Shown one piece after another: positions 1 through 64,000 of a stretch of 64,000 nt of DNA. A program made the position numbers and the translations under genes. Each line of letters begins with the position of its first letter. Position 1 is the first letter of the stretch. The DNA comes from Streptomyces sp. NBC_01454 (lineage in GTDB: Bacteria > Actinomycetota > Actinomycetes > Streptomycetales > Streptomycetaceae): NCBI RefSeq assembly GCF_036227565.1, contig NZ_CP109460.1:1240001-1304000 (forward strand), written 5' to 3'. A model generated the notes under the pieces. That model saw nothing but the letters and a program-made list of their open reading frames with translations. It had not been told where the DNA came from and did no database searches.

Positions 1-1634
1 GGGATGCCGGCGGCGGCCAGCGCGGGGAGCACCGATCCGGTGCCGTAGAGGTAGTTGGTGCCCCAGCGGCCGAACCAGGCGCCGCAGGTGTCCTGTTCGG
101 CCAGCAGCCAGGCGATACCGCGGCGGGTGCGCGGATCGTGGGTGCGGCCCACCTCCGCGAGCATCTCGACGACATGGGCGGTGACATCGGCCGACGGCGG
201 GTCGATGACCTCCCCGAAGTCACAGAACGGCAGCCGGTTGGGCAGCGGGCTGGTGTTGTCGACGTCGAAGGCGCCCCAGCCGCCGTCCTTGGACTGCATG
301 CCGAAGTTCCAGCGCACCGCGCGGCGCACCGCGGCGTCGACCCGCTGCGGATCGGGGTGCTTCACCCGGCGCAGGGCGATCACCACCTCGGCGGTGTCGT
401 CGATGTCCGGGTAGTTGTCGTTCTCGAACTCGAACGCCCAGCCTCCGGAGGGGAGTTGGGGACGCCGCACGCTCCAGTCGCCGGGGCGGTCGATCTGCTC
501 GGCGAGCATCCAGTCGACGGCCTTGACCAGCTGGGGGTGATCGGCGGGCAGACCGGCGTCGGCGAGCGCGATGGTGGCCAGGCAGGTGTCCCAGACCGGG
601 GACTGACAGGCCTCGATCATCCGGGCGCCGTCCTCGCGCCGTACCGCGAACCGGTCGAGGGAGGCCAGGCCGGCGCGCAGCACGGGGTGGTCGAGGTCGT
701 AGCCGAGGAGATGCAGGGCGATGACGGAGTAGACGGCGGGCGGCTGGATACCGCCCCAGCAGCCGTCGTTCTCCTGGCGTTCGATGATCCAGCGGGCGGC
801 GGAGCGCATCGCGGCACGGCGCAGCCGGCGGAAGGCGACCTTGCGGTAGAGGTGCAGCGCCTTGTCGAGGCGCTGGAACAGGCCGTCCCAGCTGACGGCG
901 GGGGCGAGCGGCCGCGGCGGGTTGGGGCGGCGCGGATCGGTGTGCAGCTCGTCGAGGGCGAACGGCGCCGGGCGCACCGGGCGTTTGGCCGAGACGATGG
1001 TCAGCGGCACGATCGTCTGCCGCGCCCAGCACCCGAAGTCATAGATGTTGAGCGGGAACCACTTGGGGAAGTAGAGGAGTTCTGGGGGCAGTTGGGGCAG
1101 GTCGTCCCACTTCCACCAGCCGAACAGGGCCAGCCAGATGCGGGTGAAGACCCGGGCCGAAGCGATGCCGCCCTGCTCGCGGACCCATGCGGAGGCCCTG
1201 GCCATGTGCGGTGCGTCGGGGGCGTCCCCGGCGAGCCGCAGGGCGACATAAGCCTCGATGGTGGTGGAGAGTTCGCCGGGCCCGCCGTAGAAGGTGGCCC
1301 AGGTGCCGTCCGTGCCCTGCTCGCCGCGGATGTAGCGGGCGGCCGCCTCGGTGAGTTCGGGGTCCTGGATACCCAGGAACTGACGGAGCAGCAGGTCTTC
1401 GGCGTCCATCGTGACGTTGGTCTCGAGGTCGCCCTTCCACCATCCGGCGGGGTCCTGGGCGGACAGCAGATGGTCGGTGGCGCGGGTGGTCGCGCGGCGG
1501 GCGGTGTCCGCCGTGTCGTCCCGTAAGGCGGTGCGCGTACGGGCGGATGCCGTGGTGTTCTCAGTGGTGGCATCGCTGGCCGAAGGGGACCGGGGCGGCA
1601 GCGCCCCGGTGCTTCCGTCGGTCGTCGCTGTCAT
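1..1634 (-). CDS. shc: Squalene-hopene cyclase (3' part beyond window edge)
   Basis: Cyclises squalene to hopene/hopanol at the membrane, the last core step of hopanoid synthesis. The 544 visible residues contain the catalytic DXDD motif (Asp-Ile-Asp-Asp at residues 410-413, bases 396-407) followed by Thr-Ala-Glu, plus QW-type repeats such as GGWGAFD. The start is the only ATG upstream of the conserved GWWKGDLE block and has a GAAGGGGA ribosome site. The N-terminus carries about 35 extra low-complexity residues compared with bacterial SHCs. Leu37 is a TTA codon, very rare in this genome type. It is the last visible gene of the hpnC-hpnD-hpnE-prenyltransferase-shc operon, 107 bases after the synthase stop. 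The C-terminal quarter lies outside the window. Confidence 0.96.
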   Translation of the reverse strand, partial: MTATTDGSTGALPPRSPSASDATTENTTASARTRTALRDDTADTARRATTRATDHLLSAQDPAGWWKGDLETNVTMDAEDLLLRQFLGIQDPELTEAAARYIRGEQGTDGTWATFYGGPGELSTTIEAYVALRLAGDAPDAPHMARASAWVREQGGIASARVFTRIWLALFGWWKWDDLPQLPPELLYFPKWFPLNIYDFGCWARQTIVPLTIVSAKRPVRPAPFALDELHTDPRRPNPPRPLAPAVSWDGLFQRLDKALHLYRKVAFRRLRRAAMRSAARWIIERQENDGCWGGIQPPAVYSVIALHLLGYDLDHPVLRAGLASLDRFAVRREDGARMIEACQSPVWDTCLATIALADAGLPADHPQLVKAVDWMLAEQIDRPGDWSVRRPQLPSGGWAFEFENDNYPDIDDTAEVVIALRRVKHPDPQRVDAAVRRAVRWNFGMQSKDGGWGAFDVDNTSPLPNRLPFCDFGEVIDPPSADVTAHVVEMLAEVGRTHDPRTRRGIAWLLAEQDTCGAWFGRWGTNYLYGTGSVLPALAAAGI

Positions 1635-1741
1635 GGCTTCCCCTTCGGCAGTGAACTGTGAAAAGCGTGCTCAGGGATTCCGTCGGCCGGCGCCCGGCTG
1701 GCACCGGCCGGCGACTGCGAACTATTCGGTGTCGATGGCGC

Positions 1742-2863
1742 TCATCTCTTTCGTACGACGACGAAGTCAGCGAGCGCGACGAGCTCGGCACGGACTTTCT
1801 GCGGCATCTCGATCTCGTCGAGCGCGGCGATGGCGGTGGTGTGCTGACGGCGGGCCTCCTGGGAAGTCCACTCACGGCCGCCGGCCTCCTCGATGAGGGC
1901 CGCGCGGGAGGCGAACTCCTCCTCGGTGAAGTCGGCGATCTCGCTCTCGCTCTTCTTGGCGTCGGCCGCCAGGATCCGGGCCAGCCGCTCGGAGGCCTCG
2001 CCGCCGGCGGCCAGGGCCGCGACGACCGGCAGCGACTTCTTGCGCTGCCGCAGATCGCTCCAGGTCTGCTTGCCGGTGGCGTCCGGGTCGCCCCAGATGC
2101 CGAGCAGGTCGTCCACGGCCTGGAAGGCGAGACCGAGGTGGTAGCCGTACTTCTCGAGGGTGTCCGCCATACGGTCGTCGGCGCCACCGAGCACCGCGCC
2201 GATGGAGACGGCACAGGCCAGCAGCGCGCCGGTCTTGTTGCCCTCCATCTCCAGGCACTCCTCGACGGTGACCCGCTCGCGGTGCTCGTAGGAGATGTCC
2301 TGGGCCTGACCGTCGATCAGCTTGCGGGAGGCCTGGGTGAGGCGGCGGGTGGCGCGGCCGGCGTCGACCGTGCCGAGCTCCAGCAGTATTTCGTTGGCCA
2401 GGGCGAACAGCGCGTCGCCGACGAGGATGGCCTGCGCGGGGCCGTGCACCTTCCAGACGGTGTCGCGGTGCCTGCGCTGCTCGTCGCCGTCCATGAGGTC
2501 GTCGTGCAGCAGCGAGAAGTTGTGCACCAGCTCGACGGCGACCGCGCCGGGGATGCCGACCTCGGGGGCCGCCCCCGCGGCCTCGGCCGACAGCAGGGCG
2601 AGCGCGGGCCGTACCGCCTTGCCGCTGTCCCCCGTGGTGGGGTGGCCCTCGGCGTCGATCCAGCCGAAGTGGTAGGCGGCGACGGTGTCCATGGGAGAAG
2701 CGAGCCGGTTGACGGCGGCACGCAGCACGGGAGTGGCGAGTGTCCGCCCGCGCTCCAGCAGCGCGGTGACGCTCTCGGTGTCGATAGCTGGGGAAGCCGG
2801 ATTCACGGTTTCTCCTCTGTTTCCGATGCTCGTGCTCGTGCGAGCGCTCGTACTCGTAGTCAT
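1742..2863 (-). CDS. Polyprenyl (farnesyl-type) diphosphate synthase of the hopanoid operon
   Basis: A 373-residue class I trans-prenyltransferase that condenses IPP with allylic diphosphates, most likely giving farnesyl diphosphate for squalene synthesis. The first aspartate-rich motif is DDLMD at 121-125 and the second is DDLLG at 251-255, where the last Asp is Gly. The ATG overlaps the hpnE stop codon (ATGA) and follows a strong AGGAGG site, so translation is probably coupled. A GTG at 2806 with its own GGAGA site could give a shorter product that drops a repetitive Ser/Thr-rich N-terminus. Chain length cannot be settled from sequence alone; the context argues for C15. Confidence 0.93.
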   Translation of the reverse strand: MTTSTSARTSTSIGNRGETVNPASPAIDTESVTALLERGRTLATPVLRAAVNRLASPMDTVAAYHFGWIDAEGHPTTGDSGKAVRPALALLSAEAAGAAPEVGIPGAVAVELVHNFSLLHDDLMDGDEQRRHRDTVWKVHGPAQAILVGDALFALANEILLELGTVDAGRATRRLTQASRKLIDGQAQDISYEHRERVTVEECLEMEGNKTGALLACAVSIGAVLGGADDRMADTLEKYGYHLGLAFQAVDDLLGIWGDPDATGKQTWSDLRQRKKSLPVVAALAAGGEASERLARILAADAKKSESEIADFTEEEFASRAALIEEAGGREWTSQEARRQHTTAIAALDEIEMPQKVRAELVALADFVVVRKR

Positions 2864-4335
2864 GCCGCCTCCTGAGGCAACTGGCCCTGGGGGAAGCCGA
2901 GTTCGGTGAGTGCCTCGCGAGCGGCGGCAGTGCCGCTGCGAACAGCGCTTTCCATGGTCGCGGGCCACCCGGTGGCGGTCCACGCGCCGGCCAGGAACAG
3001 GCCGGAAGCTTGGGTGCGGGCGGCGGGGCGGAGCCTGCCGACGCCCGGTGCGGGCGCGAAGGTCGCGGTGCGCTCGCGGGTGACGAAGAAGTCGTGGATC
3101 CTGGCGCCCCGGGCGGCGGGCAGCAGGCGCTCCAGCTCCGGCAGATAGCGGGCGCGGAGCTTGGCGACCGGCTGGTCGATCTCCTCCTGCGCGGCGGACT
3201 GCGAGACCGCCAGATACTGGCAGCGCTCGTTGCCGCCCGCGCGCGTGAGCCCCGAGGCGTCGGTGCGGTCGAAGACCCACTGGACCGGGGAGCCGATCGC
3301 GGCGAAGAAGGGGCGGCGCAGCACCTTGCGGTCGTAGACGACATGGAGGTTGAGGATCGGCGCGGTGCCGATCTCCAGCAGCCGGTCCTTGCCCTCCAGC
3401 GCCCCGTCGGGCAGCAGGCCGTGGGCCTCGCGCTGCGGTACGGCGAGGACGACGGTGTCGGCGGTCAGCCGCTCGCCGCCGTGCGGGCCGTTCTCCACCG
3501 AGACCTGCCAGCCGTCCCCGCCGCGCGTGACGGCACCGGCGCGGGTGCGCAGGGCGAGGCGCACCCCGGCCTTCTCCAGTGCGGTGCGGGCGAGGGTGTC
3601 ATGGACGTCGCCGAGCGGGACGCGGGACCAGCCGATGTCGGCGGCGCCCGGCGCGGACAGCAGCCCGGTCCGGAAGACCTTGGCGGCCAGGCCCATCGAG
3701 GCGTCCTCAGCACGGGCGTTGAGGGTGGCGATGCCGACCAGGTCCCACAGCGCCTCGACGGCCCGGTCCGACTGGCCGTGGCAGCGCAGCCAGCTGCCGA
3801 AGTCGATCCCGTCCAGCGCGGGGTCGGCCGGGTCGAGTCCCTTGAGCGCCAGGGTGGCGCGGACGACGCGGGCCCGCTCGGCGGGGGAGAGATGCGGGTA
3901 GCCGGCCAGGCTGCGGGCGAGGTGCAGCGGGACGGGCAGGGCGGTGCGGCGCAGCCGGCCCAGCCGCATCCTTCCCCGGCCGAAGCTGCCTCCGGGGTCC
4001 AGGACCGGTACGTCCATGCGGTCCTGGAGGGGCACCAGGTCCGTGGCGCCGATCCGCTCCAGGAACGTGCGGTACGCGGTGCAGCAGCGCAGGTAGACGT
4101 GCTGGCCGTTGTCGACACTCAGCGCACCGGCCGCGGACTCGCGCCGGAAGGAGAAGACCAGCCCGCCGAGCCGGGGCCGGCCCTCGATCAGGGTGACCCG
4201 CAGCCCGGCGTCGGCCAGCGCGAGCGCCGCGGTCGTGCCCGCGAGACCGCCGCCGATGACCACCGCGGCCGCCCCCTGCGGACGGCCGGACGGCAGGCCG
4301 GAGTCGTGACCGAGCCGCGTGGCTCCCGGTGTCAT
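2860..4335 (-). CDS. hpnE: Hydroxysqualene dehydroxylase HpnE (FAD-dependent)
   Basis: An amine-oxidase/desaturase-fold flavoprotein of 491 residues that reduces hydroxysqualene to squalene in the HpnCDE route. The dinucleotide-binding GGGLAG lies at residues 28-33, followed by the typical Glu-Gly-Arg-x-x-x-Gly-Gly segment, and a second FAD-contact region (FLAGAWTATGWPATME) lies near the C-terminus. I chose the ATG at 4335 because GGGGGAG stands just before it; an in-frame ATG at 4350 would add five residues and lacks a site. It lies 100 bases after hpnD and overlaps the downstream prenyltransferase by four bases. Confidence 0.93.
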   Translation of the reverse strand: MTPGATRLGHDSGLPSGRPQGAAAVVIGGGLAGTTAALALADAGLRVTLIEGRPRLGGLVFSFRRESAAGALSVDNGQHVYLRCCTAYRTFLERIGATDLVPLQDRMDVPVLDPGGSFGRGRMRLGRLRRTALPVPLHLARSLAGYPHLSPAERARVVRATLALKGLDPADPALDGIDFGSWLRCHGQSDRAVEALWDLVGIATLNARAEDASMGLAAKVFRTGLLSAPGAADIGWSRVPLGDVHDTLARTALEKAGVRLALRTRAGAVTRGGDGWQVSVENGPHGGERLTADTVVLAVPQREAHGLLPDGALEGKDRLLEIGTAPILNLHVVYDRKVLRRPFFAAIGSPVQWVFDRTDASGLTRAGGNERCQYLAVSQSAAQEEIDQPVAKLRARYLPELERLLPAARGARIHDFFVTRERTATFAPAPGVGRLRPAARTQASGLFLAGAWTATGWPATMESAVRSGTAAAREALTELGFPQGQLPQEAA

Positions 4336-4435
4336 GTGCTCTCCCCCCATACTGCTGTCAGGGACGCAGCCACCCCGGGGAGGGTTGCCCGCCGCGCTGA
4401 CGCGGGGTCACCGCCGTCCTTCGCCGTCGGGCGCA

Positions 4436-5389
4436 TCATCCGCGCCTCCGGACGGACTGCCGCCGGCCGATCGCCCGTGCGTCGAGCCCGGACAGCCCGC
4501 GCACCGCGACGAAGGCCTTCTCCCGGCCGGGCAGCGAGACCCGGCCGCGCAGCACCGCCCCGGGGTCGGCGGCGATCCGGGAGAGCAGGCGGTGGTAGAT
4601 GCCGGCCATCGCGGCCACGCAGGCACCGCTGCGCCGGTCGAGCATCGGCAGCAGCTGGAAGCCCTCGGCGAACAGCGCACGGGCGCGGTTGACCTCGAAG
4701 TGCACCAGGCCGGCGAAGTCGGAGCCGGGCGGCGGTACGGGGCGGTCGAAGCCGTCCGCGCAGCCGAACTTGGCGAGGTCCTCGGCGGGGAGGTAGGTGC
4801 GGCCGTTGCCGGCGTCCTCGCGAACGTCCCTGAGAATGTTGGTCAGTTGGAGGGCGAGGCCGAGGGTGTCGGCGTACTCCGAGGCGCGCTCGGCGTCCTG
4901 CGCGCCCGGCACCGTGCCGAACACACCGAGCGAGAGCCGGCCGATCGCGCCGGCCACACAACGGCAGTAGACCTTCAGCTCGTCCCAGGTCTCGTACGTC
5001 TCGCCGCGCACGTCCATCAGCACGCCGTCGATCAGCTCGTCGAGACCGTCCAGGGGCAGCGGGAAGCGGCGGGCGGCGTCGGAGAGCGCGACGGCCACCG
5101 GGTCGGTGTCGTCGTCGTCGATCCGGCCGTCCTTGATGCGGGCCAGCAGCGCCCGGGTGTCCTCCAGGCGCCCCTGTTTGGCGGTGGGCTCCAGGGTGCC
5201 GTCACCGATGTCGTCGATCCGGCGGGAGAAGGCGTAGAGCGCCGACATGGCCTGTCGCTTGTCGGTCGGCAGCAGCCGGATGCCGTAGGCGAAGTTCCGT
5301 GCCTGCTGCCCGGTGATGGCCTCGCAGTAGCGGTACGCAGCGAGCACCGGCGCGGACGCGTGTGCAGTGTCCTCCACGGTCCGACTCAC
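4436..5389 (-). CDS. hpnD: Presqualene diphosphate synthase HpnD
   Basis: A 317-residue squalene/phytoene-synthase-fold enzyme that joins two farnesyl diphosphates head-to-head to presqualene diphosphate. Both Asp-rich motifs are intact: DDIGD at 59-63 and DVRED at 188-192, with the YAFSRRIDD context and the NGRTYLP segment of the family. The GTG start overlaps the hpnC stop by four bases (GTGA), so HpnC and HpnD are probably made in equal amounts. The C-terminus is Arg-rich. The HpnD rather than CrtB assignment rests on the neighbouring hpnC, hpnE and shc. Confidence 0.93.
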   Translation of the reverse strand: MSRTVEDTAHASAPVLAAYRYCEAITGQQARNFAYGIRLLPTDKRQAMSALYAFSRRIDDIGDGTLEPTAKQGRLEDTRALLARIKDGRIDDDDTDPVAVALSDAARRFPLPLDGLDELIDGVLMDVRGETYETWDELKVYCRCVAGAIGRLSLGVFGTVPGAQDAERASEYADTLGLALQLTNILRDVREDAGNGRTYLPAEDLAKFGCADGFDRPVPPPGSDFAGLVHFEVNRARALFAEGFQLLPMLDRRSGACVAAMAGIYHRLLSRIAADPGAVLRGRVSLPGREKAFVAVRGLSGLDARAIGRRQSVRRRG

Positions 5390-6366
5390 CCCTCTCTTCG
5401 CAATGTCGCCGCTACCTCGCGCAGCAGGCTGAGCTTGGTCGGCTTGGGCGGTCCAGGGAGTACGTCATGATCGGCGGCCGCGACCGCCTGGAGCGCGGCA
5501 CGCCCGCCGGCCACGAAACCGGCCAGCAGCAGCTTGAGTCTGCCGTGGACGCTACCCACCAGCGGGGTGCCTTCATTCAGCAGGTCACGGGCGCGTTCCG
5601 CCTCGTAGGCGATCAGCGCGCGCACCGATGCGCCCCCGCTGGGCGCGGCCAGATCGGACTCGGTGACGCCGAAGCGTTTCATGTCCTCGGCGGGGAGGTA
5701 GATGCGGTCGCGCCCGAGATCCTCGGCCACGTCCTGGAGGTGTTCGACGATCTGGAGGGCGGTGCAGACGGCGTCCGAGCGGCGGATGCGCTCGGGGCTC
5801 GCGGTGCCGGTGATGCCGAGGACGAGCCGGCCGACGGGGTTCGCGGACAGCTCGCAGTAGGCGGCCAGATCGTCGTAGGTGCCGTAGCGGCTGACCCGCT
5901 GGTCCTGCCGGTTGGCCGCGATCAGATCGAGGAACGGCTCGGGGGTCAGGCGGCAGCGGCGGACGGTCGGGCCGAGCCGGCGCATGAGCGGATGGCGGGG
6001 CCCCGGGGCACGGTCGCTGAAGACGCGGTGCAGATCCGCCTCCAGGGCGTCCAGCAGCGCGAGCCGCTCTCCCCCGCTCTCTGCGCTCGAGCGGGCGGTG
6101 CCCCCGTCCTGCGCGCGGTCCAGCCCGAGGAGCACGGCGTCGCCGCCGCCGGGTGCGAGATCGCCGTCACCGATGTCGTCGACGAGCCGGGCGAAGCCGT
6201 AAACGGCCATCAGATCGGCCCGCCAGACCCGGGGCAGGAAGAACGGCGCGACCGGGAAGTTCTCGTGTGCGGCCTGATCGAGCACGGTGCGCGTCTGCTC
6301 CCGCCCGTCGCCCGCCGCCCCCTTCCGGGGGAAGGCGCGACGCACCTGCTCGTTGTCTCGGCTCAC
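5386..6366 (-). CDS. hpnC: Hydroxysqualene synthase HpnC
   Basis: The second squalene/phytoene-synthase homologue of the operon (326 residues), expected to convert presqualene diphosphate to hydroxysqualene. Conserved sites are DDIGD at 63-67 and DVAED at 212-216. An insert of about 20 residues rich in Gly, Ala and Ser follows the first motif (around 74-100). The GTG start at 6366 is the first plausible start after the intergenic region and makes this the first gene of the hopanoid operon; no strong Shine-Dalgarno sequence is visible. It is paired with hpnD by a GTGA overlap. Confidence 0.92.
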   Translation of the reverse strand: MSRDNEQVRRAFPRKGAAGDGREQTRTVLDQAAHENFPVAPFFLPRVWRADLMAVYGFARLVDDIGDGDLAPGGGDAVLLGLDRAQDGGTARSSAESGGERLALLDALEADLHRVFSDRAPGPRHPLMRRLGPTVRRCRLTPEPFLDLIAANRQDQRVSRYGTYDDLAAYCELSANPVGRLVLGITGTASPERIRRSDAVCTALQIVEHLQDVAEDLGRDRIYLPAEDMKRFGVTESDLAAPSGGASVRALIAYEAERARDLLNEGTPLVGSVHGRLKLLLAGFVAGGRAALQAVAAADHDVLPGPPKPTKLSLLREVAATLRREG

Positions 6367-6684
6367 CGGGGGCTGCCCGGCGCATTTCGGTGCCGGAGCG
6401 AACCAGTAGCCATTGCCGTCACGTCTCCCGTTCTACACCGCCAAGCTAAAACATCCTATTTCGGACACGCCGCAGCAGGCGACGCGCCCGATCGGGCCCG
6501 TATCGCCCGCTTGGGTGAGCACTGCCCGACATGTACCACTTGACGCTGTTCAGTACCCGTACAGCTTACGCCGTACGTCTCGCCCGCCTCCGCGGGGGTA
6601 CCCGTGCCCCCGCCCCTCTTCCGCTCAACATCCCGGCCATCCGAACTGTTCCCGATGCCCGGAGAGTTGACGATTCCTTCACAT
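6367..6684. other. Intergenic region upstream of hpnC
   Basis: About 320 bases between the hopanoid operon and the terminator of the exporter operon. It should hold the hopanoid promoter. On the minus strand TAGGAT (complement of about 6453-6458) resembles a -10 hexamer, but no good -35 lies at the right distance. A plus-strand reading frame beginning MYHLTLFS at 6531 has no ribosome site and no family resemblance. Confidence 0.4.
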
Positions 6685-6723
6685 CCGAAGGCCTCCGCGA
6701 GGCGGACTCGCGGAGGCCTTCGG
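6685..6723 (-). terminator. Strong hairpin terminator of the polymer/export operon
   Basis: A perfect 16-base-pair stem (6685-6700 with 6708-6723) around a 7-base loop, starting 14 bases after the stop codon of the exporter ATPase. No T-run is needed in this GC-rich context. It separates the export operon from the hopanoid operon. Confidence 0.85.
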
Positions 6724-6737
6724 GTGCGGGACGGGGG

Positions 6738-7541
6738 CTACTTGCCCGTCTCCTTCTCGTACGCCTTGATGACCTCGTCGGTGGGGCCGTCCATCAGCAG
6801 TTCGCCGCGCTCCAGCCACAGGACCCGGTCGCAGGTGTCGCGGATGGACTTGTTGTTGTGGCTGACCAGGAAGACGGTGCCGGCTTCCTTGCGCAGTTCG
6901 CGGATGCGGGCCTCGGAGCGCTTTTGGAAGCTGCGGTCGCCGGTGGCCAGGGCCTCGTCGATCATCAGCACGTCGTGGTCCTTGGCGGCGGCGATGGAGA
7001 ACCGCAGCCGGGCCGCCATGCCGGACGAATAGGTGCGCATCGGCAGCGAGATGAAGTCGCCCTTCTCGTTGATGCCGGAGAAGTCGACGATCCCGTCGTA
7101 GCGCTCGCGGACCTGCTCGCGGGACATGCCCATGGCCAGGCCGCCGAGCAGGACGTTCTTCTCGCCGGTCAGGTCGTTCATCAGCGCCGCGTTCACGCCC
7201 AGCAGGGAGGGCTGGCCGTGGGTGTAGACCTTGCCGCTCTCGGCGGGCAGCAGGCCGGCGACCGCCTTGAGCAGGGTGGACTTGCCCGAGCCGTTGGAGC
7301 CGATCAGGCCGATCGACTCGCCGCGGTAGGCGGTGAAGGACACACCCTTGACCGCGTGCACCTCCCGCACACCCGTGGAGGGCTTGCGGCGGATGATGCG
7401 GTTCAGCGCCGCGGTGGCGCTGCCCTTGCCGGCGCCCGTGCCGTAGACGCGGTAGACGATGTGCAGATCGTCCGCGATCACGGTGGGGATCCGCTCCCGC
7501 GCCGCCTCGGTCGGCTGGACGCCGTTGGTCTGCTCAGCCAC
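6738..7541 (-). CDS. ABC-2 polysaccharide/teichoic-acid-type exporter, ATP-binding subunit (Wzt/TagH-like)
   Basis: A 267-residue ATPase that would energise export of an undecaprenyl- or lipid-linked polymer. Walker A GSNGSGKST is at 81-89, the signature YSSGMAARL at 171-179, Walker B VLMIDE at 191-196 and the switch His at 228. The short signature without the usual LSGGQ, and the Gly-Val-Asn-Ala segment, are typical of the Wzt/TagH branch. It lacks the C-terminal carbohydrate-binding domain of some Wzt proteins. The GTG start overlaps the permease gene by eight bases; a longer reading frame upstream is only overlap. Confidence 0.9.
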   Translation of the reverse strand: MAEQTNGVQPTEAARERIPTVIADDLHIVYRVYGTGAGKGSATAALNRIIRRKPSTGVREVHAVKGVSFTAYRGESIGLIGSNGSGKSTLLKAVAGLLPAESGKVYTHGQPSLLGVNAALMNDLTGEKNVLLGGLAMGMSREQVRERYDGIVDFSGINEKGDFISLPMRTYSSGMAARLRFSIAAAKDHDVLMIDEALATGDRSFQKRSEARIRELRKEAGTVFLVSHNNKSIRDTCDRVLWLERGELLMDGPTDEVIKAYEKETGK

Positions 7542-8472
7542 GTCCGTACCGCTCCTCAGCCTTCCAGAAGTACACAAAGCCGGCCACGCCCGCGAGCAGC
7601 GCCCAGCCGATGGCGAACGCCCACACATGGTGCGGCAGCTGGTTCGCCTTGAAGGTGTCGATCAGCGCGAACCGCATCAGGTCGATGTAGACGACGGCCG
7701 GATTCCCGTTGAGGAGAACCTCCACGAACTTCGGGACGTCCTTGCCCTTGAGGATCACGCTGATGCTGAACATCACGCCGGAGGCGTACATCCAGGTCCG
7801 CATGATGAACGGCATCAGCTGCGCCAGGTCCGGGGTCTTCGCCCCCAGCCGCGCCATCACCATCGCCAGACCGGTGTTGAACACGAACTGCAGCGCCAGC
7901 GTCGGCAGGGCGAGCAGCCACGACCACGTCGGCACCTGCCCGAAGCCGAGCAGGATGATCACCAGCACGCCCATGGAGAACAGCAGCTGCTGCAGCTGCA
8001 TCAGGCAGAACGAGATCGGCAGACAGGCCCGCGGGAAGTGCAGCGCCCGCACCAGCCCCAGGCTGCCCGAGATCGCCCGGGTGCCGGCCATCACCGAGCT
8101 CTGGGTGAAGGTGAAGATGAAGACGCCGGTCACCAGGAACAGGACGTAGTTGGGAACGCCCCGGCTCGTGCCGATCAGCACACCGAAGATCAAGTAGTAG
8201 ACGCCCGCGTTGAGCAGCGGCGTCGCCACCTGCCAGACCTGGCCCAGCTTGGCCTGGCTGTACTGCGCCGTCAGCTTGGCGCTGGCGAAGGCGGAGATGA
8301 AATGCCGGCGGTGCCACAGCTGCCCGATGTACTCCAGGAGGCCCGGACGGGCGCCGCTCTGCGAGAGCCCGTACTTCTGGGCCCGCTGGGCAGGGGTGAG
8401 CCCCTCATCGGAAGATGGCGGGGCACTCATGGCGACCGCACTGTCGTGCGTGGTCTCGCTCACAGTTGACAC
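7534..8472 (-). CDS. ABC-2 polysaccharide/teichoic-acid-type exporter, permease subunit (Wzm/TagG-like)
   Basis: A 312-residue membrane protein with about six hydrophobic helices after a polar N-terminus of roughly 80 residues. It is the channel partner of the overlapping ATPase gene. The LWQVATPLLNAGVYYLIFG and LFLVTGVFIFTFT segments match ABC-2 transporters of O-antigen/teichoic acid type. The start is the GTG preceded by GAGGACG; a TTG four codons upstream (8484) and a GTG three codons downstream are alternatives. It is 70 bases after the glycosyltransferase stop and in the same operon. Confidence 0.88.
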   Translation of the reverse strand: MSTVSETTHDSAVAMSAPPSSDEGLTPAQRAQKYGLSQSGARPGLLEYIGQLWHRRHFISAFASAKLTAQYSQAKLGQVWQVATPLLNAGVYYLIFGVLIGTSRGVPNYVLFLVTGVFIFTFTQSSVMAGTRAISGSLGLVRALHFPRACLPISFCLMQLQQLLFSMGVLVIILLGFGQVPTWSWLLALPTLALQFVFNTGLAMVMARLGAKTPDLAQLMPFIMRTWMYASGVMFSISVILKGKDVPKFVEVLLNGNPAVVYIDLMRFALIDTFKANQLPHHVWAFAIGWALLAGVAGFVYFWKAEERYGRG

Positions 8473-8542
8473 TTTCGTCCTCAAGGTGCGCTGCCGGGGC
8501 CACGCCCCGGCTCGCGCCTGATGCTCTTCAGATACGAGCTTG

Positions 8543-9415
8543 TCAGATGACGGGAGGGCGGCCCAGTCGGGTCAGTCGCCAAACGGTAGCCCACTTCATG
8601 GGGCGCCTGGGACCGCACGGCGAGACCCAGCCCTCCTTGAAGCCGCCCAGCCAGGCCCGCAGCGCCGGCCGCGACGGCCGGCGGGCGAGGGTGAGCAGAA
8701 GCCAGACGCCGAGGTAGACCGGCACCAGCGGGGCGGGGAGGTTGCGGCGGGCCAGCCAGACGCGGTTGCGGGCCACCATGCGGTGGTAGACCGCGTGCCG
8801 GGCCGGGGCCGTCGTCGGGTGGAAGAGGACCATGTCCGACCGGTAGTCGATCTGCCACCCCGCGTCCAGGGCCCGCCAGGCGAGGTCCGTCTCCTCATGG
8901 GCGTAGAAGAAGTCGTCGGGCAGCCCGCCGACCTCCGCGAAGACCGCCGTACGGACCGCGTTCGCGCCACCGAGGAAGGTGGTCACCCGCGACGAGCGCA
9001 TCGGGTCGGCGGCGCGCAGCCGCGGGACGTGCCGGCGCTGGGTCTCGCCGGTGTCCGGGTCGGCGATCCGGAAGCTGATGATGCCCAGCCGGGGGTCCGC
9101 GGCGAAGGCCTGGCGGCACAGCTCGGCGGTGTCCTCGTGGGCCAGCAGTCCGTCGTCGTCGAGGAAGAGCAGCACATCGACATCGCGGCCGCCGGGCCCG
9201 AACGCCTCGATACCGGCATTGCGGCCGGCCGGGATGCCGACGTTCTCCGGCAGCTCGACGGTCCGTATGCCCTCGGGGAGCTCGGGCAGCGGCGAACCGT
9301 TGCCGACCACCGCGATCTCGACCCGGTCGCCGTCCTGCTTGGCGACCGAGTCCAGGAGGGCGCGCAGCTCCTCGGGGCGGTTGCCCATCGTGATGATGAC
9401 CGCGCCGACCTTCAT
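8543..9415 (-). CDS. Family 2 glycosyltransferase
   Basis: A 290-residue GT-A-fold inverting glycosyltransferase. The N-terminus MKVGAVIITMGNR begins the nucleotide-binding fold, the metal site is the Asp triplet at 86-88 (FLDDDG), and the acceptor-side EETDLAWR motif lies near residue 173. The C-terminal 70 residues contain a hydrophobic segment (VYLGVWLLLTLA) that could anchor it to the membrane. The start has a GAGGAGC site, eight bases after the upstream stop. The sugar donor and acceptor cannot be read from the sequence. Position between a CDP-alcohol transferase and the exporter suggests it decorates or extends the exported molecule. Confidence 0.88.
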   Translation of the reverse strand: MKVGAVIITMGNRPEELRALLDSVAKQDGDRVEIAVVGNGSPLPELPEGIRTVELPENVGIPAGRNAGIEAFGPGGRDVDVLLFLDDDGLLAHEDTAELCRQAFAADPRLGIISFRIADPDTGETQRRHVPRLRAADPMRSSRVTTFLGGANAVRTAVFAEVGGLPDDFFYAHEETDLAWRALDAGWQIDYRSDMVLFHPTTAPARHAVYHRMVARNRVWLARRNLPAPLVPVYLGVWLLLTLARRPSRPALRAWLGGFKEGWVSPCGPRRPMKWATVWRLTRLGRPPVI

Positions 9416-9423
9416 CGTGCTCC

Positions 9424-10203
9424 TCACTTCAGCCTGCTCGACGCCAGGATGGACACCAGGTGCAGCAGCGTCTGCAGGAGCGCGATGCCGGCCAGCACGG
9501 CGACACCGAGCCGGGAGAAGAACAGGTCGCCCCGGACCGTGTCCAGGACCGCCAGGACCAGGATCAGCAGGGAGGCCTCGACCCCGAGGACAAGGCGGTG
9601 GAACTTCAGCGCCGCGGCCGCCTTGCGGGCCAGCGCCATGCCGGACGAGCGCGGCTCGGACGCCGTCTCCTTGACCGGCGGCAGACCGCCCTGGTGACGG
9701 GCGACACCGACGAGGTCGGTCTCGGCCTTGATCAGGATGGCGCCGAGCGCGGCGAGCGTGCCGAGGAAGGCCCACAGCCAGTCGACCCGCCCCGCGCCCC
9801 ACAGGTCGGCAGCGCGCAGGCCGAAGCCGACCAGCACCGCGGCGTCGCACAGGTAGGCGCCGACCCGGTCCAGGTACACCCCGCCCAGGGAGAACTGCTT
9901 CTTCCAGCGGGCGACCTCGCCGTCGACGCAGTCGAGCAGCAGATAGAGCTGGACCATCAGCACGCCGAGCAGTGCCCCCGCGATCCCCGGCACCAGAAGG
10001 GCCGGAGCGGCGAGGACGCCGGCGACGGTCATCACGTAGGTCAGCTGGTTGGGCGTGATCCGCGTGTTCACCAGGTGGCGGTCGATGCGCAGCGAGAGCT
10101 CGCGCATGTAGAGCCGGCCGGCCCAGTGCTCGCCGCTCCGCCGGTCCTTCACCCCCGGAGGGTGAACGACCGGGCGGAGCTCAGCTACCGATGGCTTCTG
10201 CAT
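9424..10203 (-). CDS. CDP-alcohol phosphatidyltransferase-family membrane protein with altered motif
   Basis: A 259-residue integral membrane protein with the CDP-OH-P-transferase signature: Asp91, Asp94-Gly95, Ala98-Arg99, Gly108 and Asp112. The fourth aspartate, expected at residue 116, is Ala; the nearest Asp is 120. Family members transfer a phospho-alcohol from CDP-alcohol to a hydroxyl acceptor or the reverse. About five further hydrophobic segments follow. The ATG start at 10203 overlaps the preceding dehydrogenase gene by 23 bases. It may act with the dehydrogenase and nucleotidylyltransferase upstream; its substrate is unknown. Confidence 0.82.
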   Translation of the reverse strand: MQKPSVAELRPVVHPPGVKDRRSGEHWAGRLYMRELSLRIDRHLVNTRITPNQLTYVMTVAGVLAAPALLVPGIAGALLGVLMVQLYLLLDCVDGEVARWKKQFSLGGVYLDRVGAYLCDAAVLVGFGLRAADLWGAGRVDWLWAFLGTLAALGAILIKAETDLVGVARHQGGLPPVKETASEPRSSGMALARKAAAALKFHRLVLGVEASLLILVLAVLDTVRGDLFFSRLGVAVLAGIALLQTLLHLVSILASSRLK

Positions 10204-11242
10204 AGTCGGCGTAAGCGTCCCTGATCTGGTCGGTGGACAGGTCGAGGTGCTCCAGGATGGTGTAGCGCCCGGGGCGGGTCTTGGGTGCGTACTCGACGAC
10301 CTGGACGAATTCCTCGTCGGTGAAGCCGATCTCACCCGGCGTGACCGGCAGGCCGTGCCGGCGCAGCACCTGGACCATCAGGTCACGGGTCTCCTTGTCC
10401 CCGCGCAGATGCGTGGCGAACGCGGCGCCCAGGCCGCACTGCTCGCCGTGGCTCGCGGCGCGCTTGGGGAAGAGGAGGTCGAAGGCGTGGTTGATCTCGT
10501 GGCAGGCGCCGGAGGCCGGACGGCTGTCGCCCGCGACCGACATCGAGATGCCGGTCAGGACCAGGCCCTCGGCCAGCACCTGGAGGAACTTGTCGTCGCC
10601 GACACCTCCGGGGTGACGCAGCACGGCCTCGCCGGCCTGGCGGGCCATGGCGGCGGCCAGTCCGTCGAGGTCCTCGCCGGTCTCGCGGTGGGCGAGCTCC
10701 CAGTCCGCGACCGCGGAGATGTTGGAGATCGCGTCGCCGATACCGGAGCGGACGAACCGGACCGGGGCCTCACGGATGATGTCGAGGTCGATCACCACGG
10801 CGATCGGGTTCGGCACCCCGTAGGAGCCGCGGCCGGCGTCGTTGTCGAGGGTGGCGACCGGCGAGCACAGGCCGTCGTGCGACAGGTTCGTCGCGACGGC
10901 GACCAGCGGCAGGCCGATGCGCGCCGCGGCGAACTTGGCACAGTCGATGATCTTGCCGCCGCCCAGGCCCACGACGGCGTCGTAGTGCCCCTTCTTCATG
11001 GCGTCGGCAAGCTTGATCGCGTCGTCCAGGGTGCCGCCGTCGACCTCGTACCACTCGGCGCCCGGCAGCGCGGGCGACAGCCGCTCCCGCAGCCGGGCCC
11101 CCGAGCCGCCGCTGATCGCGATGGCGAGCTTGCCGGACGCGGAGATGCGCTGATCGGCCAGCAGGCCCGCCAGGTCGTCCAGGGCGCCGGCGTTGATGTC
11201 GACGACGACCGGGGACGGAATGAGGCGGGTCAGTACTGGCAT
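10181..11242 (-). CDS. Iron/zinc-dependent dehydrogenase of the glycerol-1-phosphate dehydrogenase (EgsA/AraM) type
   Basis: A 353-residue GldA/DHQS-fold enzyme. The NAD(P)H site is Gly94-Gly-Gly96. Metal ligands expected from the family are present at Asp170 (SGIGD), His248 (ACHE) and His265 (SHGEQ), and SHDG at 121-124 contacts substrate. The best-known reaction of this subfamily is DHAP to sn-glycerol-1-phosphate. It overlaps the nucleotidylyltransferase gene by 13 bases, suggesting its product is activated by that enzyme. Other polyol phosphates are possible, so the substrate is inferred rather than shown. Confidence 0.85.
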   Translation of the reverse strand: MPVLTRLIPSPVVVDINAGALDDLAGLLADQRISASGKLAIAISGGSGARLRERLSPALPGAEWYEVDGGTLDDAIKLADAMKKGHYDAVVGLGGGKIIDCAKFAAARIGLPLVAVATNLSHDGLCSPVATLDNDAGRGSYGVPNPIAVVIDLDIIREAPVRFVRSGIGDAISNISAVADWELAHRETGEDLDGLAAAMARQAGEAVLRHPGGVGDDKFLQVLAEGLVLTGISMSVAGDSRPASGACHEINHAFDLLFPKRAASHGEQCGLGAAFATHLRGDKETRDLMVQVLRRHGLPVTPGEIGFTDEEFVQVVEYAPKTRPGRYTILEHLDLSTDQIRDAYADYAEAIGS

Positions 11243-11967
11243 GCGATGTCACGGCCCTTCGCCAGGTCGTCGTGGTTGTCGATCTCGACCCACTTGATGT
11301 CGCCGATCGGCGCCACGTCCACCTTGAAGCCGCGGTTGACGAGCTCCTGGTAGCCGTCCTCGTAGTAGAGGTCGGGGTCCCGCTCGAAGGTGGTCTTCAG
11401 GGCGTCGGCCAGCTCGTCGGCGGCCTCGCCCTCGATGAGGGTGACACCGATGTACTCGCCGGTCGCCTCGGCCGGGTCCATCAGCTTGGTGATCTTCTGG
11501 ACGCCCTTGGCGGGGTCCACGACGACCTTCATCTCCTCGTCGGCCAGCTGCTTGACCGTGTCGAGGGCGAGGATGATCTTCTGGCCGTTGCCGCGGGCGG
11601 CGAGCAGGGTCTTCTCGACGGAGACCGGGTGCACGGTGTCGCCGTTGGCGAGGATCACGGTGTGCTTGAGGGAGTCACGGCCGCACCACAGGGAGTAGGC
11701 GTTGTTCCACTCCTCGGCCTTGTCGTTGTCGATGAGGGTGAGCTTGAGGCCGTACTTCTGCTCCAGGGCGGCCTTGCGCTCGTAGACGGCTTCCTTGCGG
11801 TAGCCGACGATGATGGCGACCTCGGTCAGGCCGATCTCGGCGAAGTTGCCGAGGGTCAGGTCGAGGATGGTCGTGTCCCCATCGACCGGCACCAGAGCCT
11901 TGGGCAGGGTGTCGGTGTAGGGGCGCAGACGCCGTCCGGCGCCGGCAGCCAGCACGAGGCCGATCAT
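11230..11967 (-). CDS. Sugar/alcohol-phosphate nucleotidylyltransferase
   Basis: A 245-residue GT-A-like nucleotidyltransferase. GAGRR at 9-13, PK at 22-23 and the metal-binding Asp110 (LANGD) match NTP-transferases such as the CTP-using LicC/TarI-like and sugar-1-phosphate enzymes. It lacks the C-terminal hexapeptide-repeat domain of GlmU-like proteins. The ATG overlaps the upstream stop codon (ATGA). Flanked by two CDP-alcohol transferases, it is most simply a CTP:alcohol-phosphate cytidylyltransferase, but CTP specificity is not visible in the sequence. Confidence 0.85.
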   Translation of the reverse strand: MIGLVLAAGAGRRLRPYTDTLPKALVPVDGDTTILDLTLGNFAEIGLTEVAIIVGYRKEAVYERKAALEQKYGLKLTLIDNDKAEEWNNAYSLWCGRDSLKHTVILANGDTVHPVSVEKTLLAARGNGQKIILALDTVKQLADEEMKVVVDPAKGVQKITKLMDPAEATGEYIGVTLIEGEAADELADALKTTFERDPDLYYEDGYQELVNRGFKVDVAPIGDIKWVEIDNHDDLAKGRDIACQY

Positions 11968-13817
11968 GCGGGTTCTCCTTCATCGTGTACGGCGGGTGCT
12001 TGGGAGGACACCCAGAAACGGATGCTCTCGACGAGCACCAGCAGCGCCAGGACCACGGCAAGGGCCGTGAGCGCGATTGTGAAACCTTCAGGGGACAGCG
12101 CGGCCGCGAGGACGGTGACCACAAGGACGCGTCCCTCGTGCCCGCCGGTTGCCCGGACCAGCCACCGCGGCGGGGCCCCGGTGCCACCGCGGATGCGGTA
12201 GACGGTGTCGTAGTGATGGTAGGCGACCGCCGCGACCAGCCCGTACGCCGCGGGCAGCGCCCCGGGGACGTCCGAGCGGGCGGCCAGCACCAGGATCGTG
12301 ACGTATTCGCCGGCCCGGAAGAAGGGCGGCACCAGCCAGTCGAGGGCGCCCTTGAGCGGGCGGGACACCGCCGCACCGGCCAGCAGTGCGGAGCAGACGG
12401 CGACACCGACGGTGAGCCAGGACGTGGGGTCGTCCTGGAAGAGCACCCAGACCAGCAGCACGGCGGCTGAGAGAAATGCCATGACGGGGGCCAGGAAGGA
12501 ACCGGTGCGGCCGCGGCCGCGGGCCCCGGCGGCGATCAGCTCGGCCAGTGGTCCGGAGTCGGCGAGGTCGGCCAGCGCCCGGGCGGCGCGGTCGGTGCGC
12601 CGGGCTGGGGGTCCCCCCGGCGTTAGCCGGGGGAGGGTCAGCGAGCGCAGCACCCGGCCCGCCGTGGTGTAGCAGGCGGCCAGCGCACAGCCGATGAGCA
12701 GGGCGTAGAAGACGATGCGCGGGGTGGTGAGGGCGGTGAGCACCGCGATCATGGCCCAGCGCTCGCCGATCGGCAGCACGATCATGCGCCGCACCCAGAC
12801 CGTCCAGCCGACGCTGTCGAGCTTGTCGGAGAGCGCCGCGGTCGGGCTCGTATTGGCGCTCGCACCCGTTGCATCGTGATTCGCCTCGTTGAAGGAGAAG
12901 TCGACGACATGGCGGCAGGTCTGCAGCACCATCGCGCCGAGCGCCAGCGCCCAGACGTCGTCCCCTCCCCCACTGCCGCTCGCGGCCGATGCCCCCAGGG
13001 CCAGGCCCGCGTAGTACGCGTACTCCTTGGCCCGGTCGAAGGTGGCGTCCAGCCAGGCACCCATCGTCGAGTACTGCAGGGAGTAGCGGGCGAGCTGCCC
13101 GTCGGTGCAGTCCAGGACGAAGGAGAAGAGCAGCAGCAGGCCGGCGGCGACGAAGCCGCCGCGGGTTCCGGTGGCCGCGCAGCCGGCCGCGATCAGCGCG
13201 GTGAGCAGGGACGCGGTGGTGACCTGGTTGGGGGTGAGCCCGCGCCGGGCGCACCAGCGGGCGAGGTAGCGGGAGTACGGGCTGATGCAGTGGGTGGTGA
13301 AGAACCCGTCGCGGGACTTCACGGCGGTGCGCAGCCGGACCGCCTCGTCGTCGACGGCGGCGACGGCTTCCCGCGCCTCCTCGCGCCGGGCGGGGGTGAG
13401 CGCGACGGTGGCGACCAGGCTGCCCAGCTCGACGCGGTGCAGGCCGGCGCCGTCGCGGTCGAGGGCCTCGGTGAGGGTGTCGGTGAGGACGTCCGTGAGG
13501 TGGGCGGTGCCGGCGCCGACCGGGATCCGGCCGACGGCCCGGGCCAGCGCGCCGCGGGCCCCGGGCTGCACGGTGAGCGCGCCCGGCACGGCCGCGGCCG
13601 GGAAGCGGGGGTCGGTCAGCGCCAGCCGCAGGGCGTGCAGATGGCCGACGAAACGGGGGTCGACGACGGCGACCCGCTCCTGTGCGGGCACCGCGGCGAT
13701 CAGCTCGCCGGCGGCAGCGGGATCGTTCGCCGTGCGGACGTCAAAACCCAGCGTGCGCAGGTCGGCTTCGAGCGGCGACCCGGCGACCGGCGGACCGGTG
13801 AGGATGGCGGTCGACAG
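11964..13817 (-). CDS. DUF5941/CDP-alcohol phosphatidyltransferase multidomain membrane protein (probable CTG start)
   Basis: A 617-residue protein. Residues 1 to about 160 form a soluble domain, the complete CDP-OH-P-transferase motif (DxxDGxxAR, Gly, Asp, Asp) spans 236-261, and a C-terminal half with five or six hydrophobic segments matches the DUF5941 type. Homologues as I remember them begin (M)STAILTGPP, and that peptide is present here only if translation starts at CTG 13817-13815. AAGGAG lies nine bases upstream and an in-frame TGA lies just before, so no ATG/GTG can produce it. The first GTG is at 13691 and would lose 42 residues. It is the first gene of the operon. Confidence 0.82.
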   Translation of the reverse strand: MSTAILTGPPVAGSPLEADLRTLGFDVRTANDPAAAGELIAAVPAQERVAVVDPRFVGHLHALRLALTDPRFPAAAVPGALTVQPGARGALARAVGRIPVGAGTAHLTDVLTDTLTEALDRDGAGLHRVELGSLVATVALTPARREEAREAVAAVDDEAVRLRTAVKSRDGFFTTHCISPYSRYLARWCARRGLTPNQVTTASLLTALIAAGCAATGTRGGFVAAGLLLLFSFVLDCTDGQLARYSLQYSTMGAWLDATFDRAKEYAYYAGLALGASAASGSGGGDDVWALALGAMVLQTCRHVVDFSFNEANHDATGASANTSPTAALSDKLDSVGWTVWVRRMIVLPIGERWAMIAVLTALTTPRIVFYALLIGCALAACYTTAGRVLRSLTLPRLTPGGPPARRTDRAARALADLADSGPLAELIAAGARGRGRTGSFLAPVMAFLSAAVLLVWVLFQDDPTSWLTVGVAVCSALLAGAAVSRPLKGALDWLVPPFFRAGEYVTILVLAARSDVPGALPAAYGLVAAVAYHHYDTVYRIRGGTGAPPRWLVRATGGHEGRVLVVTVLAAALSPEGFTIALTALAVVLALLVLVESIRFWVSSQAPAVHDEGEPA

Positions 13818-14375
13818 ACGAACTCACTCCTTGGAAGCTGACAAGGCAGCACGGGCGGTCCGCAGTCGATTCCGCATTCGACACGAGCTACCCGGGCAGC
13901 GGGCGTGGCACACCTCGCCCCCGGAGGGGTGGGGTGGCACGTCGGCAGAGGTTATCGGATCGCCGGATGCGGCCGTTCACCGCGCATTCACCGCACGATC
14001 GAGTGACCGACGGCTGCGCCTGCCGCGATCATCATGGTGGATCGGGCGGCGCATGAACAACTGCGCTGCGCCCCCGGTGGCCGCCCCGGTGCCCCTTATG
14101 AGAGGGCTGGTCACGAGGCGGGCGGGTTGTGCCGGGGCAGGTGTGGTGCGCGCCATCCCGCATCCGGCGGGCGGTGGCCGCGCGCCGCTGCCACCGACCG
14201 GGCGGCCGCGATCTCGGCGCCGGGGGCACCGCACGGGGCGGCCGATGTGGCCCCTCTCACGGCGGGCGCACTCCCGGTCCGGCGCGCTGGCATGTGGCGC
14301 CGCGCACCCGCTGTGCCGCTGATGCGGACCTGGCTAGGGCAGACTTGGCGTCGAAGACCGACGACAAGGATGGGC
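13818..14375. other. Divergent intergenic region between the polymer operon and idi
   Basis: About 560 bases with no convincing gene. It holds the start region of two divergent units, the ribosome site at 13827-13832 and a PHO-box-like direct repeat at 13975-13996. Reading frames that cross it lack starts with ribosome sites and family resemblance. Confidence 0.5.
13975..13996. promoter_or_regulatory. PHO-box-like direct repeat (candidate PhoP site)
   Basis: Two direct repeats spaced exactly 11 bases: GTTCACC at 13975 and ATTCACC at 13986. The first matches the Streptomyces PhoP direct-repeat core GTTCACC fully and the second in six of seven positions. It lies 158 bases upstream of the polyol-phosphate operon start and about 380 bases upstream of idi. 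This is a pattern match only; no binding is shown. Confidence 0.4.
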
Positions 14376-14987
14376 ATGCCGATCACACCTGCCAACGGAC
14401 AGACCGCCGGGGACCCGGCGGTGAGCACACCGGGCGGCGCCGCCGAACCGATCATGCTGGAGCTGGTCGACGAGGACGGTACGACGATCGGCACCGCTGA
14501 GAAGCTCGCCGCCCATCAGCCTCCCGGGCAGCTGCACCGCGCGTTTTCGGTCTTTCTCTTCGACGAGAAGGGCCGACTGCTGCTCCAGCGCCGGGCCCTG
14601 GGGAAGTACCACTCCCCCGGTGTGTGGTCCAACACCTGCTGCGGTCACCCGTATCCCGGTGAGGCGCCCTTCGCGGCCGCGGCGCGCCGCACGGCCGAGG
14701 AACTGGGCCTGGCCCCCTCCCTGCTGGCCGAGGCGGGCACGGTGCGCTACAACCACCCCGATCCGGCCTCCGGCCTCGTGGAGCAGGAGTACAACCACCT
14801 GTTCGTCGGGCTGGTGCGGGCCGAACCGGCGCCCGACCCGGAGGAGATCGGCGAGATCGCGTTCGTGACGCCCCAGGAACTGGCCGACCGGCATGCCGAG
14901 GCGCCGTTCTCCGCGTGGTTCATGACCGTGCTGGATGCGGCGCGCCCGGCGGTGCGCGAACTCACCGGACACGCGGCGGGCTGGTAG
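14376..14987 (+). CDS. idi: Isopentenyl-diphosphate delta-isomerase, type I
   Basis: A 203-residue Nudix-fold enzyme that interconverts IPP and DMAPP, feeding prenyl synthases such as the one in the hopanoid operon. The catalytic Cys89 is in TCCGHP, and Glu136 and Glu138 (VEQEY) correspond to the metal/catalytic glutamates. AAGGA five bases upstream favours the ATG at 14376; an ATG two codons earlier (14370) is too close to that site. The N-terminal 25 residues are a variable extension. Its end overlaps the opposing ATPase gene by 26 bases. Confidence 0.95.
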   Translation: MPITPANGQTAGDPAVSTPGGAAEPIMLELVDEDGTTIGTAEKLAAHQPPGQLHRAFSVFLFDEKGRLLLQRRALGKYHSPGVWSNTCCGHPYPGEAPFAAAARRTAEELGLAPSLLAEAGTVRYNHPDPASGLVEQEYNHLFVGLVRAEPAPDPEEIGEIAFVTPQELADRHAEAPFSAWFMTVLDAARPAVRELTGHAAGW

Positions 14988-15459
14988 CGAACGGGGCGAG
15001 CGGAAGCTCGGCCCAGATGGCCTTGCCGCCGTTCGCCGTGAGCTCCACACCGCATTTGCCGCCCGCCTCCGCGGTGAGCGACTTGACCAGCCACAGGCCG
15101 CGTCCGCCGACGTCACCCTGATCCGCCTCGAGAGCCTTGGGGCGGTAGGGGTGGCTGTCCTCGACCGCGATCTGCAGCCAGTTCGGGCCGATGGTGAGCT
15201 GTACGGCGATCTGGGGCGAGAGCAGGGCGGCGTGCCGGACGGCGTTGGTGACGAGTTCGGAGACGATGAGCAGCAGGCCGTCCATGATCTCGGCGGCCAC
15301 GGGCACGCGCTGTTCGGCGAGCAGATCCCGGACCGCGTGCCGTGCCTGCGGCACCGAGGCATCCAGTGCCGGGGCGGTGAACCGCCAGACACCTTCGTAC
15401 GCGAGCGGGGAGGTCAGCTCTTCGGGGGGTTCTGCGGGGGGTCCGGAAGGCATCCTCAC
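14962..15459 (-). CDS. Anti-sigma/regulatory ATP-binding protein (HATPase_c, RsbW-like)
   Basis: A 165-residue protein of the histidine-kinase-type ATPase family without a kinase phospho-acceptor domain. The N-box is SELVTNAVRHA (around 67-77) and the G1 box is DVGGRGLWLV (around 115-124). Streptomyces encode many such proteins, usually anti-sigma factors or partners of SpoIIE-type phosphatases; the partner is not in this window. A GTG at 15459 is followed two codons later by ATG (15453); neither has a clear ribosome site. The 3' end overlaps idi tail to tail by 26 bases. Confidence 0.8.
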   Translation of the reverse strand: MRMPSGPPAEPPEELTSPLAYEGVWRFTAPALDASVPQARHAVRDLLAEQRVPVAAEIMDGLLLIVSELVTNAVRHAALLSPQIAVQLTIGPNWLQIAVEDSHPYRPKALEADQGDVGGRGLWLVKSLTAEAGGKCGVELTANGGKAIWAELPLAPFATSPPRVR

Positions 15460-15651
15460 AGGAAGAGTGTTGGGAATGCGCTGGTCCGGACCGGGCTGCT
15501 GACCACAAGTCGGCGTCTATCGACGCCTTTTGGCCACATCCGAGCGTTTCGGCGGGCCCGGCGACCGGTCCTGTCCCTCTCGTGCCTCGCTCGCGGACTG
15601 CCGCGAAGCATCGCCCCGCCGGCCCGTCCGTGGACCGTCCGGCCCTACAGC

Positions 15652-15687
15652 ACAGCCGGTCCGGTGCCTGAGCACCGGACCGGCTGT
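15652..15687 (-). terminator. Hairpin terminator after the initiator tRNA
   Basis: A perfect 16-base-pair stem (15652-15667 with 15672-15687) around the tetraloop CTGA, ten bases beyond the 3' end of the tRNA. Confidence 0.85.
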
Positions 15688-15697
15688 ATCTGTGCAG

Positions 15698-15771
15698 TAG
15701 CGGGGACAGGATTTGAACCTGCGACCTCTGGGTTATGAGCCCAGCGAGCTACCGAGCTGCTCCACCCCGCG
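15698..15771 (-). tRNA. tRNA-fMet (initiator, anticodon CAU)
   Basis: A 74-nucleotide tRNA with anticodon CAT in the loop CTCATAA. Initiator hallmarks are the three G-C pairs at the bottom of the anticodon stem (GGG with CCC) and an unpaired position 1-72 (C opposite U). The T-arm GGTTCAAATCC and acceptor stem GCGGGG/CCCCGC are complete. The CCA end is not encoded. A strong terminator follows. Confidence 0.96.
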
Positions 15772-15857
15772 TCGGTGCACACCACCCTACGGGTCGGTGG
15801 CCGGTGGGCCAAATCGATAATCCGCGCGGGTCCCGCGGGCGCCTGGTCCCGCCGCGC

Positions 15858-17513
15858 TCACACCGGCCGGTCGGTGATCCGTCCGGCGTCGACCTCGATC
15901 CGGCGGGTGGTGTGCACCGCTTGGAGCATCCGTCGGTCGTGGGTGACCAGCAGCAGGGTGCCGGGGTACGTGGCGAGAGCCGACTCCAGTTGTTCGATGG
16001 CCGGCAGATCGAGGTGGTTGGTCGGCTCGTCGAGGACGAGGAGGTTGACCCCGCGGCCCTGGAGGAGCGCGAGCGCGGCGCGGGTCCGCTCGCCCGGTGA
16101 GAGGGTGCGGGCCGGGCGCTGGACATGCGCCGCCTTCAGCCCGAACTTGGCGAGCAGGGTGCGGACATCGGCCGGCGACAGCTCCGGGACATGGACCCGG
16201 AAGGCCTCCATCAGCGGCTCCTGGCCCCCGCCGTCGCCGAAGAGCTGGCCGCGCGCCTGGTCGACCTCGCCGACCACGACCCCGGGGCCCAGCGCGGCAT
16301 GCCCCTCGTCCAGCGGCAGCCGGCCGAGGAGGGCGGCGAGCAGGGTGGACTTGCCCGCGCCGTTGGGGCCGGTGATGGCGACCCGGTCCGCCCAGTCGAT
16401 CTGGAGGTCCACCGGGCCGAAGCGGAAGGTGCCGCGCCGCACCCCGGCGCCGCGGAGGGTGGCCACCACCGCGCCGGCCCGCGGCGCGGCGGCGATCTCC
16501 ATCCGCAGCTCCCACTCCTTGCGCGGCTCCTCGACGACCTCCAGCCGCTCGATCATGCGCTGGGTCTGCTTGGCCTTCGCGGCCTGCTTCTCGGTGGCCT
16601 CGACCCGGGCGTTGCGGCCGACCTTGTCGTTGTCGGGGGCCTTGCGGCGGGCGTTCTTAACGCCCTTCTCCATCCAGTTGCGCTGGGTGTGCGCCCGGGT
16701 CTCCAGGGCGGACCTGGTGTCGGCGTACTCGTCGTACTGCTCGCGGGCGTGGCGCCGGGCCCGCTCGCGCTCCTCCAGATAGGAGGCGTAGCCACCGCCG
16801 TAGGTGTTGACCTGCTGCTGGGCGAGGTCGAGTTCGACGACGCGGCTGACCGTACGGGTCAGGAACTCGCGGTCGTGGCTGACCAGGACGGTGCCGGCGC
16901 GCAGCCCGGTGACGAAGGACTCCAGTCGGTGCAGGCCGTCCAGATCGAGATCGTTGGTGGGCTCGTCCAGCAGGAAGATGTCGTAGCGGGAGAGCAGGAG
17001 TGAGGCCAGGGAGGCGCGGGCGGCCTGGCCGCCGGAGAGCGTGGTCATCGGCTGGTCGAGGCCGACGGAGAGGCCGAGCTGGGCGGCGGTCTCCGCGGCG
17101 CGCTCGTCGAGGTCGGCGGCGCCCAGCGCGAGCCAGCGCTCCAGCGCCGTGGCATAGGCGTCGTCCGCACCGGGCCGCTCCTCGACGAGCGCCTCGGTGG
17201 CGGTGTCCAGGGCGAGCTGGGCGGCGGCCACGCCCGTACGCCGGGCGAGGAAGGCCCGTACGGTCTCCCCGGGGCGGCGGTCGGGTTCCTGCGGGAGGTG
17301 GCCGACGGTGGCGGCGGGCGGGCTGAGCGCGAGCTTGCCGTCCTCCGGGGTGTCCAGGCCGGCCAGCAGGCGCAGCAGGGTGGACTTGCCCGCGCCGTTG
17401 GCGCCGACGAGGCCGACCACATCGCCGGGGGCGATGACCAGGTCGAGACCGGAGAACAGGACGCGCTCGCCGTGGCCGGCGGCGAGGTCTTTGGCGACGA
17501 GAGTGGCTGACAT
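15858..17513 (-). CDS. ABC-F family ATPase (translation/ribosome protection type)
   Basis: A 551-residue soluble protein with two fused ABC domains and no membrane segments. The first Walker A is GANGAGKST at 37-45 with LSGGQAAR and LLDEPTNDLD; the second has GPNGAGKST, LSPGERTR and LDEPTNHLD. A charged linker between the domains (QRNWMEKGVKNARRK region) matches the P-site tRNA interaction motif of ABC-F proteins, which act on stalled ribosomes or confer drug resistance. Which of these roles it has cannot be told. The start ATG has a weak ribosome site. It lies next to an initiator tRNA, divergent from a crotonase gene. Confidence 0.9.
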   Translation of the reverse strand: MSATLVAKDLAAGHGERVLFSGLDLVIAPGDVVGLVGANGAGKSTLLRLLAGLDTPEDGKLALSPPAATVGHLPQEPDRRPGETVRAFLARRTGVAAAQLALDTATEALVEERPGADDAYATALERWLALGAADLDERAAETAAQLGLSVGLDQPMTTLSGGQAARASLASLLLSRYDIFLLDEPTNDLDLDGLHRLESFVTGLRAGTVLVSHDREFLTRTVSRVVELDLAQQQVNTYGGGYASYLEERERARRHAREQYDEYADTRSALETRAHTQRNWMEKGVKNARRKAPDNDKVGRNARVEATEKQAAKAKQTQRMIERLEVVEEPRKEWELRMEIAAAPRAGAVVATLRGAGVRRGTFRFGPVDLQIDWADRVAITGPNGAGKSTLLAALLGRLPLDEGHAALGPGVVVGEVDQARGQLFGDGGGQEPLMEAFRVHVPELSPADVRTLLAKFGLKAAHVQRPARTLSPGERTRAALALLQGRGVNLLVLDEPTNHLDLPAIEQLESALATYPGTLLLVTHDRRMLQAVHTTRRIEVDAGRITDRPV

Positions 17514-17568
17514 CAGGCCGCCGATGTTATCCGGCCGGGCCCGCGGCGGGCGCTCTACTATCCGGGGC

Positions 17569-18339
17569 ATGGAACCCGGCCTGAAAACGCATGTCAGCGA
17601 CGGCACCGCGACCGTCACGATCAGCAACACCGGCAAGCGGAATGCCATGACGGTGCAGATGTGGCGGGATCTGCCGCCGCTGCTGGAGCGGCTGGCGGGC
17701 GACGGGTCCGTACGGTCGCTGGTGCTGACCGGGGAGGGCGGGACGTTCTGCGCGGGGGCGGACATCGGGGCGCTGCGGGAGGCGGCCGGTGAGTCGCAGG
17801 GCCTGGCGGTGGCGGCGGAGGAGGCGCTGGCGGCGTTCCCCGGTCCGACGCTGGCGGCGATACGCGGCTACTGCGTGGGCGGCGGCGCCCAGTTGGCGGC
17901 CGCCTGCGATCTGCGCTTCGCGGAGGAGGGCGCGCTGTTCGGGGTGACGCCGGCCAAGCTGGCGGTGGTCTATCCGGCGTCCGCCACCCGGCGGCTGGTC
18001 CGGCTGGTCGGACTCTCCACCGCCAAGTACCTGCTCTTCTCCGGGGAGCTGATCGACTGTGCGCGGGCGCTGCGCACCGGCCTGGTGGACGAGGTGCTGG
18101 CCGAGGGCGAGCTGGGAAAGCGGGTGACGGAGTTCTCGGCCGTCCTGGCGAGCCGGTCGCTGCTGACGCAGACCGCGGCGAAGGAGCTGGCCAACGGCAC
18201 CTGGGACGTGCCGCCGGCCGAGGCCGAGGAACGGGGCTCCCACTGGGCGGCGCAGGCCCGGGCGAGCGGCGACACCGTGGAGGGGGCCGCCGCCTTCCTG
18301 GAGCGCAGGGCGCCGCGCTTCACCTGGCCCGCGGGCTGA
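17569..18339 (+). CDS. Enoyl-CoA hydratase/isomerase-family protein lacking the catalytic glutamates
   Basis: A 256-residue crotonase-fold protein. CoA-binding/oxyanion elements are present (AGADI at 62-66 and Gly triplet at 104-106). The position equivalent to the catalytic Glu of PE-x-x-LG is Ala129 (TPAKLAVVYP), and the second Glu is also absent. It is therefore unlikely to be a classical hydratase; an isomerase, decarboxylase or thioesterase-like role is possible. The ATG lies 55 bases from the divergent ABC-F start; no clear ribosome site is seen. Confidence 0.85.
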   Translation: MEPGLKTHVSDGTATVTISNTGKRNAMTVQMWRDLPPLLERLAGDGSVRSLVLTGEGGTFCAGADIGALREAAGESQGLAVAAEEALAAFPGPTLAAIRGYCVGGGAQLAAACDLRFAEEGALFGVTPAKLAVVYPASATRRLVRLVGLSTAKYLLFSGELIDCARALRTGLVDEVLAEGELGKRVTEFSAVLASRSLLTQTAAKELANGTWDVPPAEAEERGSHWAAQARASGDTVEGAAAFLERRAPRFTWPAG

Positions 18340-18341
18340 GC

Positions 18342-18374
18342 GGGCCGGGGCGCGCGGGCGCCGGGTGCCGGCCC
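18342..18374. terminator. Possible bidirectional terminator between convergent genes
   Basis: A 7-base-pair GC stem (GGGCCGG at 18342-18348 with CCGGCCC at 18368-18374) with a long GC-rich loop, between the stop codons of the crotonase and DJ-1 genes. Weaker than the other hairpins of this window. Confidence 0.4.
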
Positions 18375-18375
18375 C

Positions 18376-19020
18376 TCACCGCTCCCCCGCCAGCAGGAAC
18401 CGGCTGCGCTCCCGCAGCGCCGCGGTGACCTCGGCCGGGGCCTTGTCCGGGGAGCCCGCGTCGTACGGCGGCTGCGGGTCGTACTCGATGCCGAGCTGGA
18501 TCATCTGGGCCGTGCCGTCCCCGGCGATCCGGCCCGCCAGCGTCAGCCCCATGTCGATGCCGGAGGAGACGCCGGCCGCCGTGACGTACTTGCCGTCGAA
18601 GACCACCCGCTCCCCGGTCGGCTCGGCGCCCAGCGCCGGGAGCTGGTCCAGCGCGAGCCAGTGCGAGGTGGCCCGCCGCCCCCTGAGCAGGCCCGCGGCG
18701 CCGAGGATGAGCGAGCCGGTGCACACCGAGGTGGTCCAGGCGGTGGTGGCGTCCACGGCACGGATCCACTCGTGCAGCGGGCCGTTGGCCATCTGCGCGG
18801 TCTGCCCCGGTCCGCCGGGCACGACGAGGATGTCCGGTGCGGTGACCTCGTCCAGCGCGGCATCGGCGACCAGCCCCAGCGAGCCGGTCTCGTTGCGGTA
18901 GGGGCCGGTGCGTTCGCCGACGAAGACCGCCTCGGCCCCGGGCAGCCGGCTGAGGGTTTCGTAGGGGCCGACGGCGTCCAGGGTGGTGAACCGGTCGAAG
19001 AGGAGGATCGCGAGCTGCAT
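18376..19020 (-). CDS. DJ-1/PfpI-family protein (isocyanide-hydratase/amidotransferase-like)
   Basis: A 214-residue single-domain protein of the DJ-1 superfamily. The nucleophile is Cys100 in SVCTGSLILGAAGLL, the elbow motif shared with isocyanide hydratase-like members; VPGG (67-70) and GVSSGIDMGL complete the active-site region. It lies 60 bases downstream of the GlxA-type regulator, which carries the same domain, so the two are probably one transcript. The substrate is unknown. Confidence 0.85.
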   Translation of the reverse strand: MQLAILLFDRFTTLDAVGPYETLSRLPGAEAVFVGERTGPYRNETGSLGLVADAALDEVTAPDILVVPGGPGQTAQMANGPLHEWIRAVDATTAWTTSVCTGSLILGAAGLLRGRRATSHWLALDQLPALGAEPTGERVVFDGKYVTAAGVSSGIDMGLTLAGRIAGDGTAQMIQLGIEYDPQPPYDAGSPDKAPAEVTAALRERSRFLLAGER

Positions 19021-19080
19021 GGCGGGTTCCTGTCGGTAGGGGTGGTGCCGGCCCGGTGAGGTCCCGGTGGCCGGTGTGGT

Positions 19081-20052
19081 TCAGGCTGCGGGCACGGGCG
19101 GCGCGGCCGGCCGGAAGCGGCGGCGGTATTCGGCCGGGGAGGTGTCCAGGGCGCGGAGGAAGGCGCGGCGCATGGCCTCGGGGGTGCCGTAGCCGCAGTG
19201 GCGCGAGACCTGCGCAATGCCGTCGGCGGTGTCCTCCAGGCGCCGGCGGGCAGCCTCCAGCCGGACCCGGTCGACATAGCGCCCCGGCGGCATGCCGACC
19301 TCGTCGCGGAAGGCCCGGGCGAAGTGCCGTGGGGACAGGCCCGCACGGTCCGCGAGGGCATCGACGGACAGATCCGCCGCCGGGTGCTCGGTGATCCACT
19401 GCTGGAGGTCGCGCAGCGGCCGCCGCTCGGCGAGCTGGACGGCGAGCTGGGCGCTGAACTGGGTCTGGTTACCCGGCCGGCGCAGGAAGACGACCAGGTG
19501 CCGGGCGACGGTCAGCGCGATGTCCCGGCCGAGGTCCTCCTCCACCAGGGCCAGCGCGAGGTCGATGCCGGCCGTCACGCCCGCGGAGGTGGCCACATCG
19601 CCGTCCCGCACGTAGATCGGCTCCGGTTCGACGTGCACGGCGGGGTACCGGCGGGCGAGGGTGTCGCAGAGCATCCAGTGGGTGGTCGCGCGGCGGCCGT
19701 CCAGCAGCCCGGCCTCCGCCAGCAGCAGCGCTCCGCTGCACACCGAGACCTTCCGCCGGGCGCGGTGGGCGTTGTCGCGCAGCCAGTCGATCAGCCGGGG
19801 GTCGGGGGCGCGGGTGCCCTGGCCACCGGGCACCAGCAGGGTGTGCGGTACCCCGGCCTCGGCGAGCGTGAGGTCGGGGACGAGCGTGAGCCCGCTGGTG
19901 GTGCGGACCGGGGCGCCGTCGAGTGCGGCGGTGCGGATCCGGTAGGCGGCCGGCTCCCCCCGGGACGCCCCGTGGAAGACCTCGACCGGTCCGCAGACGT
20001 CGAGTGCCTGCACACCGTCGAAAAGGACCACGAGTACCTCGCGCTGTTCCAT
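19081..20052 (-). CDS. GlxA-family transcriptional regulator (DJ-1 domain plus AraC helix-turn-helix)
   Basis: A 323-residue regulator. Residues 1-185 form a DJ-1-like sensor domain with a Cys at position 105 (SVCSGALLLAEAG), and about 218-316 form two AraC-type helix-turn-helix motifs (ADRAGLSPRHFARAF and SRHCGYGTPEAMRRAF). Such proteins sense small metabolites and often control amide, betaine or isocyanide metabolism. The ATG has a GGAG site. It probably controls itself, the adjacent DJ-1 gene and perhaps the divergent gene at 20196, 143 bases away. Confidence 0.9.
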   Translation of the reverse strand: MEQREVLVVLFDGVQALDVCGPVEVFHGASRGEPAAYRIRTAALDGAPVRTTSGLTLVPDLTLAEAGVPHTLLVPGGQGTRAPDPRLIDWLRDNAHRARRKVSVCSGALLLAEAGLLDGRRATTHWMLCDTLARRYPAVHVEPEPIYVRDGDVATSAGVTAGIDLALALVEEDLGRDIALTVARHLVVFLRRPGNQTQFSAQLAVQLAERRPLRDLQQWITEHPAADLSVDALADRAGLSPRHFARAFRDEVGMPPGRYVDRVRLEAARRRLEDTADGIAQVSRHCGYGTPEAMRRAFLRALDTSPAEYRRRFRPAAPPVPAA

Positions 20053-20195
20053 GTCTCCATCCTCGGCACCGCGGCGGACGGCAGCAATGACGGGTTTCCC
20101 ACCTTTCCTGCCACCGGCGGGCCAAAAGCGGAGGGTGCGGCCGGTTCCGGTCCCCTGGCGCTTGCTCCATACCCACCGGTCGGTAGCCTGCCTCC

Positions 20196-21065
20196 ATGAC
20201 CACTTCCAGCGCACTGCCCGAGCAGGCCGGCCGTACCTGCCACCACGTCATCAACCCCTTCCACTCCACGCACTACTTCGCGCCGGAGCTCGCCGCGGAG
20301 CTGGCGAAGGCCGGCATCGAGAACCGCAGCGCCGGCTACTTCGCCTGTCGTGGCGCGGCCATGGGCGCGGTGGGCCCCGGCACCATCACGGCGACCTTCT
20401 ACAACTTCAAGCACGAGCTCGTCGCCGCGCACGTCCCGCACGTCTGGACGGTCACCACGCCGCAGGCGGTGCTGGACGCGCGGCTGCGCGCCGCGGACGC
20501 CACGCTGCGCCGGCTGCTCGGCCCGGAGGCCGTCGCCTCCCCGGAGATGGCCGAGGCCGCGGAGCTGGCGCTGCGCGCCACCGAGGGCTGCTCCCGCCGG
20601 GCCCGGCCGCTGTACGCCGCGCACGCCGACCTGCCGGTGCCCGACGCCCCGCACCTGGCCTACTGGCACGCCGCCACGCTGCTGCGCGAACACCGCGGCG
20701 ACGGCCATCTGTCCGCGCTGCTGGACGCCGGACTCGACGGCCTGGAGGCGCTGGTCACGCACACCGCCAGCGGCCGCGGGATGAGCTACCAGGGCGTCAT
20801 GGCGACCCGTGGCTGGTCGGAGGAGGACTGGAGCGCCGCACAGGAGCGGCTGCGCGGCCGCGGGCTGCTGGATGCCGAGGGCGAGTTGACCGAGGCCGGG
20901 GTGCAGCTGCGCAAGGACCTGGAGCAGGCGACGGACCGGCTGGACCGGGCGCCGTACGCGCACCTGGGCGCCGAGGGCGTGGCCCGGCTCACCGAGCTCG
21001 CCACCGGATTCACCACCGCCGTCATGGAGGCCGGGGCGTTCCCGGCCACGCTGTTCGGCAAGTGA
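20196..21065 (+). CDS. SCO6745-family (SalK-like) protein
   Basis: A 289-residue soluble protein. The N-terminal INPFHSTHYF segment, the AAMG turn, and the C-terminal winged-helix-like region (GWSEEDWSAAQERLRGRGLL and following) match the actinobacterial family named after SCO6745, related to SalK-type proteins. No biochemical role is firmly known to me. It is divergent from the GlxA regulator and may be its target. A hairpin at 21158-21187 may end its transcript. Confidence 0.75.
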   Translation: MTTSSALPEQAGRTCHHVINPFHSTHYFAPELAAELAKAGIENRSAGYFACRGAAMGAVGPGTITATFYNFKHELVAAHVPHVWTVTTPQAVLDARLRAADATLRRLLGPEAVASPEMAEAAELALRATEGCSRRARPLYAAHADLPVPDAPHLAYWHAATLLREHRGDGHLSALLDAGLDGLEALVTHTASGRGMSYQGVMATRGWSEEDWSAAQERLRGRGLLDAEGELTEAGVQLRKDLEQATDRLDRAPYAHLGAEGVARLTELATGFTTAVMEAGAFPATLFGK

Positions 21066-21157
21066 GCCGGCAGCCGGGGCGGTGATCCGGCGGGCGGTCC
21101 GGGAACCGCTCCCGGGAGCAACGGCCCCTCGGAGGTGGCGAATCCGGCTTTCCGGGC

Positions 21158-21187
21158 GGGGGTGTGCGCGGCCGCACGCACACCCCC
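21158..21187 (+). terminator. Hairpin terminator after the SCO6745-family gene
   Basis: An 11-base-pair perfect stem (21158-21168 with 21177-21187) with an 8-base GC-rich loop, 93 bases after the stop codon and ahead of tex. Confidence 0.6.
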
Positions 21188-21340
21188 GGCGCCGGGGAAC
21201 GGACACGAAGTGCCCGCGGGCCTGCGGGTGGCCGGGAAACCTCGCGGACACTCCCCGTCGGCTGGGCGGCACGACAGTGCGGCCCGCCACCCGGCACAAT
21301 GCAGGCTCATGCAAGCGCTGGAAGGCAGGTCAGGATCAAC

Positions 21341-23788
21341 GTGACGGCATCCACTGAGCCCATCGGGGCCCTCGGGTCCATCGAAGCGAGGATCGCCGGG
21401 GAGCTCGGCGTCAAGGAGCGGCAGGTGAAGGCCGCGGTCGAACTGCTCGACGGCGGCTCGACCGTCCCGTTCATCGCGCGCTACCGCAAGGAAGCCACCG
21501 AGACGCTCGACGACGCGCAGCTGCGCGCGCTCGAGGAACGGCTGCGTTATCTGCGGGAGCTGGAGGAGCGGCGGACCGCGATCCTGGAGTCCGTACGGTC
21601 CCAGGGCAAGCTGGACGCCGCCCTGGAGGCGCAGATCCGCGGCGCCGATTCCAAGGCGCGCCTGGAGGACATCTACCTCCCGTTCAAGCCCAAGCGGCGC
21701 ACCAAGGCGCAGATCGCCCGGGAGGCGGGCCTGGAGCCGCTCGCCGACGGGCTGCTGGCCGATCCGTCGGCGGAGCCGGCCGCGGCCGCCGCGGCGTTCG
21801 TGGACGCAGACAAGGGCGTCGCCGATGCGGCCGCCGCCCTGGAGGGCGCGCGGGCCATCCTGACCGAGCGGTTCGGCGAGGACGCGGATCTGATCGGTGA
21901 GCTGCGCGAGCGGATGTGGTCGCGCGGGCAGGTCGCGGCGAAGGTGCGCGCGGGCAAGGAGGAGGCCGGCGCGAAGTTCGCCGACTACTTCGACTTCGCC
22001 GAGCCGTTCACCGCACTGCCCTCGCACCGGGTGCTGGCGATGTTCCGCGGCGAGAAGGAGGAGGTCCTCGACCTCACCCTGGACCCGGAGGACCCGTCTG
22101 CGGTCACGGAGGGCCCGAGCTCCTACGAGCAGTCCATCGCGCACCGCTTCGGTATCGCCGACCGCGGCCGCCCGGCGGACAAGTGGCTCAAGGACACCGT
22201 CCGTTGGGCCTGGCGCACCCGCGTCCAGGTGCACCTCGGGATCGATCTGCGGCTGCGGCTGCGGCAGGCCGCCGAGGACGAGGCGGTGCGGGTCTTCGCG
22301 TCGAACCTGCGTGATCTGCTGCTGGCGGCGCCCGCCGGGACGCGCGCCACGATGGGCCTGGACCCCGGTTTCCGTACGGGCGTGAAGGTCGCGGTGGTGG
22401 ACGCGACCGGCAAGGTGGCCGCCACGGAGACCATCTACCCCCATGTCCCGCAGCAGAAGTGGGACGCCTCGCTGGCCACGCTCGCGAAGCTGGCCCGTGC
22501 GCACAACGTCGAGCTGATCGCGATCGGCAACGGCACCGCCTCGCGCGAGACCGACAAGCTGGCGGCCGATCTGATCGCCGCCCAGCCGGAGCTGAAGCTG
22601 ACGAAGGTGATGGTGTCCGAGGCCGGTGCCTCGGTGTACTCCGCCTCCGCGTTCGCCTCCCAGGAGCTGCCCGAGCTGGATGTCTCGCTGCGCGGCGCGG
22701 TGTCCATCGCCCGGCGCCTCCAGGACCCGCTGGCCGAGCTGGTCAAGATCGACCCGAAGTCGATCGGGGTGGGCCAGTACCAGCACGACCTGTCCGAGGT
22801 GAAGCTGTCGCGCTCGCTCGACGCGGTCGTCGAGGACTGTGTGAACGGCGTCGGGGTGGACGTCAACACCGCGTCCGCGCCGCTGTTGTCGAGGGTGTCG
22901 GGCATCGGCTCCGGGCTCGCCGAGAACATCGTCACACACCGGGACAGCAACGGCCCGTTCCGCTCCCGCAAGGCCCTCAAGGACGTGGCGCGGCTCGGTC
23001 CGAAGGCGTACGAGCAGTGCGCGGGCTTCCTGCGGATCCGGGGCGGTGACGACCCGCTGGACGCCTCCAGCGTGCACCCGGAGGCGTACCCGGTGGTGCG
23101 GCGGATGGTGAAGTCGGCGGGCACCGAGGTCGGCTCGCTGATCGGCAACGCCTCGGTGCTGCGCGCCCTGAAGGCCGCCGACTTCGTCGACGACTCCTTC
23201 GGCCTGCCGACGGTCAGCGACATTCTCCAGGAGCTGGAGAAGCCGGGTCGCGACCCGCGCCCGGTCTTCAAGACCGCGGCCTTCAAGGAGGGCGTGGAGA
23301 AGATCGGCGATCTGCAGCCGGGGATGATCCTGGAGGGCGTGGTGACCAATGTCGCCGCCTTCGGGGCGTTCGTGGACGTGGGCGTCCACCAGGACGGTCT
23401 GGTCCATGTCTCGGCGATGTCGAAGACCTTCGTCAAGGACCCGCGGGACGTGGTGAAGCCGGGCGACATCGTGCGGGTCAAGGTGCTCGATGTCGACATT
23501 CCGCGCAAGCGGATCTCGCTGACGCTGCGGCTGGAGGACGAGCACGGCAAGGGCGGCCAGGCGGCGGGCGGCGGCGAGCGCCGCGGCGGCGGCACGGGCG
23601 GCGGCCGCGGACCGCGGGACGGCGGCCGGGAGGGCGGCCGGGGCGGTGCCCCGCGGCAGCGGCAGGGCGGCGACGGCCGGCGCGGGGGTGACCGCCGGGG
23701 CGGCCGTGACGCCGCGCCCGCCAACGACGCGATGGCGGACGCCCTGCGGCGGGCCGGGCTCCTGGGCAAGGAGCGGGGCGGCCGCTGA
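21341..23788 (+). CDS. tex: Tex-like S1 RNA-binding protein
   Basis: An 815-residue cytoplasmic nucleic-acid-binding protein with the full Tex architecture: N-terminal helical region ([15 protein letters not shown] near 35-50), YqgF-like domain ([16 protein letters not shown]), helix-hairpin-helix domain ([16 protein letters not shown]) and a C-terminal S1 domain ([20 protein letters not shown]). The Tex core is followed by about 80 residues rich in Gly-Gly-Arg repeats, an RGG-like disordered tail ending in a conserved-looking short helix. The start is GTG at 21341 (AGGTCAGGA upstream). Tex is linked to transcription and RNA handling, but its exact role is unsettled. Confidence 0.95.
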
Positions 23789-23803
23789 GGCTCGCCGGCG
23801 GCC

Positions 23804-23834
23804 GGCAGCGGCGGGACGGGCTCCCGCCGCTGCC
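23804..23834 (+). terminator. Hairpin terminator after tex
   Basis: A perfect 13-base-pair stem (23804-23816 with 23822-23834) and 5-base loop, 15 bases after the tex stop codon. Confidence 0.8.
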
Positions 23835-23964
23835 GCGCCCGGTCACCGCGGCCGGATGACGACGCGCCGGCCCAGCAGGCTTCGGCCGCTGCGGAGTTGT
23901 GCCGGCGGGAGCCGCACTCCGAAGCCGCGGCCCGGCCGGTCGCCCCGCCGCGGCTCAACTTTGC

Positions 23965-25968
23965 TCAGCCGGCGCCCGCGTACCCGCGGATGCGCTCCAG
24001 CTCCGCCGCCACATCGGTGAGCGTGGCGCAGTCCGGGACCGGCCGCAGCGCGGAGCCCGGCAGGCCGGCGCCGGACGGACGGCGCGGGTCCTCCAGGGCG
24101 TCCGCCATCGCCGACAGCGCCCGGCACAGGCGCTCGGCCTCGGCCGTGTCCGGGCGGTGCGCGCCGTGATCGAGGCGTACCGCACAGGCGGTCGCGGCGT
24201 CCACGATGCGTTCGGCCGCGGTGACGACGGTCAGCCAGTCGGGGTTGCGGTCGCGGGCGGCGAGGAGTTCGGCCGCGGCGGTCTCGGCCGCGGCCCTGGC
24301 CTCGGCCAGCGCCCGGTAGGCGGCGCGGCGCAGCGCCAGCCGCGCGGTGGGGTCCGCGCCCGGCTCGGCCTCCAGGACGTGCCGGAGGAAGTGCTCGGCG
24401 GCCCGCAGCGCCGCGGTCACCCGCTGGCCGACCCGTCGCCGTGGATCGGCGAGGTGCGGCAGATGCCCGACGACGAGGACGATCCCGCAGGCGATGGAGG
24501 TGTCGACGATCCGCTCGGCGGCGGCCTGGGGATCACCGCTCACGGTCACGAACGACAGCACCATGAGGGTGATCGCGACGGTCTGCAGCGCGAAGTGGCG
24601 GGTGGCGAACGGCAGCAGCGCACCGCCAGCGCCGGCCACCAGCGCCGGCCACCAGGTGCCGGTCAACAGCAGCCCCGCCCCGGCGAAGACCAGCACACCG
24701 GCGACGGTCCCGGCGAAGCGGTTGACGGTACGGGAGAAGAGCGGCCCCAGGTCCGGCTTGACGAGGAAGGTGGCGGTCGCCGGGAGCCAGTACCAGTGGT
24801 CGGCGCGGAGCATCAGGGCCACGGCGGCGCTCGCGGCGATGCAGACGGCGACCCGCAGCCCGTAGTCGCGGCCGGCGGGTCCGAACAGGCTGCGGCCGCG
24901 CCGGGTGCGGCCACCGACGGCCGCCAGCGCGCGGCCGGCCACGGCCAACGGCATCCGCACCCGGCCGGGACGGCTCCGCGGCGCCGGGACCGGCTCCGTA
25001 CCGGGCAGCGGCTCCGGGCGGGCGAAGGCGACCGCGGCGTCCAGCAGCGCCCGGTCGAAGGCGCCGCGGGCGGCCGTACTGGTCTCCGGGGCGGCCACCC
25101 GTCCCGGGGAGCGTCCCGTGCGCAGTGCGTCGGCGAACCGGCGGGGGCTCTCCGCCACCCGGGACGGCAGCGGACGGGCCTCCCACAACAGCGCGACGCT
25201 CGCCTCGCACAGCGCGGTGGCCGCGGCGAACCGCTCGGTGAGCAGGAGTTCTTCCGTACGGGCCGGACGATGCAGCAGCCGGCTGGTGAGCCGGCGCAGC
25301 CGCAGCGCCTCGTCGGCGCGGTCCAGGGCCGCGGTCAGCCGGCGCCGTGCGGGCTCGGCACCGGGCCCGCCGACCGCGCCCAGGGCGCCGGCGAGCGCGT
25401 CGAAGACCGTGGCGACGGCCGCCCGCTCACCGCTGAGCGCCCCGCCGGCGGGACGCGGCGAGCGCAGTGCCAGCCGCAGCAGGAGCAGCCACAGACAGCC
25501 GGCGAGGACATAGAGGGCCTTCGTCCAGGGCGCGCCGGGCAGCGGCATCCCGGCGCCGAGCACAGTGGTGGCCAGCATCTGCATCCCGGCGTTGGAGCGC
25601 ACCGGTCCGGCCACGCTGCCCGCGCCCGAGACGAAGGCGACGGCGAACAGCGCCGGAACGATCCACCAGCCCGCACCGGCCGCCTGCAAAGAGGCGCCGA
25701 TCAGCATGCCGAGCGCCGAGGCGAGGGCCGGCAGACCGATGTGGACGATGCCGGTGCGCCGCGTACCGGGGCGGTCGTTGACCCCCGCCAGCATCGAGCC
25801 GAGCCCGGCCAGCACGCCGGGCGCCGGGTGGCCGGTCGCGATACCCGCGCCCAGCAGCGGTCCCGCACACAGCGCACCACGGGCCACGGCCGCCCAGGGC
25901 ACGGGCAGCCGCTGCCAGCGGAAGGGGTGGGCCAGCCAGGCGGGCACGGCGCGCTGCGCGCGGAGCAT
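23965..25968 (-). CDS. FUSC-family (aromatic acid exporter-like) membrane protein
   Basis: A 667-residue protein with two blocks of about five to six hydrophobic helices separated by a cytoplasmic helical region of about 200 residues, the architecture of FUSC/YccS/AaeB-type proteins. The second block starts near ALMLRADHWYWLPATATFLVKPDLGPLFSRT, a family hallmark. An AGGAGG site precedes the ATG. Relatives export aromatic acids or are of unknown function. A second, only distantly similar FUSC gene occurs at 59036. Confidence 0.85.
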   Translation of the reverse strand: MLRAQRAVPAWLAHPFRWQRLPVPWAAVARGALCAGPLLGAGIATGHPAPGVLAGLGSMLAGVNDRPGTRRTGIVHIGLPALASALGMLIGASLQAAGAGWWIVPALFAVAFVSGAGSVAGPVRSNAGMQMLATTVLGAGMPLPGAPWTKALYVLAGCLWLLLLRLALRSPRPAGGALSGERAAVATVFDALAGALGAVGGPGAEPARRRLTAALDRADEALRLRRLTSRLLHRPARTEELLLTERFAAATALCEASVALLWEARPLPSRVAESPRRFADALRTGRSPGRVAAPETSTAARGAFDRALLDAAVAFARPEPLPGTEPVPAPRSRPGRVRMPLAVAGRALAAVGGRTRRGRSLFGPAGRDYGLRVAVCIAASAAVALMLRADHWYWLPATATFLVKPDLGPLFSRTVNRFAGTVAGVLVFAGAGLLLTGTWWPALVAGAGGALLPFATRHFALQTVAITLMVLSFVTVSGDPQAAAERIVDTSIACGIVLVVGHLPHLADPRRRVGQRVTAALRAAEHFLRHVLEAEPGADPTARLALRRAAYRALAEARAAAETAAAELLAARDRNPDWLTVVTAAERIVDAATACAVRLDHGAHRPDTAEAERLCRALSAMADALEDPRRPSGAGLPGSALRPVPDCATLTDVAAELERIRGYAGAG

Positions 25969-26208
25969 GGGCCTCCTCAGACGACGACGTCCGGACGGCG
26001 CGTGGGGCCGGTCCGGCGGGATCCGAAGGGCGACATCGGCCGACGGTGGTGCTCCCAGCCTAAGCGCCGGGATTGTCCGCCTCGCGGCTGCGGGGTTACC
26101 GCAAGATCACAAGCGGGCGGCGGGAAGACGGCCGCACCGGTCCGCCGCTCTCCTTCCGCCCCCTTTCCGGCCCTCGGCTTCCCGGGCCGCACGGGTTAGC
26201 GTCGCCCC

Positions 26209-27246
26209 ATGACGATCAGGACGGACGACATATGGGTGATCGGCGGCGGCGTGATCGGGCTGACCTCGGCGATCGCGCTGGCGGAGGACGGGCTCCGGGT
26301 ACGGGTGGTGCGCCGTGACGCGGCCGGCGGGACGACGTCCGCGGTGGCCGGCGGGCTGTGCTGGCCCTACCGCATCCAGCCGTACGAGCGGGCGGTGCGG
26401 TGGTCGGTACGGTCCTTCCAGGCGCTCGCCGCACTCGCCCGGCGGCCGCAGGAGACGGGCGCCCGGATGGTGACCGGCACGATGGCGGTGGGCACGGAGC
26501 CCGACGCGGTGCGCGAGGACCACACCCCGCAGGAGCCGGACGACGGCGTCGAGGACGGCCTGGCCTCCTGGTACGAGGCGGTCCCGGGGCTGCGGCGGGC
26601 GCACCCGGAGGAGCTCCTCGCCGGGTGCGCCTCCGGGTGGCGGGCCCGGACCCCTCTCGTCGACATGCCGGCCCATCTCCGGTACCTGGAAGGGCGGCTG
26701 ACGGCCGCCGGCGGGACCGTGGAGCAGCGCACGGTCACCTCCCTGGAAGAGGCCGGCCGGGCCGCGGGCCTGCTCGTGAACTGCTCGGGACTCGGCGCCC
26801 GTGACCTGGTACCCGACCCGGACGTCCATCCGGTCCAGGGCCAGTTGGTGGTCGTGGAGAACCCCGGTATCGAGGAGTGGTACGTCCGCGCCGACACCGG
26901 TGCGGCGGACACGACCTATCTGCTGCCGCAGCCGTACGGCCTGGTCCTCGGCGGTACGGCCGTGGAGCACGCCTGGTCGAGGGAGCCCGATCCGGCGGTG
27001 GCCCGGGCCATCGTGGCACGGTGCGCCCGGTACTTCCCCGAGCTGGCGCGGGCCCGGGTCCTGGAGCACAAGGTGGGCCTGCGGCCGGCCCGCCCCGCGG
27101 TGCGGCTGGAGGCCGAGCGGCTGGCCGGCGGCGCGGTGTGCGTCCACAACTACGGGCACGGCGGTGCGGGCGTGACCGTGGCATGGGGCTGCGCGGACGA
27201 AGTCCTGCGGACCGTACGGGAGATCCGGGAGGGCGACCGCTGCTAG
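26209..27246 (+). CDS. FAD-dependent D-amino-acid oxidase-like enzyme
   Basis: A 345-residue DAO-fold flavoprotein. The FAD-binding GGGVIG is at 12-17. Late motifs include Arg-rich substrate elements (VGLRPARPAVRLE) and HNYGHGGAGVTVAWG near the C-terminus, characteristic of eukaryote-like D-amino-acid oxidases. The predicted reaction is oxidation of D-amino acids to keto acids and ammonia with H2O2. Downstream, 170 bases away, lies a D-Ala-D-Ala carboxypeptidase that releases D-alanine; a functional link is possible but unproven. It has no signal peptide. Confidence 0.85.
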   Translation: MTIRTDDIWVIGGGVIGLTSAIALAEDGLRVRVVRRDAAGGTTSAVAGGLCWPYRIQPYERAVRWSVRSFQALAALARRPQETGARMVTGTMAVGTEPDAVREDHTPQEPDDGVEDGLASWYEAVPGLRRAHPEELLAGCASGWRARTPLVDMPAHLRYLEGRLTAAGGTVEQRTVTSLEEAGRAAGLLVNCSGLGARDLVPDPDVHPVQGQLVVVENPGIEEWYVRADTGAADTTYLLPQPYGLVLGGTAVEHAWSREPDPAVARAIVARCARYFPELARARVLEHKVGLRPARPAVRLEAERLAGGAVCVHNYGHGGAGVTVAWGCADEVLRTVREIREGDRC

Positions 27247-27416
27247 TCGAAGCGCTCCCTGACGGGGCCGCCCCACCTCAGCACGCCGTCCGGCATCCGG
27301 ACACGAACATATTTGCCGCTCCGCGCGTGCATCCATCCGCCTGTCTCAGGCGTCTCACCTCCGAGCGGCACTCTCATGAGGCCGCACAGCAGGGGCATTT
27401 CATTTGGAGCATTCAC

Positions 27417-28307
27417 TTGAAAATCGGCATTAAGGGCATTCGGCGCGTGTCCGCGGTTGTCGTCACCGCGGGAGCCGTCCTGACGGCCGGGGCGTTCACG
27501 TCCCCGGCGCAGGCCGCCACGCTCAACACCCCCACGATCTCCGCCAAGGGCGGTTTCGTGATGAACAACGGCACGGGGAAGACTCTCTTCACCAAGGCCG
27601 CGGACTCCCAGCTCTCCACCGGCTCCACCACCAAGATCATGACGGCTCGGGTGGTGCTGGCACAGCAGAACCTCAACCTTGACTCCAAGGTCACGGTCCA
27701 GAAGGCGTACAGCGACTACATCGTCTCCAAGACGGCGTCGTCGGCGCATCTGATCGTCGGTGACAAGGTCACCGTCCGCCAGCTGCTGTACGGGCTGATG
27801 CTGCCGTCCGGCTGCGACGCGGCGTACGCGCTGGCCGACAAGTTCGGCAGCGGGTCGACCCGGGCCGCGCGGGTGAAGTCCTTCATCGGCAAGATGAACA
27901 CCACGGCCAAGAGTCTCGGCCTGACGAACACGCGCTTCGACTCGTTCGACGGCATCGGCAGCGGCGGGAACTACTCGACCCCGCGCGACCTGACGAAACT
28001 CGCCAGCAACGCGATGAAGTACTCGACGTTCCGTACGGTCGTGAAGACCAAGTCGACCAAGCAGAAGGTCACGACGAAGAGCGGTGGCTACCGCTACATG
28101 TCGTGGACCAACACCAACAATCTGCTGGGCAGCTACGCGGGCACCATCGGCGTCAAGACCGGCTCGGGCCCGGAGGCCAAGTACTGCCTGGTCTTCGCCG
28201 CCACCCGGGGCAGCAAGACGGTCATCGGCACGGTCCTGGCCTCCTCCTCGGTGGCCAACCGCACCGCGGACGCCAAGAAGCTGATGGACTACGGCTTCAA
28301 GAAGTAA
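27417..28307 (+). CDS. Secreted D-alanyl-D-alanine carboxypeptidase (low-molecular-mass PBP)
   Basis: A 296-residue serine peptidase of family S11 that trims peptidoglycan stem peptides. The signal peptide runs to about residue 33 (AQA cleavage site). Active-site motifs are Ser70-x-x-Lys73 (STTK), Ser131-Gly-Cys133 (instead of the usual SxN) and Lys247-Thr-Gly. The start is TTG at 27417: it has GGAG seven bases upstream, and no in-frame ATG or GTG gives a signal peptide. It lacks the C-terminal PBP5 domain. A terminator follows the stop closely. Confidence 0.9.
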   Translation: MKIGIKGIRRVSAVVVTAGAVLTAGAFTSPAQAATLNTPTISAKGGFVMNNGTGKTLFTKAADSQLSTGSTTKIMTARVVLAQQNLNLDSKVTVQKAYSDYIVSKTASSAHLIVGDKVTVRQLLYGLMLPSGCDAAYALADKFGSGSTRAARVKSFIGKMNTTAKSLGLTNTRFDSFDGIGSGGNYSTPRDLTKLASNAMKYSTFRTVVKTKSTKQKVTTKSGGYRYMSWTNTNNLLGSYAGTIGVKTGSGPEAKYCLVFAATRGSKTVIGTVLASSSVANRTADAKKLMDYGFKK

Positions 28308-28325
28308 CCCGTCCGGGTCCGGCGA

Positions 28326-28363
28326 GGGGCCTGTCCGCGGCCGAACAGCCGCGGACGGGCCCC
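28326..28363. terminator. Bidirectional hairpin terminator
   Basis: A 16-base-pair stem with one G-T pair (28326-28341 with 28348-28363) and 6-base loop, between the stop codons of the convergent carboxypeptidase and BCCT transporter genes. Confidence 0.85.
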
Positions 28364-28367
28364 TTCG

Positions 28368-30152
28368 TCATGGGCGGGTGGTCCCTCCCGGACCCGCGCG
28401 GCGGCTCCCGGCCCCGATGGCCTCGCCGTCACCGTTGCGGTCACCGCCGCCGTCGCCGTTGCCGTTGCCGCCCGGCCCGATCCGGAACGCGAAGTCACCG
28501 TCGTACCGCTCGTGGCCCGCGATGACGGCCCTCTCGACGGCCTCCGCGCCCTGCCGGCCGCGGACGATCAGCGGATCGCTGCGCAGGTCGCGCAGCAGCG
28601 CCCCGCACATGGCGATCATCACGACCATGAACGGCACCGCGACCAGGATCGTCAGGTTCTGCAATCCCGTCAGGGCGTCCCCCGAGCCGCCGCCGATCAG
28701 CAGCATGACCGCGGCGACCGCGCCGGTCACCACACCCCAGAAGATCACCACGGGCCGGGTCGGCTCGAAGGTGCCCTTCTGCGAGAGGGTGCCCATGACG
28801 ATGGACGCGGCATCGGCGCCCGACACGAAGAAGATGCCGACCAGGATCATGACCAGGATGCTCATGGCCGTGGCGAGCGGGTACTGGTGCAGCACATCGA
28901 AGAGCTGGCCCTCGGGCGTGCCGGCTCCGCCCAGCTGCCCGGTTGCCTGGAGCTTCATGGCCGAGCCGCCGAACACCGCGAACCACACCAGGCTGACCAC
29001 GCTCGGAACGAGGATGACGCCGCCGATGAACTGGCGGATCGTCCGGCCCCGGCTGATCCGGGCGATGAACATGCCGACGAAGGGCGTCCAGGAGATCCAC
29101 CACGCCCAGTAGAAGACCGTCCAGTGGCGCAGCCAGCTGCCCACCTCGGCGCCGCTGCTCGCCTCCGTCCGGCCCGCCAGCTGCGGCAGTTGGCCGAGGA
29201 ACGAGGCGAGGGAGGTCGGCAGCAGGTTGAGGACGAGGACGGTCGGCCCGACCACGAACACGAAGGCCGCCAGGATCACCGCCAGCACCATGTTGATGTT
29301 CGACAGCATCTGGACGCCCTTGGCGATGCCGGAGACCGCGGACAGGACGAAGGCGAGGGTCAGCACGGCGATGATGACGACCAGCAGACCGGTGCCGACG
29401 CCGTCCATCCAGCCGAGCACCTTCAGGCCGCTGCCGATCTGCAGCGCCCCGAGCCCGAGCGAGGCCGCGGAGCCGAAGAGGGTGGCGAAGATGGCCAGGA
29501 TGTCGATGACGCGGCCGCCCCAGCCGTTCGCGCGCCGGGCGCCGATCAGCGGCGTGAACACCGCGCTGATCGTCTGCCGCCTCCCCCGCCGGAAGCAGCT
29601 GTAGGCGATGGCCAGGCCCACGACCGCGTAGATCGCCCACGGGTGCAGCGTCCAGTGGAACATCGTGGTGGCCATCGCGGTGTCCATCGCCTGGGCGGCG
29701 TCCCGGGGATCGGTGCCCGGCGGCGGGCTGGTGAAGTGCCCCAGCGGCTCACTGACGCCGTAGAACATCAGGCCGATGCCCATGCCCGCGCTGAACATCA
29801 TCGCGATCCAGGACACGGTGCGGAACTCGGGCTCCTCGCCCTCCTCGCCAAGCGTGATCCGGCCGTACTTGCTGACGGCCAGCCAGATCGCGAAGATCAC
29901 AAAGCCGGAGGCGGACAGCACGAACGCCCAGCCCCCGTTGTCGATCACCCAGTTCAGCATCGCGGTCGACGCGTTCTTGAGCGAGGCCGTGGAGGCCGCT
30001 CCCCAGGCGATGAAGGCGAGGGTGAGCAGCGCGGTCACGCCGAAGACCACCCGGTCGGTCTGCGGGGGCCCGGTCCCCTGCGGGACATCGGGGAGATCCG
30101 CCACCGAGGACGTGCCACCCCCCTCTCCGGTTCTCTTGGCTGTGTCCGACAC
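28368..30152 (-). CDS. BCCT-family betaine/choline/carnitine transporter
   Basis: A 594-residue inner-membrane transporter with 12 hydrophobic helices, for sodium- or proton-coupled uptake of compatible solutes. The Gly-rich GMGIGLMFYGVSEP segment and the signature region around YWAWWISWTPFVGMFIARISRGR are intact, and the trimethylammonium-binding Trp cluster is visible. The C-terminal 50 residues are Gly/Asn/Asp-rich and probably disordered; such tails sense osmotic stress in some BCCT proteins. GTG start with GAAAGG upstream. The exact substrate is not readable. Confidence 0.92.
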   Translation of the reverse strand: MSDTAKRTGEGGGTSSVADLPDVPQGTGPPQTDRVVFGVTALLTLAFIAWGAASTASLKNASTAMLNWVIDNGGWAFVLSASGFVIFAIWLAVSKYGRITLGEEGEEPEFRTVSWIAMMFSAGMGIGLMFYGVSEPLGHFTSPPPGTDPRDAAQAMDTAMATTMFHWTLHPWAIYAVVGLAIAYSCFRRGRRQTISAVFTPLIGARRANGWGGRVIDILAIFATLFGSAASLGLGALQIGSGLKVLGWMDGVGTGLLVVIIAVLTLAFVLSAVSGIAKGVQMLSNINMVLAVILAAFVFVVGPTVLVLNLLPTSLASFLGQLPQLAGRTEASSGAEVGSWLRHWTVFYWAWWISWTPFVGMFIARISRGRTIRQFIGGVILVPSVVSLVWFAVFGGSAMKLQATGQLGGAGTPEGQLFDVLHQYPLATAMSILVMILVGIFFVSGADAASIVMGTLSQKGTFEPTRPVVIFWGVVTGAVAAVMLLIGGGSGDALTGLQNLTILVAVPFMVVMIAMCGALLRDLRSDPLIVRGRQGAEAVERAVIAGHERYDGDFAFRIGPGGNGNGDGGGDRNGDGEAIGAGSRRAGPGGTTRP

Positions 30153-30182
30153 CTGTCAACCTTTCAAGGAGCCATATTTTCC

Positions 30183-31526
30183 TTACCCGTTACCCCCTAC
30201 CACACGGGGGCAGGCGTACAGGGGTGCCGCGGCCGTGACGTGAGAGGCGGCCCGTGCGTCCAGCAGCAGGGGGACGAGGGTGCGCAGCGACTGGCGCAGC
30301 GGGACGACCACGCCCTCGCGATCCCGCTTCCAGAGCACCCCGTGCCCCCTCAGCACGTCCTTGACCTGCGCGAACCGCTCCGCGTCCAGGCGGTAGGCGC
30401 AGGGCGGATCGGTCAGGGTCTGCTCGGCGGTGGCGGGTTCGTTGTCCGCGCCGCCGAGGTAGACCGGGCCACGGTCGGTGTCACCGGCGAGCCGGGCGGC
30501 GGTGGTGGCCGCTTCGATGCGCGGGCGGTGCCGGTCGAGGAAGGTGAACGCGCCCCTGAGCGCGGCGAGCTGGGAATCCACCCGGCGCCTGTTGTTGCGT
30601 GCGGGATCGGCCTTCTCGGCGTCGGTCAGCGCATCGACCCGGGTCTCGACCAGCATGCCGAGCGAGCCCTTGACCCCCGCGGTGTTGCGCAGAATCCGCT
30701 CCTGACCGTCGCCCGCGACCTGCTTGACGGGGTCGCCGGTCTCCGGGTCGGTCCAGATGCCGTAGACGCCGGCGGAGAAGCCGGCCCGGCGGACGGCGGG
30801 CGCCACGAAGTCCTGGGAGAGCGAGGCGGCTTCGCGGTGCACGGGATCCGCGGTGTTGAGGTTGCGCGGCCACAGCGACAGCACGTCCTTGCGGTAGTAC
30901 GGGGCGGTGGGCCCGTACTCGTGCAGGTCGTAGACGGTGTCGGGGCGGTAGTCGCGCAGGACGGCGGCCATCGCACCGGCCTCGGCGGTCTTCAGGGCGA
31001 GGTGGTCGCGGTTGATGTCCACACCGTCGGAGTTGCCGCGGGTGTCGGCGGCCCGGCCGTCGGGGTTGGCGGTGGGGATGACCAGGACGCCGGTCCGCGC
31101 CAGGAAGCGCCGGGTCGCCGGGTCCCGGGCGTAGGCGAGAGCGCGCACGGTGGTCAGGCACGCCTCGCGCCCGGAGGGTTCGTCACCGTGCTGGGAGCAG
31201 GTCAGCAGGACGGAGTTGCCGCGCCGTACGTCCGCCGGCCGCGCGGGAGCCGGGGCCCCGATCCGTACGAGCCGTATCGGCCGGCCCTGCGCGGTGGTGC
31301 CGATCCGGTCGATGCGGACGCGCGCGGATCCGCGGTCGACGGCGGCGAGGAACTCCTGCTCCTCGGCCTCAGTGGTCCAGTGGGCACCGTGGCTGGACTC
31401 GAATCCCGTACGGGGCGTGGGGGTTCCGGTGGCGACGGCGGGAGGGGCCGGCAGGGTCGCGCCGAGGGTGGCCGTCAGTCCGATGGCCAGCATCCCTCGG
31501 GCGAGGCGGTGGGAGCGGGGTGTCAC
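30183..31526 (-). CDS. Secreted M14-family zinc carboxypeptidase
   Basis: A 447-residue exported metallopeptidase. A signal peptide of about 32 residues (cleavage near AVA) precedes the catalytic domain. Zinc ligands are His113, Glu116 (HGDE) and His202 (LHEYG), the substrate Arg173 is in NRD, and the catalytic Glu is 294 (LVETR). The GTG start at 31526 has GGAGG about ten bases upstream. A C-terminal region of about 100 residues follows the domain. It lies downstream of the S15-type peptidase on the same strand and could share its transcript. Confidence 0.88.
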   Translation of the reverse strand: MTPRSHRLARGMLAIGLTATLGATLPAPPAVATGTPTPRTGFESSHGAHWTTEAEEQEFLAAVDRGSARVRIDRIGTTAQGRPIRLVRIGAPAPARPADVRRGNSVLLTCSQHGDEPSGREACLTTVRALAYARDPATRRFLARTGVLVIPTANPDGRAADTRGNSDGVDINRDHLALKTAEAGAMAAVLRDYRPDTVYDLHEYGPTAPYYRKDVLSLWPRNLNTADPVHREAASLSQDFVAPAVRRAGFSAGVYGIWTDPETGDPVKQVAGDGQERILRNTAGVKGSLGMLVETRVDALTDAEKADPARNNRRRVDSQLAALRGAFTFLDRHRPRIEAATTAARLAGDTDRGPVYLGGADNEPATAEQTLTDPPCAYRLDAERFAQVKDVLRGHGVLWKRDREGVVVPLRQSLRTLVPLLLDARAASHVTAAAPLYACPRVVGGNG

Positions 31527-31624
31527 GAGGGGGTGCCTCCCTTGGGTGAGCGGTGGGGGTGGGGTGGGGCCGCCCGCGGTGGGCGGCCCCGACGGTCGTT
31601 CCGCGGCGGTACGGTGCCGGGCGG

Positions 31625-33589
31625 TCAGCCGCCGGCCGGCATCCGGCTCGGGGCGCGCGGCGGGGCCAGACCGTCCAGCGGGGTACCGCCCACCGGGGGC
31701 CGGGGCGCGCCCGCGGTGGCCCGTACGAAGGCGGGGGCGCCACCGGTCAGCGGGAGCGCGGCGGCAGTGCGGGACAGGTCGAGGGTGAGCGCCGGGCGGG
31801 AGGCGGGCGGGTCGATAAGTCCGGCGTCGGTGCCGCCCACCAGGAGCGCGAGCCGGTGTCCGGCGGGCACGACATGGTCGCTCGCGGCGAGGTGCAGGGT
31901 GATCGTGTACGGCTTTCCGGGGGTGAGCGGGCGGCCCTTGCGGGCGTCGGCGTAGGTGCCGAGGTCGGCCCAGCCGCGGCTGAAGACGGTGTATGCCACC
32001 TTCCGGGTGTCGGCGGCGGTCTCCTTGAAGCAGCCGGTGTCGGCCGGGGTGCCCGCGCCCCAGCAGGTGCTCTTGTCGAGCGTGGTGATGCCCTCGCCGT
32101 CGGCGGTGTAGTTGCGGATGGTGGCGGGGCCGAGGTCCACCAGGACGGCGGAGAGATGGGCGGTCGAGGTGCTCGGGGTGGCGGTCACCGTTACCGTTCC
32201 GGAGCCGGACAGCCGCAGCGGCGTGCGTAGCGCCCCGGTGCTGAACCCGGCCTTGTCCGGGGTCGGTTGACCGGCCCGGGCGGCCCAGTCGGCCTCGCCG
32301 TGCTCGGGGTCGTCGGTGAAGGTCTCGGTCGCGCCCCGCGGTGCCTTGGCGGTGCCCAGGACGCCGACGCCGGGCGCGCCGCCGCCGCGCGGCCGCAGGA
32401 CGGTCGTCGCGGTGCCGGGTGCGGGCCATCGGGCGTCGGTGGACCAGTGGCCGGGCGCCCGCTCGACATCGGCCCCCGGAGCGCGCTCGATGCCGTTGTC
32501 GTAGCCCATCAGATAGTGGTCGAACCAGTGGTGCAGGGTCGTGACCCACTCGGCGCGACGGTAGTCGAAGGGGTCGACGTGCCCGGTCTGGGACAGCCAG
32601 ATCTTGCGCTCCACGCCGTGCCGGGCGAGCGCGTCCCACCACTGTCCGGCGTGCCGGGTGCGGACGTTGAGGTCCTGCATGCCGTGGACCAGGAAGACGC
32701 TGGCCCGGACCTTGCCCGCGCTGCGGACGTAGTCGCGCGCGGTCCACAGCCGGGTCCAGTCGCCGCTGCGCGGGGCGCCGGCGGCGAGCTCGTGCTGCAC
32801 CGCGGCGCAGTGCCGGCGGGCCTCGGGACTCTCGACCAGGTTGGCGAGGGAGTCGGGGCCGGAGTCGTAGAGCGGGGCGCCCTGGGAGAAGTAGTAGTCG
32901 TACCAGGAGGAGATTCCGGAGATCGGAACGATGGTTTTCAGCCCGCTGACCCCGGTGGCCGCCACTCCGTTGGCGATGGTGGCGTCCCAGCTCTTGCCGA
33001 TCATGCCGGTGCGGCCGTTGGACCAGCCCGCCGTGACGGGTCTGCCGCCCGTCCGGGCCGTGTAGGCGCGGCCCCTGCCGCCGAGCCAGTCGACGACGGC
33101 CCTGGCCGACCGGATGTCGGAGCGGCCGCCGACATCCACGCAGCCGTCGGAGCGGTTGGTCCCCGCGAGGTCGACGAGGACCGTCGCATAGCCGCGCGGC
33201 ACGAAGTAGTTGTCGTAGAAGAGCGGGAAGCCGGCCGGCCGGCCCCGGTCGTCATAGGTCTTCTTCTGGCTCTCGTTGCCGCGTCCGCAGCACGAGTAGT
33301 ACGGGCTGGCATCCATGATCACGGGTATGCGGCGGCCCTGCCGGGCGGGTTCGGACGGCCGCACGATGTCGGCGGCGACCCGGTCGGTCCTCCCGTCCGC
33401 GTCGCCGTCGAGCCCCGTGTCCACCCAGACCGATTCGCGTATCGCGTGGTCGTAGGAGTAGACGGGTCTGCTCTCGCCGGGCGCCGCCTGCGCGGCGGCC
33501 GGCCCGAGCAGGGCGGACAGCAGGGCGGCGACGGCCGCCAGCACGAGCACTGTGAAGGAGATGCGGGGGATTCGCGCAGGACTGGTCAC
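31625..33589 (-). CDS. Secreted Xaa-Pro dipeptidyl-peptidase/CocE-type serine hydrolase
   Basis: A 654-residue alpha/beta hydrolase of the S15/CocE class with signal peptide (cleavage near AQA, residues 33-35). The catalytic triad is Ser200 (GKSWDA), Asp306 (MQDLN) and His337 (TGHVDP). A C-terminal jelly-roll domain (about 450 onward) completes the family fold. The GTG at 33589 is used here; a TTG at 33613 abuts AGGAG with no spacer and would add eight residues. Family members cleave after Xaa-Pro or hydrolyse esters, so the specificity stays open. Confidence 0.85.
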   Translation of the reverse strand: MTSPARIPRISFTVLVLAAVAALLSALLGPAAAQAAPGESRPVYSYDHAIRESVWVDTGLDGDADGRTDRVAADIVRPSEPARQGRRIPVIMDASPYYSCCGRGNESQKKTYDDRGRPAGFPLFYDNYFVPRGYATVLVDLAGTNRSDGCVDVGGRSDIRSARAVVDWLGGRGRAYTARTGGRPVTAGWSNGRTGMIGKSWDATIANGVAATGVSGLKTIVPISGISSWYDYYFSQGAPLYDSGPDSLANLVESPEARRHCAAVQHELAAGAPRSGDWTRLWTARDYVRSAGKVRASVFLVHGMQDLNVRTRHAGQWWDALARHGVERKIWLSQTGHVDPFDYRRAEWVTTLHHWFDHYLMGYDNGIERAPGADVERAPGHWSTDARWPAPGTATTVLRPRGGGAPGVGVLGTAKAPRGATETFTDDPEHGEADWAARAGQPTPDKAGFSTGALRTPLRLSGSGTVTVTATPSTSTAHLSAVLVDLGPATIRNYTADGEGITTLDKSTCWGAGTPADTGCFKETAADTRKVAYTVFSRGWADLGTYADARKGRPLTPGKPYTITLHLAASDHVVPAGHRLALLVGGTDAGLIDPPASRPALTLDLSRTAAALPLTGGAPAFVRATAGAPRPPVGGTPLDGLAPPRAPSRMPAGG

Positions 33590-33825
33590 GAAGCGGACGG
33601 TAGCGCGGCTCAACTCCTGTGCGTAAGGGTGCGGGTGACGACGGATGTGCGGCCGGTGACGGAGCCAGGGCGGGCGGGACGGGGCAGACGTAGCCAGAGG
33701 TGGCCGGAAGTGGCCGGATGGCGTTCATGTCGGTCATGTGTCAGATGAGGCCATGTACATGACGCTGACCCGACGGAGTACATAAGGTCTGAACAGAGCC
33801 ATCCCCCCTACGAGTTGGAGGACTC

Positions 33826-35325
33826 GTGCGTCACAGACTCCTCGTCCCGGGCGCGGCCGCACTCAGCCTGGTGCTGGCGGTCCCGGCCTCCGCGGCCGAC
33901 TTCACCCCGGGCGCTCCGGGTGTGGGCGACACCTACTACCCCGAGAGCGGGAACGGCGGATACGACGTTTCCCACTACGATCTGCGGCTCAAGTACCAGC
34001 CGAAAACGGATCTGCTGGAGGGCACGGCGACGCTGCTCGCCACGACCACCCAGGACCTCTCCCGCTTCAACCTGGACTTCGCGCTGAAGGTCAGCGAAAT
34101 CCGGGTCAACGGCACGAAGGCCCGCTTCGCCACCTCCGGCAAGCACGAGCTGGAGGTCACCCCGGCCACCCCGCTGGAGAAGGGCAAGCAGATCAGCGTC
34201 GTCGTGCGCTACGCGGGCAAGCCCTCCGAAGTGAAGATCGACAACTACAGCGGCTGGGCCCGTACGCCCGACGGCGGTGTGGTCGCACAGGAGCCGGACG
34301 CCGCCGTGTGGTGGTTCCCCAGCAACGACCACCCCACCGACAAGGCGACGTACGACGTCTCGGTGGCGGTCCCGGACGGCACCCAGGCGCTCAGCAACGG
34401 CGTACTGGCCTCGCAGTCCTCCAAGCTGGGCTGGACCCGCTACAACTGGCGCTCGGACAAGCCGCAGGCGACGTATCTGACGACGCTGGCCGTCGGCAAG
34501 TTCGACATCACCACCGACACCACCGCGAACGGCCTGCCGGTGATCAACGCGGTCAGCAAGGACCTCGGCGCGAACGAGGGATCGGCGAGGGCGAGCATCG
34601 CGCGCACCGCCGAGGCCACCGAGTGGCTGGGGAGCGTCTTCGGCCCCTACCCGTTCAACTCGGTGGGCGGCTATGTGCCGAATGTGCCGGCCCACTACGC
34701 GCTGGAGACCCAGACCCGCCCGTTCTACGGGAAGAAGGCCTTCGACAAGGGCACCAACGTGTCCGTCGTGGTGCATGAACTGGCGCACCAGTGGTACGGC
34801 GACAGCGTCTCGCTCAAGGACTGGAAGGACATCTGGATCAACGAGGGCTTCGCGGCCTACAGCCAGTGGCTCTGGTCGGAGAAGGAGGGCGACGGCACCG
34901 CTCAGCAGCTGGCGGACTACGTCTACGCCCAGCACCCGGCCGATGACCCGTTCTGGAAGGTCCGGCCGGGCAACCCGGGCGCGGAGAACCAGTTCGACGA
35001 CGCGGTCTACGACCGTGGCGCGCTGGCCCTGCAGGCGCTCCGCAACAAGGTCGGCGACAAGGTCTTCTTCGGCATCCTCAAGTCCTGGCCGACGGAGCAC
35101 CGGTACGGCAACGCCTCGGTGGCCGACTTCGTGAAGTTCGCCGGGAAGAAGTCCGGCAAGTCGCTGGACGGCTTCTTCGACACCTGGCTCTTCGAGCCGA
35201 CCCGGCCCGCCGCGGGCGCGGGCCGGCAGGCGTTCGGCGCGCCGCACACGGCCGTCGCCGAGCCCAGGTCGTGGCGGCAGATCGCGGCGGCCACCCATGG
35301 CGTGCACGGAGTGCACGGGCACTGA
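33826..35325 (+). CDS. Secreted M1-family metallopeptidase (short aminopeptidase N)
   Basis: A 499-residue exported zinc peptidase. The signal peptide ends near residue 23 (ASA). The zinc motif is His317-Glu318-Leu-Ala-His321 with the third ligand Glu340 in NEGFAAY; ALETQTRP replaces the GAMEN exopeptidase motif region. It ends soon after the catalytic domain and lacks the helical domain IV of full-length PepN, as do other secreted actinobacterial members. GTG start with GGAGG upstream. A His/Gly-rich tail ends the protein. Confidence 0.9.
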   Translation: MRHRLLVPGAAALSLVLAVPASAADFTPGAPGVGDTYYPESGNGGYDVSHYDLRLKYQPKTDLLEGTATLLATTTQDLSRFNLDFALKVSEIRVNGTKARFATSGKHELEVTPATPLEKGKQISVVVRYAGKPSEVKIDNYSGWARTPDGGVVAQEPDAAVWWFPSNDHPTDKATYDVSVAVPDGTQALSNGVLASQSSKLGWTRYNWRSDKPQATYLTTLAVGKFDITTDTTANGLPVINAVSKDLGANEGSARASIARTAEATEWLGSVFGPYPFNSVGGYVPNVPAHYALETQTRPFYGKKAFDKGTNVSVVVHELAHQWYGDSVSLKDWKDIWINEGFAAYSQWLWSEKEGDGTAQQLADYVYAQHPADDPFWKVRPGNPGAENQFDDAVYDRGALALQALRNKVGDKVFFGILKSWPTEHRYGNASVADFVKFAGKKSGKSLDGFFDTWLFEPTRPAAGAGRQAFGAPHTAVAEPRSWRQIAAATHGVHGVHGH

Positions 35326-35347
35326 GCCGGCCGTCACACGCCCCATC

Positions 35348-35379
35348 GCACGGAGCCGGGGACGCCCTCGGCTCCGTGC
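35348..35379. terminator. Bidirectional hairpin terminator
   Basis: An 11-base-pair perfect stem (35348-35358 with 35369-35379) with a 10-base loop, between the convergent M1 peptidase and MpaB-type oxygenase stop codons. Confidence 0.75.
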
Positions 35380-35392
35380 GCGTACCGCGGGC

Positions 35393-36244
35393 TCAGCCGC
35401 GCGCCGCCCGGCGGGCCCGGCGGGCGAGCGGCATGAAACGCAGCCGCTCCGGAAGGGCCGGCACCACGGCGCGCACCACCCGGCCGACGCGGCGCAGCCT
35501 GCGCTCCTGCGCGTCCGTCCACTCCAGGCCCAGGGCATCGCGGGCGTCCGGAGGCATCAGCCCGATCGTGAGGAAGCGCCGGACGCGGGTGAACCGCGGG
35601 CACAGCCACGGCCAGGCCAACCGGAGGAGCAGGCGCAGCCACCGGGGGCCGCGGTCGGGGGCGGGGACCGGCTGGTCCGGCGCGATCAACTCCCGTACCA
35701 CGATGGTCGCTTCGAGCTCGTTCTCGAGGACCTTGCGGTAATACGGCCAGAACTCCTCGATGGTCTGCGGCATATCGCGGTCATGGATGCCCAGCACCCG
35801 GCCGACCTGCAGCCACTCCGCATACAGCTGCCGCTCCTGTGCCTCGGTGAAGGGGCGGCCCAGATACTGCTGGGCGTGGCGGAAGACGGGATAGCCGGTG
35901 GCGTGCACCCAGGCGTAGTAGGTGGGGGTGAGCGCGTGGTACCTGCGGCCGTGTGCGTCGGTCCCCTGAATGGTCTTGTGCAGCCGCCGCAGCCGGCGCC
36001 CCTCCGCGGCCGCGCCCTCACCGCCGTACACCCACAATTGCAGCGAGGTCAGCGACCGCTCGCCGCGTCCCCATGGATCCGTACGGAACACGGAGTGCTC
36101 GTCCACTCCGGCACCCACCGCCGGGTGGGCTACCTGCATGGTCAGCGCCGCCGGCAGGGTCAGCAGCATGCGGATGTCCCCGGCCAGCGACCAGAGCACA
36201 CCTCCGACCGGCGGCGGTTTTGGATCGTTATCTACCGTGTTCAT
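35393..36244 (-). CDS. MpaB/rubber-oxygenase-like (DUF2236) protein
   Basis: A 283-residue protein of the ER-bound oxygenase MpaB/latex-clearing protein family, probably heme-binding. The family core HPAVGAGVDEHS occurs at 40-51, followed by Arg-Thr-Asp-Pro and the YYAWVHAT segment. The role of most bacterial members is unknown; some cleave polyisoprenoid or fatty chains. The ATG at 36244 is used; an ATG five codons earlier (36259) has AGGG eight bases upstream and is an equal alternative. It is divergent from the sphingomyelinase gene. Confidence 0.8.
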   Translation of the reverse strand: MNTVDNDPKPPPVGGVLWSLAGDIRMLLTLPAALTMQVAHPAVGAGVDEHSVFRTDPWGRGERSLTSLQLWVYGGEGAAAEGRRLRRLHKTIQGTDAHGRRYHALTPTYYAWVHATGYPVFRHAQQYLGRPFTEAQERQLYAEWLQVGRVLGIHDRDMPQTIEEFWPYYRKVLENELEATIVVRELIAPDQPVPAPDRGPRWLRLLLRLAWPWLCPRFTRVRRFLTIGLMPPDARDALGLEWTDAQERRLRRVGRVVRAVVPALPERLRFMPLARRARRAARG

Positions 36245-36560
36245 TGCACTACTAATCATACGGCGACACCCTGTGACCGGCGTGGGAGGGCACCGTGTCC
36301 GCGTCACCCGCTCGGGCCCTTTGCGCGGTCCGGGCATCCGGCGCGCCGACGGGTCACCGGCGGGAGGAACGGGCCTCGCGGCCACCCCGGCTCCCGCTCC
36401 CGCGGCCCCCGGCCCGGGGACCCCGAGCCCGCCGGGCCCCCGCCCCCCGCTACCGCTTCGCTCCGTACATCTCACACCCCCCGAGCGGCTACCTGAAAGT
36501 AACCCCAGCTGGTTGGATGAGCGTCGCCGATTCAAGTCCCCACCCCCACAGGGAGATTCA
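36245..36560. other. Divergent intergenic region before the sphingomyelinase gene
   Basis: About 315 bases containing the promoters for the MpaB-type gene and the sphingomyelinase gene and the GGGAG ribosome site of the latter. I see no hairpin or recognised operator. Confidence 0.4.
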
Positions 36561-37532
36561 GTGTCGCACTCCTCGCTGCGCACGTCCCGGATCGCTGCCC
36601 TCGCCGCGGCCCTTGCCGCCGTCACCGTGGCCGCCGCCCCCTCCGCGTCGGCCGCCCCCGTCCCCCATCTGAAGGTGCTCAGTTACAACACCTTCCTGAT
36701 GAGCAAGACGCTGTACCCCAACTGGGGCCAGGACCACCGCGCGCAGGCCATCGCGGACGCGGACTTCTTCCAGGGCAACGACGTCGTCGTGCTCCAGGAG
36801 GCGTTCGACAACTCCGCCTCCGATGCACTGAAGAGCCGGGCCGCGGCGCGGTACCCCTACCAGACACCGGTGGTGGGCCGGAGCCGCAGCGGCTGGGACG
36901 CCACGGGCGGTGCCTACTCGGCCGTCACCCCGGAGGACGGCGGGGTCACGCTGCTGAGCAAGTGGCCCGTCGTCCACAAGGAGCAGTACATCTACAAGGA
37001 CGCCTGCGGGTCGGACTACTTCTCCAACAAGGGCTTCGTCTATGCGGTGTTGGACGTCAACGGCACCAGGGTGCACGTGGTCGGCACCCACGCACAGTCC
37101 ACCGACTCGGGCTGCCGGGCGGGCGAGGCGGCCGCGGACCGCGCCAAGCAGCTCAAGGAGATGGACGCCTTCCTGGACGCCAAGAACATCCCGGCGGACG
37201 AAGAGGTGATGGTGGCCGGCGATCTGAACATCGACTCACACAGCGACGAGTACCACACACTGCTCACCAACGCCGATCTGGCACCCGCCGACAGCCGCAC
37301 CGGACACCCCTACTCCTTCGACACCCAGGAAAACTCGATCGCGAAGTACCGCTACCCGAACGACCCCCGCGAGGACCTGGACTACGTCCTGCACCGCAAC
37401 GGCCACGCCCGGCCCGCCGGATGGCAGAACACCGTGGTGAAGGAGGAGTCGGCACCCTGGACGGTATCCAGCTGGGGCAAGGACTACACCTACACCAACC
37501 TCTCCGACCACTATCCGCTCATCGGCGGCTGA
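36561..37532 (+). CDS. sph: Secreted sphingomyelin phosphodiesterase (EEP superfamily)
   Basis: A 323-residue exported Mg-dependent phosphodiesterase that hydrolyses sphingomyelin or related phospholipids. The signal peptide ends near ASA at about 31. DNase I-fold residues are visible: Asn43 (SYNTF), Glu80 (VVLQE), His177 (GTHAQ), Asp221-x-Asn223 (GDLNID) and Asp316-His317 (NLSDHYPL). GTG start with GGGAG upstream. The protein ends right after the catalytic His, as in other bacterial sphingomyelinases. Confidence 0.92.
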   Translation: MSHSSLRTSRIAALAAALAAVTVAAAPSASAAPVPHLKVLSYNTFLMSKTLYPNWGQDHRAQAIADADFFQGNDVVVLQEAFDNSASDALKSRAAARYPYQTPVVGRSRSGWDATGGAYSAVTPEDGGVTLLSKWPVVHKEQYIYKDACGSDYFSNKGFVYAVLDVNGTRVHVVGTHAQSTDSGCRAGEAAADRAKQLKEMDAFLDAKNIPADEEVMVAGDLNIDSHSDEYHTLLTNADLAPADSRTGHPYSFDTQENSIAKYRYPNDPREDLDYVLHRNGHARPAGWQNTVVKEESAPWTVSSWGKDYTYTNLSDHYPLIGG

Positions 37533-37544
37533 CAGCCTACGGCG

Positions 37545-37584
37545 GGCGGCAGGCGGCAGGCGGCAGGCGGCAGGCGGCAGGCGG
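37545..37584. repeat. Heptanucleotide tandem repeat (AGGCGGC)
   Basis: About 5.7 head-to-tail copies of a 7-base unit between the convergent sphingomyelinase and macro-domain stop codons. The last copy ends in A instead of C and reaches to within a few bases of the macro-domain stop. Confidence 0.9.
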
Positions 37585-37587
37585 AGT

Positions 37588-38004
37588 TCAGCGGTCGTAG
37601 ACCGTCACCGGTATGCCGCACCGGGTCAGCCGGCCGGATATCAGCGGCTCCACCCTGGACCAGACGCCGCCCGCCAACCCGCACCCGATGCGTGGCATAT
37701 GGACGGACGCCCCGAGCTGCCGGGCCCTGGCCGCAATCCGACCGAGCCCGACGTCGATCGCCTCGTCACGCACCGGGGCACCCTCGCTGCTGAAAGGGGC
37801 GCCCCTCTTCGCACTCCTCGAGCCGGGTCGAGAGCTTGAGGGAAGGATCCCCCGCTGCCCGACCACGTTGGCCACCCAGAGGTCGTCGCCCACCTGGACG
37901 AACTGCACCGCACCCAGCCCGAAGTCGTTGTGCGCACGCTCGCCCTTGCCCTCCGGCGCGGTGGCGTCCCCCCTGATGTACGTGATCCCCGTGTTCTCGG
38001 CCAT
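37588..38004 (-). CDS. Macro-domain-like protein with internal deletion
   Basis: A 138-residue relative of the Appr-1-p processing/macro-domain family. It begins normally (ITYIRGDAT at 7-15) and ends normally (HMPRIGCGLAGG at 102-113), but the usual 30-odd residues after the first beta-strand, with the IAHVCND-x-GGWGKG ADP-ribose loop, are absent: residue 21 (Gly) is followed directly by ERAHNDFGLGAV. A Ser/Arg-rich insert of about 24 residues replaces the short loop at 53-76. It may be non-catalytic or decaying. The frame is open, and GAAGAC precedes the ATG. Confidence 0.75.
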   Translation of the reverse strand: MAENTGITYIRGDATAPEGKGERAHNDFGLGAVQFVQVGDDLWVANVVGQRGILPSSSRPGSRSAKRGAPFSSEGAPVRDEAIDVGLGRIAARARQLGASVHMPRIGCGLAGGVWSRVEPLISGRLTRCGIPVTVYDR

Positions 38005-38095
38005 GTCTTCACGGTAGGGCCAGGCACTGACAATCGGCCGGGACCGCACCGCCGGACGCGCCCGGCACCGTACCTGCGGGGCCTGCCACGCACGA

Positions 38096-38133
38096 GGGCG
38101 GTCGCGGACGCCTCTCGGCATCCGCGACCGCCC
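38096..38133 (-). terminator. Hairpin terminator after the amino acid permease
   Basis: A 17-base-pair stem with one mismatch (38096-38112 with 38117-38133) around the loop TCTC, 29 bases after the permease stop. Confidence 0.8.
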
Positions 38134-38162
38134 CAGGTTTCAGGCGCCCCGCTCCCGCGTGG

Positions 38163-39623
38163 CTACTGCGACAGTTCGCGTTCCTTGGCGAGCTGGCTCA
38201 CCCGGCCGCGGACCGCGAACCAGCCGGCCACCAGGGCGGCGGCGAGCACCGGAATGATCATCACGGTCTGCCGGCCGACACCGTCGTCGAACCACATCAG
38301 CACGATGACGCCGAGCAGGAAGACGATGGTGGCGATGTCGGTGACCGGCGTGCCCGGCAGCCGGAAGCGCGGACGCTCGACCAGGCCCTCCTTCGACCTG
38401 CGGACGAACACCATGTGACAGACCATGATCGTGCACCAGGTGCTGATGATGCCCAGCGCCGCGATGTTCAGCACGATCTCGAACGCCTTACCCGGCACGA
38501 CGTAGTTGAGCGCGACGCCCAGCACACAGACCGTGGAGGTGAGCATGATGCCGCCGTACGGCACCTGGTTGCGGTTCATCCGGCCGGCGAACTTGGGCGC
38601 GGACCCCGCCATCGACATGGAGCGCAGGATGCGGCCGGTGGAGTAGAGCCCGGAGTTCAGGCTGGACATCGCCGCGGTCAGCACGACGAGGTTCATCACA
38701 TCGCCCGCCGCCGGCACACCCACGTTGGACAGCACGGTGACGAAGGGGCTCTCACTGCCGGTGTACTTGTTCCACGGCAGCAGCATGGCCAGCAGGATCA
38801 CCGAACCGACGTAGAAGACGCCGACCCGCCACATGATGGAGTTGACGGCCTTGGGCACGACCTTCTCCGGCTCACCGGTCTCACCAGCGGTCACACCGAC
38901 CAGCTCGACCGCGGAGTAGGCGAAGACCACACCCTGCAGGACGATCACGACGGGCAGCAGGCCGGTCGGGAAGATACCGCCGTGGTCGGTGATCAGGTTC
39001 AGACCCGGCGCATGACCGGCGACCGGGTGGTGGGTGGCCAGCAGGAAGATGCCGATGAACATGAAGGCGACCAGCGCGGCGACCTTGATGATCGCGAACC
39101 AGAACTCCAGCTCACCGAAGATCTTCACCGAGATGAGGTTCACCGTCAGCACGACCGCGAGCGCGATCAGCGCCATGACCCACTGGGGAACGCTGGTGAA
39201 CATGCTCCAGTAGTGGGTGTAGAGCGCGATCGCGGTGATGTCGGCGATACCGGTCGTCGACCAGTTGACGACGTACATCCATCCGGCGACGTAGGCGCCC
39301 TTCTCCCCCAGGAACTCGCGGGCGTAGGAGACGAACGAGCCGGACGACGGGCGGTGCAGCACCAGCTCGCCCAGGGCACGTACAACGAAGAAGGCGAAGA
39401 GGCCACAGACCGCGTAGGCGATGGCCAGTGCGGGTCCGGCGGAGTGCAGCCGGCCTCCGGCGCCCAGGAACAACCCGGTGCCGATCGCTCCACCGATGGC
39501 GATCATGTTGATGTGCCGGCCCTTGAGGCCCTTGCTGTAGCCCGCGTCGCCCGCATCCTGCTGGGCGCCGCTCCCCCCGTCAGGTGACCTGTGGGCTGCG
39601 TCGATGACGGTTTCTGTGCTCAC
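38163..39623 (-). CDS. ansP: Amino acid permease, probable L-asparagine permease (AnsP type)
   Basis: A 486-residue APC-superfamily transporter with 12 hydrophobic helices. The consensus IGGAIGTGLFLGAGG in helix 1 and ELGELVLHRPSSGSF-like segment (here RALGELVLHRPSSGSF) fit the AnsP/GabP branch, and overall it reads most like AnsP. A polar N-terminus of about 35 residues precedes helix 1. The start is GTG at 39623, with only a weak GAGA site; the long upstream reading frame is non-coding. Substrate is by resemblance only. Confidence 0.88.
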   Translation of the reverse strand: MSTETVIDAAHRSPDGGSGAQQDAGDAGYSKGLKGRHINMIAIGGAIGTGLFLGAGGRLHSAGPALAIAYAVCGLFAFFVVRALGELVLHRPSSGSFVSYAREFLGEKGAYVAGWMYVVNWSTTGIADITAIALYTHYWSMFTSVPQWVMALIALAVVLTVNLISVKIFGELEFWFAIIKVAALVAFMFIGIFLLATHHPVAGHAPGLNLITDHGGIFPTGLLPVVIVLQGVVFAYSAVELVGVTAGETGEPEKVVPKAVNSIMWRVGVFYVGSVILLAMLLPWNKYTGSESPFVTVLSNVGVPAAGDVMNLVVLTAAMSSLNSGLYSTGRILRSMSMAGSAPKFAGRMNRNQVPYGGIMLTSTVCVLGVALNYVVPGKAFEIVLNIAALGIISTWCTIMVCHMVFVRRSKEGLVERPRFRLPGTPVTDIATIVFLLGVIVLMWFDDGVGRQTVMIIPVLAAALVAGWFAVRGRVSQLAKERELSQ

Positions 39624-40212
39624 TGCTGGTGCATCTCGCTTTCGGGCAGGCTTGAGCGATGGCCGGATTTCGCGGATCGCACGTCCGGCCGACGGCACAC
39701 CCTCCCTGAAGAGCGGCCCCCCGTCTGTGCGCAAGATCACATCGCGTACAGGCCATCTAAGATTTGTCCGTATTTCCAGCGATTTGCCCGGCCTATCTTT
39801 TTGAATGAGGGCCTCAGTTCGCCCGATTCCGGACCTCACTCCGCGCCCGGCACCGCAGATTTTTGAACCCGTTCGGCCCCGCTGCGGCGGATGTTGGCCA
39901 AAACGACAACTTGCTCGATCGCCGACCGCGCGAGGGGGAATGCCCGGCCGACGCCCGCAAACTCCCCTCGATAGCGCGCCGCGCCGCCCAGGCGGGTGCA
40001 GACCCGGCATTCAGGGCCCTCATCCGTCGCGAATCAGCCGTCGGCGAGGTGCATTCGTCCGGTGCGCCGGGCATGCGGAGGAGCGTGGTCACGGTGGCCT
40101 CCTGCGCACGTGCCGCGGAGCCGCGGACGCGCCCGGGCCCGCGGCGGTACCGCCCGGCGGAGAAGGCGCAGAGAGGTTTCACAAGAGTGGTGAGACAGCA
40201 ATACTGTTGAAC
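39624..40212. other. Intergenic region between ansP and the MerR gene
   Basis: About 590 bases with no supportable gene. Bases 39730-39800 are less GC-rich than the surroundings and probably hold the permease promoter. The right end holds the candidate promoter of the MerR gene (40178-40207). Confidence 0.45.
40178..40207 (+). promoter_or_regulatory. Candidate promoter giving a leaderless MerR-type mRNA
   Basis: TTCACA (40178-40183), an 18-base spacer and TACTGT (40202-40207). The expected transcription start, about seven bases on, coincides with the ATG at 40213. No ribosome site precedes that ATG. Confidence 0.4.
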
Positions 40213-40968
40213 ATGATGGAGCCCGCCACCGATCTGACCGTCGACGAGCTGGCCGCCCGCGCCGGCGTCACGGTCCGCACGATCCGCTTCTACAGCACCC
40301 GCGGTCTGCTGCCGCCGCCGGAGATCGGTCCGCGCCGGGTCGGCCGCTACGGGCCGGACCACCTCTCACGGCTCGCGCTCATCGAGGAGCTCCAGCACCA
40401 GGGGCTGACGCTGTCGGCGATCGAGCGCTACCTGGAGCAGCTGCCGCCCGATCTGAGCGCGCAGGACCTGGCCATCCACCGGGCGCTGGTGGCGAGCTGG
40501 ATTCCGGACAAGGCGGAGGACGCGACCCGGGAGCAGCTGGAGCGACGGGTCGGCCGGGCACTGGCCGAGGAGGACGTGGACCGTCTGGCGGCGATGAGTG
40601 TGCTCGTACGGACCGATGACCCGCGGATCTTCCGGGTCGATCCGGGGCTGCTCCACCTGGGCACGCGTCTGCTGGACGTCCCGATCGCGCTGGAGACCAT
40701 CCTCGCGGCGCGCAGCGTGGTCATCGAGCACACCCGTGCGGCGGCCCGGGAGCTCAGCCGGCTCTTCAAGGACGAGGTATGGGAGCCGAACCGGCACGGC
40801 GGGCCGGACGAGGAGGAGATGGCGCGGATGAAGTCGCTGTCGGCCCATATGCAGCCGATGGTGGTGCAGGCACTGGTCACCGCCTTCCAGCGGTCGATGA
40901 AGCAGGAGCTGCGGGAGTCGTTCGGCAAGGAAGGCGACCGGAGCCGGCGGGAGGGGCCCCAGGGGTGA
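40213..40968 (+). CDS. MerR-family transcriptional regulator
   Basis: A 251-residue regulator. The winged helix lies at about 8-75 (TVDELAARAGVTVRTIRFY then the Arg-Arg-Val-Gly-Arg-Tyr wing), followed by a long helical effector region without the Cys pattern of metal sensors. Two ATG codons in tandem (40213 and 40216) are candidates. It is convergent with the beta-oxidation genes and separated from them by a terminator; possible targets include the adjacent permease, upstream in the opposite direction. Confidence 0.88.
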   Translation: MMEPATDLTVDELAARAGVTVRTIRFYSTRGLLPPPEIGPRRVGRYGPDHLSRLALIEELQHQGLTLSAIERYLEQLPPDLSAQDLAIHRALVASWIPDKAEDATREQLERRVGRALAEEDVDRLAAMSVLVRTDDPRIFRVDPGLLHLGTRLLDVPIALETILAARSVVIEHTRAAARELSRLFKDEVWEPNRHGGPDEEEMARMKSLSAHMQPMVVQALVTAFQRSMKQELRESFGKEGDRSRREGPQG

Positions 40969-40969
40969 C

Positions 40970-40996
40970 GGGGGCGGGCCGCCGGGGCCCGCCCCC
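40970..40996. terminator. Bidirectional hairpin terminator
   Basis: An 11-base-pair perfect GC stem (40970-40980 with 40986-40996) and 5-base loop between the convergent MerR and FadB-type genes. Confidence 0.8.
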
Positions 40997-41001
40997 ACCG
41001 T

Positions 41002-43206
41002 TCAGTCGCTGAACTTCTCGCCCTTGCCGGCCTTGTCGACCAGCAGCGGGGACGGCGCGAACCGGTCTCCGTAAGCAGCCTGCAGCTCACGGGCGCGGGC
41101 CACGAATCCGGGCAGACCGACGAGGTTCTCCCGCCCTGGCCCACCCTGGTAGCCGTTGATGTACTGGAGCACTCCGCCGGTCCAGCCCGGGAAGCCGATG
41201 CCGAGGATGGAGCCGATGTTCGCGTCGGCGACGGAGGTGAGCACGCCCTCCTCCAGGCAGCGGACGGTGTCCAGCGCCTCGGCGAACAGCATCCGCTCCT
41301 GCATGTCGGCGAACGGGATGGCGGCGCCCTCCTGGACGAAGTGCTCCCGCAGCCCCGGCCACAGACCGGCGCGCTTGCCGTCGTCGCCGTACTCGTAGAA
41401 GCCGGCGCCGCCGCTGCGCCCGGGGCGGCCGAACTCGTCGACCATCCGGTCGATGACCGCGTCGGCAGGGTGCGGCTGCCAGGTGCCACCGGACTCCTCG
41501 ACCGCCCGCTTGCTCTCCTCGCGGATCTTGCGCGGCAGGGTCAGGGTCAGCTCGTCCATCAGCGACAACACCTTGGCCGGGTAGCCGGCCTGGGCGGCGG
41601 CCTGCTCGACGGAGACCGGGTCGAGGCCCTCGCCGATCATCGCCACGCCCTCGTTGATGAAGTGGCCGATGACGCGGGAGGTGAAGAAGCCCCGCGAGTC
41701 ATTGACGACGATCGGCGTCTTGCGGATCTGCCGGACCAGGTCGAAGGCGCGGGCCAGCGCCTCGTCACCGGTCCGCTCGCCCTTGATGATCTCCACCAGC
41801 GGCATCTTGTCGACCGGCGAGAAGAAGTGCAGCCCGATGAAGTCCTGCTCGCGCTCCACACCCTCGGACAGCAGCGTGATGGGCAGGGTGGAGGTGTTGG
41901 AGCACAGCAGCGCGTCGGGGGCGACGATGTGCTGGATCTCCTTGAACACCTTGTGCTTGAGGCCCACGTCCTCGAAGACCGCCTCGATGACGGCGTCACA
42001 GCCCGCGAGGTCGGTGGGCTCCGCGGTGGGCGTGATGCGCGCCAGCAGCTCATCGCGCTGCTGCTCGGTCGTCCGGCCCCGGGCGACCGCCTTGGCGAGC
42101 AGCCCCTCCGAATAGGCCTTGCCCTTCTGGGCCGCTTCCGGGGAGATGTCCTTGAGGACGACCTGCATCCCGGCCCGGGCGCAGGAGTAGGCGATGCCCG
42201 CGCCCATCATGCCGGCGCCGAGGACCGCGACCTTCTCGACCTTGCGGGGCTCGATGCCCTGGGGCCGGTTGGCCCCGGAGTTGACGGCCTGGAGATCGAA
42301 GAAGAAGGCCTGGATCATGTTCTTGGAGATCTGGCCGGTGACCAGCTCGACGAAGTAGCGCGCCTCGATGGTCTGCGCCGTGTCGAAGTCGACCTGAGAG
42401 CCCTCGACCGCCGCGGCCAGGATGTTGCGCGGGGCCGGGTACGGCGCGCCGTTCAGCTGCTTCTTGAGGTTGGCGGGGAACGCCGGGAGGTTGGCCGCGA
42501 ACTTCGGCTGGGCGGGAGTGCCGCCGGGGATGCGGTAACCCTTGACGTCCCAGGGCTGCTGGGACTCGGGGTGCTCGTCGACGAAGGCGCGGGCCTTGGC
42601 GAGCAGTTCCTCGGGGGTGGCGGCGACCTCGTGGATCAGCCCGGCGTCCTGGGCGCGGGTGGCGTTGTACTGGGTGCCCTGGAGCAGCACCTTCAGCAGT
42701 GCGTCGGCGATCCCGAGCAGCCGGACGGTGCGGGTGACACCGCCGGCGGCGGGCAGCAGGCCGAGGGTGACCTCGGGCAGGCCGATCTTGGTGCCGGGGG
42801 TGTCGAGGGCGACGCGGTGGTGGCAGGCCAGCGCGATCTCGTAACCGCCGCCCAGCGCGGCGCCGTTGATCGCGGCGACGACGGGCTTGCCGAGGGTTTC
42901 GATACGGCGCAGGTCCCGCTTGATGCCGTTGCCCGCGGCGAAGGCCTGCTCAGCCTGTGCGGGGGTGATGGCGATCAGGTCGTGCAGGTCGCCGCCGGCG
43001 AAGAAGGTCTTCTTGGCGGAGGTGAAGATGATGCCGCGGATGCTGTCCTTCTCGGCCTCCAGGCGGTCGGCGACCGCGGTCAGGGAGGCCTTGAAGGCGT
43101 TGTTCATGGTGTTGGCGGACTGGGCGGGGTCGTCCAGGACCAGGGTGACGATGCCGGTCTCGTCCTGTTCCCAGCGGATGGTCGACGACGCAGGGGACTC
43201 GCTCAC
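41002..43206 (-). CDS. fadB: Bifunctional enoyl-CoA hydratase/3-hydroxyacyl-CoA dehydrogenase (FadB-type)
   Basis: A 734-residue fusion for fatty-acid beta-oxidation. The N-terminal crotonase domain (about 10-310) keeps both catalytic glutamates, Glu123 (GYEIALA) and Glu145 (PEVTLG). The NAD-binding GAGMMG at 330-335 opens the dehydrogenase part, whose catalytic His is in GLHFFSPV. GTG start with GGAG upstream. It lies 33 bases after the thiolase gene, which it should partner in an FadA/FadB complex. It is unlike the crotonase at 17569, which lacks these Glu residues. Confidence 0.95.
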   Translation of the reverse strand: MSESPASSTIRWEQDETGIVTLVLDDPAQSANTMNNAFKASLTAVADRLEAEKDSIRGIIFTSAKKTFFAGGDLHDLIAITPAQAEQAFAAGNGIKRDLRRIETLGKPVVAAINGAALGGGYEIALACHHRVALDTPGTKIGLPEVTLGLLPAAGGVTRTVRLLGIADALLKVLLQGTQYNATRAQDAGLIHEVAATPEELLAKARAFVDEHPESQQPWDVKGYRIPGGTPAQPKFAANLPAFPANLKKQLNGAPYPAPRNILAAAVEGSQVDFDTAQTIEARYFVELVTGQISKNMIQAFFFDLQAVNSGANRPQGIEPRKVEKVAVLGAGMMGAGIAYSCARAGMQVVLKDISPEAAQKGKAYSEGLLAKAVARGRTTEQQRDELLARITPTAEPTDLAGCDAVIEAVFEDVGLKHKVFKEIQHIVAPDALLCSNTSTLPITLLSEGVEREQDFIGLHFFSPVDKMPLVEIIKGERTGDEALARAFDLVRQIRKTPIVVNDSRGFFTSRVIGHFINEGVAMIGEGLDPVSVEQAAAQAGYPAKVLSLMDELTLTLPRKIREESKRAVEESGGTWQPHPADAVIDRMVDEFGRPGRSGGAGFYEYGDDGKRAGLWPGLREHFVQEGAAIPFADMQERMLFAEALDTVRCLEEGVLTSVADANIGSILGIGFPGWTGGVLQYINGYQGGPGRENLVGLPGFVARARELQAAYGDRFAPSPLLVDKAGKGEKFSD

Positions 43207-43239
43207 TGTGGCTTCTCCGTAAGGGGTGGGGACGGGCGG

Positions 43240-44454
43240 TCAGAGGCGCTCGATGACGGTGGCGATGCCCATGCCGCCGCCGACGCAGAGGGTGGCCAGG
43301 CCGTAGCGCTTGTCCTGCCGCTCCAGCTCGTCGATCAGGGTGCCGAGGATCATTGCGCCGGTGGCGCCGAGGGGGTGGCCCAGGGCGATGGCACCACCGT
43401 TGACGTTGACCTTGTCCAGGCTCAGGCCCATGTCCTTGACGAAGCGCAGCACCACCGCGGCGAAGGCCTCGTTGATCTCGACGAGGTCGATGTCGTCGAT
43501 GGTCAGCCCGGCCTTGGCCAGGGCCTTGCGGCTCGCGGGCGCGGGGCCGGTGAGCATGATCGTCGGCTCGGAGCCGGAGACCGCGGCGGACAGGATGCGG
43601 GCCCGCGGGGTCAGGCCGTAGCGGTCGCCGACCTCCTTGGAGCCGATGGCGACGAGCGCCGCGCCGTCCACGATGCCGGAGGAGTTGCCGGCGTGGTGGA
43701 CGTGGTCGATCTTCTCGACCCAGTGGTACTTCTGGAGGGCGACCGCGTCGAAGCCGCCGGCGTCACCGATGGTGGCGAAGGACGGCTTGAGGCCGGCCAG
43801 GGAGTCGGCGGTGGTGCCGGGCCGCATGTACTCGTCGCGGTCGAGGACGACCAGGCCGTTGCGGTCGCGCACCGGGACGACGGAGCGGTCGAAGCGGCCG
43901 TCCTTCCATGCCTCGGCGGCGCGCTCCTGGGAGAGCTCGGCGAATTCGTCGACATCGCGCCGGGTGTAGCCCTCGATGGTGGCGATGAGGTCGGCGCCGA
44001 TGCCCTGCGGGACGAAGCCGGTGTCGAAGTTGGTCATCGGGTCGGCGAACCAGGCGCCGCCGTCCGAGGCCATCGGGACCCGTGACATGGATTCGACACC
44101 GCCGGCCAGGACCAGGTCCTCCCAGCCCGAACGCACCTTGGCCGCGGCCATGTTGACGGCTTCGAGACCCGAGGCACAGAAGCGGTTCTCCTGTACGCCG
44201 GCGACGGTGTCGGGCAGCCCGGCGGCGATCGCCGCGATCCGGGCGATGTCGGATCCCTGGTCGCCGACCGGGCCGACCACGCCGAGCACGATGTCGTCGA
44301 CGGCGGCCGGGTCGAGCCCGGGGAAGCGCCGGCGCACTTCGTGGATCAGTCCGACGACCAGGTCGATCGGCTTGGTGCCGTGCAGCGCGCCATTGGCCTT
44401 GCCGCGGCCGCGCGGGGTGCGGATCGCGTCGTATACGTACGCTTCGGTACTCAA
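43240..44454 (-). CDS. fadA: Acetyl-CoA acyltransferase (thiolase, FadA-type)
   Basis: A 404-residue thiolase that cleaves 3-ketoacyl-CoA to acetyl-CoA and a shortened acyl-CoA. The nucleophile is Cys93 ([11 protein letters not shown]); His360 (GHPLGATGA) and Cys390 (LCVGGGMG) complete the active site. The only start that keeps the conserved [13 protein letters not shown]-terminus is TTG at 44454, with AAGG ten bases upstream. It lies between acyl-CoA dehydrogenase and FadB-type genes on the same strand. Confidence 0.94.
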
Positions 44455-44515
44455 GTCAACAAGCCTTTCGCATGAGGGTGGGGCAGGGGCGGCGGGTGGT
44501 CCGGGGCCGTCCGGG

Positions 44516-45658
44516 TCAATCGAGCAGGGAGCGTCCGATGATCTCCTTCATGATCTCGGTGGTCCCTCCGTAGATCGTCTGGATACGGCCGTCGGTGAAG
44601 GCCTTGGCCACGCGATATTCGGCCATATAGCCGTAACCGCCATGGAGTTGCAGACAGCGGTCGGCGACGCGTTTTTGCAGCTCGGTGGCCCACCACTTGG
44701 CCATCGAGGCATGCGTCGCGTCCAGCTCACCGGCGGCGTGATCGGAGATACAGCGGTCGAGGAAGGCGCGGGTGACGGCGCACTCGGTGGCCATCTCGGC
44801 TATCTCGAAGCGGATGTGCTGGAGCTTGGCCAGGGGGCGTCCGAAGGCCTCGCGCTCCTTGACGTACCGGCTGGTGATCTCCAGCAGATGCTCGGCGGCG
44901 GCGATCCCGGAGACGGCGATGTTCATCCGTTCCTGGGCAAGATGGGTCATCAGATGGATGAAGGCGCCGTTCCGCTCGCCGAGCAGGTTCTCCTTGGGGA
45001 CGCGCACGTCGTGGAAGAACAGTTCGGCGGTGTCCTGGGCCTTCTGGCCGATCTTGTCGAGGTTGCGGCCGCGCTCGAAACCCGCCATGCCCCGCTCGAC
45101 GACCAGCAGGCTCAGGCCGCGCGCCCCGCCCTCGGGTGTCGTCCTGGCCACGACGATGACCAGGTCGGCGAGGATCCCGTTGGAGATGAAGGTCTTGGAA
45201 CCGTTGAGGATCCAGTGGTCCCCGGCGTCCTCGGCGTGGGTGCGGATGCCCTGCAGGTCGGAGCCGGCTCCGGGTTCGGTCATCGCGATGGCGCTGATGA
45301 TCTCGCCGCTGCAGAAACCGGGCAGCCAGCGGCGCTTTTGCTCCTCGGTGGCGAGGGACGTCAGATAGGGGCCGATGATGTCGTTGTGCAGGCCCACGGC
45401 GAGCCCGGCGGCGCCGGCCCGGGTGAATTCCTCGGCGAGCACCACGCTGTAGCGGAAGTCGGACTGTCCGCCCCCGCCGTACTCCTCGGGCACCGCGAGG
45501 CCCAGCAGCCCCTGGGTACCGGCCGCCCGCCAGGCGTCGCGGCTGACGATGCCGTCCTTCTCCCACTGCTCGTAGTGGGGTGTCACTTCCCTGGCGAGGA
45601 AGGTGCGTACGGTCTCGCGGAATGCGTCGTGGTCCGCGGTGAAGATCTGGCGCTTCAT
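44516..45658 (-). CDS. Acyl-CoA dehydrogenase
   Basis: A 380-residue FAD enzyme for the first, alpha-beta-dehydrogenation step of beta-oxidation. The flavin/substrate segment [13 protein letters not shown] and the catalytic Glu368 in [18 protein letters not shown] match medium/long-chain members. The ATG has a GAGGAGG site. It stands directly upstream of the thiolase gene and downstream of the CoA-transferase-type gene, forming a lipid or branched-chain degradation operon. Confidence 0.94.
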
Positions 45659-45673
45659 CTGTCCGGGCCCTCC

Positions 45674-45898
45674 TCAGAGCCAGTGCTGGACGGTCTCGGT
45701 CAAGGTGGCGGCCTCCGGCCCCTGGGGGCAGACGACGGGAGACGTCACGCCCGCCTCCCGCCATGCCGTGCTCCGGTCGACGGCTCCCCTCCCGGGCGCG
45801 CGGGGCGGCAGCGGTGGGCGGCATGCGTCCGGGGCAGCGGCGGCCACCTGTGTGTGCCCGGCGGGGCGGGGCGCGCGGAGTGCGGTGGCGCGTGCCAT
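45674..45898 (-). CDS. Possible small protein between CoA transferase and acyl-CoA dehydrogenase genes
   Basis: An open frame of 74 codons whose ATG overlaps the upstream stop (TGATG) and which ends 15 bases before the acyl-CoA dehydrogenase start, so coupling is plausible. The N-terminal 45 residues are Pro/Arg/Ala-rich; only the end (SPVVCPQGPEAATLTETVQ) looks protein-like. I do not recognise it. It could be a genuine small protein, the tail of a lost gene, or chance. Confidence 0.3.
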   Translation of the reverse strand: MARATALRAPRPAGHTQVAAAAPDACRPPLPPRAPGRGAVDRSTAWREAGVTSPVVCPQGPEAATLTETVQHWL

Positions 45899-47097
45899 CA
45901 GCCGGCCGCGTCCTTCTCCTCGGTCCGTCCCACGCCCCGGCCGGCGGGCGCGGCTTCGGACGGATCGGCCGGCGACGGAGCGAGGAGGCCGGGGACCTGC
46001 CAGTCGCGCGCGATCTCTGCGGTGTCGGCACCGGGCCGTGCGGGGGGTCTGCGGACCGTTCCCGGCGTGCGGGAGAACCGCGGCGCGGGCGCGGGCTGGG
46101 TGATCCCGGAGTGCTCGACGAACGTGCCACGGGCGGCGAGATGCGGATGCTGCGGCGCCTCGCGGAGGGAGAGTACGGGCGCCACACAGGCGTCGGACTC
46201 CTGGAAGACCGCCGTCCATTCCTCCCGGGTCCGGGTCTTGAAGCGGTCGGCGATGGCCGTGCGCAGCTCTCCCCATGCGGCGAGGTCGTCGCGGTCGGGG
46301 ACCTCCTGTGCGAGGCCCAGCAGCCGGATGAACTCGGCGTAGAAGCGCTTCTCCAGCGCGCCGACCGCCATATGGCCGCCGTCCGCGGTCTCGTAGGCAC
46401 CGTAGAAGGGTGCGCCGCCGTCGAGCAGATTGCTGCCGCGCCGGTCCTGCCAGCCGCCGGCCGCCAGCATGCCGTGGATCATCGCCGTCAGATGGGCCGT
46501 GCCGTCGACGATGGCGGCATCCACGACCTGGCCCCTGCCGTCTTCGGTACGGGCGTGCTGGAGGGCGGCGAGGACGCCGATGACGAGGTAGAGGGAGCCG
46601 CCGGCGTAGTCACCGACGAGGTTGGCGGGAATGGCGGGCGGGCCGTCGGGCGGGCCGATCATGCCTAGGGCACCCGTGATGGCGATATAGCCGATGTCGT
46701 GTCCGGCGGTGTCGGCGAGCGGGCCCTGCTGCCCCCAGCCCGTCATCCGGCCGTAGACCAGCCGGGGGTTGCGCGCCAGGCACTCCTCGGGGCCCACTCC
46801 CAGCCGCTCGGCCACCCCGGGACGGTAGCCCTCCACCAGCACATCGGCGCGTTCGACCAGGTCCAGTACCTGCGCCACCCCATCGGGGCTCTTCAGGTCC
46901 ACCAGGACGGAGCGTTTGTTGCGGTTGGTGATGTCGTAGGCGGGGTCGATGCCCAGCCCGGCGCCTCCGGGGCGGTCGACGCGGACGACATCGGCGCCCA
47001 GGTCGGCCAGCAGCATGGCCGCGAAGGGGCCGGGGCCGATGCCTGCGAGTTCGACGACCCGCACCCCGCTCAGCGGGCCGTTCCCTGACTCTGCCAT
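45898..47097 (-). CDS. CaiB/BaiF-family CoA transferase, probable alpha-methylacyl-CoA racemase
   Basis: A 399-residue class III CoA-transferase-fold protein. GIGPGPFAAMLLADLGADVVRV at the N-terminus is the family CoA-binding region. His133 (AGHDIGY) and Asp163 (NLVGDYAGGS) match the catalytic pair of alpha-methylacyl-CoA racemase, which makes 2-methyl-branched acyl-CoAs usable for beta-oxidation. The last 60 residues are Pro/Ala-rich. ATG start after a GGCATGGGG stretch; the longer upstream frame is not needed. First gene of the beta-oxidation cluster. Confidence 0.88.
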   Translation of the reverse strand: MAESGNGPLSGVRVVELAGIGPGPFAAMLLADLGADVVRVDRPGGAGLGIDPAYDITNRNKRSVLVDLKSPDGVAQVLDLVERADVLVEGYRPGVAERLGVGPEECLARNPRLVYGRMTGWGQQGPLADTAGHDIGYIAITGALGMIGPPDGPPAIPANLVGDYAGGSLYLVIGVLAALQHARTEDGRGQVVDAAIVDGTAHLTAMIHGMLAAGGWQDRRGSNLLDGGAPFYGAYETADGGHMAVGALEKRFYAEFIRLLGLAQEVPDRDDLAAWGELRTAIADRFKTRTREEWTAVFQESDACVAPVLSLREAPQHPHLAARGTFVEHSGITQPAPAPRFSRTPGTVRRPPARPGADTAEIARDWQVPGLLAPSPADPSEAAPAGRGVGRTEEKDAAG

Positions 47098-47123
47098 CGC
47101 GCCCCATGCCTTTCCGCACTGTG

Positions 47124-47152
47124 ACACTTCTGATGTAACACTCGTGATGTTA
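47124..47152. promoter_or_regulatory. Candidate operator upstream of the beta-oxidation cluster
   Basis: An imperfect 14-base direct repeat (ACACTTCTGATGT at 47124 and ACACTCGTGATGT at 47138) overlapping an inverted repeat TAACAC/ATGTTA (47136-47152). It lies 27 to 55 bases upstream of the CoA-transferase ATG. No matching regulator is identified. Confidence 0.35.
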
Positions 47153-47204
47153 AGAACGTGTTCCACTTTCCACAAGCCCCTCATGCCAAGTGGCGACCGC
47201 GGAA

Positions 47205-47251
47205 AAGGCCCGTGCCGGCGAGGCTCAACTGCCATCGCCGTCACGGGCCTT
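47205..47251 (-). terminator. Terminator after the MmcQ/YjbR gene
   Basis: A 10-base-pair stem (47205-47214 with 47242-47251), with a further inner CGGCGA/TCGCCG pairing, 24 bases after the stop codon. Confidence 0.65.
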
Positions 47252-47275
47252 CGCGCGTCCGCTGCCGCTGCGCCG

Positions 47276-47656
47276 CTATCCCCCGTCGAGCTCGGCGATG
47301 AGCTTCTTGGGGGCTATGACGCGATATGACTCCTCCGCCCAGTCGCAGAGCAGGTCGGCCGGCGGAGCGCCCTTCCCCTCCAGGGGGACCTGCACCCACC
47401 CGGACGCGCCCAGGCCGTAACCGGCGGGCTTGGCACCGGGCGAGGTCAGTGCGTGGGCATGCGCCTCCGGGTCCTTGAGCTTCAGCGTGACCCCGAGCGG
47501 ATGGCTGCCGTCCCCGACACCGAGGAAGACGAAGACCTTCTTGTTGACCTTGATGACGCTCTCGCCCCAGGGAAACTCCTCCACGGTCCCGGGAAGGCCC
47601 AGCGCGAACGCCCGCACCCGCTCCCGCACCGCCGCCGGATCCGACGCCTTCGCCAT
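47276..47656 (-). CDS. MmcQ/YjbR-family protein
   Basis: A 126-residue single-domain protein (double-wing fold). The family pattern starts with FALGLPGTVEEFPWGESVIKVNKKVFVFL and ends with EESYRVIAPKKLIAEL. The function is unknown; relatives are sometimes called DNA-binding. The ATG has GGAGGAAG directly upstream. It stands alone between the CoA transferase promoter and an MFS gene. Confidence 0.85.
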   Translation of the reverse strand: MAKASDPAAVRERVRAFALGLPGTVEEFPWGESVIKVNKKVFVFLGVGDGSHPLGVTLKLKDPEAHAHALTSPGAKPAGYGLGASGWVQVPLEGKGAPPADLLCDWAEESYRVIAPKKLIAELDGG

Positions 47657-47934
47657 GGCTTCCTCCACGTCCGTCCCCCGTACGGCACCCGCGGTGCCGC
47701 CCGGCGCCACGCGCACACCGCGCGGGCCGGCCCAACGCATTCCACGCTAACGGCGACCACTGACAACGGCTTCGCGGAGCGCCGGACGCCCTGCCGGCCG
47801 AGGGACACCTGCCGCCATGCCTGCCCGGCCCGGCAGGGCGCCACGCTCGCCGGCGGCCGCGGCGCGCGGCGTGAGCTGCTGCGCACGGCGCCCGCGTGGT
47901 GCGGCCGGCAGTGGCCCCGAGGCGCCGGGCACCG

Positions 47935-49425
47935 CTACGGCACGTCAGGCGCCGCTCCCGAGGGCCGGCCTCCCACTCCCCCGGTCTCCGGTACGAGCTG
48001 GTCGTCGGGCGCCTGACGGTCCGCAAGGCGCCCCAGCCGCCGGGGGACGTTGCCGCCCACCAGGAGAATGACGACGAGCGTCAGCCCGAAGGTGAGCACG
48101 GCGAGTGCCCTCCCCAGGGGCATGCCTTCGGCCAGACGGGCCCCGAGGACGGGTGCCACCGCGCCGCCCAGGGCGCCGACGTTGTAGACGAAGCCCAGGG
48201 AGGCGGCGCGGGTCGCGGTGGGGAAGTGTCCGGCGAGGTACTTCGGCAGGATTCCGGAGATGCCCTGGCCGAGCGCGAGCAGCCCGAAGAGGAGCACACC
48301 CAGCACCGGGAGGCTGTCCCGTACCGCGAAGACCGGGAAGACGAAGGCCAGTGAGGCCAGCAGGGTGTACGCGTAGGCGCGGCGGGTGCCGAGCAGGTCG
48401 CCGGCGAAGCCCGCCAGCCAGCAGCCCGCCATGGTGCCGAAGCCCGCGTAGAACATCACGTCGGTGACCTGCGCGGGGGCATATCCGAGGTCGGTCTTGA
48501 GGTAGGTGGGCAGCAGGGCCTGGATCGGCCAGCTGTAGAGGAAGGCGCAGAACACCGTCGCCATGAGGGAGACGTACAGCAGCCCACCCCGGCGGCCGCC
48601 CAGCTGCACCGCGAACGCGATCAGGCACAGCGCGGCGACGCCCGACAGCCAGGGCACGCCGCCGGCGCCGACCGGCGTGAAGACGCAGAACAGCGCGACC
48701 GAGGCGACCGCCGCCAGGGCCGCGTTGCCCCAGCCGCGGAGACGGCCGGTGAACAACGGCCGCAAGGCGTCAGGGCGTTCCCCGTCCGCACGGGCGGCGA
48801 TCTGCCGCTGCCAGTCCCCGGCCTCCGGCAGCGATCTGCGCACCCAGAGGGCGACCAGGACGGGCAGTACGCCGATCCAGAACATCCAGCGCCAGCCGCC
48901 GTGAGGGACCACCCACTTGTAGAGCTCGGCCGCGAGGACGGTGCCGCCCGCATAGCCGGAGATCAGGAATCCGGAGGCGCGGTTACGCCATCGGGTGGGC
49001 CAGCTCTCCAGCACATACGTAGCACTGGCGCTGTACTCCCCCGCCATCCCCAGACCGATGACCAGCCGGGCGACGAACAAACTGGTGTAGTCCCAGGCGA
49101 ACCCGCAGGCGAAGGTGCCGAGCGAGTAGAGCAGAATGCTGGCGATCATGGCGGCCCTGCGGCCGTAGCGGTCACCCATCGCGCCCAGTGCGGCACCGCC
49201 CAGCCACCGGGTGATGAAGGCACCGGAGATCAGCGACGCCGCGGTGGCGGTGCGCAGATGGAAGTCATCGGCGATGTCGGTCAGCACCAGCGTGATCAGG
49301 ACGAAGTCGAAGCCGTCCAGGAGATAGCCGATCCAGGCGGCGAACATCGCCTTCCACTGGGGCGGGGTGACCTCCCGCCACCCGCTCCGTATCCGGCCGG
49401 GCATGTCCCTGGGGCGCATCGTCAC
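47935..49425 (-). CDS. MFS transporter (sialate/aromatic-acid proton symporter-like)
   Basis: A 496-residue carrier with 12 to 14 hydrophobic helices. The helix 1 region WIGYLLDGFDFVLITLVL and the loop motif GAMGDRYGRRAAM are typical of the sialate:H+ and aromatic acid:H+ symporter groups. GTG start at 49425 has GGAGG ten bases upstream; an ATG lies two codons later. Substrate unknown. The C-terminal 35 residues are polar. Confidence 0.85.
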   Translation of the reverse strand: MTMRPRDMPGRIRSGWREVTPPQWKAMFAAWIGYLLDGFDFVLITLVLTDIADDFHLRTATAASLISGAFITRWLGGAALGAMGDRYGRRAAMIASILLYSLGTFACGFAWDYTSLFVARLVIGLGMAGEYSASATYVLESWPTRWRNRASGFLISGYAGGTVLAAELYKWVVPHGGWRWMFWIGVLPVLVALWVRRSLPEAGDWQRQIAARADGERPDALRPLFTGRLRGWGNAALAAVASVALFCVFTPVGAGGVPWLSGVAALCLIAFAVQLGGRRGGLLYVSLMATVFCAFLYSWPIQALLPTYLKTDLGYAPAQVTDVMFYAGFGTMAGCWLAGFAGDLLGTRRAYAYTLLASLAFVFPVFAVRDSLPVLGVLLFGLLALGQGISGILPKYLAGHFPTATRAASLGFVYNVGALGGAVAPVLGARLAEGMPLGRALAVLTFGLTLVVILLVGGNVPRRLGRLADRQAPDDQLVPETGGVGGRPSGAAPDVP

Positions 49426-49789
49426 AGCGATCCGGCCTCCTCCGGCAGTCGGCGGACGGTTCGGTGCGCGGCATCGTCGGCGCGGTGACCGCGATGCCAC
49501 CGGCACCCGTCCGGCGCGGCGACCGCACACCGGCACACCGGCCCGGCAGCGGTCGGAGGAGGAGGGCGGAGGGGCGGGAGCAGCGACCGGCAGACCGGAC
49601 ATCGGACGTCCTATGTCAGGGTGCTCTCCGTGAATCTGGCCCCGTACCGACGCACTGTCAAGACTGCGCGCCGCACCGCGCCCGCCCCCGAACCCCCCAA
49701 GGCAGCTGCCGTCGAAGGACGTTGACGGGGCGACGGTGACTGCCTAGGGTCCGGACTCCAGGTCGAGCGGGTGCTGGAGAGGACGCGGG

Positions 49790-50977
49790 ATGCGACGGCA
49801 GGACACCACCGGACGGGCCCATGACCTCGTCCTCTACGGCGCGACAGGTTTCACCGGCGCACTCACTGCCGAATATCTGGCGGCCCACGCCCCCAGGGAC
49901 TGCCGCTGGGCCCTGGCCGGGCGCAACACCGCCAAACTGGAGCAGCTGCGCGACCGGCTGGTGAAGATCGACCCCGCCTGTGCCGAGCTGCCGCTGCTGC
50001 GGGCCGACAGCGGCGACCCCGGCTCGCTCCGCGCACTCGCCACCGGCACCCGGGTACTGGTGTCGACGGTCGGCCCCTATGTGCGGCACGGTGAGCCGCT
50101 GGTGGCCGCGTGCGCCGCAGCCGGCACCGACTATGTCGATCTGTCCGGGGAGTCGGAGTTCATCGACCGGATGTACGTCCGGCACGACGCCACCGCCCGC
50201 GCCACGGGTGCCCGCCTCGTCCACGCCTGCGGCTTCGACTCCGTCCCGCACGACCTGGGGGTGCTCTTCACGGTGGGGCTCCTCCCCGAAGGCGCCCCCG
50301 TACGCATCGACGGTTTCGTACGGACCAACGCCACGTTCTCCGGCGGCACGCTGGCCTCCGTACTGACCGCCGCCTCGCGTCCGGTCGCCATGGCGCGGGC
50401 CGCCCGCGCACGGCAGCGGACCACACCCCGACCGGCCGGCCGTACGGTGCGCGCGCCTCTCGGCACGCCCCTCAGGAGCCGCGAAACAGGCACCTGGGGT
50501 GTGCCGTTGCCGACCGTCGATGCGCAGGTCATCGCCCGCTCGGCCGCCGCGCTGGAGCGCTACGGACCCGATTTCCGCTATCGCCATTACGCCGGCGTCC
50601 AACGACTGCCGATCGCGGTCGGCGGGACGCTGGGAGCGGGGGCGCTGGTCGCACTCGCCCAGGTGCCGCCCGCACGACGCTGGCTGTCGGGGCGGCTGGA
50701 GCCGGGTGACGGGCCGGACCCCGAGCGCCGTGCACGCAGCTGGTTCAAGGTGCGTTTCGTCGCCTCCGCCGGCGGAAAACGCCTGATCACCGAAGTCGCG
50801 GGCGGGGACCCCGGCTATGACGAGACGGCGAAGATGCTCGCCGAGTCGGCGCTCAGCCTGGCCTTCGACGACCTGCCGGAAACCGCGGGCCAGGTGACGA
50901 CCGCGGTCGCCATGGGGGACGCGCTGACCGCTCGCCTCCAGGAGGCCGGCATCACCTTCCGCGTCGTCCAGGAGTAG
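49790..50977 (+). CDS. Saccharopine-dehydrogenase-like/trans-acting enoyl reductase family protein
   Basis: A 395-residue NAD(P)-binding protein. The Rossmann motif is GATGFTGALTAEYL (18-31) with AGRN at its second strand and VSTVGPY. It resembles mycobacterial trans-acting enoyl reductase Rv2953 and its many uncharacterised actinobacterial relatives rather than true lysine-pathway saccharopine dehydrogenases. No polyketide synthase partner lies in the window, so lipid-reductase function remains open. GGAGAGGA precedes the ATG. Confidence 0.83.
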   Translation: MRRQDTTGRAHDLVLYGATGFTGALTAEYLAAHAPRDCRWALAGRNTAKLEQLRDRLVKIDPACAELPLLRADSGDPGSLRALATGTRVLVSTVGPYVRHGEPLVAACAAAGTDYVDLSGESEFIDRMYVRHDATARATGARLVHACGFDSVPHDLGVLFTVGLLPEGAPVRIDGFVRTNATFSGGTLASVLTAASRPVAMARAARARQRTTPRPAGRTVRAPLGTPLRSRETGTWGVPLPTVDAQVIARSAAALERYGPDFRYRHYAGVQRLPIAVGGTLGAGALVALAQVPPARRWLSGRLEPGDGPDPERRARSWFKVRFVASAGGKRLITEVAGGDPGYDETAKMLAESALSLAFDDLPETAGQVTTAVAMGDALTARLQEAGITFRVVQE

Positions 50978-50998
50978 TCCGGATCCCTCGCCCCCGTC

Positions 50999-51703
50999 TC
51001 AGGCGTTCGCGAGTGCCTTCCGGCACAGCGAGTCGGCGGCCCGCGTCGTCTCCGGAAGGCGGTAGTGGGCTGCCAGGCGGAGCGTATGCGCACACGCCCG
51101 GTCGAGGCCGACCCGGTGCCCCACGGAGACGAAGACCGGCTTGACGCCCTTTTGGGTACGCAGCGCACGTCCCACCTCCTCGGCACCGTCCAGCAGCGGG
51201 GAGGTGGCGCCGCGGTCCGGTCCGGGAGGTGCGTAGCGGAAGGTGAAGGGGTTCTTGGCCACCCCGATGGTGGGCAGCCCCGTCAACACCCCCAGGTGAC
51301 TGGCCAGTCCGAAGCGCCTCGGGTGCGCCAGCCCGTACCCGTCACAGACCACGAGGCCGGGCACGCGGGCGAGGCGGGCGAGCGCGTCGAGCACGGTGGG
51401 GATCTCACGGAAGGCGAGCAGCCCGGGGACGTACGGAAAGGAGATCCGGCCGACGGCGGTGGCTTCGTCGACGACGGCGAGCGTACGGGCGTCCAGCGCG
51501 ACGGCGGCCGCGGCGACGACATCCCGGGCGTCGTCGTAGGCCACATCCACACCCACCACGGTGCCGTCGAACCCCGGTTCCGGACCGGGTTCATCGAGCC
51601 GTACACGGGGCCGCAGTCGGTCCTGCACCGCGCGCGCCTGGGATTCGTCGGTGGGCCAGTGCCGCAGTTCGTCGTCGCTGGGGAGCATTCCGGGAGTGTC
51701 CAT
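50999..51703 (-). CDS. nfi: Endonuclease V
   Basis: A 234-residue DNA repair nuclease that nicks near deaminated bases (inosine, uracil). The metal-site GVDVAYD (around 59-65), VVCDGYGLAHPRRFGLASH and GVAKNPF segments are the conserved Endo V core. ATG at 51703 is used; a GTG at 51727 would add eight residues, and no start has a clear ribosome site. It ends 21 bases from the opposing reductase-like gene. Confidence 0.9.
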   Translation of the reverse strand: MDTPGMLPSDDELRHWPTDESQARAVQDRLRPRVRLDEPGPEPGFDGTVVGVDVAYDDARDVVAAAAVALDARTLAVVDEATAVGRISFPYVPGLLAFREIPTVLDALARLARVPGLVVCDGYGLAHPRRFGLASHLGVLTGLPTIGVAKNPFTFRYAPPGPDRGATSPLLDGAEEVGRALRTQKGVKPVFVSVGHRVGLDRACAHTLRLAAHYRLPETTRAADSLCRKALANA

Positions 51704-51788
51704 GATGATCGCCACGCTACCGACCACTGCGCGAGTCCGGTGCGGGCGTATCGGCCGGCCCCGCCCGGTTCTCCTCTATATTGCCGCC

Positions 51789-52088
51789 ATGTTCGTATTG
51801 GAGTTGACCTATACCGCACCTCTCGCACGCGTCGACGAGGTCCTTCCCGACCACGTGGAGTGGCTGAAGAAGGAATACGCCGCGGGGCATTTCATCGCGG
51901 CCGGCCGCAAGGTTCCGCGCGAGGGCGGCGTGATTCTCGCCGCCGGGACGGACCGTGCGACCGTGGAGAGGATCGTGGCCGAGGACCCCTTCGTCCTCGC
52001 CGGCGTGTGCGAGTACCGCGTCACCGAGTTCGTGGCGACGACGACCGCGCCCGCGCTGGAGCAGTACCGGGAGCAACTGCCGTCCTGA
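51789..52088 (+). CDS. YciI-like protein
   Basis: A 99-residue single-domain protein of the YciI/dimeric ferredoxin-like fold. MFVLELTYTAPLARVDEVLPDHVEWLKK begins the fold, and the His-Val-Glu and Asp-Pro-Phe (EDPFVLAGV) positions are the conserved putative catalytic pair. The role is unknown, possibly small-molecule enzymology. It is divergent from endonuclease V by 85 bases. Confidence 0.88.
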   Translation: MFVLELTYTAPLARVDEVLPDHVEWLKKEYAAGHFIAAGRKVPREGGVILAAGTDRATVERIVAEDPFVLAGVCEYRVTEFVATTTAPALEQYREQLPS

Positions 52089-52162
52089 GACGGCAGCCCG
52101 CGCAGCCCGCGGTGTGCAGGCGGCGCACCCACCGGGACTCGTGGGGCGCCGCCGGCTCGCCT

Positions 52163-53626
52163 CTACGTCGTCGTGGTGGGAGGTACCACTGCCTCACCAT
52201 CCGAGGCGGACGCGGACGCCGCTGCGAGCGGCGCGGGCCAGCGTCCCCCGTTGCGCCAGAAGTCCTGGATCTCCTCCAGCTGGCGCCCCTTGGTCTCGGG
52301 CGCGGTGGCAAAGGCGAAGACCAGGGCGGCGAGCGCGAGGACGCCGAGTCCCGCGAACGTCCGGGCGGCGCCCGCCCATGCCATCAGCGAGGGGAAGAAC
52401 TGGGCGATCAGGAGGTTGGCGACCAGGTCGGCGGTGAGCATCACCGACGCCCCGGTCGAGCGCAGCTGGGCGGGGAACGACTCGCTCGCATAGACCCAGA
52501 TCAGTGAGCCGAAGCCGAAGTTGAAGGCCGCGGTGAACAACAGGATGGCGGCGAAACCCACCCAGGTCATGGTGCCGTGCAGCTCACCCGTGCCGAAGAC
52601 CGCGGTCAGCACGGCGAGCATCACGGCCATCGTGCCGATGCCGCTGAGCAGCACCACCCGGCGGCCGAGCCGGTCGATGATGAGGATGGCGAGCACCGTC
52701 GCGGCGAGCGAGGCGAGCTGGACGAACGACGGCAGCAGGAAGTTCTGGCCGTTGCCGGTGAAGCCCATCTCCTCGAAGATCTGCGGGCTGTAGTACGTCA
52801 CCGCGTTGATGCCGGTGATCTGGCAGAAGAACCCGAGGCCGACGACGAAGAGCGCGGCACGGGCGTACGGCTTGCGCAGCAAGGACCTCACCGCGCCGCC
52901 GCTCTCCTCCGCGAGCGCCGCCTCCACAGCGGCGACCTCGGTACGCGGATCGACCTCCGGGTCGGTCATGGCCATGACCTCGACGGCTCGTTCCGTACGC
53001 CCCTTGAGGACGTACCAGCGCGGCGTGTCCGGCAGCCGGAGCAGCGGGATCAGGACCAGTGCGGCGGGGATCGCGGAGAGGCCGAGCATCCAGCGCCAGT
53101 GACCGCCGCCGGACAGGCCCCAGTTGACGAAGTACGTGAGGACGATGCCCGCGACCGTGGCGACTTGATAGGCGGCGACGGAGGCTCCGCGGATGCGTGC
53201 CGGTGTTGATTCGGCGACATAGAGCGGGGCGGCGACGATCGAGATACCGATGGCGATGCCCAGCAGGAAGCGGACGATGTCGAGCACGATGACGTCGGGT
53301 GCGAGGGCGGACAGCGCGACGAACACCGCGTAGGAAGCGGCGACGATCAGCATCGCGGCCTTGCGGCCCAGGGCATCCGCGAGCCTGCCGCCGATCAGTG
53401 CGCCCACGATGGAGCCTCCCACCAAGATGCTGTTGACCAGGCCTTTTTCGACCTCGGTGAGATGGAAATCCCTGCTCAGGAACACCAGGGCACCGGAGAT
53501 GCTGCCGGTGTCATAGCCATAGATGACGCCGACGACGGCGCCGGTGAGCGCGAACATCCTGCCGGTGCGGCGTGCGGTCTCGGGTGAGGGCGGCGGGGGC
53601 TTCGCGGAGAGCGTGGCAGTGGACAC
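52163..53626 (-). CDS. Sugar porter (MFS, xylose/arabinose/galactose:H+ symporter-like)
   Basis: A 487-residue MFS transporter with 12 hydrophobic helices. YGYDTGSISGAL in helix 1, GGRLADALGRKAAM, PARIRG after helix 4 and PESPRWL-like LPDTPRWYVLKGR with FVYASESFPAQLRSTG-like repeats are sugar-porter hallmarks. The GTG start has AAAGGA upstream. It is divergent from a sugar-phosphate isomerase, aldolase and DeoR repressor, so it probably imports their substrate. Confidence 0.9.
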   Translation of the reverse strand: MSTATLSAKPPPPSPETARRTGRMFALTGAVVGVIYGYDTGSISGALVFLSRDFHLTEVEKGLVNSILVGGSIVGALIGGRLADALGRKAAMLIVAASYAVFVALSALAPDVIVLDIVRFLLGIAIGISIVAAPLYVAESTPARIRGASVAAYQVATVAGIVLTYFVNWGLSGGGHWRWMLGLSAIPAALVLIPLLRLPDTPRWYVLKGRTERAVEVMAMTDPEVDPRTEVAAVEAALAEESGGAVRSLLRKPYARAALFVVGLGFFCQITGINAVTYYSPQIFEEMGFTGNGQNFLLPSFVQLASLAATVLAILIIDRLGRRVVLLSGIGTMAVMLAVLTAVFGTGELHGTMTWVGFAAILLFTAAFNFGFGSLIWVYASESFPAQLRSTGASVMLTADLVANLLIAQFFPSLMAWAGAARTFAGLGVLALAALVFAFATAPETKGRQLEEIQDFWRNGGRWPAPLAAASASASDGEAVVPPTTTT

Positions 53627-53991
53627 GGGAAGTCCTTTGTGCGGCGGGGCGGGCCTTGCTGCATGACGGAACGTGTGTGACTGATCTTGCGAGTATTCGG
53701 CTCCTTTCGCGCAGCTGTCAACACCCATCTCTCACCTCCTCACCGCCCTTTCCGCCCCCCGCCCACCCGGGCCGGGCACTCCGATCAGGCTCAGCTGCGG
53801 TCCATGCGCGCCGGGAAGGCCGGAGCTATGCGAAGTTTCCGCGCCCGCGCCCCCTCCGATGCGTCCACTCGTTCGAGGGATGGAACGCTGCGCGATTTCT
53901 GCGTACAGTCGATTGCAACGAAGCAAAAGATTGCAGCTTTGCGCAGACACGTCGTCCAGCACGGCACGGTGAAGATCACGGGAGGGTGGCC
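53627..53991. other. Divergent control region of the sugar module
   Basis: 365 bases between the sugar porter and SIS gene starts. The right half is less GC-rich and contains a candidate promoter and repeats listed separately. No gene is supported. Confidence 0.5.
53881..53945 (+). promoter_or_regulatory. Candidate promoter and DeoR operator of the sugar operon
   Basis: TGGAAC (53881-53886), a 17-base spacer and TACAGT (53904-53909) could be a promoter. Just downstream are direct repeats GATTGCAA (53911) and GATTGCAG (53929) 18 bases apart, plus inverted TTGC/GCAA (53913-53926) and GCAAA/TTTGC (53923-53942). Overlap with the expected start of transcription fits a repressor site. A match by pattern only. 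Confidence 0.35.
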
Positions 53992-54897
53992 ATGAACGAG
54001 ATCTCGTACATGGAGCAGGAACTGCACAGTCAGCCGGAGACCTGGCGGGAGGCCGCGCGGCTCGGTATGGCGGCCGGCCCGCTGCCCGAGGCCGGACAGC
54101 GGGTGGCAGTCATCGGCTGCGGCACGTCGTGGTTCATGGCGCAGTCGTATGCGGCGCTGCGGGAGGCGGCCGGGCAGGGGGTGACGGATCCGTTCGCCGC
54201 CTCGGAGGCCTTCCTCGGCAGCGACCGCGGCTATGACGTGGTCGTGGCCATCACACGGTCCGGGACCACGACCGAGGTACTGCGCGTGCTCGACGCCGTC
54301 AAGGGCCGTATCCCGACGGTGACGATCATCGGCGATCCCGGGACACCCGCGGTGGCTCTCTCCGAGAGGACGTTCGCGCTGCCCTTCGCCGACGAGAAGT
54401 CGGTGGTGCAGACCCGCTTCGCCACGACGGCGCTGACACTGCTGCGTGCGCATCTGGGCGAGGACGTCTCCCGGGCGGTGGCCGACGCGGAAGAGGCACT
54501 GGCCGCACCGGTGGAGAAGGAATGGGTGGAAGCCGAGCAGTTCTCCTTCCTCGGCACGGGCTGGACCTTCGGTCTGGCCAATGAGGCGGCGCTCAAGATG
54601 CGGGAGGCGTCGCAGAGTTGGACGGAGTCCTACCCCGCGATGGAGTACCGCCACGGTCCGATCGCGATAGCCGCACCGGGCCGGGTGACCTGGCTGTTCG
54701 GCCAGGCACCGGACGGGCTGGAGGCCGATGTGGTGCGGACCGGTGCCCGCTTCGTGCGCCATGACCGCGATCCGCTGGCGGATCTGGTGCTGGTCCAGCG
54801 GGTGGCGCTGGAGCGGGCCCGTGCCCGCGGCCTGGATCCGGACAACCCGCGCAGTCTGACCCGCTCGGTGATGCTCGAGGCGCCGGCCGTCTCCTAG
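53992..54897 (+). CDS. SIS-domain sugar-phosphate isomerase/deaminase (AgaS-like)
   Basis: A 301-residue protein with two SIS (sugar isomerase) domains. The first contains VIGCGTSWFMAQ (around 40-51) and ITRSGTTTEVL (87-97), with Ser/Thr residues that bind sugar phosphate; the second lies at about 175-290 (LGTGWTFGLANEAALKM, YRHGP). Related proteins isomerise or deaminate amino-sugar phosphates, like AgaS and the isomerase half of GlmS. Strong GGGAGGG site. First gene of SIS-aldolase-deoR. Confidence 0.88.
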   Translation: MNEISYMEQELHSQPETWREAARLGMAAGPLPEAGQRVAVIGCGTSWFMAQSYAALREAAGQGVTDPFAASEAFLGSDRGYDVVVAITRSGTTTEVLRVLDAVKGRIPTVTIIGDPGTPAVALSERTFALPFADEKSVVQTRFATTALTLLRAHLGEDVSRAVADAEEALAAPVEKEWVEAEQFSFLGTGWTFGLANEAALKMREASQSWTESYPAMEYRHGPIAIAAPGRVTWLFGQAPDGLEADVVRTGARFVRHDRDPLADLVLVQRVALERARARGLDPDNPRSLTRSVMLEAPAVS

Positions 54898-54976
54898 CCC
54901 GCCGCCCGCCTCCACCGCGCACCGCAGCCGCCTTCCTCACGTCAACCAGCCCCACCCGCAAGGGAGTCAGCGTCCC

Positions 54977-55858
54977 ATGCCCCTCGTTCCGACCTCATCG
55001 ATCGTCGCTGCCGCGTCTGCGGCGCGGGTCGGTGCCGCAGCTTTCAACGTCATCCATCTGGAGACCGCCGAGGCACTCGTCACCGCCGCCGAGCGCACCG
55101 GCATCCCCTTGATCCTGCAGATCAGCGAGAACTGCATCCGCTATCACGGCAGCCTGCTGCCCCTCACGCGTGCCACCCTCGCCCTCGCCGAGGAGTCCAC
55201 CGCCCGGATCGCGGTACACCTCGACCACATCACCGACAGGGAGCTGGTTCATCAGGGCATCAGGGCCGGGGTGGGCTCCGTCATGGTGGATGCCTCGGCC
55301 CTTCCGTACGAGGAGAACGTCGCCACCACCGCAGAAGTCACCGCCTGGTGTCACGAGCGCGGCGCCTACGTCGAGGCCGAACTCGGCGAGATCGGCGGCA
55401 AGGACGGGGTCCATGCACCAGGGGTGCGTACCGACCCGGACGACGCCTTGGCCTTCGTCCGCGCAACGGGCGTCGATGCCCTCGCCGTGGCCGTCGGCTC
55501 CTCCCATGCGATGCAGGAACGCACGGCCGTTCTCGACAAGGAACTCATCGCGGCGCTGCATTCCACCCTGCCGGTGCCGTTGGTACTGCACGGCTCCTCC
55601 GGAGTGCCGGACGACGAGCTGCGCCACGCCATCGCCGCCGGAATGACCAAGATCAATATCTCCACTCATCTGGTGTCCGTCTTCACCCAGTCGATACGGC
55701 AGACTCTGGATGCCGACCCGGCGCTCGTCGACTCCCGGAAGTACGTCAAGCCGGCTCGGGCGGCAGTGGCCGAGGAGGCGGCACGCCTGTTGGACGTCCT
55801 GGGCACACCGGCGACGGTCCCGGGCCAGTACGCCACCCAGGCCCCGGCCCCGGGATGA
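54977..55858 (+). CDS. Class II fructose/tagatose-bisphosphate-type aldolase (KbaY/GatY-like)
   Basis: A 293-residue zinc aldolase. Catalytic Asp83 and zinc His84 are in HLDHITD, Glu134 in EAELGEIGG, His177 (GSSHAM) and His205 (LHGSSG) complete the metal site, and NIST (227-230) binds phosphate. It should split a ketose bisphosphate or ketose-1-phosphate into DHAP and an aldehyde. It is 79 bases downstream of the SIS gene. Which sugar is split cannot be told; no sugar kinase lies nearby. Confidence 0.9.
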   Translation: MPLVPTSSIVAAASAARVGAAAFNVIHLETAEALVTAAERTGIPLILQISENCIRYHGSLLPLTRATLALAEESTARIAVHLDHITDRELVHQGIRAGVGSVMVDASALPYEENVATTAEVTAWCHERGAYVEAELGEIGGKDGVHAPGVRTDPDDALAFVRATGVDALAVAVGSSHAMQERTAVLDKELIAALHSTLPVPLVLHGSSGVPDDELRHAIAAGMTKINISTHLVSVFTQSIRQTLDADPALVDSRKYVKPARAAVAEEAARLLDVLGTPATVPGQYATQAPAPG

Positions 55859-56004
55859 CCCGGTGGAGGAGGTGGAGGCGGCACTGGCTTCCCCACGGCA
55901 CCTCACCCCGGCAGTACCGCTTGGAGGCCGGCCCGTCTGCCACCCCTCGCGAGGGCGCCCACCGTGCACCACCGTGACGTGCTGAAACGAATTAGGCTCG
56001 CGGC

Positions 56005-56808
56005 ATGAAGCGCCATGAACGGATGAACGCACTGCTCGAGCTGCTCGGGGACCGGGGCCGGGTGGACGTCGAGGAGGCCGCGACCGCCCTGGAGGTCTCG
56101 GCCGCCACGATGCGGCGCGACATGGACGCCCTGGCGGAGCAGCAGTTGCTGACCCGCACCCGGGGTGGCGCGGTGCTCAGCTCGGTGGCGTACGACCTGC
56201 CGATCCGCTACAAGCACGCTCACCGCTCTGCGGAGAAGGAGGCGGTGGCCCACGCCGCGGCGAAGCTGGTCGAACGGGGAGATGTGGTCGGACTCAGCGG
56301 TGGCACCACGACCACGGCCATCGCCCGTGCGCTCGCCACCCGTCCGGACTTCGCGGAGGCGGGCCCGCAACCGCATCTGACGATTGTCACCAACTCCCTC
56401 AACATCGCGAATGAGCTGGCGGTGCGGCCACAGATCAAGATTGTGCTCACGGGTGGGGTGGCGCACTCCAGGTCGTTCGAACTGGTCGGCCCTTTCAGCG
56501 AGTTGGTGCTTCAGCAGATCTCGATCGACATCGCGTTCATCGGAGCCAACGGCATGGAACCGATGATGGGCGCCACAGTGCACGACGAGGCCGAGGCCCG
56601 GGTCAACCGCCTGATGGCCGAGCGCGCCCGGCGTGCCGTGGTCGTCGCGGACTCGTCGAAGATCGGCGAGCGCTGCTTCGCCCGGGTAGGCGACGCGGAT
56701 GTCTTTGACACCTTCATCACGGACGGCGGGGCGAAGGAGGCCACCCGCCGCGAGTTCGCGGACCGCGGCCTGAGAGTGGTGACGGCACGCCCCTCCGCGG
56801 GCGAGTGA
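56005..56808 (+). CDS. DeoR-family transcriptional repressor
   Basis: A 267-residue sugar-phosphate-responsive repressor. The helix-turn-helix lies at about 20-50 (VEEAATALEVSAATMRRDMDAL) and the DeoRC effector domain follows, with the phosphate-sugar site around LSGGTTTTAIA and FIGANGM. It is the third gene on the plus strand after the isomerase and aldolase and is expected to repress them and the divergent porter. Confidence 0.92.
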   Translation: MKRHERMNALLELLGDRGRVDVEEAATALEVSAATMRRDMDALAEQQLLTRTRGGAVLSSVAYDLPIRYKHAHRSAEKEAVAHAAAKLVERGDVVGLSGGTTTTAIARALATRPDFAEAGPQPHLTIVTNSLNIANELAVRPQIKIVLTGGVAHSRSFELVGPFSELVLQQISIDIAFIGANGMEPMMGATVHDEAEARVNRLMAERARRAVVVADSSKIGERCFARVGDADVFDTFITDGGAKEATRREFADRGLRVVTARPSAGE

Positions 56809-57507
56809 CCTCCCGGCCGGGGCCGCCCAGGGGGCGGAGTGGCAGGTGTGACCCCGGCCCTTGGCCTCAGCGCTCGGCTGTGATCCCCGGCTTCGGCCGT
56901 TGGCTCCGGCCGTTGGCTTCGGCGCTCGACTTCGGTCCGGCGGCTCGCCGGGCTCGGGCAGGCTCGTCGACCGATGCGGATCATGCACACGGATCCGGCC
57001 ATTCGGAGGCGATGGCTCCCTTCCAGCCGAGAGATTCAGGACCGCCCGTAGCGGCGCTTACCCCGCACAAGGCGTGCCGGAGGCACGGTGTGGGGGTCCA
57101 GCGTGGCCGGATCGCGCCGGGCCGGACAGGGCAGACAGGGCAAACCGGAAAATGTGACCAACCTGGCCCGTCTCGCATTGAACTATCTCCGCATCGGCGA
57201 GCGGCGGAGGAGGTTGCGCGTCGGATGACGGCGCCCATCGCGCACCGCTGAGAGGGCCCTGACCTGCGACGTAATGGGTCGCAGGCCGGCGGGAGGGGTG
57301 CCAGGGGCTCCCCTCGACCGAGGGGTCGCGGAGCCACACCGCCGCCGCCCGGGCCGGTCCCGAAAGGGTCGCGCTTGTGTCGCGCTTGTGTCCCTGTGTG
57401 GCCCCCGGGGCTGAGTTTCCCTGAGTACTTGTGGACAATGGGGAATGCACGTGCGAAGCGACGAGACGCTTCGCGGGGGAATCTGAGTTGTCCAGCGGGG
57501 GGATCAC
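56809..57507. other. Long intergenic region with short repeats
   Basis: About 700 bases with no supportable gene. It holds a 13-base repeat at 56889-56927, a short hairpin (CCTGCGAC/GTCGCAGG, 57263-57285) and a tandem 11-base repeat GTCGCGCTTGT (57368-57389), and must include the promoter of the small secreted protein. Overlapping frames on both strands are mutually shadowing. Confidence 0.45.
56889..56927. repeat. 13-base tandem repeat
   Basis: Three head-to-tail copies of a 13-base unit close to GGCTTCGGCCGTT; the middle copy has one change and the last copy diverges at its end. Confidence 0.7.
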
Positions 57508-57819
57508 ATGAGGAAGTTTTTGGCCATAGTGGTGGCGATAGTGGCGTGCAGCGCCTCTATCACGCTGACCGCGGCCTCGAGTGCGGCAGCCGCCGACCGG
57601 TCGCCGCAGTGCGTCAAAGTCCGGAAGTACTTCAACAAGGGCCATCAGCGCTACGTCCGCCTGACGAATCTGTGCACCAAGCGGACCTCGTGCTTCACCA
57701 TCGTCGTCCCGCATCAGCGTGACCCTCACGGCAGCCTCCCCAAGGGCGCGACGAAGGACATCCGCTACGGCACGACCGAGGGCTCGCGAGCGCTGTTCGT
57801 GAAGAACACGCCCTGCTGA
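57508..57819 (+). CDS. Small secreted cysteine-containing protein
   Basis: A 103-residue protein with a clear signal peptide (MRKFLAIVVAIVACSAS, cleavage near residue 28 at AAA). The mature part of about 75 residues has four Cys (two near the middle, one early, one as the last residue), likely forming two disulfides, and is basic. The size and Cys layout recall small secreted beta-sandwich proteins such as alpha-amylase inhibitors, but no motif confirms this. A GGGGGG site precedes the ATG. Confidence 0.75.
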   Translation: MRKFLAIVVAIVACSASITLTAASSAAAADRSPQCVKVRKYFNKGHQRYVRLTNLCTKRTSCFTIVVPHQRDPHGSLPKGATKDIRYGTTEGSRALFVKNTPC

Positions 57820-57887
57820 CCGGACCCCGGTAACGGACGGGACGAACCTCGGCGGGCGCGGAGAGCACCGCCGCCCGCCGGGGGGCG

Positions 57888-58505
57888 TCACCCGCGTGCG
57901 GCGATGCCGTCCAACACCATGGAGAGGTACTGGCGGGCGATCTCCTCGGGGCTGTGTTGTCCGCCCGGCCGGTACCAGCTCGCCGCGACCCAGACGGTGT
58001 CGCGGACGAAGCGGTAGGTGAGCCGGATATCGAGGTCGGCACGGAAGACTCCATCGGCCACGCCGCGCTCCAGTGTGCCGAGCCAGGCCTTTTCGAACTT
58101 CCGCTGGGAATCGGTGAGATAGCCGAAGCGGGGCAGGGCGGCGAGGTGCCTGGATTCCTTCTGGTAGATGGCGACGGCCGCACGGTGCCGGTCGATTTCC
58201 CGGAAGGACTCGGTGACCAGGGCTTCGATGGTCTCCCGGGGGCCCAGTCCGGCGGCGAGTACGGCGTCATAGCCGTCCCACAACTCGGTGAGGAAGCTGG
58301 ACAAGATCTCGTCCAGCATCGATTCCTTCGAATCGAAGTGGTAGTAGAGGCTGCCCGCGAGCATCCCGGCCTCGTCCGCGATACGGCGGACGGTGGTGGC
58401 GTTGTAGCCGTGCGCGGCGAAGACCTCCGCCGCGGTGTGGAGCAGTTCGCGGCGTCGCTCGGGGGACGCGTTCGCGGTCGTCGTCTTCTTCTTGGCGGCT
58501 GACAC
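57888..58505 (-). CDS. TetR-family transcriptional regulator (KstR2-like)
   Basis: A 205-residue repressor. The helix-turn-helix at about 25-65 (FAAHGYNATTVRRIADEAGMLAGSLYYHFDSKESML) is close to the KstR2/fatty-acid-type TetR group; the C-terminal ligand domain is undefined. It may control lipid genes elsewhere. GTG start with little ribosome site. The gene is followed on the plus strand side by a purine-rich (minus) region. Confidence 0.88.
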   Translation of the reverse strand: MSAAKKKTTTANASPERRRELLHTAAEVFAAHGYNATTVRRIADEAGMLAGSLYYHFDSKESMLDEILSSFLTELWDGYDAVLAAGLGPRETIEALVTESFREIDRHRAAVAIYQKESRHLAALPRFGYLTDSQRKFEKAWLGTLERGVADGVFRADLDIRLTYRFVRDTVWVAASWYRPGGQHSPEEIARQYLSMVLDGIAARG

Positions 58506-59035
58506 CCAGCCATTGTCGCTTCCCGGGCGTCACTGTCGCGTTCCGTCTTCTTTACTTCGGCAGCTCTCTTCTTTGCTTCGGCAGCTCTCTTCTTTGCTTC
58601 GCCCCTCCCCTGGTTCACTCTGCCTTCTTGCTACGCCCGTTCTCGCTACGCCGCTTCTCGCGTCGCCGCTTCTGCGCGTCGCCGCTTCTGCACATACCTG
58701 CTGCCTTGCTACTCCTCCCTGTCACCCTCCTCTCCGTTGCCTCGCACGTTCTTCGCCGGGTTGGCTTCCTCGATGCGCTGCCCTTTCGATGCGCTGTCGC
58801 CTTCGTTGCGCTGCCCCCTTGGATGCGCCGGCCCTGGTTTCGGTACCTGTTCGCGATGCCCGCTTCTCTCTCTTCCTTGTCGTCGTTGCCGGGGCTCCCG
58901 TTCCCTGTCGGCCTCCCCCGCCCCACCCGCTTCTCCCCCTGCGGCCGCTCCGCCAGTGCCGGGTGCACAGCGCCCAGGCCCCTCCCGGCCAGAGGCATGT
59001 CTTTTACGAGTGAAACACCTGTTAATCTTTTTCGT
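58506..59035. other. Strand-asymmetric region between TetR and FUSC genes
   Basis: About 530 bases almost free of purine runs on the plus strand (and purine-rich on the minus strand), with a 21-base tandem repeat at its left end. Frames exist on both strands (Lys/Arg/Glu-rich on minus, Leu/Ser/Pro-rich on plus), but none has a convincing start or family resemblance. The FUSC promoter must lie at the right end (TTTTACGAG...TTAATC near 59010). Confidence 0.55.
58546..58605. repeat. 21-base tandem repeat
   Basis: About 2.8 copies of a 21-base unit TCTTCTTTGCTTCGGCAGCTC (first copy has A for G at one position), starting 41 bases upstream of the TetR start codon. Confidence 0.85.
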
Positions 59036-60940
59036 ATGGGGAAGCATCGCAAGCCGTTCGGGCAAAGCCGCCGTACCGGGCCGGGAAGCACGGTGCGGGT
59101 CCGACCGTTGCCCCTCCGCGGCACCCTGCGGCTGCGTCGCCCCAGCGATATCTGGCACAAGTCGGCCGTCGGGGCGTTGGTGGCGATGGCCGTTCCGGAC
59201 CTCACGCTGTTCGCCCTGGGGCGGCTGGACCTGATCCTCTACACCTCGGCCGGGGCCTTGTGCGCCCTGTACGGGCACGGTCTGCCGTATGCCGCCCGGG
59301 CCCGCACCCTGCCGTGGGTGGTCCTCGGAATGGTGGCGAGCCTCGGTGTCGCGCTGACCGCGGCGTCGCTGACCACGTCGACCGCACTGCTCGTCGTGTT
59401 CGCCGCACTGGTCGCCGCGATCCACAAGACGGTCTGTGAGGCGACCCGCATCGGGCCGCCGGGGAACATCATCCTGACGTTCGTCACCGCGTCGGCGTTC
59501 TTTGTGCCGCAGCACCTCGGGCAGGTGCCTTTGCACCTCGCTCTGACACTCGGCGCCGGCATCCTGGCCTGGCTGATCTGTATGGCTCCGGCACTGCTGC
59601 GGCCGCAGGGTCCCGAGCGGATCGTCGTCGCCCGCGCGCTGGAGGCAGCCGCGGGGCTGCTGCATGCGGAACCGGGCGCCGACGGCATGCGGCCGACCGG
59701 GGTGGCGGACGCCCGGCATACCACCGCCGCCGCGGTGAATGCCGCCTGGCACACGTTGTACATGGTCCCGGCACACAACCCGGCGAAGGCCGCTGCCCGG
59801 GCAGGGCTCGAACGGCTGCTGGTGCGGGCCGAGTCGGTGCTGGGGAGTGTGGGGCAGGAAGCCGGACGGGAGGCCGAGCGGGCGGCCGAGCGGGCGGCCG
59901 GGCCGTATGACGGTCGGCACTACGGGCAGGGCTTCGACGACGACTTTGACCATGGCTTCGGCCGGCGCCTCCAGCACCTCGAAGCCGACCTGCTCAGTGG
60001 CTGGGCCCGTGAGCTGCGCGGTGGAGGGCCGCTGCCGGAGGTGGCGGCCGTCGCCTCGGCCGGGCAGGACGGGGAGGGGGTGGGCGTCGGAGGCGAGGTG
60101 TCCGGCGTGCGGCGGCCCGCGCCCGGTCATCCGCGCGGGGTGCGGCCGGTGCTCGCCCGGCTCACGCCGGGGTCTCCGCTGCTGCCGATCGGTGCGCGGG
60201 TCACTGCCGGTTGTGTGCTGGCGGGCTGGGCATCGATGGCTCTCGGTGTCGGGCACCCGTACTGGGCCGTGGTCACCGCCGCCTCGATCTACCAGGCCAA
60301 CACCACCCTCACCTGGCAGCGGGCGCTGCAGCGCACCCTCGGGAATCTGTTCGGTCTGCTGCTCTATACGGCGTTGCTGCCGCTGATACACCTGGGGCAC
60401 CTCGCGATGATCGGGCTGGCGCTGGCCTGCCAGGTCGGCGCGGAGGCCTGGATCAGCCGCAACTACTGGCTCGGCTCGACCTGTGTCACACCACTGGCCC
60501 TGCTGCTCTCCGGGTTCGGCAGTCAGCTGCCGGCGAGGGCGCTGATCGCCGACCGCTGGATCGACACCGTGGTGGGCGCGGCGGTGGGTCTGGCCTGCTG
60601 TGTCGCGGTCACCAATCGACGGGCCGCGGACCGTATCGAGAGCGCCTTGGAGCGGGTCGCGGCCGCGGAAGCGGCGGCGTCCCGGCTGCTCGCAGCGCGG
60701 TCCGCGCCCGGTGCGGGCGGTACGGACAGTGCGGGCGGTACGGACGGTGCGCGGGAGACCGGTTGGGCCCGTGACCGGCTGGCCGGTTGTCTGGTCGAGC
60801 TCCGTGAGGCCGTGGAGGTGGCGTCCGGTGAATGGTGGCAGCGCGCCCTTCCGGAGGAACGGATCGACCATGCCCAGCAGCAGGGCCACCGGACGCTGGC
60901 GCTGCTCGTCCGGCTCCCGGTGCCGGTGGCAGCCGTCTGA
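59036..60940 (+). CDS. FUSC-family membrane protein
   Basis: A 634-residue protein with two membrane blocks (about 45-195 and 400-520) and an intervening soluble region rich in Ala, Glu and Arg. The second block (GWASMALGVGHPYWAVVTAASIYQA) is the conserved FUSC core. The ATG at 59036 is used; an ATG 13 codons earlier (58997) is possible. Neither has a strong ribosome site. Followed 83 bases later by a MarR gene on the same strand, which may regulate it, as with other efflux genes. Confidence 0.85.
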   Translation: MGKHRKPFGQSRRTGPGSTVRVRPLPLRGTLRLRRPSDIWHKSAVGALVAMAVPDLTLFALGRLDLILYTSAGALCALYGHGLPYAARARTLPWVVLGMVASLGVALTAASLTTSTALLVVFAALVAAIHKTVCEATRIGPPGNIILTFVTASAFFVPQHLGQVPLHLALTLGAGILAWLICMAPALLRPQGPERIVVARALEAAAGLLHAEPGADGMRPTGVADARHTTAAAVNAAWHTLYMVPAHNPAKAAARAGLERLLVRAESVLGSVGQEAGREAERAAERAAGPYDGRHYGQGFDDDFDHGFGRRLQHLEADLLSGWARELRGGGPLPEVAAVASAGQDGEGVGVGGEVSGVRRPAPGHPRGVRPVLARLTPGSPLLPIGARVTAGCVLAGWASMALGVGHPYWAVVTAASIYQANTTLTWQRALQRTLGNLFGLLLYTALLPLIHLGHLAMIGLALACQVGAEAWISRNYWLGSTCVTPLALLLSGFGSQLPARALIADRWIDTVVGAAVGLACCVAVTNRRAADRIESALERVAAAEAAASRLLAARSAPGAGGTDSAGGTDGARETGWARDRLAGCLVELREAVEVASGEWWQRALPEERIDHAQQQGHRTLALLVRLPVPVAAV

Positions 60941-61023
60941 CGCACACGGTGCCGCCCGGCGGACGACAGCGTGCGGCAGGCACAATTGAGGTGGCGTACG
61001 GCCGGACCGAGAGGAGAGTGCGG

Positions 61024-61530
61024 GTGACCGAGGACATCGTCGCGAGGGTGCAGCGCCAGTGGCAGCAGGTGCACCCCGGGCTGGACACCGGCCCGATGGC
61101 GGTGATCGGGCGGCTCAACCGCTGCTCCGCGCTGCTCCAGCAGGCGGCTGATGCGCCGCTGCGGAAGGCCGGACTCACCCGTCCCGAGTTCGACATCCTC
61201 GGCACCTTGCGCCGGATGGACCGCGAGCTGACCCCCGGGAGGGTGGCCCGCGAGACCTTCGCCTCCGGCGCCGCGGTGACCAAGCGCGTACGGCAGCTGG
61301 AGGAGCGGGGACTGGTAGCCCGCCGGCCCGACGGCCGGGACCGCCGGGTCGCGCACCTCTCGCTCACCGACGAGGGCCGCGAAACCGTCGACCGGCTGCT
61401 GCCCGAACAGCTGGGGTACGAGGCAGCGCTGCTCAGCGGCATCGACGACCACCGGCAAGAGGAACTCTCCGCGGCGCTGAGCGAGTTGCTGGTGGTGTTG
61501 GAGGGGCGGCTCGCCGGCCTGATGGACTGA
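61024..61530 (+). CDS. MarR-family transcriptional regulator
   Basis: A 168-residue winged-helix regulator. The DNA-recognition region lies at about 58-110 (TRPEFDILGTLRRMD, SGAAVTKRVRQLEERGLVARRPDGRDRRV). GTG start with GGAGA six bases upstream. It is likely co-transcribed with the FUSC gene and could sense its export substrate. Confidence 0.9.
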   Translation: MTEDIVARVQRQWQQVHPGLDTGPMAVIGRLNRCSALLQQAADAPLRKAGLTRPEFDILGTLRRMDRELTPGRVARETFASGAAVTKRVRQLEERGLVARRPDGRDRRVAHLSLTDEGRETVDRLLPEQLGYEAALLSGIDDHRQEELSAALSELLVVLEGRLAGLMD

Positions 61531-61572
61531 GTCCCGGGTCCCGGGTCCCGAGTCCAGAGTCCGGAGTCCGGC
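61531..61572. repeat. Heptanucleotide tandem repeat (GTCCCGG-type)
   Basis: Six head-to-tail 7-base units, starting directly after the MarR stop codon; the first two are identical and the others differ by one or two bases. Confidence 0.85.
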
Positions 61573-61628
61573 GCACTCGGGCGATGCATGCCGTGGGGGC
61601 CCTCGCCCACGGGCCGCCCGGCCCAGCT

Positions 61629-61655
61629 CCCCACTGGCCCCACTGGCCCCACTGG
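61629..61655. repeat. Nine-base tandem repeat (CCCCACTGG)
   Basis: Three exact head-to-tail copies of a 9-base unit, within the MarR-SsgA intergenic region. Confidence 0.85.
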
Positions 61656-61991
61656 CGATCGGTCCCGGACGCACGCAGCTCCGGCCCCTCCCCCGGAATG
61701 CCGCCGCGCCACGCCCCGGTCGCCATCCGCACCCATAGCTGCGCCACCACACGACACGCCTCGGCGTCATTCCGGGGGTCATGATCAGGCCACACTCAGG
61801 CCACTGAAGCTCCGTCAGATCGAGCTTCCGGGCGCCGATTGCACCCACCGGGCCCCAGCAAAGAGGGCATATACGTACATTCGAAGGCCCGTGATGCAAG
61901 TCACGCAGGAATCCAATGCACTGGCGCGATATCCCGTGCGTCCTAGTGGCCAAAGCCGCAAGTGTCCGCAACGAATGCAAGGGAGCCGGCG

Positions 61992-62405
61992 ATGTCCAGC
62001 GTCATCGACCAAGCCGTTCAGGCCCGTCTCATCGCGACCGCTCCCCGGTCGCAGGTGATTCCGGCGAACCTGCGATACGACCGTGCCGATCCGTTCGCGG
62101 TGCGCTTGGTCTTCCCGCCCGCCGCGTCGCTGGACGGCGCGGAGGTGGCCTGGACGTTCGGGCGGGATCTGCTGGAGGAGGGGCTGCACACACCGGCGGG
62201 GGCGGGCGATGTGCAGATCTGGCCGTACGACTCCGACGCGGTGGTCATCGAGTTCCATGCGGTCGGCGGCATGGCGGTGGTGCAGTTCGACGCGCTGGAG
62301 CTGCGGACGTTTCTGACCCGGTCGTACGGGATCGTCGCCAAGGGCGAGGAGGCCGGCCACCTGGACGTCGAGGCCGATCTCGCCGCGCTGTTGCGCGAGG
62401 CGTAG
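61992..62405 (+). CDS. SsgA-like (SALP) sporulation/cell-division protein
   Basis: A 137-residue protein of the SsgA/SsgB-like family, found only in sporulating actinomycetes, that controls septum placement or spore wall assembly. The family pattern YDRADPFAVRLVFPP, W-T-F-x-R-D-L-L and the two Gly-Asp-Val/PYDSD turns are present. AGGGAGC precedes the ATG; an upstream ATG at 61962 is not supported by a site. Gene order suggests SsgD (SCO6722-type), but this rests on memory, so no symbol is given. Confidence 0.88.
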   Translation: MSSVIDQAVQARLIATAPRSQVIPANLRYDRADPFAVRLVFPPAASLDGAEVAWTFGRDLLEEGLHTPAGAGDVQIWPYDSDAVVIEFHAVGGMAVVQFDALELRTFLTRSYGIVAKGEEAGHLDVEADLAALLREA

Positions 62406-62555
62406 ACCGCCCCCGGCCCTCTGCCGGCACCGGGCGGCGCACCCGCGCGTTCGTCGCCGCGGCAGCCCCTCCCGCCACCTCAACCACCGCGCCGCGCCGC
62501 CCCCCACCGCATCAACCGCCCCCTTCACCTCACCCCGCGCCCCACCCCGGCAAGG

Positions 62556-63194
62556 TCAGACCCGGCCCGCCACCGGCGCACCGACGGCAGCCCCGTCCGT
62601 CCCGAAGAGCTGCGCCAGATGCAGGTCCAGCAGTCGCAGCGCGGTCCGGGCGTCGTGCACATCGAGCAGGACGTAGGTGGACAGGCCGTCGACCATGCTG
62701 ATGAGCAGCATCGCCTCGTCCTCGGTGGCGCGTTCCGGGGGGAGTTCGCCGCGTTCCGCGGCGCGCCGCAGCTGGTCGGCGAACAAGGCACGGAGCTGGG
62801 GGATGCCGTTCTTGGCCTCGGCGCGCAGGCTCTCGTCATACGCGGCACGGGCGAAGTAGGCGGCGCCGACCAGCACTCCGACGCGGCTCTTCTCGTCCAG
62901 CGGCAGCATGCCCGACAGGCAGGCGCGCAGCACCTCGCGGGGCGTCGGCTCCTCGGGCAGTGCCTCGATGCGCTCGCGGATGCGGTCCCCGGCGAGCCGG
63001 TTGATGTGCCGGAGGGCGAAGAGCAGCATCTCGTCCTTGGAGCGGAAGTAGTGCTGCAACCGGCCGAGCGAGATGCCGGCCTCCGCGGCGACATCGCGCA
63101 GGCTCGCGCCCTCCAGCCCGCGGGCGCTCGCGAGCCGCCACAGCGCCTCGGAGATCTCCTGGCGCCTGGCTTCGTGGTCCACCTTCTTGGGCAC
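62556..63194 (-). CDS. TetR-family transcriptional regulator
   Basis: A 212-residue repressor. The helix-turn-helix lies at about 15-55 (ALWRLASARGLEGASLRDVAAEAGISLGRLQHYFRSKDEML), similar to BetI-like members. GTG start with GGGAGG six bases upstream. The divergent gene encodes a PH-domain membrane protein; the 145-base gap contains two palindromes that could be its operator. Confidence 0.9.
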   Translation of the reverse strand: MPKKVDHEARRQEISEALWRLASARGLEGASLRDVAAEAGISLGRLQHYFRSKDEMLLFALRHINRLAGDRIRERIEALPEEPTPREVLRACLSGMLPLDEKSRVGVLVGAAYFARAAYDESLRAEAKNGIPQLRALFADQLRRAAERGELPPERATEDEAMLLISMVDGLSTYVLLDVHDARTALRLLDLHLAQLFGTDGAAVGAPVAGRV

Positions 63195-63273
63195 GGATGA
63201 CCTCCCACGCTCGGTACTTCGCTACGTGGCCCCCTGCAGGGAGTTCTGGCTTCGCGGAACCCTGCCCACTTTC

Positions 63274-63298
63274 ACAAGTCGCTTGTACCGTTATAACG
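63274..63298. promoter_or_regulatory. Two palindromes in the TetR divergent gap (candidate operators)
   Basis: ACAAG-TCG-CTTGT at 63274-63286 and the perfect palindrome CGTTATAACG at 63289-63298, which also contains TATAAC resembling a -10. Their place between a TetR gene and its divergent neighbour fits an autorepressor operator. Pattern only. Confidence 0.4.
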
Positions 63299-63339
63299 TA
63301 TCGCCACTCAATACGCTTGACTTGGAAACCGGTGACCTC

Positions 63340-63858
63340 ATGCCCGAACACGCCGCGGCGCTGCTGCGTCCGCCCCGCCACCGCGTCGACCCCCGGGCCC
63401 GACGCTGGTGGACGCTTCAGGCACTGGTGACCCTCAGCGGCCCGATGCTGCTCATCGCGCTCACCATGGCGGTTCTCTCCCTCCTCTTCTTTCCCGGCGC
63501 ACTGCCCTGGCTGGGCCCGTTGCTGCTGGTCGTGCTCGTGGCGCCGGCCGTGAGCTATCTCGCGGTCATGCCGCGGTGGCGGTACGCGGTGCACGCCTGG
63601 GAGCTGGGCGAGCGGGCGGTCTACGCGGCGGGCGGCTGGTTCTGGCAGAAGCGGCGGATCGCGCCGCTGAGCCGGGTGCAGACGGTGGACACCGTGCGCG
63701 GCCCGCTTCAGCGGCGGTACGGGCTGGCGACGGTGACCGTCACCACCGCCTCGACCGCGGGCGACATCAAGATCGCGGGGCTGTCCGACGCGGACGCCGA
63801 AGAGCTGTCCCGGCGGATCGGCGAGGCCGCGCAGGACGTGCCGGGTGACGCCGCATGA
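63340..63858 (+). CDS. PH-domain-containing membrane protein (YdbS-like)
   Basis: A 172-residue protein with two hydrophobic helices (TLQALVTLSGPMLLIALTMAVLSLLF and the following PLLLVVLVAPAVSYLAV) and then a bacterial PH-2 domain (WRYAVHAWELGERAVYAAGGWFWQKRRIAPLSRVQTVDTVRGPLQRR). Usually paired with a larger YdbT-like protein, which starts in the next overlapping frame. Function uncertain, possibly membrane stress or antimicrobial resistance. Confidence 0.85.
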   Translation: MPEHAAALLRPPRHRVDPRARRWWTLQALVTLSGPMLLIALTMAVLSLLFFPGALPWLGPLLLVVLVAPAVSYLAVMPRWRYAVHAWELGERAVYAAGGWFWQKRRIAPLSRVQTVDTVRGPLQRRYGLATVTVTTASTAGDIKIAGLSDADAEELSRRIGEAAQDVPGDAA

Positions 63859-64000
63859 GCGCGCCACTGGACCCGCGTGCACCCGATACGCAGCCCGGCA
63901 CGCACCCCGGCACAACCCCTGCCGCCTCGGGCACCGGCGCCCCCGCCGGAGGTACGGGCGAGTGGCGGCGGCTGGATCCGCGCACGCTGCTGGTGCACTG
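63855..64000 (+). CDS. PH-domain protein (YdbT-like), 5' part only
   Basis: The first 48 codons of the partner of the preceding gene; its ATG overlaps the upstream stop (ATGA). The visible part is a Pro/Gly/Thr-rich leader followed by EWRRLDPRTLLVH, the usual opening of the first helix of YdbT-like proteins. The rest lies outside the window. Confidence 0.75.
   Translation, partial: MSAPLDPRAPDTQPGTHPGTTPAASGTGAPAGGTGEWRRLDPRTLLVH

Follow-up and report, generated by a model that had tools for sequence, protein, structure and literature searches.

Introduction

In the synthesis of glycerol-phosphate polymers, TagD is the usual CDP-glycerol synthase, the CDP-glycerol:poly(glycerophosphate) transferases form the TagB/TagF-like family PF04464, and LCP ligases attach polymers to the wall. 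In Bacillus subtilis, the tag genes are controlled by PhoP. Sn-glycerol-1-phosphate, for its part, is usually named as a mark of archaeal lipids. For lipoteichoic acid (LTA) of the LtaS type, polymerisation is extracellular and draws on phosphatidylglycerol (accessible part of PMC7086022), and AraM of B. subtilis supplies an archaea-type ether lipid (PMC5059525 and PMC8262930, in their accessible portions). The available text of PMC3196553 asks how Actinobacteria without a clear LtaS make polyglycerolphosphate. At annotation level, the accessible part of PMC13118837 (2026) lists the region studied here, including tagG, tagH and araM, among syntenic regions linked to teichoic acid biosynthesis. 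This was the nearest paper in our literature search, which, in the text available to it, found none proposing a CDP-sn-1-glycerol role for these genes in Actinobacteria.

Here, we describe a seven-gene operon in a 64,000-nucleotide stretch of Streptomyces sp. NBC_01454 (the window). At a probability of roughly 0.58, we read it as a teichoic-acid-type module in which genes B and C make CDP-glycerol from sn-glycerol-1-phosphate in place of TagD, probably under phosphate control. We infer the activities, stereochemistry, acceptor, polymer and regulation from what was observed or computed, namely gene content, order, motifs, modelled folds, distribution, neighbours, the absence of TagD over its cut-off in the relatives searched and conserved PHO-box-like repeats.

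Results

Layout and conservation of the operon

All seven genes, A to G, were confirmed on the minus strand, from 13817 down to 6738. With the starts chosen in this analysis, neighbouring genes overlap by 4 nt (A/B), 13 nt (B/C), 23 nt (C/D) and 8 nt (F/G), and the remaining spacings are 8 nt (D-E), 70 nt (E-F) and 371 nt (G-hpnC). The operon ends in a terminator hairpin without a T-run (6682..6726, minus strand), found as an inverted repeat and by folding; its 20-nt arms lie at 6682-6701 and 6707-6726, and folding of the strand gives -44.9 kcal/mol, with z = -8.97 relative to 200 shuffled versions. A consensus promoter/terminator scan returned no promoter and did not list this hairpin. The initial annotation had described seven overlapping or close genes running into one terminator, and the gene ends, the overlaps and gaps and the strong hairpin all agree with it. 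Its family assignments were right in kind; what it called an ABC-2 exporter consists of two genes, a permease and an ATPase.

The window and all 12 other complete Streptomyces loci read have A to G in this order on a single strand. In a sister family, all four loci retain B-G, and in three of them A also lies upstream in the same orientation. The survey of conservation proposed with the initial annotation thus finds the A-G order stable in Streptomyces, and B-C recurrent across actinobacteria without hpnC/hpnD nearby. The latter point bears on a hopanoid-linked function, to which we give hardly any credence. In the 12 other complete Streptomyces loci hpnC and hpnD do follow the operon every time, as that function would have it; however, at E<=1e-10 neither gene was found in any of the 80 named loci from outside Streptomyces (covered over as much as 10 kb per side, 26 of the 80 being shorter than 20 kb), nor in the four sister-family loci within the stretches fetched, and the operon has its own terminator. 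A tie to the hopanoid genes is not supported: they are neighbours only in Streptomyces, and we reject the link on this distribution.

Genes B and C as a candidate CDP-glycerol supply

Gene C (10181..11242, minus strand, 353 aa) resembles glycerol-1-phosphate dehydrogenase (G1PDH; EgsA/AraM). Among NCBIfam models it scores 240.7 bits for G1PDH, against 90.2 for glycerol dehydrogenase and 18.9 for dehydroquinate synthase; since the curated G1PDH cut-off (NF002022) is 413 bits, we name it G1PDH-like only. Its two best solved relatives (E about 3e-43) carry the label glycerol-1-phosphate dehydrogenase, and the third, 3ce9, that of glycerol dehydrogenase. The GD..SN, H...H and HGEQ positions align with EgsA/AraM relatives and include what we take to be metal ligands.

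Gene B (11230..11967, minus strand, 245 aa) is an NTP transferase of the LicC/PntC/IPCT type, and we propose it as a CTP:sn-glycerol-1-phosphate cytidylyltransferase. It carries GxGxR..PK at residue 9 and NNxYSL, in the form NNAYSL, at residue 88. The best solved relative is a CTP:phosphocholine cytidylyltransferase (E 3.2e-14), 4jd0 and 6pd1 (a PntC fusion) match too, and the substrates of these relatives are different small phosphates. Because B lies under every NCBIfam cut-off and its top model is a UTP-glucose-1-phosphate uridylyltransferase (64.2 versus 400 bits), its family does not dictate CTP or glycerol phosphate. These scores below the cut-offs for both proteins, and the variety of small phosphates used by B's relatives, would suit a scheme in which the substrate of C is some other phosphorylated ketone and the resulting polyol phosphate is activated by B, giving a product other than glycerol phosphate. 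We regard this scheme as improbable, given the G1PDH labels of C's two best solved relatives and the PF04464 genes that B-C accompany in several lineages.

In 77 of the 80 named loci B immediately precedes C, and in 70 a CDP-OH_P gene immediately follows the pair; at the level of gene order, B-C is a unit. In many Micromonosporaceae loci and in locus L032, the pair and one CDP-OH_P gene form a minimal unit. Some Streptomyces have second C copies, which gene sizes had led us to suspect as parts of natural-product clusters; we rejected this when Pfam placed RNase E/G, ribosomal L21, L27 and Obg around the copy in L068.

The CDP-alcohol transferase-like genes A and D

Gene A (11964..13817, minus strand, 617 aa) joins an N-terminal cytidylyltransferase-like domain (about 1-159) without the NTase signature to a CDP-OH_P domain, whose motif D..DG..AR...G...D...D is complete from residue 236, and to a C-terminal DUF5941, a term that our literature search found in no paper. 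The frame opens at CTG 13817 behind AGGAG, the first ATG/GTG/TTG coming only from 13691 on. As the start codon is CTG (7) or TTG (6) in all 13 Streptomyces loci compared, the gene end at 13817 chosen in the initial annotation is well supported. D..DG..AR is present in seven of eight gene A slices (relatives and window) and absent from that of L037. Gene D (9424..10203, minus strand, 259 aa) is a divergent CDP-OH_P transferase in which the fourth motif Asp is replaced by Ala; among 11 D rows this position is Ala in seven and His in four. Despite the lost Asp, its predicted structure is nearest to AF2299. Both A and D resemble inositol-phosphate CDP-alcohol transferases. A PF01066 search of the genome marked eight places, two of which are A and D. 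In protein searches with D and B the best 120 rows were near-identical and mostly from Streptomyces, and therefore the rows listed hold no distant relatives.

The modelled fold of A appears to resemble CHPT1/CEPT1-type choline/ethanolamine phosphotransferases, at a sequence identity of 10-12%; the C-terminal part by itself was barely probed by the VIA-align list, which covers listed folds only. Choline/ethanolamine phosphotransferases act on diacylglycerol, and the likeness would favour an LtaS-independent LTA route, with a lipid-anchored polyglycerolphosphate made in the cytoplasm: A would put sn-glycerol-1-phosphate on (glyco)diacylglycerol, the chain would be extended, E would glycosylate it and F-G would export it. 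We consider this route unlikely. The model was built on 10 sequences, with a mean pLDDT of 74.8 for the best and 49-57 for the other four; a paralogue of F-G sits inside a TagF cluster, and LCP ligases are recurrent neighbours. In addition, the accessible part of PMC3196553 describes S. verticillus as having no detected macroamphiphile, yet all 132 genomes sampled from the genus have gene C.

The glycosyltransferase and the exporter

Gene E (8543..9415, minus strand, 290 aa) is a GT2 glycosyltransferase. Gene F (7534..8472, minus strand, 312 aa, with a translation start at either 8484 or 8472) is a TagG/TarG-like ABC-2 permease; its best solved matches are 9cfp/9cfl, labelled 'Transport permease protein' and taken from entries in which TagH is present too (E 1e-9), and it matches TarG (6jbh_C) at E 4.9e-8. 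Gene G (6738..7541, minus strand, 267 aa) is an ABC ATPase that matches TagH (7dd0_A) at E 2.3e-53, and we call it TagH-like because its 175.4 bits fall below the 320-bit cut-off of the curated NCBIfam TagH equivalog. F-G are thus an ABC-2 permease and ATPase nearest to TagGH/TarGH. The same genome holds a second G (96%) and a second F (82%), with a GT2-TagF gene roughly 1 kb away, and, among the matches listed, 33 of 40 second F copies share their contig with a listed PF04464 gene no more than 20 kb distant.

The exporter weighs on whether the product is instead a small phospholipid, glycolipid or soluble phosphodiester (phosphatidylglycerol via CDP-glycerol, or a glycerophosphoinositol-like compound). 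The resemblance of D and A to inositol-phosphate transferases and the minimal B-C unit with one CDP-OH_P gene would fit such a product, which however leaves unexplained both the TagGH-type exporter and the LCP, TagF-like and PF02397 genes found nearby in relatives; we think it very improbable.

TagF-like, LCP and TagD context

None of the seven operon genes is a PF04464 TagB/TagF transferase, and plain identity with a classical wall teichoic acid (WTA) operon is ruled out, neither TagD nor TagF lying inside. Four PF04464 genes are encoded outside the operon in the same genome. Among 21 relatives, PF04464 has matches in 17 (15 at E<=1e-94), and the TagD model TIGR01518 is over its cut-off in none; TagD-like matches below the cut-off occur in nine, including the operon's own genome, where the best is a 154-aa protein (68.6 of 165.4 bits). 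Three Streptomyces with TagF-like genes (G297, G299 and G303) show neither a TagD match at E<=0.001 nor a strong second IspD/TarI-like one. A strong second IspD-like match is present in 7 of 13 Streptomyces, and this protein could produce CDP-ribitol.

In a sample of 296 genomes of the phylum, 20 have PF04464 at E<=1e-40, of which 12 carry C (E<=1e-45), four have TagD over the cut-off and none has both. The four with neither include one with a 132.5-bit TagD-like match; TagF is also present and C absent in G328 (81% complete). With Streptomyces counted once, the link between C and TagF is modest (4/12 versus 20/276, Fisher p 0.012). Since no PF04464 match at E<=1e-40 accompanies C in 11 of 132 same-genus genomes and in 20 of the 32 phylum-sample genomes that carry C, TagF is not the sole customer of B-C.

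Near the genes themselves, a TagF-like match (E<=1e-10) was found in just one of the 80 named loci and LCP in 20, with two LCP ligases in L034. In the sister-family loci tested (L065 and L066 left out), a GT2-TagF-like gene lies near A-G in L064 and a PF04464 gene in L063. A adjoins GT2-TagF and an F-G-like pair in G204, and a TagF-like gene adjoins B-C in the distant G121. PF02397 genes also lie nearby in relatives.

PHO-box-like repeats

Between idi and A lies a PHO-box-like direct repeat, GTTCACCGCGC-ATTCACCGCAC (13975..13996, plus strand). Such repeats stand upstream of A, in identical orientation, in 13 of 13 Streptomyces loci, in three of which the best match is equalled by 24-27% of shuffles. 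Over the entire window, a GTTCA-N6-GTTCA scan allowing one mismatch gave 2 matches versus 0.90 expected, which is not significant. According to the accessible part of PMC4173021, SCO6753 carries a PHO box and was altered in a phoP mutant; by gene numbering, it should belong to this operon. The operon is probably under phosphate control.

Discussion

The initial annotation predicted a chemistry from DHAP to glycerol-1-phosphate, activation by CTP, CDP-alcohol transfer, glycosylation and export, which is compatible with the families and the comparative context. Its authoring model could not name the product; of its two guesses, a phosphopolyol wall polymer was the better, and the product can now be narrowed to the teichoic-acid type because exporter paralogy, the TagF-like and LCP neighbours in relatives and the PHO-box-like sites point there. 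In our model, C would reduce DHAP to sn-glycerol-1-phosphate, from which B, with CTP, would make CDP-sn-1-glycerol. The membrane transferase A, with D as a possible partner, would pass glycerol-phosphate to a lipid-linked acceptor, E would add sugar, and F-G (TagGH-type) would export the lipid-linked product to a final place in the wall or membrane. B-C would replace TagD as CDP-glycerol source and would also serve TagF-like polymerases whose genes lie outside the operon.

More tentatively, Streptomyces and many other Actinobacteria might make glycerol-phosphate wall or lipid-linked polymers from CDP-sn-1-glycerol, via an archaeal-type dehydrogenase and a LicC-type cytidylyltransferase. If true, their teichoic acids made in the cytoplasm would mirror the classical wall type and match LtaS-made LTA in stereochemistry, the missing TagD and the missing LtaS would be accounted for at once, and sn-glycerol-1-phosphate would be in routine use as a building block in a major phylum of bacteria. 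The operon is a concrete candidate for polyglycerolphosphate synthesis in Actinobacteria without a clear LtaS, and a candidate CDP-glycerol source for Streptomyces with TagF-like genes and no TagD over the cut-off. Stereospecific GlpQ digestion separates the two glycerol-phosphate enantiomers (accessible part of PMC7086022).

Compared with known systems, the operon shares with the B. subtilis WTA pathway (TagD-TagB/TagF-TagGH) a predicted cytoplasmic CDP-activated glycerol phosphate, a TagGH-type ABC-2 exporter and upstream PHO-box-like sites, but it contains neither TagD nor TagF and instead has a G1PDH-like enzyme and a LicC-type nucleotidylyltransferase; it also has two CDP-OH_P-type proteins, and the opposite glycerol stereochemistry is predicted. 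Gene C belongs to the same sequence family as AraM/EgsA; unlike AraM of B. subtilis, it comes together with a nucleotidylyltransferase and with wall-polymer genes. IPCT-DIPPS and AF2299 of Archaeoglobus likewise combine a cytidylyltransferase-like domain with a CDP-OH_P membrane transferase, whereas the operon has a separate B besides the A domain that lacks the NTase signature, and an exporter, a GT2 and DUF5941 in addition. In contrast to CHPT1/CEPT1, gene A is bacterial, only 10-12% identical to them, and its predicted donor is CDP-glycerol. Finally, sn-glycerol-1-phosphate units, as predicted for the operon, are also those of LtaS lipoteichoic acid, whereas extracellular polymerisation from phosphatidylglycerol is a feature of LtaS.

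Organization of the operon

Seven genes, A–G, lie on the minus strand of the window (C1:1240001-1304000 of a 9.46 Mb genome), running from a CTG start at 13817 down to 6738 and ending in a terminator hairpin with 20-nt arms (6682-6726, minus strand). By Pfam and NCBIfam, A combines CDP-OH_P and DUF5941 domains, B is an NTP transferase, C belongs to Fe-ADH_2 with NAD(P)-dependent glycerol-1-phosphate dehydrogenase as top NCBIfam model, D is another CDP-OH_P protein, E a GT2, F an ABC-2 permease and G an ABC ATPase with TagH as top model; none of the top A–G models reached its NCBIfam cut-off. Matches to solved structures identify F–G as TagGH-like. In a protein search, D and B share at least 90% identity with many named Streptomyces proteins, the basis for assigning the genome to Streptomyces. 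D may be non-catalytic or rely on a different base. The rare start of A (CTG at 13815-13817) is conserved behind an AGGAG/GGGAG-type site across 13 Streptomyces loci, window included, as CTG in seven and TTG in six.

Distribution of the module

In the order sample, C (E<=1e-40) was found in 136/147 genomes: 132/132 of the same genus, 4/14 of the sister family and 0/1 of f71, another family. Across the phylum sample, 135/296 genomes have matches at E<=0.001, many of them distant dehydrogenases, 32/296 have C at E<=1e-45, and 13/296 have DUF5941. From this distribution, AraM-like genes are common in Actinobacteria. Five Streptomyces loci have a second C copy (L067, L068, L070, L071, L073), accompanied by a complete B in L068 and, in L073, by B in two separate pieces; that of L068 has RNase E/G on one side and ribosomal L21/L27 genes on the other (Pfam), surroundings which the other four resemble by ORF sizes only.

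For named, non-Streptomyces genomes, we took the best 80 of 581 confirmed loci, which include Micromonospora, Actinoplanes, Streptosporangium, Microbispora, Nocardiopsis, Kineosporia, Embleya, Nitriliruptorales, Thermoleophilia and others. Among these best 80, B lies immediately 5' of C in 77 and a CDP-OH_P gene immediately 3' of C in 70. The hopanoid genes hpnC/hpnD had no match in any of the best 80 within the fetched flanks; 26 of these 80 loci span <20 kb. A second module architecture is also present: in 41 of the best 80, mainly Micromonosporaceae (L101-L172), B-C is followed by a different CDP-OH_P gene, which retains the fourth Asp in L032, and 31 of the 80 have a PF02397-type sugar-phosphate transferase match ~4-7 kb further on.

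A possible replacement for TagD

Our working reading is that B and C would make CDP-glycerol from sn-glycerol-1-phosphate in place of TagD, for a teichoic-acid-type polymer exported by F–G. TagD was over cut-off in none of 21 relatives (weaker matches in 9), and 17 of them have matches to the TagF-like family PF04464, 15 at E<=1e-94. In the phylum sample, TagD was over cut-off in 8/296 genomes (72 when weaker matches are included). PF04464 (E<=1e-40) occurs there in 20 genomes, 12 with C (E<=1e-45), four with TagD over cut-off, four with neither and none with both; two of the four with neither have TagD-like matches (G085, 132.5 bits; G257, 59.7 bits). The association of C with PF04464 gave a Fisher p of 2e-8, or 0.012 with Streptomyces counted once. 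One genome (G328, 81% complete) has TagF and no C. As PF04464 (E<=1e-40) is missing in 11/132 same-genus and 20/32 phylum-sample genomes with C, the module is also present without TagF. A strong second IspD-like match, a possible CDP-ribitol source, was found in 7/13 Streptomyces examined and not in the own genome. The own genome encodes, at C1 ~387 kb (L091:6256-6720), a 154-aa CTP_transf_like protein with a weak TagD match (68.6 bits), adjoining another CDP-OH_P gene.

Exporter and TagF-like neighbors

The own genome has, near C1:5.09 Mb, a second G (96%) and second F (82%) at a distance of ~1 kb from a GT2-TagF gene. F (E<=1e-40) was found in 135/147 order-sample genomes, in most as two copies; for 33 of the 40 listed second copies a PF04464 gene is listed no more than 20 kb away on that contig (for 23, no more than 5 kb away), and the listings allow no such pairing for the remaining 7. 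The TagF-neighbor check covered two of the four sister-family loci, L063 and L064: PF04464 adjoins A in L063, and the genes around A–G in L064 include a GT2-TagF-like gene together with a GT4 and an epimerase. In the distant genome G121, GDPD, TagF-like, B and C genes are contiguous, and in G204, where B-C lie elsewhere, A adjoins a GT2-TagF gene and a pair resembling F-G. In G108 the module genes are scattered in a polymer locus that also holds PF02397 and several glycosyltransferases; a weak PF04464 match adjoins B there, and the contig has a stronger one (E 4.8e-24). Against the teichoic link, a TagF-like match (E<=1e-10) lies near only one of the best 80 of 581 named loci (Embleya). LCP ligases occur in 20 of these best 80, and G183 has two of them upstream of A.

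A GalE-like epimerase frame between A and idi was seen in four of five Streptomyces gaps read by eye (L049, L057, L058, L060), and not in that of the window. Pfam Epimerase genes adjoin B in L064 and lie near B-C in L068.

Possible phosphate regulation

The window has a PHO-box-like direct repeat between idi and A. In 13/13 Streptomyces loci, the top two-unit match in the 420 nt upstream of A falls between -126 and -179 on the same strand, although in L069 and L072 a different site scores equally; the score of the top match is equalled by <=4% of simple shuffles in 10 loci and by 24-27% in three. The three sister-family loci tested gave such a repeat at ~-70 upstream of A in L065 and L066 and none in L064. 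Taken alone, the spaced GTTCA pattern is no rarity within the window (2 matches vs 0.90 expected; reached by 26/100 shuffles). A second GTTCA-N6-GTTCA match (6548-6563), with one mismatch, is found between G and hpnC; for the window this is at chance level.

Relation to known systems

The S. coelicolor numbering has idi as SCO6750 and zitB as SCO6751, and the hopanoid cluster is listed as SCO6759-71. SCO6752-6758 remain for seven genes and, from gene count, we infer that they are A–G. PMC4173021 describes SCO6753 as a target of PhoP that has a PHO box and whose expression was altered in a phoP mutant. In the literature searched, we found no proposal that A–G-type genes supply CDP-glycerol. An annotation-level mention of the operon region appeared in 2026 (PMC13118837), and a published study with an alignment and a tree includes a Streptomyces G1PDH homologue (PMC5059525). 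Lipoteichoic acid is a possible operon product: the predicted model of A is CHPT-like and, according to PMC3196553 and PMC7086022, lipoteichoic acid has been obtained from both S. hygroscopicus and S. coelicolor, and the enantiomer in that of B. subtilis is sn-glycerol-1-phosphate, but S. verticillus yielded none.
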